Positions 1 through 36,864 of a DNA stretch of 36,864 bases are shown here, one piece after another (position 1 is the stretch's first letter; each line of letters begins with the position of its first letter). The stretch is taken from assembly GCA_023269235.1 (NCBI GenBank), contig JAHFTW010000015.1:1-36864 (forward strand). The letters run 5' to 3'. Source of the DNA: Thermoplasmata archaeon (GTDB lineage Archaea > Thermoplasmatota > E2 > JACPAO01 > JAHFTW01). A program made the position numbers and the translations under genes. The notes below the pieces were generated by a model, which saw only the letters and a program-made list of their open reading frames with translations, did no database searches and was not told where the DNA came from.

Positions 1-3000
1 AGCCAGCGAGGCTGCGCAGCTGCGCGACCGCCTGGAGGAAGCCGGGGTCGGCGAGGCGGGCCTGCTGGCTGGCCATCGTCTGGCCAGTCCCGCTCGTCGT
101 CGCGGTCGCGCCCACGGTGTCGAAGCGGCCAGACATGGTGGCAGGGACTGTCGCGACCGTGGCGCCGTCGGCCGGGCTGTCCACGGTCACGCTGGGGGCG
201 GAGGTGGCGGTCGTGAGGGTGTTGTCGGGGCTGCTCGTCGTCATCGCGCACGCCGTCGTAGAAGTGACGCGGTAGTGGTAGACGGTGCCGGCGGCAAGTC
301 CGCTGGCGACGAGGCTGTGGCCCGTGGCCATCGCGGCGCTCTCGATGGAGGCCCCGTACGCGGCGGTCGCGCCGTAGTCGAGTCGTCCGTCGGCGGGGAG
401 GTCGGTGGTCCAGGCGACGGTCGCGCTGGAGGTGGTGGCCGTCCAAGAGAGGCCGGAGAGGATCGGCGTGGCCGCTCCCGTGCAGGGGGACGCCGCGACG
501 GTGAATGTGACCTGGCGCGTGGCAAGGGGCGCCCCATCGGAGGCGACGCCCGCGTCGAACCACTTCGCTGTGAGCGTAGTCTGGCCTTCGGCAAGGCCTG
601 CGACGGGGACCTCCCACGTGGTTGCGGGGTTGGCTTCGGACGTCCCGACGTCCTGGGAACCAAGGAACGCTGTGCCCTGGTAGACCTCGACGCGCTCGGC
701 GCTCGAGGGCGGCGCGTCGGTCACGACGACCGTGGCGGAGTCCGTGGCTGCGCCGCTCGCCGCGTCGCTCGCCGCGACCTGGACGGTCTTGCTGCCAGCA
801 CTAGCGAACGTGACGGTCGTCGCGCATGAGGAGGCGGAGGCGAAGGTTGCGCCGGTGCCGCTCCAGGAGCATGCCGTGGGCTCGGTGCCGCCTGCCACGC
901 TGGCCGAGATGGGAATCGCCGCGCCAGTGGCGCCCGCATACGGCCCATTGGCGTCGACCGTGAGGGGTCCGGGCGTGCTGGGGGGGTAGGCGAGGATCTG
1001 GACCGTGTAGGTCTCGCTGACCTCGCCAAGCTGGTACTGAATCGCGGCGGACCAGGTGCCGGGGCCCACGTCCTGCGCGACCTCGAGGACGCAGGAGAAG
1101 GTCGCCTCGATGCCCGGGTCGGGAATGCCGCAGTCGTTGAGGCCACTGGCGCGCTCGCCTCCATCCGGGTCGTTGAGCACGACGTTGGCCGAGAAAAGGC
1201 CCGTGTAGGTGGTGTCGTAGCGCACCACGATGCGGCCGGCATTGGCGGGGACAAGGAGATTGCAGGTGGGCGTGTTCGTGAGAACGTCCGGGGTGGGCAG
1301 GGAGCCGCTGCAGCCGTTCTGGACGAGGGCCGTCGAGGCAGCCGGGACGGAAGCGCGGGCGCCGGCGGGCGCCGCGGGGAGCGCCACGACGTCGATGGGT
1401 TTCAGGCCGGACGGGTCGTCGCCAGAGAGGTCGGTGATGAAGTGTTCGACGCCGCCGAGCGTAAGCGAGATGCCGAGATAGTAGCGTCCTTCGACGACCG
1501 GGAGGTCGATGCCCCGAGGCGGCTGGTAGCTGTATCCAGTACCGGGCGGGGTGCTCTTGCTCTCATCGCTGCCGGTCCCCGCAAAGGGTCCCGCGATGAC
1601 GGTGCCGGTGGCGTCGAAGAGATACGCCTTGTTCGCGGTTGCGACGCCGATGCGGCCGTCCGCATCCGTGACGGTGCGGGCGGAGAGCGAGACGGCCGTG
1701 CCCCCAGGGTATTTCGGGACCGGGTCGCCGGCAAAGCCGGTTCCGATGGCCACGATGTTGGAGACGCCCGGGCTGACCGGGCAGATCGGCACAACGGTTG
1801 GGCAGGTGTTGTAGGCGTAGAGGTTGCCCGCAATCTTGCTGTCCGTTTGCGGGAGGCCCCCGGAGGCGCCGGCGTGGCGGTCCACCGTGCCCATTACGGT
1901 GAGGCTGGAGGGCTGGTCGGTTGCGCCGGAGTCGGGCGAGGTGATCGTGATGGCGGGGGCGCCCGACGGCGTGGGGTCGGGGGGTGCCAGTGGGTTCGGG
2001 ACAAGGGGCGGCGTTTGGATGAGGTTCGTGTCCGGCTGAGGGCAGTCGCTTGCGACGGCGCTTGCAGACCCATCGTTGCGGAAGATGCGCCAGGACGAAG
2101 CGGGGAGCGGGTTCAGCACGGCCGTGTTGGCTGCGTTGACCGGGTTGGAGCCGCCAGCCATGCGGATGTGCTGGTCGAGGTCCTCACCGTAGCCCAAGGG
2201 CGCGGAGCCGGGGACAAAGTCGTGGTAGAGGTAGGCGAACGTTTTGAGGTCGAGGTTGGAGACGCAGAGCGCGTACGGCGCGTCGTGGCCGTCCTGCTCG
2301 TAGCTCATGATGTCGTCGGCCGGGTAGTCGCGGGATGCCGGGACGTCGCTAGCGTCGCCAACGTGGCCGAGGCCGAGGCAGTGGCCGAACTCGTGCGACA
2401 TGAGATCATAGACGTCATGCGCCTGGGTATCGTCCGGGTTGCCCCAGGAAACGGCGCCCACGACGAAGCAGACGCGGCCACCATCGCCGCAGTTGGCCGC
2501 CAAGGTGCCCCAGCCGGCGCCATGGTGGTCGTCGAAGCCAGGCGTGTCGCGGACCTGTTCGGGGGTGAGCCTCGAGAGGTCGGCCGCGGAAAGGGAGGCG
2601 CCGCCAAAGCACGGGCCGTCCACGGGGGCCTCCTCCCCGACGCCGGCGAAGGCAACCGGAGTCACGGCCGAGGGGTCCGCAATCACGACGACAATCTTGG
2701 GGGTGCCGATGGCAGGAACGTCCTCGCCTACGACGTACGGGTTGATCGACGTGCCGTCCGCGAGCCAGTCCATTCCCAGGGTGCGGGCGCCGGCGTGCAG
2801 GCCATCGTTCCACATCTGCACAGAGGAGCGCACCATGTTGGCGTCGCGCAGCGCGTACGGGCCGGCCGGTGGGAGGATCGCGACGTTGATGTTAGCGTCG
2901 TCGGGGCGGTACAGGATGTACTGGTGGAAGCAGGCATCATCGTAGTAGGTGGCGGGCTTGCCAAGCAGGTACCAGTTGGACGTCCGGGGGTTCGCGGACG

Positions 3001-3124
3001 TGTGGGTGGTGCAACCAGCCTCGCCGGGGAGTGTGAGGGCCGCCGAGACAGAGAGGGGCACCAGTGGCACCACCATCAGCAGGCAGAGACCAATCGCAAG
3101 GCTTCGGCTAAGGCTACGGCTCAT
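1..3124 (-). CDS. Large secreted metzincin-type metalloprotease, 3' end outside window
   Basis: The reading frame is open from an ATG at 3124 to the window edge: about 1041 residues with no stop, so the C-terminus is missing. Residues 1-28 form a signal peptide with an n-region of alternating Ser/Arg/Leu and a hydrophobic core. The zinc site HEFGHCLGLGH lies at residues 244-254, with a Met-turn (DDIMSYEQ, Met273) downstream, as in metzincin (matrixin-like) proteases. The first ~350 residues are collinear with the shorter protease at 5589-6869; in both the zinc site begins at residue 244. After a Pro-rich linker come beta-sandwich modules: an Ig-like stretch near residue 395, a PKD-like domain from about 718 (VDANGPYAG), and a fibronectin type III-like domain near 880-965. 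The protein is probably exported and acts outside the cell; its substrate is unknown. Upstream of the ATG lies GGTGGTT, a weak ribosome site. Confidence 0.85.
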   Translation of the reverse strand, partial: MSRSLSRSLAIGLCLLMVVPLVPLSVSAALTLPGEAGCTTHTSANPRTSNWYLLGKPATYYDDACFHQYILYRPDDANINVAILPPAGPYALRDANMVRSSVQMWNDGLHAGARTLGMDWLADGTSINPYVVGEDVPAIGTPKIVVVIADPSAVTPVAFAGVGEEAPVDGPCFGGASLSAADLSRLTPEQVRDTPGFDDHHGAGWGTLAANCGDGGRVCFVVGAVSWGNPDDTQAHDVYDLMSHEFGHCLGLGHVGDASDVPASRDYPADDIMSYEQDGHDAPYALCVSNLDLKTFAYLYHDFVPGSAPLGYGEDLDQHIRMAGGSNPVNAANTAVLNPLPASSWRIFRNDGSASAVASDCPQPDTNLIQTPPLVPNPLAPPDPTPSGAPAITITSPDSGATDQPSSLTVMGTVDRHAGASGGLPQTDSKIAGNLYAYNTCPTVVPICPVSPGVSNIVAIGTGFAGDPVPKYPGGTAVSLSARTVTDADGRIGVATANKAYLFDATGTVIAGPFAGTGSDESKSTPPGTGYSYQPPRGIDLPVVEGRYYLGISLTLGGVEHFITDLSGDDPSGLKPIDVVALPAAPAGARASVPAASTALVQNGCSGSLPTPDVLTNTPTCNLLVPANAGRIVVRYDTTYTGLFSANVVLNDPDGGERASGLNDCGIPDPGIEATFSCVLEVAQDVGPGTWSAAIQYQLGEVSETYTVQILAYPPSTPGPLTVDANGPYAGATGAAIPISASVAGGTEPTACSWSGTGATFASASSCATTVTFASAGSKTVQVAASDAASGAATDSATVVVTDAPPSSAERVEVYQGTAFLGSQDVGTSEANPATTWEVPVAGLAEGQTTLTAKWFDAGVASDGAPLATRQVTFTVAASPCTGAATPILSGLSWTATTSSATVAWTTDLPADGRLDYGATAAYGASIESAAMATGHSLVASGLAAGTVYHYRVTSTTACAMTTSSPDNTLTTATSAPSVTVDSPADGATVATVPATMSGRFDTVGATATTSGTGQTMASQQARLADPGFLQAVAQLRSLAG

Positions 3125-3294
3125 TGCACCAACCACCAAAACTGCGCGGCGATTTCGCGTGTTCTTGATAATGCTATGCGAACCCCGTGCGAGGAACGCC
3201 CTATTTCCAGTGCGCGCGGACTTCCGATGGAACCCCGTGTCGCTCGTCAGGGGCGCCCCCAACCGCTTTGTGGCAAGGGTCCCTCACCCCGAGC

Positions 3295-3885
3295 ATGCCG
3301 GAACTCCCCCGCGACAGGCGCACCTGGCTCCTCGCCGGCCTCGCCACCACCGCGGTCCTCCTCATGCTCCTCGTGCAGTTCCTGCCGTGGGCGACGCTCA
3401 ACGCAAACGTCTCCAGCGTCACCGCCAGCGCCGACGCCGACACCTGGCAGGCCAGCTTCACGGCCACGGGCTTCGGCCGCACAACCAGCCAGTCGCGCGG
3501 CTGGTACAACGCCAGCTTCGACCCCCAGGGCGGCATCACCCAGGTCCGCGTCGCCGCCCCCCTCACCGTCCTCGGCCTCCTCGGCGCCGCCGCGTGCGTC
3601 ACCTTCATCCTCCTCACCCGGCCACGCTGGGCGCTCATCGCCGCGCTCGCCGCCGCCGTCGTCATCGCCCTCGCCGCCGTCCTCATGATGCTCGGCCTCA
3701 ACGACCTCTTCGACGGCAAACAATCGTGGAGCCTCTCCGTCTGGCTTTCCTGGACCGCGGCGCTCGCGAGTGCCGGCGCGGGGCTGGTGGGGCTGCTTCA
3801 GATGCGGCGACCTGACCAGCCGACCCCAGCGCCCGCCATGATGCCCGCGGAGACCGTCGTCATCCCCACCCCCAAGGCGAAGTAG
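3295..3885 (+). CDS. Four-TM membrane protein of unknown function
   Basis: 196 residues. One TM helix lies near residues 12-31, then a polar segment of about 50 residues rich in Ser/Thr/Asn (likely outside the cell), then three more helices near 84-103, 108-130 and 143-163, and a Pro-rich tail. I recognise no family; the plan of helix, short outer loop and three helices is common in small archaeal membrane proteins. I chose the ATG at 3295 because the hydrophobic helix follows it directly. An upstream in-frame start at 3187 would add a stretch with no hydrophobic or domain character. The gene diverges from the large protease at 1-3124 and converges on the transglutaminase-like gene, with only 6 bp between the two stop codons. 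Confidence 0.65.
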   Translation: MPELPRDRRTWLLAGLATTAVLLMLLVQFLPWATLNANVSSVTASADADTWQASFTATGFGRTTSQSRGWYNASFDPQGGITQVRVAAPLTVLGLLGAAACVTFILLTRPRWALIAALAAAVVIALAAVLMMLGLNDLFDGKQSWSLSVWLSWTAALASAGAGLVGLLQMRRPDQPTPAPAMMPAETVVIPTPKAK

Positions 3886-3891
3886 ACCGCC

Positions 3892-5517
3892 CTAGCGTGT
3901 CAACGTCCCGATCATGACGCCGGCGGCCTCGTCGCGGCGGAAGTCGGGGCCGTAGAACTGGTAGACGACGAAGTCCTGGCCGTGCGGGTCCGCGAAGGGG
4001 TAGGCGATGCGGGCGGTCACGGTGGTGCCGGGCGAGGCGGTGGCGACGCGGACGCCGTAGTCGATGGTGCGCTCGGTGCTCAGGGTGAAGTCCGGTTCGA
4101 AGAACGTGGTGCCGCTGGGGCAGTTCTTTCCCAGGTTGCTGGCAGGGCCTGTGCTGGCGGTGGAGCGCTGCCGCGTGCTCGGGTTGACGCAGAGGACGCC
4201 AGACTGGGTGCGACTCGGGTCCACGGCTTCCTTGAACTGGACGTCGGGGGCGGGGCGGCCGTTGACCCAGCGGTAGGAGAGGCTGCCCGCGGACTCCCAG
4301 CCGGCGACCTCGGCGGAGGGCGGGAGCTGGCGGAGCATGAGGTACTCAGGGAGCTGGATGCCGAAGGCGGAGAGCAACACTTCGTCGCGCACAGTGCCGT
4401 CGATTGGAGAGACATCCACGGGGACCCAGCGCGAGGGCTGGCCGGCCGGCGCACCGTAGAACTCGACCCAGGCGTGGAAGTCGTTGACGCCGCCGGCGAC
4501 GTAGCCGGTCACGATGCGGGCCGGGACGCCGGCGCCGCGCAGGAGGCTCACGTAGAGGGCCGCGAGGTCGCGGCAGACGCCGCCGCCGTGCGCGATGGTC
4601 TGCGCGGGCGTCAGGAGGTCGGTCGCGAGGAGGCGGTCGTCCGTGTACTCGAGGGTGTCGTACATCCAGCGGTAGAGCGCCATGGCGGCCTCTCCCGTGG
4701 TTGCGCCCGCCGGGACCGTGGCCTTGACGACCTTCTGGACGTCGGCGTCGTCGGGGGCGATGCCGTATCCTGCGGCGAGGTAGGATGCTCCCGTGTCCGC
4801 AAGGACGGCGGCGCGCGCCTCGGAGGGCGTCTCGTAGGCGTCCAGGTTGCGGATGTCCCAGATGCGCACGCCGTTGTTGTAGCGCGCCACGACGCCGAGG
4901 TCGTACTGGCCCGCCGGCAGGTCCACGACGGAGCCGACGCGCACCTGCACCGTGCCGTTTGCGACGTTGCCCGCCTCGTCGCTCGCGGAGACGCGCACGA
5001 TGTGCAAGCCCGGGGCGAGGCCAGAGACGGGGAGGGGAAGGCCGGTGCCGAGGACCACGCCGGCGTCGAGGTCGACGACGAGGACCGTGGTTGCGCCGAC
5101 GACGGTCGCCCCCTCGCCGACCACGGTGCTGCCGTCGGGGGCAAGAAGGACGCCTTGCAGGCCCAGAAGCTCCGGAGGCGTGGCGTCGACGCGCACGGGA
5201 GCGTAGGTGCCCCACGCGTATCCCTTGAGGGTGAAGGAGACGCTCCAGGTCCCGTCGGGGATCTGCAGGGTGGCGTCGCTCGTGCCGTCGGCCTGCACAG
5301 TGCGCCCCCGCGCGTCGGTGGCCTCGATGTGGACGGGGACGCCCGCCTCCACGACCTGCACCTGGAACGCTCCGTCCCGATTCCACGCTTCGGCGCCCAC
5401 CGCGAGCGGCGTCACGGAGGCGTGGTAGTCCGGGCGCAGCAGGCCGAACAGGTCGACGCAGCCTGAGCTGGCGATCAGCAGGGCCGCCAGGAAGACTGCC
5501 GGGAGGACCGAGCGCAC
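3892..5517 (-). CDS. Secreted transglutaminase-like cysteine protease/peptidase-fold protein
   Basis: 541 residues from a GTG at 5517. The start is set by the signal-like N-terminus (VRSVLPAVFLAALLIASSGC); the open frame further upstream is Gly/Arg/Pro-rich and overlaps the neighbouring gene. The Cys at the end of the hydrophobic stretch could be lipidated, but the lipobox is weak. The middle part is a run of beta-rich segments resembling carboxypeptidase-regulatory and Ig-like domains. The C-terminal half carries a transglutaminase core with all three catalytic residues: Cys315 (GGGVCRDLA), His348 (DFHAWVEF) and Asp368 (VPVDVSP). In archaea and bacteria such domains are usually proteases or amidases rather than crosslinking enzymes. 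It lies 71 bp downstream of the 426-aa metalloprotease on the same strand, which suggests a shared secreted proteolysis role. Confidence 0.82.
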   Translation of the reverse strand: MRSVLPAVFLAALLIASSGCVDLFGLLRPDYHASVTPLAVGAEAWNRDGAFQVQVVEAGVPVHIEATDARGRTVQADGTSDATLQIPDGTWSVSFTLKGYAWGTYAPVRVDATPPELLGLQGVLLAPDGSTVVGEGATVVGATTVLVVDLDAGVVLGTGLPLPVSGLAPGLHIVRVSASDEAGNVANGTVQVRVGSVVDLPAGQYDLGVVARYNNGVRIWDIRNLDAYETPSEARAAVLADTGASYLAAGYGIAPDDADVQKVVKATVPAGATTGEAAMALYRWMYDTLEYTDDRLLATDLLTPAQTIAHGGGVCRDLAALYVSLLRGAGVPARIVTGYVAGGVNDFHAWVEFYGAPAGQPSRWVPVDVSPIDGTVRDEVLLSAFGIQLPEYLMLRQLPPSAEVAGWESAGSLSYRWVNGRPAPDVQFKEAVDPSRTQSGVLCVNPSTRQRSTASTGPASNLGKNCPSGTTFFEPDFTLSTERTIDYGVRVATASPGTTVTARIAYPFADPHGQDFVVYQFYGPDFRRDEAAGVMIGTLTR

Positions 5518-5588
5518 GGGGTGGCAAGCCGTCGTGGCGTTGAAAGCGGTTTCAGTCCGAGCCGTGCCGGCCACGCCGCCAACGGGGC

Positions 5589-6869
5589 CTAGGCGCGGGG
5601 TCGGCGACCCACCAGGAACGCGCCGAGGCCCGCGAGGGCCAAGCCAGCGACCAGGATGGAGGGGACGGTTGGCTGGCCGCCGGCCGGGGCGATGGGGGCG
5701 GCCGTGGCCGGCTGCGCCCCCGCCCCGGGCTCCGGCGCGGCCGCCGCCGCGAGGGGCGGAAGCTGCACGAGGGCCAAGTCGGGCTGCGGGCAGTCGGAGG
5801 CGACCGTGCTCTCGGAGCCATCGCTCTTGAAGATGCGCCACGAGGAGGCCGGAATAGGGGTCAGGACGCCGGTCATGCCGGAGTCAATGGGGTTGGAGCC
5901 GCCCTGCATGACGACGTAGCCTGCGCTGTCGGCGCTGTAGCCGAGCGAGCCGGCGCCCGCGATGAGGGGCTGGTAGCGGTAGGCGAACGTCTTGAGGTCG
6001 AGGTTGGAGACGCAGAGCATGTAGCCGGGGTCGTGGCCGTCCTGCTCGTAGCTCATGATGTCGTCGGGCGGGTAGGCGAGCGAGGCGAAGTCGCTGGCGT
6101 CGCCGACGTGGCCGAGGCCGAGGCAGTGGCCGAACTCGTGCGACATGAGGTCGTAGAGGTTGACGGCCTGCGGGTCGGTGGGCAGGTCGTAGGCGACGGT
6201 GCCGGCGACGACGCAGGTGCGCGAGCCGTTGGCGCAGGCGGTCTCCAGGGTGCCCCAGCCGACGCCGTGGTGGTCGTCGAAGCCCGGTTGGGCGCGGATC
6301 TGCTCGCGTGAGGGGTAGTTGCCCGCCGCGATGTCGGCCACCGGGTGGCAGAAGGTGACGGGGCCGTCCATGCCGACGCCTGCGAAGGCCCACGCGAGGC
6401 CGATGGGCCCGACGTCGCCGAGGACGACGACGATGTCCGGCACGGCGGCGGAGACGCCGGCCGGGATGTCCTCGCCCACGACGAACGGGGTGATGCGGAT
6501 GCCGTCGCGCAGCCAGTCCATGCCGCTCGTGTGGGCGCCCTGCTTGAGGCCGGCTTCCCACATCTGCACGGACTCGCGCAGGAGGTTGGCGTCCCGCAGG
6601 CTGGTGGCGCCCGTCGGCGGGACGATGAGGACATCAATCGAGGCCGTGTCGGGCTTGTTCACCATGAACTGATGGAAGCAGCCGTCGTCGAAGTAGGTCG
6701 CCGGCTTGCCCAACGAGAACCATGCGGCGGGGCGCGGGTTGGCGGACAGGCTGGTCGTGCAGCCGGACTGGCCCGGCAACGGCGTCGAGGCCGAAGAGAC
6801 CGGGAGGAGAGGGACCGCCATCAGAAGGAGGGCGGTGGCGAGGACGAGGGGGCGCGAGAAGCGTTTCAC
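5589..6869 (-). CDS. Secreted, membrane-anchored metzincin-type metalloprotease
   Basis: 426 residues from a GTG at 6869, which places a typical signal peptide (VKRFSRPLVLATALLLMAVP) at the N-terminus; a TAGGAG site lies upstream at a rather long spacing. An ATG at 6914 would add 15 polar residues and has no ribosome site. The zinc motif HEFGHCLGLGH begins at residue 244 and is followed by the Met-turn segment DDIMSYEQDGHDPGY. The C-terminus has an Ala/Pro-rich linker, a hydrophobic helix (SILVAGLALAGLGAFLVG) and a basic end (RRPRA), a tripartite anchor like archaeal surface-protein sorting tails, although I see no PGF motif. It is a paralogue of the N-terminal part of the gene at 1-3124, with near-identical signal region, Cys pattern and metal site, but it lacks that protein's PKD and Fn3 modules. 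Confidence 0.85.
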   Translation of the reverse strand: MKRFSRPLVLATALLLMAVPLLPVSSASTPLPGQSGCTTSLSANPRPAAWFSLGKPATYFDDGCFHQFMVNKPDTASIDVLIVPPTGATSLRDANLLRESVQMWEAGLKQGAHTSGMDWLRDGIRITPFVVGEDIPAGVSAAVPDIVVVLGDVGPIGLAWAFAGVGMDGPVTFCHPVADIAAGNYPSREQIRAQPGFDDHHGVGWGTLETACANGSRTCVVAGTVAYDLPTDPQAVNLYDLMSHEFGHCLGLGHVGDASDFASLAYPPDDIMSYEQDGHDPGYMLCVSNLDLKTFAYRYQPLIAGAGSLGYSADSAGYVVMQGGSNPIDSGMTGVLTPIPASSWRIFKSDGSESTVASDCPQPDLALVQLPPLAAAAAPEPGAGAQPATAAPIAPAGGQPTVPSILVAGLALAGLGAFLVGRRPRA

Positions 6870-6967
6870 GGGGGTCGGGCTCCTAACCGCATCGACATTC
6901 CGACGGCCCACCATAAACCGCCGGCCGAAGGAACCGATTCGACGAGAGCCCCGCGGGTTGGACCGGT

Positions 6968-8290
6968 TCAGTTCGCCGAAACAATGGAGGGCACGAGATG
7001 GGCAACCTGGTCGCGCTTCTCCTTGTGCGCCTTCATCCAGGAGAGCAGAAGCGTCGCAGCCTCGCCCTTGCAGCCGCCGCACAGGCGGGCGCCCGACTTG
7101 CAGGTGTCGTGCACCTCCGCGAGGTGGGAGTCGTCCTTCGCGAGGTGGTAGAGGTAGAGCTCGTACACCGGACACTTGTCGGGCTCGGCGCCAAGGCGGC
7201 GCTGCTCCTCCGCCGTCTGCTTGCCGCCGGTGACGGAGGCCTTCAGCTTCTTCTCCGCCGTCTTCGGGTCCTCGGTGAGGTAGATGCTGGTCTCGGGCTT
7301 GGAGGACGACATCTTGCCCCCCGTGAGGCCGGTCTGGAAACGGTGGAACGTCGCGGAGGGGCGCACCAGCCCGAGCCCGCCGGCGGACTTGGCCTCGGCG
7401 CGGGCGAGGGCGAGGTCGATGCGGCGCAAGTCGTTCTTCCCCCCGGCGCGCACGCGGACCTCCTTGTAGCCCTCGTTGCGCTTCGTCTCGCCGTAGCCCA
7501 GGTCGCGCAGGACGGATTCGGCAAGGTCCAGGAGGGCCTTGACGCCCTCGTCGGGCTTGACGTAGATGGCGAGCCCGCCCTCCTTGTGCTCCTGCACGGA
7601 GAGGAGTCTCCAGTCGGAGGCGATGTCGCGAGTGAGGCGGATGTGCGGGTCCTGGTCCACGCCGACGGGCACGAGGATGGGGCGCGGGCCTTCGGCGTCG
7701 GTCTGGGGATGCAGGATGTCGGCGGCCTGGATGAGCGGTGCCAGCGCGTGCGCCATCGAGGTGGAGCCCGTGAACCCGTAGAGGGCGGCAAGCTGGCTCC
7801 AGTTCACCTTCTCCGCGAAGCGATGGGCCAGCGCCTGGACGCGGGTGCGGCGCGTCTGGAAGTAGAACTCCGCGCGCTCCGGCTGGAGGCCAAGCGCGAG
7901 AGCGTTGTGGACGTACTGGTCGAGCGCGATGCGGTGCGCCTTCTCGGCCGTGAAGCCCCTGGCCGCCATCGCCTCGAAATCGGCGAGCGCGAGGTGCAAG
8001 TCAGCGCCTTCGCGCTGGTGGGCGATGACCTGCTCCAGCACCATCTTGTGGCCGAGGTGCAAGTCGCCGCTGGGCATGAAGCCGGTCATCACGGACCACG
8101 GGTCGTGGCCTTTCACGGCGTCGGCGACACGCTCGAAGTCGCGGTGGCCGAAGACGACGTTGCGCCGGAATAGGGGGTGCGGGTCGCGAAACGCCGACCA
8201 CTCCGGCTGGCCGAAGGGTGCGATGCCGAACTCCGTGCGCAGCCGGGCGTAGTCCTGGTACGCCGAGCTGCCCCACGGGTCGATCTGCAC
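6968..8290 (-). CDS. trpS: Tryptophanyl-tRNA synthetase (class Ic)
   Basis: About 440 residues. It charges tRNA-Trp with tryptophan. The class I signatures are clear: HLGH at residues 78-81 (FMPSGDLHLGHKM) and KMSSS at 326-330 (TGGKMSSSKPE). The N-terminal IDPWGSSAYQDY element matches the DPWxxxxxxDY stretch that opens archaeal and eukaryotic-type TrpRS. The GTG at 8290 is preceded by GGGAG at 7 nt. A TTG at 8317 overlaps the upstream stop codon and is a possible alternative. The frame stays open further upstream, but that part is the shadow of the neighbouring gene. The C-terminal end has closely spaced cysteines (CKSGARLCGGC) and a CPVYELYLYH stretch. It lies 23 bp behind a small membrane-protein gene, apparently in one transcription unit. 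Confidence 0.95.
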   Translation of the reverse strand: MQIDPWGSSAYQDYARLRTEFGIAPFGQPEWSAFRDPHPLFRRNVVFGHRDFERVADAVKGHDPWSVMTGFMPSGDLHLGHKMVLEQVIAHQREGADLHLALADFEAMAARGFTAEKAHRIALDQYVHNALALGLQPERAEFYFQTRRTRVQALAHRFAEKVNWSQLAALYGFTGSTSMAHALAPLIQAADILHPQTDAEGPRPILVPVGVDQDPHIRLTRDIASDWRLLSVQEHKEGGLAIYVKPDEGVKALLDLAESVLRDLGYGETKRNEGYKEVRVRAGGKNDLRRIDLALARAEAKSAGGLGLVRPSATFHRFQTGLTGGKMSSSKPETSIYLTEDPKTAEKKLKASVTGGKQTAEEQRRLGAEPDKCPVYELYLYHLAKDDSHLAEVHDTCKSGARLCGGCKGEAATLLLSWMKAHKEKRDQVAHLVPSIVSAN

Positions 8291-8313
8291 GCCGGCTCCC
8301 AGGGAGCGCCGCT

Positions 8314-8688
8314 TCAAGAGCGCTTGGCTATCGCCGCGCAGAGGGCCAGCGCCGCGACGAGGATGGCCGACGGGAGGGCCGGGACCGCATGCCCTGGCTC
8401 GAGGCGCGCGGTCCACGCCGGCACCGCCTGCCACGAGGCGCCCTCCGGATCGGGGCGCGCAAGGGCTTGCCATGCGCCCGCTGCGGCGCTTTGCGCCTCG
8501 ACGACGTGCGGCCCCGCGCCGAGGCGCACGCCCAAGGGCTCGCCGTCGCGAGTCGTCCCGGCCCACGCATGGTCCACGACCCAGCGCACGGGTTCGTCGC
8601 CGACACCGACCGCGACGAGACGGACCGGACCTTCAGCGTCGAGGACGGGATGCAGGACCAGCACTCCGATGACGATGGCGAGGCTCAC
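8314..8688 (-). CDS. Small two-TM membrane protein coupled to the lamin-tail gene
   Basis: 124 residues. A GTG start at 8688 overlaps the TGA stop of the lamin-tail gene in the four bases GTGA, so translation is probably coupled. The N-terminus is a hydrophobic helix (SLAIVIGVLVLHPVLDA). The middle is a soluble segment of about 75 residues, and a second helix close to the C-terminus (LPSAILVAALALCAAIA) ends in KRS. The topology would place the middle segment on one face of the membrane, possibly as a partner or anchor for the secreted lamin-tail protein. I recognise no family. A longer upstream reading in this frame is only the shadow of the preceding gene. Confidence 0.68.
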   Translation of the reverse strand: MSLAIVIGVLVLHPVLDAEGPVRLVAVGVGDEPVRWVVDHAWAGTTRDGEPLGVRLGAGPHVVEAQSAAAGAWQALARPDPEGASWQAVPAWTARLEPGHAVPALPSAILVAALALCAAIAKRS

Positions 8689-9938
8689 GCGACCACCGCA
8701 AGGCTGGCGCCGTAGCGGCCCGCCGGCAAGGCGTCCGGGGCGTGGATGCGTAGGAGCAGGTCTAGGTCGCTTCCCGCGGGGAGGATGCCAAGCGGTGTGA
8801 GCGGGCCCCGATAGGGGACCCACTCGGTCGCGTTGCCGCGCACGAGGCCGACCTCGACGCGGCCCGCGAGCTCGACCACGGCGGGCCCGCGCAGCGAACC
8901 GAGGTCGAGCAGAGCCAGGCGCGGCGCGGAGGCCGCGTTGTGCAGCCGGAACGGAGCCTGGCTCGTGATGGTGGCCCCCGGCATCAAGTCGGCGAGGCCG
9001 AGCCCCGACGGAGGAAAGGAAAGCTCCAGGTCGCTCCAGCGCGATTGGACGCTGGCTTGCGAGGTCGCGACGAGACCGCCGACGTCCGTGACCGTGGCCG
9101 TGAGACGGAGGATCGTGCGGTTCTGCGGCATGAGGAGCGACACGGAGCTTGGCGGGGCACCGTTGCCGGACGAGGTGGGGACGCCATCCACCTGAAGGCT
9201 CCAGGACGCGAGGTCGGCGGCCCCGTTGGGGTCGGCCGCCGCGAGCGCCACCTCGAACGCTGCGCCAGGGCGGGCGGAGACGGGGACGCTGGCGAACACG
9301 ACGGTGGGCGGGGCGTTGGCGACCTGCAGCGTCAGGGGCGCACCGACGCCGCCGGTCGCGAGGCCAGGGGTCGGGCTGCCCGTCGCCCACAACCCGGCGT
9401 CGAGCGCCAGACTGCGTCCCTTGTCCGGCTTGGCCTGCACGGGGGCACCGGCGCGGTCGGCGGGCGGCGTCGTGGACCCGTAGCCGACCCAGTCCACGCT
9501 TGCACCGACCGGGGAAAGGAGGGTGGCTCCATCGCCCGCGTTGTTCCACACGGCGCTGTTGCTCCAGGCGGGACCGTAGGCGTCCGCCGCTCCGCCGCCC
9601 CAGACGACGACCCGCTCACCAGGAGCAAGGCGCCACGTCGGGAACGTGAAGGTGTTGCTGGAGCCAGAGGCGGTTGGGGCGTCGCGCAGCTTCCAGCCCG
9701 CCAGGTCCACGGTGGCGTTGCCGGCGTTGAGGATCTCAACGAACTCGCGCTGGCCCGCCGCGGCGTCCGGGTCCGGCAGAAGCTCCACGATGCGAAGGTC
9801 CGACGAGGCCGTCTGCGCGGGCACGGGGACGCTCAGGGCGAGCAGCAGGGCGAGGGCAAGGGGGGCGACGCGCACGAGAGGGCGAAGGCCGGGGCCGGTT
9901 TGGGCGTCGTGGACAGGCCAGCCTCTGTGCGTCTTCAC
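8685..9938 (-). CDS. Exported lamin-tail-domain (LTD) protein
   Basis: 417 residues from a GTG at 9938 with GGGG about 5 nt upstream. The signal peptide core is PLALALLLALSVPVPAQ. A second GTG at 9875 would give a shorter, more typical signal peptide and cannot be excluded. The mature N-terminus matches the lamin-tail domain: DLRIVELLPDPDAAAG, then EFVEILNAGNATVDLAGWKL and LAPGERVVVWGGG. The domain is an Ig-like fold found in nuclear lamins and in many secreted prokaryotic proteins, often near nucleases or surface proteins. It is followed by a second beta-rich module (residues about 195-310) and a C-terminal beta segment. I see no enzyme motif, so binding or a structural role on the cell surface is likely. 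It is the first of an apparent three-gene unit with the small membrane protein and TrpRS. Confidence 0.78.
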   Translation of the reverse strand: MKTHRGWPVHDAQTGPGLRPLVRVAPLALALLLALSVPVPAQTASSDLRIVELLPDPDAAAGQREFVEILNAGNATVDLAGWKLRDAPTASGSSNTFTFPTWRLAPGERVVVWGGGAADAYGPAWSNSAVWNNAGDGATLLSPVGASVDWVGYGSTTPPADRAGAPVQAKPDKGRSLALDAGLWATGSPTPGLATGGVGAPLTLQVANAPPTVVFASVPVSARPGAAFEVALAAADPNGAADLASWSLQVDGVPTSSGNGAPPSSVSLLMPQNRTILRLTATVTDVGGLVATSQASVQSRWSDLELSFPPSGLGLADLMPGATITSQAPFRLHNAASAPRLALLDLGSLRGPAVVELAGRVEVGLVRGNATEWVPYRGPLTPLGILPAGSDLDLLLRIHAPDALPAGRYGASLAVVA

Positions 9939-9990
9939 CGACCCCTACAGTGAGCACAAACGGCCGAGCGCGTTCGGTCTCAGCGCCGGG

Positions 9991-10947
9991 TCATGGCCGG
10001 AACCACGAGAAGGCGAAGAAGCGAACCGTCGGCCCTGCGACCGCGAGCAGGAACGTTTTGCGGACGCCGTGCGCCAACCGGATGGCCCGCGACAAATCGC
10101 TCCAGGGCATTTGCCCGTCGGCGGGAACCGCCTGGACGAGCCACTCGGCGTGCGCGTCGTCCGGGTTCTCGCGGTAAGCACGGAAATGCGTCCCGAACTT
10201 GAAGCCCGATTTGCAGAGCGCGCCCCGCGAGCGCACGGCCTCGTGAACGGCGGCGAGCAGGAGCAGGTCAGCCTGCCGCTCCGAGAGCTTCGTCCCTTTC
10301 GGCAACGTCAGCGCCTTGCGGTGCAGAAGATGTTCGGCCTCGACGAGCGACACTACAAGGCCGGCGCCGTGCGGAACGCCGATGCCCTCGGCGGCCCACG
10401 CCTCGCGCACGGCGGGATCTTCGACCAGGACCCGGTCACGCAGAAGGACCCCTTCGGCCGCGGGAAGCGCACCGACCGCCCGCGCGCCCTCCGGGGCCGA
10501 CTCCTCGAGCTTGTAGTGCGTCACGGCGCCATCGTCGTCCACGAGGGCGAGGATGGAGCCGATGCAGCGGGCGAGCTCGCTCGCCGCGATGGGCGTGCGC
10601 TCGCTGAAGGCCCGCACCGTGTACGCGGGCGCGGCGTCGAGGCCGGAGCCGCGCGGCCAGACGGCGAACGAGGCGCCGGCGTGCCGGACGACGAGGCCGC
10701 GTTCGCGCAGGTCGGCGTAGGCCAGGTAGTCCACCTCGGTCTGCCCGTCGCCGCGCCGCAGCAGGTCGCCGGCCTTCGCCGCGCCCTCGACGGTGAGCCG
10801 GCCGCCGAGGAGGCACCACGCGGCCTCGACAAGGCTCAGCCGCAACCCTTTGGGGCCGGGGTCGCCGACGAGGTGGCGGCTGTGCAGGCGGCTGCCGAGT
10901 GGCTCGGGGACGAGGACCGTGTTGCCATCGAGGCGGGCGGTGTTCAT
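9991..10947 (-). CDS. endA: tRNA-splicing endonuclease, alpha2 two-repeat type
   Basis: 318 residues, about twice the length of the single-repeat (alpha4) enzyme. The C-terminal repeat has the full catalytic triad: Tyr258 (HFRAY), His266 (AHAEWLV) and Lys297 (VRKTF), within the conserved context KSGFKFGTHFRAY and SRAIRLAHGVRK. The N-terminal repeat (about residues 20-140) has the YLAYADLRERG and YTVRAFSER elements but no triad, as expected for the structural half of an alpha2 enzyme. This type is known from Archaeoglobus, haloarchaea and Thermoplasma relatives. It cuts bulge-helix-bulge introns from pre-tRNA; none of the three tRNAs in this window has an intron. Its ATG overlaps the TGA of the DHH gene (ATGA), so the two are probably co-translated. 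Confidence 0.93.
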   Translation of the reverse strand: MNTARLDGNTVLVPEPLGSRLHSRHLVGDPGPKGLRLSLVEAAWCLLGGRLTVEGAAKAGDLLRRGDGQTEVDYLAYADLRERGLVVRHAGASFAVWPRGSGLDAAPAYTVRAFSERTPIAASELARCIGSILALVDDDGAVTHYKLEESAPEGARAVGALPAAEGVLLRDRVLVEDPAVREAWAAEGIGVPHGAGLVVSLVEAEHLLHRKALTLPKGTKLSERQADLLLLAAVHEAVRSRGALCKSGFKFGTHFRAYRENPDDAHAEWLVQAVPADGQMPWSDLSRAIRLAHGVRKTFLLAVAGPTVRFFAFSWFRP

Positions 10948-11999
10948 GCCTGCCTCGCGAGCGCCTCGACCGCGGCGCGGGCGACGGCTTCGACGCGGGC
11001 GACCTTGCCACGGCGCACGATGTACCACCAGTACGAGAGACCCTTGAGCCCCAAATCGCCGCCGGAGGCGTTGGGGTGGCCGCCGCCGGAGAACTGCTGC
11101 GCGATGGTGTGGCAGACGGTGGCCTCCTTCTTGCTGCGCAGACTCATCTTGCCGTTCGGGCGGACGTTGATGGCCACGCTCGCGCCGCGCTCCAGGAGTT
11201 CGTGGAGGCCGGTGTTCTTCGGGAGCCACCCGTACACGATGGAGACGGCCGTCTTGCCCGACCCGTGGTGGACGGCGCCGGCGAGGATGCGGTCGCGGAT
11301 GAGGTTCTGGCGGTCGCGCTCGCGTTGCGCGGCGGCCGCGATGGCAGGGAGGACGACCGGGTCTTTGTCGGTGGCAGCGAGGTAAGCCTCTGTGAAGGCG
11401 TCGGTGCGCAAGTCGGCGAGGGCGAACTCGAGCGTCTCCGAGTCGGGCGTCTTGTTCCACCACAAGTCCCGGTCGCGCACGGTCTCGGCGAGCCGCCTGG
11501 AGAATGCATCCGCGGGGGCGACGGCGCGCTGCTGCAAGGTCGCTCCGGACTCGGTGGCGTCGTCGTTGATCTCCAGCGCCACGACGTGGGGGCGCAAGCG
11601 CGCCAGGTCCAGCCCTTCCCACTGCTTGTGGTGATGGTCGCGCCACGCGATGCTCCAGCCGGCGGCGGCCAGGTCGCGGCAGGCGGCGACGATGGCGTCG
11701 AAGTCCGGCTTCTGCAGGGAGAGGTCGGCGATGAGGAGCTGGCGACGCTTCGGGGCGAAGGCGCGCAGCCAACGAAGGAACTCGAGAACCTGGTTGGGCT
11801 GCGCGTACGCGACGCCGACGTTGGCCTCGCGCCGGGCGCGCAGGGTCACGATGGCGGAGGCGACGCCGTCGAGGCATCCTCCGTGCGATAGCAGGAGCAC
11901 CTGGTCGGCCTTGCGCTCCGCGGCCTCCCAGCGGCCGAGGCGCTTGCGGTCCCGCGCCGCCTCGCTGCGGAAGGGATGCTCGGGCCAGTAGAGGTTCAT
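10944..11999 (-). CDS. DHH-family phosphoesterase with DHHA1 domain
   Basis: 351 residues from ATG 11999. The DHH-family metal-site motifs appear in order: SHGGCLDGVASA (a variant of the usual DxDG stretch near residue 45), IADLS near 90, DHHH at 121-124, and VRDRDLW near 170. The C-terminal DHHA1 motif FSGGGHPNASGG binds substrate in the nanoRNase/RecJ-like group. The substrate is not clear; members degrade short oligonucleotides, cyclic dinucleotides or polyphosphate-like compounds. The overlap with endA (ATGA) raises the possibility of a role in RNA turnover, for example of excised intron fragments; that is inference. The gene is divergent from cysS across a 97-bp gap, which must hold both promoters. 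Confidence 0.85.
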   Translation of the reverse strand: MNLYWPEHPFRSEAARDRKRLGRWEAAERKADQVLLLSHGGCLDGVASAIVTLRARREANVGVAYAQPNQVLEFLRWLRAFAPKRRQLLIADLSLQKPDFDAIVAACRDLAAAGWSIAWRDHHHKQWEGLDLARLRPHVVALEINDDATESGATLQQRAVAPADAFSRRLAETVRDRDLWWNKTPDSETLEFALADLRTDAFTEAYLAATDKDPVVLPAIAAAAQRERDRQNLIRDRILAGAVHHGSGKTAVSIVYGWLPKNTGLHELLERGASVAINVRPNGKMSLRSKKEATVCHTIAQQFSGGGHPNASGGDLGLKGLSYWWYIVRRGKVARVEAVARAAVEALARQA

Positions 12000-12096
12000 G
12001 CGCGGCCCAGCGGCGGGCGCCCCTTGAAGGCGACGGAGCCTGGAAGGCGCCGGGTCGGACGGCCACCTTCTTGACCCCCTCGACCTTGGACACGCC

Positions 12097-13643
<1,547 letters not shown>

Positions 13644-13647
<4 letters not shown>

Positions 13648-14225
13648 CCACGGGCGCCCTGCCCCCGGCGGCGCCTCCGCCGACCGAGGGCGACGTGTAT
13701 TACGATGGCCCGTTCGCCGGCGTCGCCCGCAAAGTCCTGTCCTTGGGCGTGCAGCCCAACCACTTCACGCTCCTCCAGATGCCGATCCTGGCGCTCCAGA
13801 TGGTCGCCGCCCTCGAAGGCTGGCGCTGGACCTTCGCCTGCTTGATGTTCGCCATCATCTTCCTGGACGGCGGCGACGGCATCCTCGCCCGCGTGGGCAA
13901 GCTGGAGTCCAAGGGGGGTGCCATCCTTGACGCGCTCTTCGACCTCGTCGGCATCGTCGTGGTGCTGTGGGGCGCGACGCGCTTCTACCCGGACCAATCG
14001 CCGTGGCTCATGGCCATCCTGTTCGGCAACCTCGCCCTCTTCGCGCAGAACGCCATCCTGGAAGAGAAGGTCATCGCCTACGTCCGCGGCCCCATCGTGG
14101 CCGCCGTGGCGCTGCCGCAGACGCTTGCCGTCGCCCTCGTCATGTCGAGCCTCATCCTCGGCTTCCTCCTCCTCGTGCGCCTCCCAGCGACGGCGCGGGC
14201 GTTGGGACGCCAGATTCCGCTGTAA
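13644..14225 (+). CDS. CDP-alcohol phosphatidyltransferase family membrane enzyme
   Basis: 193 residues from the GTG at 13644, which overlaps the cysS stop by 4 nt. The complete family signature D-x2-D-G-x2-A-R-x8-G-x3-D-x3-D is present: it begins DGGDGILAR near residue 76 and ends GAILDALFD. The rest is hydrophobic helices (about six), ending LILGFLLLVRLPATARALG. In archaea such enzymes join a CDP-activated lipid (CDP-archaeol) to a polar head group such as inositol phosphate, serine or glycerol phosphate, at the inner membrane face. The sequence alone does not fix the head group; archaetidylinositol phosphate synthase is a reasonable candidate. The longer open frame upstream is the shadow of cysS. 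Confidence 0.88.
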
Positions 14226-14229
14226 GCGG

Positions 14230-14248
14230 GCTTCACGCTTTTCTAGCG
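14230..14248 (+). promoter_or_regulatory. Archaeal core promoter for tRNA-Leu
   Basis: GCTTCACGCTTTTCTAGCG has a TATA-like core (CTTTTCTAG) centred about 34 nt before the mature tRNA. It matches the element at 18005-18023 at 18 of 19 positions, which supports a real, shared promoter type. Confidence 0.6.
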
Positions 14249-14275
14249 GGGCCAAGTCGGCCATGCCGTCGTACC

Positions 14276-14357
14276 GGGTAGGTACCCAAGCGGTCAACGG
14301 GAGCCGGCTCAAGATCGGCTGCTTCGTGCTTCGCAGGTTCGAATCCTGTCCTACCCA
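14276..14357 (+). tRNA. tRNA-Leu (anticodon CAA)
   Basis: 82-nt class II tRNA. The acceptor arms GGGTAGG and CCTACCC pair perfectly, with discriminator A at 14357 and no encoded CCA. The anticodon stem GCCGG/TCGGC holds the loop CTCAAGA, giving CAA for UUG codons. A long variable arm of about 13 nt follows, as expected for leucine. The T arm is GCAGG-TTCGAAT-CCTGT. No intron is seen. Confidence 0.93.
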
Positions 14358-14379
14358 CTTCTCGTCGGGTCCGCCGCGC

Positions 14380-14390
14380 AACCCTTATCG
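14380..14390 (+). promoter_or_regulatory. TATA-like promoter of the copper-radical-oxidase-like gene
   Basis: GCAACCCTTATCG lies 22-34 nt ahead of the ATG at 14413 and just after the tRNA-Leu gene. The spacing predicts a leaderless transcript. The same GCAACCCTT start recurs before the lipoprotein gene at 23928. Confidence 0.5.
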
Positions 14391-14412
14391 GTCTCCGGCC
14401 GGCTGACGCCGC

Positions 14413-16134
14413 ATGCGCCGACGCTGGCTCGCCCTCGCGGCCTGCCTGGCCCTCGCCCTGCCGGGTTGCCTCTCGGGCTCCACGACCTCGTCCAGCACTC
14501 AGGGGCCCGCGGGCCAGACGCGTCCTCCCGAGAGCCCGTCGTTCGCTCCGGACGCGGCGCTGGCGCAGACGGGACGCTGGGAGGCGCCGTTCGAGGGCGA
14601 GGTCCCCGCGGTGAACATGGTCCTGCTCCATGATGGCCGCGTGCTCTACTGGTCCGGCGTCGAGGCGGACGAGGGCGACGGGCCGACCGAGCTGGATTTC
14701 TTCACCGCCGCGCCACTCAACGCCTCAAGCCGCGTCCTCGACCTCTCGGGCGAGGCCCCCGCGGTCCTCTCCCCGCTCAACCCGGACGGCGCCGGCAGCG
14801 ACCTGTTCTGCGCGGGTCAGACCGTCCTCCCCGACGGCCGCGTGCTCGCCGTGGGCGCCTCCGTCTGGAGCACCGACCCAGCGCAGGAGCTGTTCCTGCA
14901 TGGCGGCACCGACGCACGCCTCTTCGACCCCGCGACCAACACCTGGGAGCGCAAGGCCGACATGCTGTTCGGGCGCTGGTACCCGACCGCCATCACCCTC
15001 CCCGACGGCAAGGCGTTCGTCGCGTCCGGCATCGGGAGCCTGTCCAACCCGACGCAACAGTGGCCGCAGATGGAGACCTACGACCCGGCGAAGGACACGT
15101 GGACGTACCTAGCCGGCGACGACCGCCTCCTTCCACTCTACGCGCGCCTGACCGTCGTCCCCGGCGGCCCGCTGCGCGAGCACCTCTTCTACAACACCGT
15201 CGGCACCCTCTGGGGCCCGTTCGGCGAGCACCCGGAACAGCCCGTCTGGTCGTTCCAGCAGGACCTGGACTTCGGCTCCTCGACATGGACCTACGACGGC
15301 CTCTCCTCGTTCGGCGCGCGCCAGCACGCCGCCAGCGTCATGACGGTCCTCGACCCCGCCAAAGGCTACGCGCCCACGTTCATCACGTTTGGCGGCACGC
15401 TCTACCAGAGCCTCGTCGCCACGCCGTTCACGGAGGTCAATGACCTCTCCACGAACCCGCCCACGAACACGGTCGGCCCCGCGATGGCAAGCCCGCGCTG
15501 GCACCTCAACGGCGTGCTCCTGCCCGACGACTCCGTCCTCGCCGTCGGCGGTGGCCTCTACGACAACGTCATCGTGCACGGCCAACCCAACGTCCCGGTA
15601 CTCAGCACGGAGCAGTACGACGTCTTCGCCAACACGTGGACGACGCTCGCCAGCATGACCGTGCCGCGCATGTACCACTCCACCGCCCTCCTGCTCCCCG
15701 ACGGCCGCGTCCTGGCCGGCGGCCATGTCCCCCTACCGAACCCGTCGCCGACGCTCCGGCAGGTGTACAACGCTCAGGTCAAGGAGACCCGCTTCGAGGT
15801 CTTCGACCCACCCTACCTGTTCCGCGGCCCGCGCCCCACCATCGTGTCGGCGCCCACGAACGCGACCTACGGCGAGACCTTCACGGTCCGGGTGGACGAC
15901 GCCTCCAAGGTCATGGACGTCCTCCTGATGCGGCCCGGCGCGACCACGCACGCCTACGACGCCGACCAGCGCGGCGTGCGGCTCGCCTACACGGTCCGAC
16001 CCGACGGCACGCTCGCCGTCCAGGCCCCGCCGGACCCGACCGTCATCCCACCGGGCTACGACATGCTCTTCGTGATGGGCACAGGCGACGGCGGCCCCGT
16101 GCCCAGCGTCGCGTCGTTCCTCCACTTGGCCTGA
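14413..16134 (+). CDS. Lipoprotein with galactose/glyoxal-oxidase-like copper-radical oxidase fold
   Basis: 573 residues. The N-terminus is a lipoprotein signal (LALALPGCLSGS, lipid on the Cys) followed by a Ser/Thr/Pro linker. The body is a seven-bladed kelch-type propeller with repeated LPDGRVLAVG-like strands. The C-terminal domain (from DPPYLFRGPRPTI) is the galactose-oxidase C-terminal (DUF1929) fold. All residues of the copper-radical site are present: Cys133 (FCAGQ) and Tyr190 (RWYPT) for the Tyr-Cys cofactor, Tyr421/His422 (RMYHSTALLLPDGRV) and His513 (TTHAYDADQR). In known members such enzymes oxidise primary alcohols or aldehydes with O2 to make H2O2. Function outside the cell, anchored by lipid, is inferred; the substrate is unknown. 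It has its own promoter directly behind tRNA-Leu. Confidence 0.85.
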   Translation: MRRRWLALAACLALALPGCLSGSTTSSSTQGPAGQTRPPESPSFAPDAALAQTGRWEAPFEGEVPAVNMVLLHDGRVLYWSGVEADEGDGPTELDFFTAAPLNASSRVLDLSGEAPAVLSPLNPDGAGSDLFCAGQTVLPDGRVLAVGASVWSTDPAQELFLHGGTDARLFDPATNTWERKADMLFGRWYPTAITLPDGKAFVASGIGSLSNPTQQWPQMETYDPAKDTWTYLAGDDRLLPLYARLTVVPGGPLREHLFYNTVGTLWGPFGEHPEQPVWSFQQDLDFGSSTWTYDGLSSFGARQHAASVMTVLDPAKGYAPTFITFGGTLYQSLVATPFTEVNDLSTNPPTNTVGPAMASPRWHLNGVLLPDDSVLAVGGGLYDNVIVHGQPNVPVLSTEQYDVFANTWTTLASMTVPRMYHSTALLLPDGRVLAGGHVPLPNPSPTLRQVYNAQVKETRFEVFDPPYLFRGPRPTIVSAPTNATYGETFTVRVDDASKVMDVLLMRPGATTHAYDADQRGVRLAYTVRPDGTLAVQAPPDPTVIPPGYDMLFVMGTGDGGPVPSVASFLHLA

Positions 16135-16212
16135 ACGCGCGTCGGCCTCGAGCGTGGTCCTGCAAGGACGCGGGGGCGTTAGGCTGGAATACCGCGTGTT
16201 CGTTGCCGCAGC

Positions 16213-16497
16213 GTGGCACTGTCGCAGGAAGCCCTCTTCGCCGGCATCACGTGCCTCCTCCTCGTCGTGCCCGGCGTCGTCCTGCTTCGTGGGTACCTTC
16301 GAAGCCGGAACCCGCGCATGATGCTCGCGGCGCTGGCCGTCGCGGTCTTCTTCACAACGGATTTCGTCCTCCTCCTCGCGCACATTGGATGGCTGCCTGG
16401 CGCCGAAGAGACCGAGCTGGTGGAGTTCGTCGGCGACCTCGCTACCGCCGCCCTCCTGGCCCTCACGTTCACGCTGCGGTTCGAGGGTGCCCCGTGA
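16213..16497 (+). CDS. Small three-TM membrane protein paired with a winged-helix regulator
   Basis: 94 residues from GTG 16213. Helices lie near residues 8-27, 35-55 and 68-88, with a charged loop (PGAEETELVEF) between the second and third. Its TGA stop overlaps the GTG start of the HTH gene (GTGA), so the two are translationally coupled. Similar pairs of a small membrane protein and a winged-helix protein are frequent in archaea, where the membrane partner may sense a signal; that role is inferred. GCGTTAGGCTGGAATACC, just upstream, may hold the promoter. Confidence 0.65.
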   Translation: MALSQEALFAGITCLLLVVPGVVLLRGYLRSRNPRMMLAALAVAVFFTTDFVLLLAHIGWLPGAEETELVEFVGDLATAALLALTFTLRFEGAP

Positions 16498-16997
16498 CCG
16501 CGCTCCTCGACAGCCGGTCCATGGTGCTACGCAGCGTGGAGACCGTGCCGGGCGCCCATCTCCGCTCGTTGCAGCGCATCTCCCGCCTTCCGCTGGGGAC
16601 GCTGCGCCACCACCTCGGGAGGCTCGTGAGCCACCACGACGTGGACGAGGAGCAGGACCGGCGGTTCAAGCGGTTCTACCCCGCGGCGATGGCGCCCAGG
16701 ACCCGTCGTGCCTGGGACGCCATCCGGCCGCGCCAGACCCGGGCGATCCTGGAGGTGCTGCTCGAGGCGCCCGCCATCCGGCAAACGGTTCTCTCCCGTC
16801 GGTTGAGTCTGCCTGACTCGACCGCCCACCATCATATCCGGCGGCTCAAAGACCTGGAGATTGTGGCCGAGACGAACGGGCTCCTTCACCTGCCGCGCGC
16901 CACCGAGGTGGCCGCGCTGCTTGCGGCCGTGCGCCCAACCTTCCTCGACGAGCTCACGGATGGCGCCATCGGGTTGTTCGACCAGCTTGAGGGTTAA
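16494..16997 (+). CDS. Winged-helix DNA-binding regulator with two HTH domains
   Basis: 167 residues from GTG 16494. Two winged-helix units are visible: residues about 10-60 (HLRSLQRISRLPLGTLRHHL) and about 80-135 (IRQTVLSRRLSLPDSTAHHH). Each has the helix-turn-recognition-helix pattern ending in a xHHH/LRHHL segment, typical of ArsR/MarR-like archaeal regulators. The C-terminal 30 residues are acidic and may serve for dimer contact. It is coupled to the membrane protein just upstream. The targets are unknown, but autoregulation of the pair is plausible. Confidence 0.75.
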   Translation: MTALLDSRSMVLRSVETVPGAHLRSLQRISRLPLGTLRHHLGRLVSHHDVDEEQDRRFKRFYPAAMAPRTRRAWDAIRPRQTRAILEVLLEAPAIRQTVLSRRLSLPDSTAHHHIRRLKDLEIVAETNGLLHLPRATEVAALLAAVRPTFLDELTDGAIGLFDQLEG

Positions 16998-17078
16998 CGC
17001 CCTTCGCCGTGGTTCAAGCCTTGTGCCAGGGCCTGCTAACTATGGACCGCGGCATGGGACCGGCCAACGGGACGAAGC

Positions 17079-17936
17079 ATGGACGCACAGCACCTACGTG
17101 TGGAGGCAAGGGCGAGGGCAGGCTCGGGCGCCGCGCGGCGTCTCCTGAACAAGGTCCCCGAGGTCACCCTTCTCTTCTGGGTCATCAAGATTCTCTGCAC
17201 GACGGTGGGGGAGACCGTGTCCGACTTCCTGAACGCAGATGTGGGTCTCGGCCTGGCCACGACCGGCCTTGTCATGGGCGGCGCCCTGCTCCTCGCCCTC
17301 GCGGCCCAGCTGGCGTTGCGGAAGTACGTGCCCTGGGTCTACTGGCTCGTGGTGGTCCTCATCAGCATTGTCGGGACGGTCATCACGGACGAATTGCACG
17401 ATGTTCTGGGCATCGACCTTGGCGTGCTCACGGGGGTCTTTGCGGTCGTGCTCGCGGCCATTTTCGGGCTTTGGTTCGCCGTCGAGCGGACCCTGTCCAT
17501 CCGGACCATCCACACCCGCCGCCGGGAGGGCTTCTATTGGGCAACCATCCTCGCCACGTTCGCCCTTGGCACCGCGGCCGGCGACTTCCTCCTCGAGACG
17601 CTGCAGGACGGTTTGGGCGACCAGCGTGGCGGGCTGCTCCTCTCTGGCGCGCTCTTCGCCGTCGTCATCGCCCTCGCCGCAACGGCCCATCTTGCCCTCA
17701 AGGTCAACCCCATCCTGACCTTCTGGATTGCCTACGTCTTCACGCGCCCTCTCGGCGCCAACATCGGCGACCTCCTTGGCGGCGACCCTGCGTCCGTTGT
17801 GGACGATGCGGGAAACCCGGGCGTGGGCGGCCTCGGCCTCGGCGCGCCCCTGGTCAGCGCCGTCTTCCTGGCCGCGATTCTGGCGTCCATCGTGTACCTC
17901 ACCGTCACCAAGAAGGACGCGGCCCCCGACCCCTAG
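17079..17936 (+). CDS. Repeat-containing membrane protein, DUF347/COG4705 type
   Basis: 285 residues with about eight TM helices built from four related units. Each carries a (F/Y)W...T..LG/GE..(S/A)D(F/L)L pattern: FWVIKILCTTVGETVSDFL (from about residue 33), YWLVVVLISIVGTVITDEL, YWATILATFALGTAAGDFL and FWIAYVFTRPLGANIGDLL. This matches the DUF347 repeat of 'uncharacterised membrane-anchored' COG4705 proteins. The conserved acidic residues inside the helices suggest ion or small-solute transport; that is inference. The start at ATG 17079 is followed by a basic N-terminus. A 6-bp hairpin (GGTCTC-GTC-GAGACC) begins right after the stop. Confidence 0.78.
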   Translation: MDAQHLRVEARARAGSGAARRLLNKVPEVTLLFWVIKILCTTVGETVSDFLNADVGLGLATTGLVMGGALLLALAAQLALRKYVPWVYWLVVVLISIVGTVITDELHDVLGIDLGVLTGVFAVVLAAIFGLWFAVERTLSIRTIHTRRREGFYWATILATFALGTAAGDFLLETLQDGLGDQRGGLLLSGALFAVVIALAATAHLALKVNPILTFWIAYVFTRPLGANIGDLLGGDPASVVDDAGNPGVGGLGLGAPLVSAVFLAAILASIVYLTVTKKDAAPDP

Positions 17937-17951
17937 GGTCTCGTCGAGACC
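17937..17951 (+). terminator. Short hairpin right after the DUF347 gene stop codon
   Basis: GGTCTC, loop GTC, GAGACC: a perfect 6-bp stem starting on the base after the stop. No T-run follows, so it may be a 3' end stabiliser rather than a terminator. Confidence 0.35.
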
Positions 17952-18004
17952 GGCGCGAGCCATCCGCGGGCCCGAGGCGAACGGGCGGGTTCGCTTCCTG
18001 GAAC

Positions 18005-18023
18005 GCTTCACGCTTTTGTAGCG
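18005..18023 (+). promoter_or_regulatory. Archaeal core promoter of the ThiI-like gene
   Basis: GCTTCACGCTTTTGTAGCG differs at one position from the tRNA-Leu promoter at 14230-14248. Its TATA-like core is centred about 31 nt before ATG 18047, predicting a leaderless or nearly leaderless message. Confidence 0.6.
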
Positions 18024-18046
18024 CCTCGAAGTCGGACGGCCCGCCG

Positions 18047-18940
18047 ATGACCGCCTCCTTGACGCCTCCTGGCGCGCAACCCATCTGGGACGGCGTTCTC
18101 GTCCGCTTCGGCGAGATCGGCATCAAATCCAGCTCCGTGCGCGCCCGCATGGTGAGCCGGCTGCGCTCGAACCTGATGGACCAGATGCTGCGGCGCAAGA
18201 CGGAAGGCGATGTCGAAGTGCGCGGCTCCCGCCTGTGGATGCGCGGCGCGGACACCGACGCGCTCCTCGATGCGGCAGTCCACACCTTCGGTGTCGTCTC
18301 CGCGAGCCCCGTGCGCCGCGTCGCCCCGACGATGGAGGCCCTCGTCGCGGCCGCGCCGCCGCTCGCCCTGAGCCGGCCGTGGACCCGCTTCGCCATCCGG
18401 GCCCGCCGTGAGGGCAACCAGGAGTTCAGCAGCCAGGACGTCGGCATCCAGGCCGGGTCCGCCGTTTTCCGCGCCGCCGAGGCCGCCGGACGCAAGCCCA
18501 AGGTGGACCTCAAGTCGCCCGAGTTCGAGCTCCACATCGACGTCCGCCAGGACGCCGCCTACATCTTCCTCGACGGCGCCGAAGGCCCCGGCGGCATCCC
18601 GACGGCGACGCAAGGCAAGGTCGTCTGCACCCTCCGCGACCGCAACGACGCGCTGGCGGCCTGGTTCATGCTGCGCCGCGGCTGCTCGGTCGCCCCCGCC
18701 GGCAACGTGGACCCCGCGCTCCTCTCGCACTTGCGCGGCTGGGGCCTCTCGAAGCCCATCGGCTCCGACGTGCCCGAGGCCGCCATGACCTGGAAGGCCA
18801 TGGCCATCGCGAGCGGCGAGACCCTGGACCAGCCGGTCGCGCCCCCCGTTGCCGGCGGGATGCCCGTCCTGCGCCCCCTGTACGGCCTCGACCCCGAGGA
18901 GCGCGCGCGGTGGATGCTGCGCTCGGGCTTGGGGGGATGA
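18047..18940 (+). CDS. ThiI-like THUMP protein with a degenerate AANH domain
   Basis: 297 residues, shorter than ThiI (usually about 380-480). The N-terminal NFLD-like part has VRFGEIGIKSSSVRARM, the hallmark of ThiI. A THUMP domain follows (about residues 65-180) with ARREGNQEFSSQDVG, VDLKSPEFELHIDV and GPGGIPTATQGKV. Next should come the SGGxDS PP-loop of the ATP-binding AANH domain. Instead the sequence reads TLRDRNDALAAWFMLRRGC (from residue 195): the flanking AAWxMxRRG helix remains but the nucleotide loop is lost. No rhodanese domain is seen. It probably still binds RNA but cannot adenylate U8 for 4-thiouridine synthesis. The ATG is fixed by the promoter 31 nt upstream. The next gene starts 4 nt after its stop. 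Confidence 0.82.
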   Translation: MTASLTPPGAQPIWDGVLVRFGEIGIKSSSVRARMVSRLRSNLMDQMLRRKTEGDVEVRGSRLWMRGADTDALLDAAVHTFGVVSASPVRRVAPTMEALVAAAPPLALSRPWTRFAIRARREGNQEFSSQDVGIQAGSAVFRAAEAAGRKPKVDLKSPEFELHIDVRQDAAYIFLDGAEGPGGIPTATQGKVVCTLRDRNDALAAWFMLRRGCSVAPAGNVDPALLSHLRGWGLSKPIGSDVPEAAMTWKAMAIASGETLDQPVAPPVAGGMPVLRPLYGLDPEERARWMLRSGLGG

Positions 18941-18944
18941 CCGC

Positions 18945-19916
18945 GTGGCGCGCGTCCTCGTGGCGGGCGCCGGGGCCATCGGGCAGTGGCTGGGCGCGCG
19001 CCTCCAGCAAGCCGGCCACAGTGTCCAACTCCTGACCACGGCGCGTCACGTCGCGCCGCTGCGCGCCCTCCGCATCAGCGGCCTCGCTTCCTGGTCTGGC
19101 GCCCTCGACGCGGTGACCGCCCCCGAGGACGCGACGGGCCCGTTCGAGGCCGTCGTCCTCACATGCAAGGCGAACCAGACGCAGCACCTCGCCCCCGCCG
19201 TCGCCCCGCTCCTGGCGCCAAGCGGCGTCTTCCTCTCGCTCCAGAACGGCCTCGGCAACGCGCAGAAGATCGCCCGCTCCGTCCCGGCCGGGCGCATCGC
19301 GGTCGCGCTCACCAGCCACGGGGTCATGCTCGAGGCGCCCGGCCGCATCCGCCACGCCGGCGCCGGCGCCACCCTGGTCGGCCCCGGCCCCGACGGCGAC
19401 GAAGCACCGGCCCGCAAGGCGCTCCAGCTCCTCGCCGACGCGGGCCTCGAGCCCGAGTGGCACGACGCGATGCGCGGCTTCGTCTGGCGCAAGGCGCTCA
19501 TCAACCACGCCGTCAACCCCGTCGCGGCGCTCCACCTCGTCGCCAACGGCGAGGTGCTCGCGCGGCCCGAGCTGCACGCTCTCGCCTCCACAATGCTGCG
19601 CGAAGGGCTGGCCCTCGCCGAGCGCGGCCGCGTCCCGCTCCCGCCCGGCGACCTGCAGGGCCTGCTCGACAGCACGCTGCGCAAGACGGCCGCCAACCGC
19701 GTCTCGATGCTGCAGGACGTCGAGGCGAAGCGTCCGACCGAGATTGAGCAACTCACGGGGCGCATGGTGCGCCTCGGCGAGAAACTCCTCGTCTCTATGC
19801 CCCGCAGCGAGGCCGTGTACGGCCGCGTCAAGGACCTCGAGACGAGCTACCTCGGCGCCGAGCGTGTGCGGCAGACGGTGTGGGACGAACTGCCGTGGGA
19901 ACTGGAGCCGTTCTGA
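18945..19916 (+). CDS. panE: 2-dehydropantoate 2-reductase (ketopantoate reductase)
   Basis: 323 residues from GTG 18945, with a GGGGG ribosome site about 8 nt upstream. It reduces 2-dehydropantoate to pantoate with NAD(P)H, a step toward coenzyme A. The Rossmann loop is GAGAIG (residues 8-13). LSLQNGLGN carries the conserved substrate-side Asn. The catalytic residues are Lys183 and Asn187 (WRKALINHAVNP), spaced as in the Escherichia coli enzyme (K176/N180), and Glu266 lies in PTEIEQLTG. Length and residues agree with a working enzyme. It follows the ThiI-like gene by 4 nt and probably shares its transcript. Confidence 0.9.
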   Translation: MARVLVAGAGAIGQWLGARLQQAGHSVQLLTTARHVAPLRALRISGLASWSGALDAVTAPEDATGPFEAVVLTCKANQTQHLAPAVAPLLAPSGVFLSLQNGLGNAQKIARSVPAGRIAVALTSHGVMLEAPGRIRHAGAGATLVGPGPDGDEAPARKALQLLADAGLEPEWHDAMRGFVWRKALINHAVNPVAALHLVANGEVLARPELHALASTMLREGLALAERGRVPLPPGDLQGLLDSTLRKTAANRVSMLQDVEAKRPTEIEQLTGRMVRLGEKLLVSMPRSEAVYGRVKDLETSYLGAERVRQTVWDELPWELEPF

Positions 19917-20020
19917 ACCGCCTTGCAGCGTTGTGGCGCGCTGGGCCGGCCACCACGTTCCATCTGAACTGACGCTTGGCAACCGGAAAGGGTCATACCG
20001 GGCGCGGCCGGTGCTGCTGC

Positions 20021-21223
20021 ATGGCCGAGAACCCTTACGGCGCCGTGAACCCGCCCATCGTGCGCTCCAGCACCTTCAGCTACCCCACGGCGGGCGAGGG
20101 CGCGCGCCGTTTCCAGGTCGCGGGTGGCGCCGCGGGCGAGCCCGGCCTCTTCTACAGCCGCATGGACAACCCGACGGTCGCCGCGCTCGAGGAGCATCTC
20201 GCCAAGCTCGAAGGGGGGGAGGCCTGCGTCGCCACCGCGAGCGGCATGGGCGCCATCTTCGCGGCCCTCATGGGCCACCTCAAGCCCGGCAGCCGCATCG
20301 TCGCCGACCCCTGCGTGTACGGCTGCACCCACACGCTCCTCGACAAGCTCGCCAAGTGGGGCGTCCAAGTCGTGCGCTGCGACACCAGCGACCCCGCCGC
20401 CCTCGCGGCCGCCATCGGTCGTAAGGTCGACGTCGTCTTCATCGAGACCCCGATGAACCCGACCCTGCGCCTCGTGGACCTCAAAGGCGCCGCCAAGATG
20501 ACGCACGCCGCCGGCGGCCTCCTCATGGTGGACAACACGTTCTGCACGCCCGCCGCGCAGAAGCCGCTCGCGCTGGGCGCCGACCTGGTCATCCACAGCC
20601 TCACGAAGGGCATCAACGGCCACAGCGACCTTCTCGCCGGCGCCGTCATCGGCCCCGCCAAGCTCGTGCGCTCCGCCTGGGACTGGCGCAAGGACGCCGG
20701 CGCCGTGCTCGACGCCGACACCGCCTGGCACGTCCTGCGCGGCGCGCAGACCCTCGAGGTGCGCACCACGCGCGCCAACGCGAGCGCCCTCGCCGTCGCC
20801 CAGGCGCTCGCCGCCGAGGGCGTGCGCACGAGCCACCCGCTCCTGCCCAACCACCCGGACCACAAACTCGCCAAGGCACAGATGCCCGCGGGCTGCTGCG
20901 TCCTCACGCTCGACTTGGAGTCCGAGAAGGCGGCGCACCGCTTCCTCGACCGCCTCACGCTCGTCGCCCGCGCCGTGAGCCTGGGCGGCTACGAGTCGCT
21001 CGCCAGCCACCCCTGGAGCACGACGCACAGCGCCCTCCCGGAACCCGCGCGCCGCTCCGCCGGCATCACGCCCGGCCTCATCCGCCTCAGCTGCGGCATC
21101 GAGCCGCTCGAGGCCATCATGGCTGACGTCCTTGGGGCCCTGGAGCGCCGGCCCGCGATGCGGATGGGCGCCAAGGCCCCGAAAGGCACCGCCACCCTCA
21201 CGATGAAGGCGCGCCGCGCCTGA
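20021..21223 (+). CDS. Cys/Met-metabolism PLP-dependent enzyme (cystathionine/methionine gamma-lyase family)
   Basis: 400 residues from ATG 20021; a TTG at 19976 is in frame but adds only a Cys/Gly-rich stretch. Family motifs: PPIVRSSTFSYP near the N-terminus, FYSRMDNPT (phosphate-binding Tyr/Arg), the PLP-stacking ATASGMGAI region, DNTFCTP, and the PLP Lys196 in HSLTKGINGHSD. The C-terminus contains RLSCGIEPLEAI. The family includes cystathionine beta/gamma-lyase, cystathionine gamma-synthase and methionine gamma-lyase; the precise reaction cannot be told here. The usual N-terminal T(R/L)..HAG segment is absent, so the protein starts later than most homologues. Its stop overlaps the ATG of the next gene (TGATG). 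Confidence 0.88.
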   Translation: MAENPYGAVNPPIVRSSTFSYPTAGEGARRFQVAGGAAGEPGLFYSRMDNPTVAALEEHLAKLEGGEACVATASGMGAIFAALMGHLKPGSRIVADPCVYGCTHTLLDKLAKWGVQVVRCDTSDPAALAAAIGRKVDVVFIETPMNPTLRLVDLKGAAKMTHAAGGLLMVDNTFCTPAAQKPLALGADLVIHSLTKGINGHSDLLAGAVIGPAKLVRSAWDWRKDAGAVLDADTAWHVLRGAQTLEVRTTRANASALAVAQALAAEGVRTSHPLLPNHPDHKLAKAQMPAGCCVLTLDLESEKAAHRFLDRLTLVARAVSLGGYESLASHPWSTTHSALPEPARRSAGITPGLIRLSCGIEPLEAIMADVLGALERRPAMRMGAKAPKGTATLTMKARRA

Positions 21224-21591
21224 TGCGCGCCGTCGTCGCGGTCCCGGTCGTCGCGGGCGCCCTGCTCGTGGCGTTCTTCCTAACGTTCAACAGTCTGTTC
21301 AGTGACGGCCCACGGGACCCGCTCCATCCCGAACGCCTCGTCGTGGAGACGCTCATCCTGGGCCTCCACGGCGGGCTCGCCGCCATCGGTGCACGATGGG
21401 GCGGCGACCGCTGGTGGACCTGGGCGCTGCGCGCCGCCGGCCCTAGCGTCGTCATCGCGCTCCTTTATGGGTCGCGCGAGACGGGAATCTTGGGGCTGGC
21501 CGTCCTCGCGGCTGCCTTGGCGGCCACGGGCGCGGTCGCCGGCGCGTGGCTCGGACGGCGCCGCGCGACGGCGCTTGCGCCGTCGGCTTGA
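21223..21591 (+). CDS. Small membrane protein coupled to the PLP enzyme
   Basis: 122 residues. The ATG shares one base with the TGA of the preceding gene. Hydrophobic segments lie near residues 4-22, 44-58, 68-82 and 90-110, and the end is basic (LGRRRATALAPSA). No family recognised. The one-base overlap implies coupled expression with the Cys/Met enzyme, but I see no motif that would make it a transporter. It converges on rps10 across a 125-bp region of hairpins and a purine tract. Confidence 0.6.
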   Translation: MRAVVAVPVVAGALLVAFFLTFNSLFSDGPRDPLHPERLVVETLILGLHGGLAAIGARWGGDRWWTWALRAAGPSVVIALLYGSRETGILGLAVLAAALAATGAVAGAWLGRRRATALAPSA

Positions 21592-21598
21592 CCTGGCA

Positions 21599-21626
21599 GA
21601 AAAGGGAGGAGGAAGGGAGAAGGCGA
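21599..21626 (-). terminator. Polypyrimidine terminator downstream of rps10/EF-1 alpha
   Basis: On the minus strand this reads as a run of C and T (CTTCTCCCTTCCTCC...TTTT). It lies beyond three hairpins (21701-21718, 21665-21682, 21636-21653) after the rps10 stop. Similar tracts follow rpl15 and the zinc-ribbon gene, so this seems to be the terminator style of this genome. Confidence 0.5.
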
Positions 21627-21635
21627 GATGTGTTC

Positions 21636-21653
21636 GCGGCGCTGCTGCGCCGC
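21636..21653. repeat. Hairpin GCGGCGC-TGCT-GCGCCGC
   Basis: A perfect 7-bp stem with a 4-nt loop in the rps10 3' region, between the paired hairpins and the polypyrimidine tract. It may shape the 3' end of the transcript. Confidence 0.45.
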
Positions 21654-21664
21654 TTGCTCGTGCT

Positions 21665-21718
21665 GCCCGTCTCACGACGGGCCGCACGCGTTGACGAGCC
21701 GACGGGCTTGCGCCCGTC
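21665..21718. repeat. Two hairpins sharing the same arms
   Basis: GCCCGTC-TCAC-GACGGGC (21665-21682) and GACGGGC-TTGC-GCCCGTC (21701-21718) are perfect 7-bp stems with 4-nt loops. The second includes part of the rps10 stop codon. Because all four arms are the same sequence or its complement, other pairings are possible. Confidence 0.6.
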
Positions 21719-22031
21719 AGCTCCTCAACATGATCTCGATGTTGACGCCGTCAGGGACCTGGATGCGCATGAGCTGGCGCAGGGCGCGGTCGTCCGCGTC
21801 CAAGTCGATGAGGCGCTTGTGCACGCGCATCTGCCAGCGGTCCCAGGTCTCGGCGCCCTCGCCGTCCGGCGCCTTGCGGGCGGGGACGATGAGCTTCTTC
21901 GTCGGCAGGGGGATGGGTCCCGCCATGCTGACGCCGGTGCGCTCGGAGATGAGCTTGATCTGCGAGCAGACCGAGTCCACCTTGTTGGGGTCCGTGCCGG
22001 TGAGGCTGATGCGGGCCTTCGAGTTCGCCAT
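21717..22031 (-). CDS. rps10: Small-subunit ribosomal protein uS10
   Basis: 104 residues, full length for archaeal uS10. It starts [20 protein letters not shown], contains [18 protein letters not shown], and ends [16 protein letters not shown]. It is part of the 30S head near the mRNA entry; the bacterial homologue also acts in antitermination. The ATG at 22031 is preceded by GGTGATT at 4 nt, the strongest ribosome-site type in the window. It lies 28 bp downstream of the EF-1 alpha gene on the same strand, the usual archaeal tuf-rps10 pairing. The penultimate codons TTG AGG are unusual for this GC-rich region. Confidence 0.97.
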
Positions 22032-22059
22032 GGTGAATCACCGTTTCCGGGATTCCGCC

Positions 22060-23319
22060 TTAGCGGGGCTCGACGTCGATGGCGACGCCGACGGCGACGG
22101 TCTGGCCCATGTCGCGGATGGCGAAGCGGCCGAGCGGGGGGAACTCCGTGGCCTTCTCGACAACCATCGGCTTGGTCGGCTGGATCTTCACGACGCCGGA
22201 GTCGCCGTTCTTCATGAACGACTTGTCCTCCTGCTCCTTGCCAGCGCGGACGACCTTCTTGATCTCCGTGATGGTGCAGGCGTTCTGCGCGGTGTAGGCG
22301 TGGAACACGGGCGTGTAGCCGACGGCGATGACCGACGGGTGGTTCAGCACGATGATCTGCGCCGTGAACGTCTTGGCGACGGTCGCGGGCTTGTCCGTGG
22401 GCGCGCAGACGTCGCCGCGGCGGATGTCGTCCTTGGCGAGGCCGCGGCAGTTGAAGCCGACGTTGTCGCCAGGGCCGGCCTGGGGCAGCATCTCGTGGTG
22501 CATCTCGACCGACTTGACCTCAGCGGACTTGTTGCTGGGGTTGAAGTGGACGTTCATGCCGGGCTTGATCAGGCCGGTCTCGACCTTGCCGACAGGGACG
22601 GTGCCGATGCCGGTGATGGTGTAGACGTCCTGGATGGGCAGGCGCAGGGGCTTGTCCGTGGGCTTGTTGGGCAGGACGAAGTTGTCGATGGCGGCCAGGA
22701 GCGTGGGGCCCTTGTACCAGGCCATCTCGGGGGCGGCCTTGCCGATGTTGACGCCGCTGAAGGCGGCGACCGGCACGAACTGGACCTTCTCGTCCTTGAA
22801 GCCGATGAGCTTGGTGTACTTCTTGACGCCATCCACGGCCTCCTTGAACTTGTCCTCGGCCCAGTTGACGGCGTCCATCTTGTTGATGGCGACCACGAGC
22901 TGGTCGATGCCGAGGGTCTTCGCGAGGAAGATGTGCTCCTTCGTCTGGGCCTGGGGGCCCTCGATGGCGGAGCAGGTGAGGATCGCCGCGTCAGCCTGGC
23001 TGGCGCCGGTGATCATGTTCTTCACGAAGTCGCGGTGCCCGGGGGCGTCGATGATCGTGAAGTAGTACTTGTCGGTGTCAAACTTCTTGTGCGAGACGTC
23101 GATGGTGACACCGCGCTCGCGCTCCTCCTTGAGGTTGTCCATCACCCAGGCGAGGAAGAACGAGCCCTTGCCCTTCTCGGCGGACTCCTTCTTGAAGCGC
23201 TCAATTTCGTGGGCCGGGAACTGGCCGGTGTCCAGCATCAGGCGGCCGACCAGCGTGCTCTTGCCGTGGTCGACGTGTCCGATGACGACGAGGTTCATGT
23301 GGGGCTTGTTGCTTGCCAT
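22060..23319 (-). CDS. tuf: Translation elongation factor 1 alpha (EF-Tu equivalent)
   Basis: 419 residues. The GTPase motifs are intact: GHVDHGKST (P-loop, near residue 14), DAPGH, and NKMD, with the archaeal/eukaryotic-type insert [19 protein letters not shown] and the ERERGVTID effector region. Domains 2 and 3 follow with [14 protein letters not shown] and the [16 protein letters not shown]-terminus. It delivers aminoacyl-tRNA to the ribosome. GGTGATT lies 4 nt upstream of the ATG at 23319. The nearest good TATA-like box (near 23473) would give a leader of roughly 125 nt, long for this genome. Confidence 0.98.
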
Positions 23320-23467
23320 GGGGAATCACCCTAGACATCCGCGCGGGGCCTCGCGACGCGCCGGCAAAGGGCGGCCAAGGGCCTGCGTCTCTGCCGAAGA
23401 AGCCACGGGGCTCCCGCGGGACGGCTCCTGTCGGAACCGTTGCGGATGGAACCGCCGACAGACCCCC

Positions 23468-23478
23468 CCTATATGACC
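23468..23478 (-). promoter_or_regulatory. Candidate TATA box of EF-1 alpha
   Basis: Minus-strand GTCATATAGGG is the only AT-rich core in this stretch. It is nearly palindromic, so direction is uncertain. If used, the leader would be about 125 nt. Confidence 0.4.
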
Positions 23479-23558
23479 CTGGCGGGGCGGAACCCTGGCG
23501 GACCTCGGATTACGGAGCGCATCCGAGAGGGCCGCTAGGCCGTGGCGGTTCCGGCAGC

Positions 23559-23567
23559 CGTTTATCC
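23559..23567 (+). promoter_or_regulatory. TATA-like promoter of the zinc-ribbon gene
   Basis: CGTTTATCC sits about 25 nt before the hairpin at 23589, which would therefore form the very 5' end of the mRNA. Confidence 0.5.
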
Positions 23568-23588
23568 CATGAGGGACCTAGACGGAGC

Positions 23589-23609
23589 GATGGCCCGCAT
23601 TGGGCCATC
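23589..23609 (+). promoter_or_regulatory. 5'-terminal hairpin in the zinc-ribbon mRNA leader
   Basis: GATGGCCC-GCATT-GGGCCATC is a perfect 8-bp stem with a 5-nt loop, ending 12 nt before ATG 23622. The gene has no clear Shine-Dalgarno site, so the hairpin may influence translation start or RNA stability. Confidence 0.5.
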
Positions 23610-23621
23610 GAGTTGAAACCC

Positions 23622-23819
23622 ATGGGATACAATGACAGGGGGCCGCCCCGCGGGGGCGGCGGCGGATTCGGACGCGGCCCGCCCCGCGAGATGCACAAGG
23701 CGACCTGCTCCGACTGCAAGAAGGAGACCGAGGTCCCCTTCAAGCCGACCGAGGGCCGGCCGGTGTACTGCCGGGACTGCTACCCCAAGCACGCCCCGCC
23801 GCGCACGAACCGCTTCTAA
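23622..23819 (+). CDS. RGG-tailed zinc-ribbon protein (65 aa)
   Basis: 65 residues. Residues 1-22 are a Gly/Arg/Pro low-complexity segment with RGG repeats. Residues 25-56 form a zinc ribbon with CSDC (29-32) and CRDC (50-53) and the typical spacer EVPFKPTEGRPVYC. Zinc ribbons with this EVPFxPxxGRPVxCxxC pattern are widespread in archaea and CPR bacteria as small proteins or tails of RNA-helicase-like proteins. Together with the RGG part this suggests nucleic-acid binding, probably RNA. The ATG at 23622 is chosen because the upstream reading crosses the promoter and hairpin. A polypyrimidine tract follows the stop. Confidence 0.85.
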   Translation: MGYNDRGPPRGGGGGFGRGPPREMHKATCSDCKKETEVPFKPTEGRPVYCRDCYPKHAPPRTNRF

Positions 23820-23833
23820 GCCTGCGGTTCAGC

Positions 23834-23868
23834 CCTCTTCCCCTTCTTCCCCAACCCCTTCTTTTCTT
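23834..23868 (+). terminator. Polypyrimidine terminator of the zinc-ribbon gene
   Basis: An almost unbroken C/T tract (CCTCTTCCCCTTCTTCC... ending CTTTTCTTC) starts 15 nt after the stop codon. It resembles the tracts after rps10 and rpl15. Confidence 0.5.
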
Positions 23869-23892
23869 CGGCTCGACGTTCCCGGCGACGGC

Positions 23893-23903
23893 AACCCTTT
23901 TGC
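23893..23903 (+). promoter_or_regulatory. TATA-like promoter of the Asp-box lipoprotein gene
   Basis: GCAACCCTTTTGC is centred about 30 nt before ATG 23928, so the message is probably leaderless. It shares GCAACCCTT with the promoter of the lipoprotein at 14413. Confidence 0.5.
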
Positions 23904-23927
23904 CCGGCCGCCCGCGTCGTCGTGCCC

Positions 23928-25442
23928 ATGCGTGTCCCCCTCGCGTCCGCCTTCCTCGCTTCCTTGATGCTGGCAGGCTGCCTCTCCGGTTCCCAAAGCT
24001 CGTCCAGCCTCGGCCCCGGTCCGGGCCCGCAGTCCATGGCCGAGCAGGAGGCCTTCGCGGCCCATCCGGCTCTCGCGGGATGGCAGCTTGACTGCACGCT
24101 TGGCTCCTACGAGCACGCGATGGACGACGCGTGGGCCCAGCTCTGCGTGGCCCGCGGCAGCCACACCCCCGGCTCGAAGGCCGAGATGTGGACCGCCGTG
24201 AACCCGAAAGACCCTGGCAACGTCGTGACGGGATCCAAGGACCTCAACCCTAGCTCCTCGCCGGGCTGCGTCTGGAACGGGCTGGCCGTCACGCACGACG
24301 CCGGCAAGACCTGGAAGGACGTCACCATCGGCGGCACGTACGAGTCGCGCGCGCCGGGCAGCCCCTTCTACGGATACTGGTGCAACACCGACCCGGACTT
24401 CCGCTTCACCGCGGACGGCGACCTGCACTACAGCGTCGAGATGTACGGCCTCTGCCTGCCCGTCCCTGCGCCCCTGACGGCCGTCTGCGACCTGAACGCG
24501 CACGGCGCCTCGACGGGCTGGAAGATTCTGCTCGCGACGAGCCACGACGGGGGCGACACCTTCCCGGACGTCATCACCTACCAACCGGATCTGGCCATCA
24601 CCACCGACTACAGCCGCATGGCGCGCTCTCCCACGACGAACACCGTGATCGAGGCCATCGGCTCCGAGGGTGGCTCGGGCTGCAACGTCCTGCGCTGGAC
24701 TCCCACCATGCCCCAATCGGCGACGTTCACGCCGGTCGTCACGAAGGACGGCATCCCGTGCAACTCTGGCGGCGGCTCCGGCGTCGCGGTGAGCGCGACC
24801 GGCACCATCGTCCTCATCGGCGCGGCGGGCGTCGTCGCACGCAGCACCGACGACGGGCTGACCTTCCTTGACTCCAACCCGCTCTTCAGCTTCAAGGGCA
24901 TCCCCGGCAGCTTCCCCGGCGGCGACTACCGCATCACAAACAACGTCGAGACCTCCTACGACTGGACGCAGGGCCCGCACCGCAACACGCTCTACGCGAC
25001 CTACGCGGCGGCGGAGCGCAGTGGCGACCAAGCGGACATCTACGTGCGCGCCTCCAAGGACGACGGCCGCACCTGGGGCGACGCGGTCCTCGTCAACGCC
25101 GACGGCCCGGGCGGCCTGCAGTGGATGCCCGGCGTCTCGGTCGCCGGCGACGGGTCGGTCCACGTCGCCTACATGGACCGCCACTACGACGTCGAGCACA
25201 ACCAGACGTGGATCGACATCACGCACGCCGTCAGCGTGGACGGCGGCAAGACCTGGGCGAACGAGCGCGTCACGACGAAGAGCTTCGACGGCAACCTCGG
25301 CGTGCACCAGGACGGCTTCCCGTTCATCGGCGACTACCTCGGCATCGACTGCGTCGGCGACGACTGCTGGATGGGCTTCCCGGACAGCTCGCTCGGCGAC
25401 GCACCCGTCATCGGCGGCGCGCACGTCCACAGAACCGGCTAG
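23928..25442 (+). CDS. Sialidase-like Asp-box (BNR) beta-propeller lipoprotein
   Basis: 504 residues from ATG 23928; a GTG six bases upstream is also possible. The N-terminus is a lipoprotein signal with the lipobox LAGC followed by LSGSQSSSS. At least five Asp-box repeats are visible along the chain: THDAGKTW, SHDGGDTF, STDDGLTF, SKDDGRTW and SVDGGKTW. This gives a sialidase-type propeller. I do not see a convincing set of catalytic Arg/Tyr/Glu residues of true sialidases, so binding or another hydrolytic role is equally possible. Several Cys (about ten) could form disulfides outside the cell. Like the gene at 14413 it begins GCLSGS after the lipid Cys. Confidence 0.82.
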   Translation: MRVPLASAFLASLMLAGCLSGSQSSSSLGPGPGPQSMAEQEAFAAHPALAGWQLDCTLGSYEHAMDDAWAQLCVARGSHTPGSKAEMWTAVNPKDPGNVVTGSKDLNPSSSPGCVWNGLAVTHDAGKTWKDVTIGGTYESRAPGSPFYGYWCNTDPDFRFTADGDLHYSVEMYGLCLPVPAPLTAVCDLNAHGASTGWKILLATSHDGGDTFPDVITYQPDLAITTDYSRMARSPTTNTVIEAIGSEGGSGCNVLRWTPTMPQSATFTPVVTKDGIPCNSGGGSGVAVSATGTIVLIGAAGVVARSTDDGLTFLDSNPLFSFKGIPGSFPGGDYRITNNVETSYDWTQGPHRNTLYATYAAAERSGDQADIYVRASKDDGRTWGDAVLVNADGPGGLQWMPGVSVAGDGSVHVAYMDRHYDVEHNQTWIDITHAVSVDGGKTWANERVTTKSFDGNLGVHQDGFPFIGDYLGIDCVGDDCWMGFPDSSLGDAPVIGGAHVHRTG

Positions 25443-25465
25443 GGCACGGGCAGCGGGCCTACGAA

Positions 25466-25477
25466 CCGCTTATGAAC
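25466..25477 (+). promoter_or_regulatory. TATA-like promoter of tRNA-Ile
   Basis: CCGCTTATGAAC is centred about 29 nt before the mature tRNA 5' end. A second AT-rich core, CCCTTAAG, lies nearer at 25480-25487. Confidence 0.45.
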
Positions 25478-25500
25478 CACCCTTAAGTCGGCGGCCCTGC

Positions 25501-25574
25501 GGGCCGGTAGCTTAGACTGGTTGAGCACCCGGCTGATAACCGGGAGGTCCACGGTTCGAATCCGTGCCGGCCCA
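25501..25574 (+). tRNA. tRNA-Ile (anticodon GAU)
   Basis: 74 nt. GGGCCGG pairs fully with CCGGCCC; the discriminator is A, and no CCA is encoded. The anticodon stem CCCGG/CCGGG holds CTGATAA, giving GAU. The T arm is CACGG-TTCGAAT-CCGTG. No intron. Confidence 0.96.
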
Positions 25575-25621
25575 TTCGTGACGCCCGCATCCAGAAGAAG
25601 GCGGACCGTTTCGGTCTCCGT

Positions 25622-25696
25622 GGGCGCGTAGCCTAGCCCGGATAAGGCACCGGACTTCTAAGCCGACTGTCGTGGGTTCGAATCCCACCGCGCCCG
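25622..25696 (+). tRNA. tRNA-Arg (anticodon UCU) with an irregular anticodon stem
   Basis: 75 nt. GGGCGCG pairs with CGCGCCC, discriminator G, no encoded CCA. The D arm is GCCT/AGGC and the T arm GTGGG-TTCGAAT-CCCAC. The loop CTTCTAA gives UCU. The anticodon stem is CCGGA/GCCGA: only the three middle pairs are Watson-Crick, with C27-A43 and A31-G39 mismatched. It lies 47 nt after tRNA-Ile and may be cut from the same transcript. Confidence 0.88.
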
Positions 25697-25703
25697 TCCG
25701 ACT

Positions 25704-25925
25704 TCAGTCAACGACCTGCACGGTCGGATGGCAAGCGCCACACCAGCGTGCATCCGGGATGATAATCACGTCCTGGTCAGTGCGCGGGACTCGGCCCCAT
25801 CCCGGTTGCCCCGTGGAACGCCATCCCGAGACGTATCGTTCTTGCTTGACGTGTTGGGCACAGATCCCCGCTCCACAAAACTTGCACACGCCATTGGCCG
25901 GATTCTTGCACTGCGCGCATTGCAT
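25704..25925 (-). CDS. Small archaeal zinc-finger protein (DUF2180-like)
   Basis: 73 residues with a dense metal-binding N-terminus: CAQC (residues 3-6), CKFC (14-17), then C22 and H25. A third pair, WCGACHP (C62, C65), lies near the end. The pattern MxCxxC...VCKFCGxxIC..H resembles B-box-like fingers and small archaeal DUF2180 proteins of about this length; function is unknown. It converges on tRNA-Arg, with 7 bp between them, and diverges from the hydrolase gene. Its A+T content is somewhat higher than that of its neighbours. Confidence 0.75.
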   Translation of the reverse strand: MQCAQCKNPANGVCKFCGAGICAQHVKQERYVSGWRSTGQPGWGRVPRTDQDVIIIPDARWCGACHPTVQVVD

Positions 25926-26003
25926 GAGCGTGCATGGCCAGAATTGTTGATGGCTGTTTCGCCGGCGTCAACCTGATTGGGCCGCAGTCCTTCGCCCGTT
26001 CGC

Positions 26004-26621
26004 ATGGATTCCCGGTTCTTCCCCGGCCCTGCCGGCCGCCTCGACGCGCGGCTCCATGGACCGGAGGACGGTCTGCCGGTCCTGCTCTGCCACCCGCACC
26101 CGCGGTTTGGCGGCACGATGGGGAGCCGGCTCGTGTACGACCTCGCCGTCGGGCTGGCGGCGGCGGGCTTCCGCGCGGTCCGCTTCGACTACCGCGGCGT
26201 CGGCCGAAGCGAAGGGACCTACGGCCGGGGCGACGGAGAGACGACCGACGCCTGCGCGATGTTCGACGCCCTGGTCGCGGAGACAGGCAAGACGCCCATC
26301 GTCGTCGGCTACTCGTTTGGCGGCGGTGTTGCCTGCCGCCTCGCGACGTTGCGCCACCCAGCACGCCTCATCATGGTCGCGACGCCGAGCCCGCTCACGC
26401 AGTCCACGCTCGTACCCACCGCCGACGCGCCCACGGTGCGCTGCCCGGTCGCCCTCGTGTACGGGGACCGCGACGAACTGGCCCCGCCCGAACAGGCCCG
26501 CGCCGTCGGCGCCGCGTTCCGGCCCCCCGTTGCGCCCCGCTTCCTCCCTGGCGCGGCCCACTTCCTGGAGCCGAGCCACAACCCGCGCGTCCTGGCGGCC
26601 GTCCTTGAGGCCTTGGCGTAG
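26004..26621 (+). CDS. Alpha/beta hydrolase (COG2945-like)
   Basis: 205 residues from ATG 26004; a TTG at 25977 is in frame but adds no conserved residues. The early motif CHPHPRFGGTMGS is typical of this small hydrolase group. The catalytic triad is visible: the Ser of GYSFGG, the Asp of YGDRDELAP and the His of GAAHFLE. RFDYRGVGRSEGTY is the usual strand-loop before the nucleophile elbow. No signal peptide, so it is cytosolic. The natural substrate is unknown; esters or acyl compounds are likely. The DP1 promoter begins right at its stop codon. Confidence 0.87.
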   Translation: MDSRFFPGPAGRLDARLHGPEDGLPVLLCHPHPRFGGTMGSRLVYDLAVGLAAAGFRAVRFDYRGVGRSEGTYGRGDGETTDACAMFDALVAETGKTPIVVGYSFGGGVACRLATLRHPARLIMVATPSPLTQSTLVPTADAPTVRCPVALVYGDRDELAPPEQARAVGAAFRPPVAPRFLPGAAHFLEPSHNPRVLAAVLEALA

Positions 26622-26629
26622 CCTTTAGC
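26622..26629 (+). promoter_or_regulatory. TATA-like promoter of the DP1 gene
   Basis: GCCTTTAGC begins on the base after the hydrolase stop and is centred about 28 nt before ATG 26654, so DP1 is probably leaderless. Confidence 0.5.
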
Positions 26630-26653
26630 CGGGGCCCGGCGTCCGCCGAACGG

Positions 26654-28393
26654 ATGCACGAAGAGCGGCGCCGGGAGGTTGTGGCCCTGTTCGAGGCGCA
26701 CGGCGCCATCGCCGAGCCCGCCCTCGTGGACGACTTGAGCCTCGCTCCGGACGGCGCGGTGCGCGTGCAGGCCGTCCTCGCCAAGCTCCCGGAGGTTCCC
26801 TTCCACTTCGACCGCGCGCTTTGGTCGCGCCTCGAGCAGCTCCAGGCCGAGGCCACGGCCCCGCCGCCGCCCGCGCCCACGCTCTCTGCCGAAGCAGAGC
26901 GGGCACGCAAAGAGGCGATGCGCCGCAACGCCGCCCGCGTGTACGACTCCAAGGCCGAGACGGCCGCAGCCGCCGAGGGCAACGAGGCGGAGGGCGACGC
27001 CGAAGCGGAGCCCGACGACGACGGCGCCATGGAGGTCGAGGCGGGACCTGTGGACGCCGCCGCAGAGGCGCACGGCTTCCGCGTCGAGCCCCGCGGCGAC
27101 TGGCAGCCACTCGCGGCGCAGCACCCGGCGCAACTCGACGTCGTCGCCGACATGACTGGCAACTCGACTTGCGAGGGGACGACCGCCGACTTCGCGACGT
27201 ACTTCCAGGCGCGCTTTGCCCAGATCGGCAAGATGCTGCGCAACCGCCGCGAGCTCCGCAACGCCACCCCGGTCGAGCGGCTCAAGCCGGGCATGCAGGA
27301 GGTCCAGCTCATCGTCATGGTGGACGAGGTGGCGACGACCAAGAACGGCCACCGCCGCCTCACCGTCCAGGACGGCACCGGCTCCATCACGGTCCTGGTG
27401 CGCGCCGACGAGCAGGCGCTCATGGCGATGGCGAACTCCGTCGTGCCCGACGAGGTCCTCGGCATCGTCGGCCAGGTCTCCGGCAAAGGCGACCTCGTCT
27501 TCGCGACAGCCATCGTGCGCCCCGACATTCCGCTCCCCGACAGCGCGACGCCGCGCGGTGCTGCGGTGCCAGTGATGGCGGCTTTCCTCAGCGACGTCCA
27601 CGTCGGCAGCAAGACCTTCCTCAACGAGAACTGGAAACGCATGCTGCGCTGGCTCAACGGCCACGGTGCGACCAAGCGCGAGCGCGACGCCGCGGGCCGC
27701 GTCAAGTACCTCGTCATCCCCGGCGACCTCGTGGACGGCGTCGGCATCTACCCCGGCCAGCAAGACGAGCTCTCCATCCCGGACATCTACGACCAGTATG
27801 GCGCCTTCGGCGACTGGATGGACACCATCCCGGAGCACGTCCAGGTCATCATCCAGCCTGGCAACCACGACGCGAGCCGTCCCGCCGAGCCGCAGCCGGC
27901 CTTCTCGCAGGAGGTCCGCACGCGCTTCGACCACCACGCGACGCGCTTCCTCGCCAACCCCGCGACGTTCAAGCTGCACGGCGTCACGACGCTCGGCTAC
28001 CACGGCAACTCGCTCATCGACTACGCGGCGAGCGTTGCCGGCTTCGAGTTCAGCCAGCCTCTCCCGATCATGAAGCAGATGCTGCAAAGCCGTCACGTCG
28101 CCGCCATCTATGGCGAGCGCACGCCGGTCGCACCGGAACACCACGACTACCTCGTCATCAACACGGTCCCAGACATTTTCGTCACCGGCCACGTCCACGT
28201 CCCCGGCATCGAGGGCTACCGCGGCGTGCAGATGGTGAACTCGGGCACCTGGCAGAGCCAGACGACGTACCAGAAGATGCTCAACTTCACCCCGGACCCC
28301 TGCAAGATGCCGTTGATGGACCTGCAGACCTTGCGCGGAACCCTCGTCGATTTCCAGACGCCACAAGACGCTGGCCAACTTGGCGTCTCCTAA
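26654..28393 (+). CDS. polB: DNA polymerase D small subunit DP1 (3'-5' exonuclease)
   Basis: 579 residues. DP1 is the proofreading subunit of the archaeal replicative polymerase PolD. After an N-terminal helical region and an acidic Ala-rich linker (about residues 75-130) comes an OB fold (about 210-295). The calcineurin-like nuclease domain has Asp314/His316 (FLSDVHVG), PGDLVDG, His405 (PGNHDASR) and His513/His515 (VTGHVHVPG). All metal ligands seem intact, so exonuclease activity is expected. The last ~25 codons are unusual for the gene (TTG, GGA, CCA, CAA, GCT, CTT and a TAA stop). A second version of the final 14 codons, in GC-rich codons with TGA, lies at 28516-28560. Confidence 0.95.
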   Translation: MHEERRREVVALFEAHGAIAEPALVDDLSLAPDGAVRVQAVLAKLPEVPFHFDRALWSRLEQLQAEATAPPPPAPTLSAEAERARKEAMRRNAARVYDSKAETAAAAEGNEAEGDAEAEPDDDGAMEVEAGPVDAAAEAHGFRVEPRGDWQPLAAQHPAQLDVVADMTGNSTCEGTTADFATYFQARFAQIGKMLRNRRELRNATPVERLKPGMQEVQLIVMVDEVATTKNGHRRLTVQDGTGSITVLVRADEQALMAMANSVVPDEVLGIVGQVSGKGDLVFATAIVRPDIPLPDSATPRGAAVPVMAAFLSDVHVGSKTFLNENWKRMLRWLNGHGATKRERDAAGRVKYLVIPGDLVDGVGIYPGQQDELSIPDIYDQYGAFGDWMDTIPEHVQVIIQPGNHDASRPAEPQPAFSQEVRTRFDHHATRFLANPATFKLHGVTTLGYHGNSLIDYAASVAGFEFSQPLPIMKQMLQSRHVAAIYGERTPVAPEHHDYLVINTVPDIFVTGHVHVPGIEGYRGVQMVNSGTWQSQTTYQKMLNFTPDPCKMPLMDLQTLRGTLVDFQTPQDAGQLGVS

Positions 28394-28515
28394 CCGGCCT
28401 GCGGGGCCGAGCGGAGCGAGTGCCCCGCCGTCCAACGTGATCGATCTTGGCCGAGGGCGCGCAGCGCCGTCGGCTTTGAGCCGGCGCGAAGTGCCGGGTC
28501 TTCGTTTGAAGGTCG
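28394..28515. repeat. Hairpin-rich spacer between the two copies of the DP1 tail
   Basis: 122 bp without a gene. It contains an inverted repeat GCGGGGC (28401-28407) / GCCCCGC (28422-28428) around a GAGCGGAGCGAG loop, a 5-bp hairpin CGGCT-TTG-AGCCG (28471-28483), and CGAAG/CTTCG arms near 28488-28504. Such GCGAGCG/GCGCAGCG sequences look like REP or small-MITE arms. Similar strings occur in the secY spacer. Confidence 0.5.
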
Positions 28516-28560
28516 GTGGATTTCCAGACCCCCCAGGAAGCCGGCCAACTCGGCGCCTGA
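28516..28560 (+). pseudogene. Displaced copy of the DP1 C-terminal 14 codons plus stop
   Basis: Translates as VDFQTPQEAGQLGA and stop; the DP1 tail at 28346-28393 reads VDFQTPQDAGQLGVS and stop. Of 14 aligned codons, eight differ: six silently and two with D/E and V/A changes. The homology starts abruptly at the Val codon; a stop codon lies in frame three codons upstream, so the copy is not expressed as part of a larger protein. It uses codons typical of the region (ACC, CCC, CAG, GCC, CTC, TGA), unlike the tail now on the gene. Confidence 0.85.
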
Positions 28561-28606
28561 GACCACAAGCGCCAAGGTCTTGAGTCCGGGCGAGGTCGCC
28601 CACGCC

Positions 28607-28999
28607 ATGCGCGTTCCGGACTTCATCCTCCGGAAACTGTACAAGAAGGGCTCCCTGCGCGAGACGGGGGACGGCCGCGTCGCCTTCACGCTGCGCAACC
28701 CGCTCGGCAAAGGCACCCTCATCGCGCCGCCACGCTTCCTGCTCAACGGCATCCTTGCCCCGACCGCCGACGTGCGCTGCCGTATTGACTTCGCGCGCCT
28801 CTCCCCCGAGAACGCCTACGTCTTCACGAAAGGCGAGACCCTCGACATCGACATTCCCGGCCGCCTGCTTCGTGGCGGCAACCGGCTGCAGATCATCGGC
28901 ACGAGCAAGGAGTTCGGCGAGCTGGAGCTGTTCGTCGAGGACCGCGACGCGACGACGTGCGACGTCCCCCAACGCGACCCGCAGCACGTGGGCCCGTAG
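28607..28999 (+). CDS. Conserved archaeal protein of unknown function
   Basis: 130 residues from ATG 28607, with GAGGTC upstream; a TTG at 28580 would add nine residues. The N-terminus MRVPDFILRKLYKKGSLRET followed by FTLRNPLGKGTL resembles a euryarchaeal family of about 130-150 residues, sometimes labelled 'hydroxymethylglutaryl-CoA reductase' in databases without any visible reductase motif; I rely on memory here. The pattern is beta-rich with no signal peptide or TM helix. It is downstream of DP1 on the same strand, separated from it by the tail-duplication segment, and converges on the dehydrogenase gene (14-bp gap). Confidence 0.7.
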   Translation: MRVPDFILRKLYKKGSLRETGDGRVAFTLRNPLGKGTLIAPPRFLLNGILAPTADVRCRIDFARLSPENAYVFTKGETLDIDIPGRLLRGGNRLQIIGTSKEFGELELFVEDRDATTCDVPQRDPQHVGP

Positions 29000-29013
29000 C
29001 GAGTCCGGGAACC

Positions 29014-30573
29014 TTAGACGTCGAACTTGATGCCCTGCGCCAGCGGAAGCGTCGTGCCGTAGTTCACGGTGTTCGTCTGCCGGCGCATGTACTGCTTCCA
29101 CGAATCGCTGCCGGACTCGCGGCCGCCGCCGGTCTCCTTCTCGCCGCCGAAGGCTCCGCCGATCTCGGCGCCCGAGGTGCCGAGGTTGATGTTCGCGATG
29201 CCGCAGTCGGAGCCCGCAGCCGAGAGGAACCGTTCCGCCTCGCGCATGTCGCTCGTGAAGAGCGCGCTGGAGAGCCCCTGCCGGACCGCGTTGTGCGCGG
29301 CGACCGCGTCCTCGAATGCACCATACTCGAAGAGATAGAGGATGGGAGCGAACGTCTCCTCGGCCGCGAGCGGGAACTTGGCCGCGTTGTCCACCTGGAC
29401 GAGCGTGGGCTCGACGTAGCACGAGCCAAGCTTCGGAAGCGTGCCGCCCCCGAACAGGATCTTTCCGCCCTCCTTCTTGGCCTGCGCGACCGCCTTTGTG
29501 AAGGTCGCGACGGCGGCCTCGTCGATGAGCGGTCCCATCTGGTTGGCAGGGTCGAGCGGGTCGCCGACGCGGACCTGCTTGTAGGCGGCGACGAGCTTGG
29601 CGCGAAACGCGGCGGCGATGCTGCGGTGGAGGAAGAGGCGGCGCGTGCTGGTGCAGCGCTGGCCGGCGGTGCCGACGGCGCCGAAGAGGACAGCGCGCAG
29701 GGCGAGCCCGGGGTCGGCACTGGGGCCGACGACGATGGCGTTGTTGCCGCCGAGTTCGAGGATGGAGCGGCCCATGCGGGCGGCGACGGCGACGCCGACC
29801 GACTTCCCCATGCGGGTGGAGCCGGTCGCGGAGACGAGGGCGATGCGCGCGTCGTCGGCGATGGCCTTGCCGACCTCGGCGCCGCCGCAGGCGAGCGCGA
29901 CGATGCCAGGGTGGCCCTGCTCGCGCGCGAGACCCTCAAGGACACGCTGGACGGCGATGGCGGAGAGCGGGGCCTTCTCGCTCGGCTTCCACAGGACGGT
30001 GTTGCCGCAGACCAGGGCGACGGCGGCGTTCCATGCGTAGACCGCGACGGGGAAGTTGAACGCGGAGATGACCCCGACGACTCCGAGCGGGTGCCACTGC
30101 TCCATCATGCGGTGCTCCGGGCGCTCGCTCGGGAGGGTCTTGCCGCCGACGGTGCGCGACAAGCCGACCGCGAAGTCGCAGATGTCGATCATCTCCTGCA
30201 CCTCGCCGAGCCCTTCCTGCAACGACTTGCCCATCTCGAGGCTGACGAGGCGCCCGAGCGGGTCCTTCATCGCGCGCAGGCGCTCGCCCCAGAGGCGCAC
30301 CAGATCGCCGCGCTTGGGGGCGGGAACGAGGCGCCAGGCCTGGAAGGCCTGCGCGAGGCCCGCGACGGCCGCGTCCACATCGGCGACGGAGGCTTCGCGG
30401 ACGGTGGCGAGCGCGGAGCCGTCGACGGGGGTGCGCAAGGCACGTTCGGGGCCGGAGGCGGACCAGGCGTGGCCGTCCGAGCAGCCCACGAGCTTCGGCC
30501 CGTCGAGCCCGACGGCCGCGAGGAGGGCGGCGTGCGGGGAGGGGGTCGTCTTCGGGGTCGCCGTGCGGGCCAT
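29014..30573 (-). CDS. Aldehyde dehydrogenase, ALDH7 (alpha-aminoadipic semialdehyde) type
   Basis: 519 residues. It oxidises an aldehyde to the acid with NAD(P)+. The catalytic Cys lies in [12 protein letters not shown] and the general-base Glu in [10 protein letters not shown]. The oxyanion Asn is in [14 protein letters not shown], and the cofactor segment is [12 protein letters not shown] followed by [26 protein letters not shown], and the C-terminal [22 protein letters not shown]...YMRR stretch are characteristic of ALDH7/antiquitin, which acts on alpha-aminoadipic semialdehyde (piperideine-6-carboxylate) in lysine breakdown. The true substrate here is not proven. It lies 50 bp after the ClC gene, same strand, and may be co-transcribed. 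Confidence 0.92.
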
Positions 30574-30623
30574 GCAGGGGCGACGCGTTGCTGGGAAAAA
30601 GCCTCGCGGGCCAGGTCGCCGGG

Positions 30624-32378
30624 CTAGGGGTGCAGGTCCTCGTCGTGGCCGACGTCGGTGCGGGCCGCCGCGCGCAGGAGGTCGCTGCGGGTGAGGATGC
30701 CGAGGACCTTCATGCGGTCGGCAGGATCCACGATGACGAGGCGGCCGATGTCCTGCTGGTAGAGGCGGTCGCGGGCGCGGTACAGCATCTCGTGCGGGAA
30801 CGCCGTGATGCAGAGGCCGGAGACAACCGTGGAGAGCGGGTCCTTGCCGCGGCCGGCGTGGAGGTGCTTGGAGAGGTCGCGGCGCGTCACGATGCCGGCG
30901 AGCCGGCCCTCGGCGTCCACGACGGGGTAGCCGGTGTGGCCGACGTCCATCATGCGGTTGAACGCCTCGCCGACGGTGACGGTGCTTGGGAGCATCTCGA
31001 CCTTGGGGGACATCGCGTCCTTGACTTGGAGGAAGTCAAGCGGGTCCTGGACGCGGTCGTGCTCGTAAGTGATGCCAGTGTCGCGCAGCTTGATGGTGTA
31101 GAGGCTGACCCGGCTGAGGCGCACCGAGACGGCGTCCGCGGTGACGGCGGCGAGCATGAGGGGCAGAAGCACCGCGAAGTCCCCCGTCAGCTCGGCCAGG
31201 ACGACGATGGCGGTGACGGTGGCGCGCGTCGAGGCCGCGTAGAAGGCCCCCATCCCGACGATGGCGTAGGAGGCCGGGTTGGGCGCGATGCCGGGGGCGA
31301 TAGCCTGCGCCACGAGCCCGACTAGGCCGCCGAGGAGCGCGCCCTGGTACAGGCTGACGGAGAACATGCCGCCTCCGCCGCCGGAGCCGACGGTGGTCGC
31401 GGTGGCGACCGGTTTGGCGATGAGCAGGACGAGCAGGAGCGGCCAGAGCGCCACGAAGCCGTCAGCCTGGGCACTGAGGATGTGGGAGACCGTGGCGTAC
31501 CCTGTGCCGAAGACGTGGTACTGCCCGAGCGTGGCGAGCGTGACCAGGCCGAGGCAACCGACCAGCAGGCCGCCGACGGCGGGCTTGGTGGCGTCCGGGA
31601 TGGCGAGGCGCGACCACGCCGCGTTCGACCACTCGATGAGGCGGATGAAGGCCACGGCCGCGAGGCCGCACAGGACGCCGAGCGCCGCGTAGGCCACGAG
31701 CTCCCACGGGGAGTGCAGGCTGAACGGCGGGAGCTGGAAGGTCGCCTGCGAACCGAGGAAGAGGTGGGCGAGGGTGACTCCCACCACCGTGGAGGCCACC
31801 AGCGGGATGAAGGCGTGCGTGCTGAACTCCGGCACGACCAGCTCGACGGCCATGAAGACCCCGCCCAGCGGGGCGTTGAAGCTCGCCGCGATGCCCGCGC
31901 TGAAGCCGCAGCCGAGCAGGATCTTGATGTCGCGCGCGTTGAACTTGAGGCGCCGGCCCAGGCTGGAGCCGAGCGCCGCGCCGATGTAGCCGATGGGGCC
32001 CTCGCGGCCCGTCGAGCCGCCAGTGCCTGTTGTGATGGCGGCGACGAGGGCGTGTCCCCAGCTTGAGCGGCCCTTCAGGATGCCCCCCTTGGACTGGACG
32101 GCGGCCATCACGTCGGTGATGCCGTGCTGCTTGAGGCCGGGCCAGAAGCGGCGCAGGAGGCCGACGGCGAGGCCGCCGGCGAGGGGCACGAGGACGACCC
32201 AAGGGCCCCAACGGGAGAGGAAGTACATGCTGTCCTCGCGCGGGTCGCCGAGGAACGCGCCCTGGAAGGCGAGGTTCTGCACGAGGCTGATGAGGTAGCG
32301 GAAGAAGACCGCGGCGAGCCCGGCGATGGCGCCCACGACGAGGGCCATGCCGTTGAGGGCCGTGAACCGCTTCCCCAT
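30624..32378 (-). CDS. ClC-family chloride channel/transporter with two CBS domains
   Basis: 584 residues from ATG 32378. Residues about 8-440 form the ClC membrane core. The GREGP motif is at 124-128, so the gating Glu126 is present. The internal 'proton' Glu of exchangers seems absent: the equivalent stretch reads [14 protein letters not shown], with Leu after the first Glu. The GxFxP motif is GMFSV and the GSGIP element is also degenerate (HGITDV). Residues about 455-575 are a CBS pair ([21 protein letters not shown] and [13 protein letters not shown]) that can sense adenosine nucleotides. A TATA-like CCTTTTACC lies about 33 nt upstream, predicting a leaderless mRNA; a longer open frame upstream of it is not supported. 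Confidence 0.92.
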
Positions 32379-32406
32379 CAGCACGGCCGCGGCAACGATG
32401 CCCTCC

Positions 32407-32415
32407 GGTAAAAGG
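32407..32415 (-). promoter_or_regulatory. TATA-like promoter of the ClC gene
   Basis: Minus-strand CCTTTTACC, centred about 33 nt before ATG 32378 and after the HNH gene stop. Confidence 0.5.
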
Positions 32416-32430
32416 CCGCGTTCTGCACCC

Positions 32431-32976
32431 TCAGGCCGGGGCCGAGGCCTCGGCCGGGAGCCTGGACTGCCCGGGGGCCCGCTCTTGGTCAGCGAAGACC
32501 ATGCCCCCATCGGAAGCGTAGCGGGCGAAGGTGGGGAACGGCACGAGCGGCGTGAGGCGCATGACATCATGGAACGATCGCGCGGGGCGCAACTGGTCAG
32601 GCACAAGCGCGGGCGGCAGCACCGCGTACGGACTGGTCCAACCCCGCACCCGGCGCACCTCCTCCAGGAACCGGTTCACCCTGAGGCGCCGCTCCAGCTC
32701 CTCCGCCGTCGGCGACGGGGCGTGGCTGGCGCCGTGGCAGAGCGCGCACAGCATGACGAGGTTGTCCCAGCGGAACGAGAACGTGACCCCCTCTTTGCGG
32801 CCGACGGCACGGCTGAAGGCGACGCAGTCGGTGACGTGCGCCATCTCCAGGTCCTCCCGCGACCCGCAGCAACGGCACCGCTTGCGGTCGCGCACGAGGA
32901 TGTGCGGGCGCCAGCGCTGCTGCATGCGCGACCGGTATTCCTGGTAGGGCTCGCGGGCGAAACGGCGGCGCGCCAT
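32431..32976 (-). CDS. HNH endonuclease next to the secY tail repeats
   Basis: 181 residues from ATG 32976, with GGGTGAG about 8 nt upstream. The HNH core is complete: zinc pairs C34/C37 (RCRCCG) and C77/C80 (LCALCHG), with His47 (EMAHVTD), Asn72 (DNLVML) and His81 as the HNH residues. The N-terminus is very basic (MARRRFAREPYQEYRSRMQQ), as in DNA-binding nucleases. The C-terminal ~80 residues match no domain I know. HNH proteins serve in homing, restriction, phage packaging and mobile elements; no methylase or intron lies nearby. The gene lies 64 bp from the outermost copy of the secY tail, on the same strand as secY, which makes a homing-type role worth testing. Codon use is like its neighbours. 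Confidence 0.85.
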   Translation of the reverse strand: MARRRFAREPYQEYRSRMQQRWRPHILVRDRKRCRCCGSREDLEMAHVTDCVAFSRAVGRKEGVTFSFRWDNLVMLCALCHGASHAPSPTAEELERRLRVNRFLEEVRRVRGWTSPYAVLPPALVPDQLRPARSFHDVMRLTPLVPFPTFARYASDGGMVFADQERAPGQSRLPAEASAPA

Positions 32977-33044
32977 GGCATCGGCTCACCCTATGGGAAA
33001 CGGTATGAGGCTTGCGCCGAGGGAAGTGAAACGGATTTACTACG

Positions 33045-33067
33045 CGGCGCCAAAGAACCCACGGAGC
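33045..33067 (-). repeat. 23-bp direct repeat, HNH-proximal copy of the secY tail
   Basis: Identical to 33278-33300 inside secY, 233 bp away. In frame (33040-33069, minus strand) it reads ELRGFFGAA and stop, against MLRGFFGAE in secY. The flanking bases differ on both sides, so the match is exactly 23 bp, like an attachment-site core or target duplication. Confidence 0.8.
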
Positions 33068-33128
33068 TCCCAGCCTTGCGAGCAAGGCCGGGGCAAGCAC
33101 GCCTTCTTTGTCGCTCGTGGCCTTCGGC

Positions 33129-33177
33129 CTACTCGGGTCCGAAGAAGCCGCGCAGCATCGGATGCATTTCCATCGCC
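33129..33177 (-). pseudogene. Displaced copy of the secY C-terminal 15 codons
   Basis: Minus-strand translation AMEMHPMLRGFFGPE and TAG; the gene's own end is AMEMHPMLRGFFGAE and TAA. Six codons differ silently and one changes A to P. The displaced copy uses CCG, CTG, CGC, GGC and TTC, as elsewhere in the window; the gene's own tail uses CCA, CTC, CGT, GGG and TTT. The first 18 bases (33160-33177) are identical to 33304-33321. Confidence 0.87.
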
Positions 33178-33179
33178 CC

Positions 33180-33204
33180 CTCCGGCAATCTTCGATTGCC
33201 GGAG
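33180..33204. repeat. Strong 11-bp hairpin beside the displaced secY tail
   Basis: CTCCGGCAATC, loop TTC, GATTGCCGGAG: a perfect 11-bp stem. It begins 3 bp beyond the displaced tail on the secY-proximal side. Confidence 0.7.
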
Positions 33205-33272
33205 AGTCCGCTCGCGCTACGGCGCTCGCTGCGCTGGAAACGCCCAATCGCTACCGGGTCTTTGGCCTCGTT

Positions 33273-34838
33273 TTACTCGGCGCCAAAGAACCCACGGAGC
33301 ATTGGATGCATTTCCATCGCCTGCTCCTTCGCGATCTGCTCGTACATGCGCATGAAGATGCCCACGCAGAGCAGCAAGCCGGTGCCCGAGGCCTGGCCGA
33401 CGGTGCCGATCATGTCGGCGAAGGCGGCAAGGGCGCCGACGGTTGCGCCACCGATGACGGTGAGGGTGGGGATGTAGCGCTCGAGGACCTTCTGCAGGAT
33501 GCGGGGGTCCTGGCGGAAGCCGGGGATCTGCATGCCGGACTTGCCGATCTGCTTGGCCACGTCGTGCGGGCCCATGTTCGTGGTCTCGACCCAGAACTTG
33601 GCGAACATGATGGAGCCGCCCACGAAGAGGCCCAGGAAGAGGCTGACCTTGATCAGGATCTGCCACCAGACGTGCCCGTGCACCGACGCCGCGTAGCGCG
33701 GGTCGAAGAGCGGCAGGAACCAGTCGTTGAGGCCGCGGAAGGCCGTGAGATACCAGGCGCCGCCGGCGACCGGGCTCGTGGAGCCGGAGCCAGTCTCGTA
33801 GGTGCCGACCCACCAGGAGTGCCCGATGACGGGGATCTGGCTGAAGGTGGGGTGCTGCCACAGGAGCAGGCTGAAGATGTTCACGTTGGCGAGCAGGGCG
33901 CCCATCAGGATGACGGGGATGTTGCTGGCGTAGATGAGGCGCAGCGGGTAGCGGCCACGGGCGCCGCGGACCTTGCCGTGGGCAAGGGGCAACTCGATGC
34001 GTGTCGCTTCCGCGTACACCACGAACAAGAAGATCATCACGGTGCCGAGGAAGGCGATGATGGGGTTCGGGAACGCGTTGCCGCCGATGAACATCTGCTC
34101 GAAGCCGCCGCTGTGGACGAGACTGCTCACGTCGCGGTTGAGGAAGACGTAGAACACCATGGGGATGGTGCCGACGGGCGGGTTCGAGACCGGGTCGAAG
34201 GCGAGGCCGGTGCCGGCGTGCTGGAAGGACAGCGAGCCCTGGAACAGGTTCTGCGAGACGCCGGCCGCGATGAAGAGCGAGATGCCCGAGCCGATGCCCC
34301 ACTTGCTGATGAGCTCGTCCATCAAGAAGACGACGATGGCGCCGAGGGCCAGCTGGGCGACCACGACGCTGCGCGCGTTGAAGGAGCCGACCTGGCTCAC
34401 CAGGCGCTCGTCGGGGTTGAGGAAGCCGTACACCTGCGGGATGGCCTCGATGAAGATGAACAGGAGCACCATGATCTTCTGGGCGCCCTGGTAGATCGAC
34501 TTGTCCTCCTCCTTGGTGAGGTCGAGCTTGATGATCTTGGCGCCGGTGAACAGCTGCATGACGATGCTGCCGGTCACGATGGGCCCGATGCCGAGGTGCA
34601 TGAGGGTGCCGGACTGGCCGGCCAGGATGGCGCGGAAGTTGGCGAAGATGTCCAGCTGGTTCTGCGAGACGCCGAACAGCGGGATGTTGCTCAGCATGAA
34701 GTAGAGCAGCAGGCAGACCGTCGTCCAGAGGAGCTTGGTCTTGAAGGAAACGTGCCCCTCGGGCTTGCGGACCGTCGGCCACCGCTTGATGAGGGGCTCG
34801 AGGGCGTAGAGTGCGCTGCGGCGTTGGGTCTCAGCCAT
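33273..34838 (-). CDS. secY: Preprotein translocase subunit SecY (Sec61 alpha)
   Basis: 521 residues with ten TM helices. It forms the protein-conducting channel, with SecE and Sec61-beta. The N-terminal amphipathic region is LYALEPLIKRWPTVRKPEGH, followed by TM1 with the plug segment and the archaeal-type long extracytoplasmic loops. The cytosolic loop KVRGARGRYPLRLIYASNIP (between TM6 and TM7) and GFRQDPRILQKVLERYIP are ribosome-contact features. ATG 34838 was chosen over a TTG 30 nt upstream. Unusually, a terminator-like tract and its own TATA-like box separate it from rpl15. The last ten or so codons are AT-richer than the rest, and two more copies of the tail lie downstream. Confidence 0.97.
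   Translation of the reverse strand: MAETQRRSALYALEPLIKRWPTVRKPEGHVSFKTKLLWTTVCLLLYFMLSNIPLFGVSQNQLDIFANFRAILAGQSGTLMHLGIGPIVTGSIVMQLFTGAKIIKLDLTKEEDKSIYQGAQKIMVLLFIFIEAIPQVYGFLNPDERLVSQVGSFNARSVVVAQLALGAIVVFLMDELISKWGIGSGISLFIAAGVSQNLFQGSLSFQHAGTGLAFDPVSNPPVGTIPMVFYVFLNRDVSSLVHSGGFEQMFIGGNAFPNPIIAFLGTVMIFLFVVYAEATRIELPLAHGKVRGARGRYPLRLIYASNIPVILMGALLANVNIFSLLLWQHPTFSQIPVIGHSWWVGTYETGSGSTSPVAGGAWYLTAFRGLNDWFLPLFDPRYAASVHGHVWWQILIKVSLFLGLFVGGSIMFAKFWVETTNMGPHDVAKQIGKSGMQIPGFRQDPRILQKVLERYIPTLTVIGGATVGALAAFADMIGTVGQASGTGLLLCVGIFMRMYEQIAKEQAMEMHPMLRGFFGAE
33278..33300 (-). repeat. 23-bp direct repeat, copy inside the secY 3' end
   Basis: Encodes LRGFFGA plus flanking bases near the secY stop. 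It is an exact match to 33045-33067; the segment between the copies (210 bp) contains the displaced native-style tail and the 11-bp hairpin. Confidence 0.8.
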
Positions 34839-34878
34839 GTTGACCAACCGGGGGAATGAGCCGCCCAAGAGGGGGTGC

Positions 34879-34888
34879 CTCTTAAGCG
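34879..34888 (-). promoter_or_regulatory. TATA-like promoter of secY
   Basis: Minus-strand GCTTAAGAGG, centred about 46 nt before ATG 34838; a leader of about 20 nt is expected. It follows the polypyrimidine tract after rpl15. Confidence 0.45.
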
Positions 34889-34899
34889 CTCGGAGTTGA

Positions 34900-34944
34900 C
34901 AGGAGGGAGAAAGGGAGGAAAACGGAGAGGGAAGGGAGGAGGGC
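34900..34944 (-). terminator. Polypyrimidine terminator after rpl15
   Basis: About 45 nt that are almost all C and T on the minus strand (CCCTCCTCCCTTCCC...CCTCCC), starting 16 nt after the rpl15 stop. It resembles the tracts after rps10 and the zinc-ribbon gene. Confidence 0.5.
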
Positions 34945-34959
34945 GAAGGCCGATCGGGC

Positions 34960-35484
34960 CTACTTGCTGGGCTTCGCGGCCGGCTTGTCGCCGGGCTTGC
35001 CCGCGGGGGCGGCGCCCGGCTTGGCCGGCGCGGCCGAGGCGGCCTTCGCGGGGGCGGCGGCCTTGGCGGGCAGGACGACCTGACCGCCGGCGGCCTTGAC
35101 CTTCTCGACGGCGCCGGCCGAGGCCGACTCCACCTTGACGGTCACCTTATGCGCGATGGCGCCCGAACCGAGGAGCTTGCCGATGCCGGCGGCCGTCAGG
35201 TCGATGTCCGCCTTGCCGGCGAACTGAACGGACAGGTCACCGACGTTGATGGACTCCGGCTGCGGGTTGCCCGTGCGGCTGCGGTACTTGAAGCCGATGC
35301 GGCCCCACGGCTTGGCGCGGGTGTGCTCGTGCTTGCCGCCGAGCAGCTGCAGCATGAGGTAGCGGTGCTTGTTGGCCCCGGCGCGGCCGCGGCCGCCCCG
35401 GAGACCGGCGCCACGGCCGGCCTTCTTGCCGCGGCCGTGCGTGTGCGCACCGCGGAAACGCTTGGCGCGTCCACCGGATGCCAT
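34960..35484 (-). CDS. rpl15: Large-subunit ribosomal protein uL15 with Ala/Pro/Lys tail
   Basis: 174 residues. The body is archaeal uL15: the basic Gly-rich start (RFRGAHTHGRGKKAGRGAG), the HRYLMLQLLGGKHEHTRAKPWG segment, and NVGDLSVQFAGKADIDLTAAGIGKLLGSG. It sits on the 50S near the 23S core. From about residue 135 the chain becomes an Ala/Pro/Lys-rich extension of roughly 35-40 residues that is not part of the normal fold. Its ATG shares one base with the TAA of rpl30 (TAATG). Confidence 0.96.
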   Translation of the reverse strand: MASGGRAKRFRGAHTHGRGKKAGRGAGLRGGRGRAGANKHRYLMLQLLGGKHEHTRAKPWGRIGFKYRSRTGNPQPESINVGDLSVQFAGKADIDLTAAGIGKLLGSGAIAHKVTVKVESASAGAVEKVKAAGGQVVLPAKAAAPAKAASAAPAKPGAAPAGKPGDKPAAKPSK

Positions 35485-36035
35485 TAGGCACCACCCTTGG
35501 GCTTGGGCTTGGCCGCAGGAGCGGCGCTGGCGGCGGCGCTGGCGAGGGAGGTCTCCATGGGGCTGGTCAGCATCTTGCCGAGCAGGATGTTGATCTCCGC
35601 GCCGCGGTAGCCGAGCGCGCCGCCGTTCTGGACGGAGCGCTTGATGCCCTCGAGGCCGTTCTTCGCCGGGTGCAGGCGGAAGATGGGCTTGATCTCGGGG
35701 ATGTCCTTGTAGGCGTACTTGCCACCGACGATGGCCTCGGCGAGGGCGAGGAACGTCTTGTACGGCGTGGCCTTCGCGAGGTGGGCCTCGGTCAGGGGCT
35801 TGTCGCCGACGACGCGGCCGCGGGCCTGGATGACGGCGGCGAGCGTCTTGGCGTCGACCTCGCCCCAGGTGACGTAGTCCTTCGCGACCTGGAGCATGCC
35901 CTTGGTCGTGTCGGACGTCGGCAGGACGACGGCGTGGTTCACGCGGTTGAGCCGCATGTACTTCAGCGTGTCCTTCGTCTTGGGGTTCAGGTTCTGGGTG
36001 CCGCGCAGGCGGATGATGGTGAAGGCGCTGGACAT
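35484..36035 (-). CDS. rpl30: Large-subunit ribosomal protein uL30 (archaeal type)
   Basis: 183 residues, the long archaeal/eukaryotic L7-type form. It starts FTIIRLRGTQNLNPKTKDTL and KYMRLNRVNHAVVLP. The later part (KPIFRLHPAKNGLEGIKRSV, GGALGYRGAEINILLGKML) is characteristic. The last ~20 residues form an Ala/Pro/Lys-rich tail (ASAAPAAKPKPKGGA). Both neighbours overlap by one base (TAATG at each end), so S5-L30-L15 are translationally coupled. Confidence 0.97.
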   Translation of the reverse strand: MSSAFTIIRLRGTQNLNPKTKDTLKYMRLNRVNHAVVLPTSDTTKGMLQVAKDYVTWGEVDAKTLAAVIQARGRVVGDKPLTEAHLAKATPYKTFLALAEAIVGGKYAYKDIPEIKPIFRLHPAKNGLEGIKRSVQNGGALGYRGAEINILLGKMLTSPMETSLASAAASAAPAAKPKPKGGA

Positions 36036-36864
36036 TAGGCCTGCACCTCCGCGGGGGCGGCCTCAGGGGCCGGGGCCGGGCGGGCCACCGGGACCTTCTG
36101 GGCCCCGGGGACGACCTGGACCTTGGCGCGCACGTTGGGGGTCATCTTGATGTCGTCGACCTGCTTGAGGGCGGCGAAGACCGCCTTGGCGTAGTTCGTC
36201 GAGGTGCCGGTCTGGCCGCGCGTGTAGATCCACGCGTCCTGGATGCCGGCGAGCGACAGGACGGCCTTGGCCGTCTTGCCGCCAACCAGGCCGGTGCCCT
36301 GGGGCGCCGGCTTGATGGTGACCTCGGTCGAGGCGCACTTGCCGAACAGGCGGAAGGGCACCGAGTTGGCGGGGGCGCCGGGGGCGGACTGCCAGGAACC
36401 GGAGCCGCGCTTGACCTCGATCATGGAGATCTTGGCGCGGTCGATGGCGCGCTTGATGGTCGGGCCGACTTCCTTGCCCTTGGCCATGCCCAGGCCGACG
36501 AAGCCGTCGCGGTTGCCCGTCACAGCGGTGATGCTGAAGCGGACGCGGCGGCCGGAGTCGGTCATGCGCTGGACCATGTTGATGTTGATGACCTCGTCGC
36601 CCATCTCGGGCAGGAGGGCGTCCACGATCTCGGCCTCACGAAGCGGCAGCTTGGTGGCGATGGCCTCGCCCATGGTGCGGACCTCGCCGGACTTGACCAT
36701 CTTGCCGAGGCGGGTCTTGGGGACCCACGGGAGCTTCGGGCCGTCGTCGTCGCGGCGGCGCCGGGGGGCGCCGTCGCGGGGACCGCCGCGGCCACGAGGG
36801 CCGCCGGGACCGCCGCGGCCGGGACCGCCGGGGCCACGAGGGCCGCCGAAGCCGCCGGTGCGGG
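36035..36864 (-). CDS. rps5: Small-subunit ribosomal protein uS5, 5' end outside window, RGG-rich N-terminus
   Basis: At least 276 residues; the frame is open to the window edge, so the start is not seen. The family N-terminus LPWVPKTRLGKMVKSGEVRT lies just upstream of ATG 36700, which is therefore internal. The S5 domain (RVRFSITAVTGNRDGFVGLG, KGKEVGPTIKRAIDRAK) and the C-terminal fold follow. Before the S5 part there are at least 40 residues of Gly/Arg/Pro repeats (RGPGG, GRGG, GGPRG) and an RRRRDDD stretch. The C-terminus is also Ala/Pro-rich (ARPAPAPEAAPAEVQA). uS5 lines the mRNA entry channel and helps decoding accuracy. Confidence 0.95.
   Translation of the reverse strand, partial: RTGGFGGPRGPGGPGRGGPGGPRGRGGPRDGAPRRRRDDDGPKLPWVPKTRLGKMVKSGEVRTMGEAIATKLPLREAEIVDALLPEMGDEVININMVQRMTDSGRRVRFSITAVTGNRDGFVGLGMAKGKEVGPTIKRAIDRAKISMIEVKRGSGSWQSAPGAPANSVPFRLFGKCASTEVTIKPAPQGTGLVGGKTAKAVLSLAGIQDAWIYTRGQTGTSTNYAKAVFAALKQVDDIKMTPNVRAKVQVVPGAQKVPVARPAPAPEAAPAEVQA

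Follow-up and report, generated by a model that had tools for sequence, protein, structure and literature searches.

The window analyzed here, a 36,864-nucleotide stretch of DNA from a Thermoplasmata archaeon (genome G000; contig JAHFTW010000015.1), contains two genes whose 3' ends are copied further downstream: secY and the gene of the PolD small subunit (DP1). An HNH-domain ORF lies beyond the secY copies (Table 1). The arrays are arranged as tail-element-tail (T-E-T), sometimes repeated, where T is the end of the coding sequence and E the spacer between two tails. A search of the window for RNA families at the gathering threshold returned two tRNAs only.

Table 1. Positions of the genes, tail copies and spacers in the window
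Feature	Position	Strand	Evidence
DP1 (PolD small subunit) gene, tail duplicated	26654..28393	+	DNA_pol_E_B PF04042, 1.1e-15
T1 of DP1 (VDFQTPQDAGQLGVS*)	28346..28393	+	match score 135, 35/43 nt
E of DP1, long form of a 6-copy repeat family	28394..28515	+	genome repeat comparison
T2 of DP1, displaced tail (VDFQTPQEAGQLGA*)	28516..28560	+	tail match, DNA and protein scans
HNH-domain ORF, 181 aa, outside the array, apparent bystander	32431..32976	-	PHROG 589, 8e-9
T3 of secY, third tail copy, truncated	33041..33067	-	26/27 positions identical to T1, including a 23-bp exact match
E2 of secY, second spacer	33068..33128	-	between T2 and T3
T2 of secY, displaced tail with own stop TAG	33129..33183	-	DNA match to T1
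E1 of secY, spacer between T1 and T2	33184..33272	-	region 33041-33330 folds 5.9 sd below shuffles; homologous to G001 secY spacer
T1 of secY, own (proximal) tail	33273..33327	-	DNA match to T2, score 180-185, from 55 nt upstream of the stop codon end
secY CDS (Sec61-type SecY)	33273..34868	-	Pfam PF00344, 1.7e-68; NCBIfam NF006341, 9e-106; stop TAA 33273-33275

The T1 and T2 peptides of secY are MEMHPMLRGFFGAE and MEMHPMLRGFFGPE, respectively. Of the 14 codons compared between the two tails, six differ silently and one by a replacement. When 717 gene ends were scanned at the DNA level, without any preference for silent changes, this match scored 180, beyond chance. DNA comparison bears out what a sequence-only reading had described at this locus: three versions of the secY tail, silent recoding, a third copy that matches the own tail exactly over 23 bp, and an 18-bp block of identity (33304-33321 and 33160-33177). 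Likewise supported is an event resembling insertion at the 3' end of secY, with a displaced tail and an intact SecY. The duplicated block begins slightly upstream (33327/33183) of the 49 bp that had been assigned to it. A native origin of the displaced copy is slightly favored: compared with the own tail of G001 (a genome of the same order), T2 differs at 6 of 42 nt and T1 at 7. The E1 spacer and its counterpart behind secY of G001 are homologs (local score 60, shuffled maximum 26), and secY is followed by tail copies in both G001 and G002. An assembly artefact is unlikely because the architecture recurs in three separate genome assemblies.

The HNH ORF starts (32976) 64 bp beyond T3. Its Pfam HNH match (0.0026) falls under the Pfam cut-off, and the gene is single copy in G000. 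Relatives of the protein were absent from G001, G002, and G003 and from the viral contigs; among 80 genomes of the class, only G000 has a real one, in addition to a 26%-identity HNH-domain match in G031. A viral source was found for neither the nuclease nor the secY tail. The earlier proposal that the nuclease carried or drove the duplication is not supported: G001 and G002 have secY tail copies without any relative of the HNH protein, and tail copies also follow 16 further genes across G000, G001, and G002, while G000 contains a single copy of this HNH gene. As a finding that would speak against that proposal, the reading itself had named relatives lacking the HNH gene and sharing the recoded tail. 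This is what we see only in substance: tail duplications are present there, although their silent changes differ. We rejected the HNH gene as driver of the arrays, since it has no relative in G001 or G002 and lies outside the duplicated block; it appears to be a bystander at secY.

Tail copies at other genes

Tail copies were detected by the DNA scan at 10 of the 717 sampled gene ends of G000, and the protein scan added a TtuA-like gene. At a DNA score of at least 100, G000 gave 14 matches, four of which were later judged false, against 1.0 per set in the mismatched control. At a protein score of at least 50 there were 13 matches (four judged false) against 0.0 in the control; the unfiltered protein scan was unusable because of spurious GC-rich frames. 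The excluded protein-scan rows were three matches on L170 (scaffold gap, repeat proteins) and the one on the minus strand of L169 with end 2745 (P0/P1 paralogue). Also dropped as false were L045, L062, and L067 (protein-internal repeats, antisense reading), L182 (tandem paralogues), and the plus strand of L038 (low complexity), together with weak matches away from the stop. The genes with tail copies in G000 include secY, DP1, TFB, and aIF5A; G001 has two arrays and G002 six, and beyond secY a total of 16 genes are affected over the three genomes. The sampled arrays were confined to G000, G001, and G002: the GC-matched relative G003 had none at 229 gene ends. A further 80 kb of G000 had none at 79 gene ends, where about one was expected; it held one score-100 match, positioned elsewhere in the tail. 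An outgroup match (G040, L222) has a copy interrupted by stops. Arrays hamper the annotation of gene ends, and in G002 they coincide with assembly gaps. As a general signal, AGCGNAGCGA was only mildly enriched in G000 (25 versus 16.7 expected) and was not retained.

The spacers are 24-143 bp long, and most share no sequence with one another. For nine of the 17 arrays, the copies cease to match between -5 and +4 nt relative to the stop; in the other eight the match runs past it, by +11 to +15 in four and by +29 or more in four, and the stop is therefore not a sharp edge everywhere. The impression that the match always ends at the stop codon came from a first scan that saw only 3 nt past it, and a longer window left the nine. 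Similarly, an inverted piece of the tail is not present in every spacer but in 7 of 17, each at no more than 2 of 200 shuffles. The acyl-CoA dehydrogenase and L156 arrays are near-identical and young, and longer repeat units occur in the acyl-CoA dehydrogenase, aIF5A, NAC-like, and methylase arrays. By eye, the hairpins of the NAC-like units span the stops with matched changes, most arrays terminate in a T with no E after it, and some show identity stretches at the starts of their tails.

The DP1-type E is shared among loci. Its six genome copies (59-123 bp) form hairpins and lie in three unrelated gene tails (DP1, PurP, and TtuA-like) as well as at three further sites that lack a tail copy, where the flank match is 55-60 versus 100 at the TtuA-like gene. 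Its presence in three unrelated gene tails implies that the element moved. At the TtuA-like gene, the own copy reads on into E and stops inside it, whereas the displaced copy has its stop directly after the tail, a layout that points to E entering a native tail.

Empty sites and silent divergence

Downstream of PurP and aIF5A in G001, G002, and G003, of DP1 in G002, and of secY in G003, the best tail match scored only 35-55, compared with at least 100 in arrays. On this comparison, PurP, aIF5A, and PolD have empty sites in relatives.

The trimmed secY tails have silent-to-replacement codon counts of 6:1 (G000), 10:0, and 7:0; untrimmed, there are three replacements instead of one. The displaced secY tails are nearly intact in three genera. 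For the arrays overall, we prefer the untrimmed DNA-level count of 45 silent to 17 replacement changes (P=0.021), which leaves out 2 of 17 arrays under its cut-off, over the hand-trimmed 59:10. In hand alignments, second copies (59:10) differ from third copies (6:10; Fisher 2e-4). Taken alone, the codon-position data are compatible with free decay of second copies (P=0.41). Across all arrays, neutral decay is rejected only mildly for the displaced copy; the strong signal is secY. A preference for AT-richer codons in T1 than in T2 was unconvincing across pairs (26 versus 15).

Discussion

The explanation we favor, though we are evenly divided as to whether it is right, is that hairpin mini-elements enter gene ends, duplicating the tail and leaving the gene intact. 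A small, mostly hairpin-rich E (24-143 bp) would enter 3' ends in this archaeal order, and entry would duplicate the last ~20-55 bp of coding sequence with the stop, giving T-E-T. The gene would retain a complete tail while the old one is pushed behind the element, and repeated events at one gene would build T(ET)n arrays. We infer that insertion itself duplicates T, with T1 as the newcomer, and that an enzyme acts in trans. The strong silent divergence at secY would stem from tail units swapped later with those of related strains, and both copies would therefore have served as working tails for most of their history. Several observations count against insertion. No Y1 transposase, reverse transcriptase, or Cas1 was found in the incomplete genomes G000-G003, and known transposons rarely make direct repeats as long as 20-55 bp. 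The match passes the stop in 8 of 17 arrays, seven of the 17 spacers contain inverted pieces of the tail that a simple event does not predict, and most spacers are unrelated in sequence. The additional 80 kb of G000 yielded no tail copy, and the rejection of neutral decay is mild outside secY. A more specific form seems rather unlikely to us: an insertion system aimed at the stop ends of core genes, with the coding tail as target duplication and polarized, CRISPR-like array growth, in which displaced tails are kept translatable because they are reused when units are lost or exchanged.

Alternatively, the tails may be imports: a circle or fragment carrying a relative's tail and downstream hairpins would cross over in the tail, making T1 a congener's and T2 native, with no need for a special element. 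The 6, 10, and 7 silent codons with one replacement in the trimmed secY copies fit this, as do the peak of identity at the 5' end of T in secY (by eye), the residues common to own and displaced PurP tails and absent from relatives, and the matching signature in fungal mitochondria (PMC3630166). Recombination leaves unexplained, however, why the join falls within the last 20-55 nt each time, nor does it account for the young arrays whose copies are nearly identical (acyl-CoA dehydrogenase, L156) or for the single E family in three genes. Overall, we regard importation as possible but improbable.

Local mutation, in which gene-end hairpins trigger template switching or a tandem duplication of the tail together with its downstream sequence and an mRNA 3' hairpin function keeps the products, is unlikely. 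It would account for the inverted tail pieces, the strong folds, the longer units in four arrays, and the matched changes in the hairpins over the NAC-like stops, but not for arrays that mostly end in T without E (by eye), the common E family, or the absence of arrays from GC-matched G003. We are more doubtful still that both tails are used, the element being removed from DNA or RNA in some cells. The nearly intact displaced secY tails, the homologous secY spacers of G000 and G001, and the retention of protein sequence in second copies while third copies decay agree with such use; yet no signal for splicing or excision was recognized on inspection, a stop already closes the proximal copy, and a G000-specific Met in both secY copies would need a parallel change. 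Finally, cut-and-rescue homing, in which the HNH nuclease cuts the native secY tail and the element brings a recoded, uncuttable one, matches the adjacent ORF, the recoded tail, and the intact SecY but is very improbable given secY arrays without an HNH relative, arrays at 16 other genes, the position of the ORF outside the T-E-T block, and the lack of relatives in the viral contigs.

If hairpin mini-elements do enter gene ends, harmless entry into essential genes through coding-tail duplication may be a general safe-site solution in a compact genome, and an enzyme reading gene ends in trans would follow a new targeting rule. Among the open-access papers listed by literature searches, titles and abstract openings gave no account of such archaeal arrays. 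Reverse transcriptase, expected of a group II intron or retroelement, was found in none of 21 genomes, including G000-G003.

Mitochondrial double-hairpin elements, including those of Allomyces, are GC-rich hairpins in scattered copies without an ORF and in this resemble the archaeal E; they are not known to duplicate gene tails, and their hosts are organelles of eukaryotes. Repetitive hairpin-forming elements (PMC2800124) belong to the same comparison. MITE and REP-like elements of prokaryotes (PMC10969869, PMC3733652) resemble E in being short, structured, multicopy, non-coding, and presumably moved in trans. The DP1-type E is such a short structured element at several unrelated sites, and by eye its ends show only a short, imperfect match; most other spacers are single copy in the samples. 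The archaeal arrays differ in their coding-tail duplications of ~20-55 bp, and no Y1 transposase (Y1_Tnp) was found in G000-G003, genomes 74-93% complete. Casposons likewise can target core archaeal genes at their 3' ends (NitAR1-C1 lies in that of EF-2) and make a target duplication in CRISPR-repeat style (PMC6614799). They are multi-gene elements with Cas1, however, and Cas1 was found in none of the four order genomes (G000-G003), all incomplete.

A close parallel is the fungal mitochondrial hybrid genes formed by mobile endonuclease ORFs (Glomus atp6, atp9, cox2, and nad3; Allomyces atp6; PMC3630166). There too an inserted C-terminus completes the gene, the native one is displaced behind the insert, and the protein stays nearly constant while the DNA diverges; secY has this duplicated C-terminus, with a proximal copy that completes the gene and mostly silent differences. 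The fungal inserts hold a LAGLIDADG or GIY-YIG gene between the tails, whereas the HNH ORF lies outside the secY array, and the archaeal inserts are 24-143 bp, form arrays, and occur at many chromosomal genes. Tail-duplicating insertion is already known from fungal mitochondria with a linked nuclease; the archaeal case appears to be chromosomal, to extend over many genes, and to do without the suspected nuclease.

Results

The secY tail is repeated without the HNH nuclease

The window (G000:C14, 36,864 bp) is one entire contig from a GC-rich genome, and the closest named records for its secY are Thermoplasmatota/Euryarchaeota MAGs. The sequence-only reading had reported a repeated secY tail at this locus, and this observation stands because the tail copies, the silent differences and the HNH ORF are all present. 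Two copies (T2 and T3) lie behind the gene's own tail (T1), separated by spacers E1 and E2, and T1 and T2 differ over 14 codons by six silent changes and one Ala/Pro replacement.

Features of the secY locus and of other loci discussed in the text
Feature	Location	Description
secY	stop TAA at 33273, minus strand	
E1 spacer	directly downstream of secY, before T2	89 bp
T2, displaced secY tail	33129-33183	own stop TAG
E2 spacer	downstream of T2, before T3	
T3, truncated secY tail copy	33041-33067	
HNH ORF	start 64 bp beyond T3	Pfam HNH 0.0026, below cut-off; PHROG 589 8e-9
PolD small-subunit tail duplication	26654-28560	spacer from six-copy repeat family
tRNA genes	25501-25574; 25622-25696	L040 match abuts the first
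TtuA-like gene	L244, G000 C10, near 116.1-116.2 kb	C-terminus enters element; intact-looking end downstream
G040 copy	L222, gene end 3928	71-nt diverged downstream copy with stops; AT-rich outgroup

The same reading had offered, among other explanations, a nuclease element that cuts secY and rescues it with a recoded tail. We found two tail copies behind secY in G001 (same family) and one in G002 (same order), and a single tail in G003 (same order); no relative of the HNH protein was found in any of the three. Among 80 genomes of the class, HNH relatives were confined to G000, apart from one 26%-identity HNH-domain match in G031. Tail copies within 600 nt occurred at 2 of 78 readable secY tails (80 loci fetched from genome_contigs), namely the G001 and G002 records. 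Thus, the nuclease is very probably not the cause of the secY tail duplication, and we rejected it as the driver.

Tail copies occur at many genes

We scanned 717 filtered gene ends at the DNA level in a 730-kb sample of G000 that included the window; the ends are those of open frames (GC-filtered in G000-G003) rather than of curated genes. Fourteen reached score 100, versus 1.0 per mismatched control set. Four were dropped (a P0/P1 paralogue and three on L170, with a scaffold gap and repeat proteins), leaving 10: by Pfam, secY, DP1 (the PolD small subunit), TFB, a DUF7121 protein, acyl-CoA dehydrogenase, a 103-aa protein with a sub-threshold match to the bifunctional-nuclease domain, aIF5A, a DUF1297/DUF1246 protein (which we take to be PurP), a DUF7318 protein and an epimerase-family protein. 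A TtuA-like gene, found by a protein scan and the element search, makes eleven. The DP1 gene (PF04042), in the same window, ends in VDFQTPQDAGQLGVS, and 122 bp on comes VDFQTPQEAGQLGA.

G001 has two arrays in 87 kb sampled and G002 six in 324 kb, the latter including enoyl-CoA hydratase, a C5 methylase, an AIR-carboxylase-domain protein and a HYPK-UBA protein (presumably NAC-like); one array gene in each genome has no Pfam match. With 16 of the 19 arrays away from secY, tail duplication is not special to this gene. None of 229 gene ends in G003 (close to G000 in GC content, 0.678 vs 0.687) reached DNA score 100 or protein score 40. G040 gave one in 410, a single copy interrupted by stop codons. 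G004 and G010 gave none in 558 at protein score 50 and two at score 40 (control 0.8). In a further 80 kb of G000, sampled afterwards, none of 79 gene ends had a tail copy, with about one expected.

Anatomy of the arrays

In the 17 arrays that we aligned, the distance from the start of a copy to the end of the stop is 21-55 nt. The match ends -5 to +4 nt from the stop in nine (L156, for example: 40/42 nt identical, end at +2), +11 to +15 past it in four, and at +29 or more in four (acyl-CoA dehydrogenase, aIF5A, NAC-like, methylase), where whole units repeat. By eye, arrays take the form T(ET)n (T, tail; E, spacer), usually ending in T, a form not judgeable in the enoyl-CoA hydratase and methylase arrays, which contain N gaps. 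Such gaps fall within G002 tail arrays (L063, about 15300-15640; L073, about 9200-9560), and short-read assemblies may therefore drop arrays.

Spacers measure 24-143 bp, and most carry, by eye, a strong hairpin close to the displaced tail. Compared with shuffles, the secY region folds 5.9 standard deviations lower in G000 and 5.0 lower in G001. Seven of 17 spacers contain an inverted tail piece, at no more than 2 of 200 shuffles. The NAC-like gene (G002, L073 19506-19790) has three or more tail units, of which the first and third are alike and the second different, each seemingly retaining a hairpin over the stop codon; secY copies in G000 and G001 show the same order. A 29-nt stretch of the window (25477-25505) matches the L040 tail-array spacer at 86% identity and ends at a tRNA gene edge.

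A probably mobile element family, and empty sites in relatives

The DP1 and PurP spacers are 92% identical over 124 bp. Four further places carry shorter forms of 59-68 bp: one in the TtuA-like tail, three without a tail copy (flank match 55-60, versus 100 at the TtuA-like gene). Members of the family share a conserved sequence that folds into hairpins, and in one copy a stem change is compensated (GGGGC/GCCCC to GGGAC/GTCCC). The TtuA-like gene's own copy reads into the element, which supplies the stop; its displaced copy has a stop immediately after the tail.

Tails are single at PurP and aIF5A in G001, G002 and G003, at DP1 in G002 and at secY in G003, with best downstream matches scoring 35-55. 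These loci are empty sites. G001 yielded no DP1 relative, and that of G003 sits at a contig end.

Silent divergence between copies

Displaced and own secY tails differ, when trimmed, by silent:replacement codons of 6:1 (G000), 10:0 (G001) and 7:0 (G002, including a TCG/AGC serine switch), and by 6:2, 10:0 and 7:1 with junction codons. The 15 DNA-detected arrays, untrimmed, gave 45:17, a replacement fraction of 0.27 versus 0.39 +/- 0.06 expected under a model with constraint on the own tail alone (P=0.021). Mismatches favor the third codon base (43/67), a bias that by itself is still compatible with a second copy decaying freely. Third copies are more decayed (6:10 vs 59:10, hand-aligned; Fisher 2e-4).

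The secY spacer is homologous between G000 and G001 and matches nothing else in the samples comparably well, yet both G000 secY copies carry Met where the 29 other secY tails read have Val or Ile. Both secY copies therefore seem to have been mostly working tails through their history, either because related strains exchanged tails or because the copies were re-used. T2 and T1 of G000 lie 6 and 7 nt from G001's own tail.

Discussion

We favor a reading in which hairpin mini-elements insert at gene ends, duplicating the tail, and tails are exchanged afterwards. Less likely alternatives are tails imported from elsewhere, template switching at the locus, and use of both tails. Searches for three enzyme families (Y1 transposase, reverse transcriptase, Cas1) found none in G000-G003, assemblies 74-93% complete.

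A literature text search, at listing level, returned no description of such archaeal arrays, and the accessible part of a review of archaeal tyrosine recombinases (PMC8371274) holds no direct parallel. Casposons in the EF-2 3' end, as far as the available text goes (PMC6614799), resemble the arrays in target choice only. The closest known case, from the available portion of its source, is the hybrid genes of fungal mitochondria, in which an endonuclease element supplies a foreign C-terminus, differing chiefly in DNA, and the native one is displaced (PMC3630166). The archaeal arrays fall outside that class because their insert contains no nuclease, yet the resemblance in how the two work is strong.
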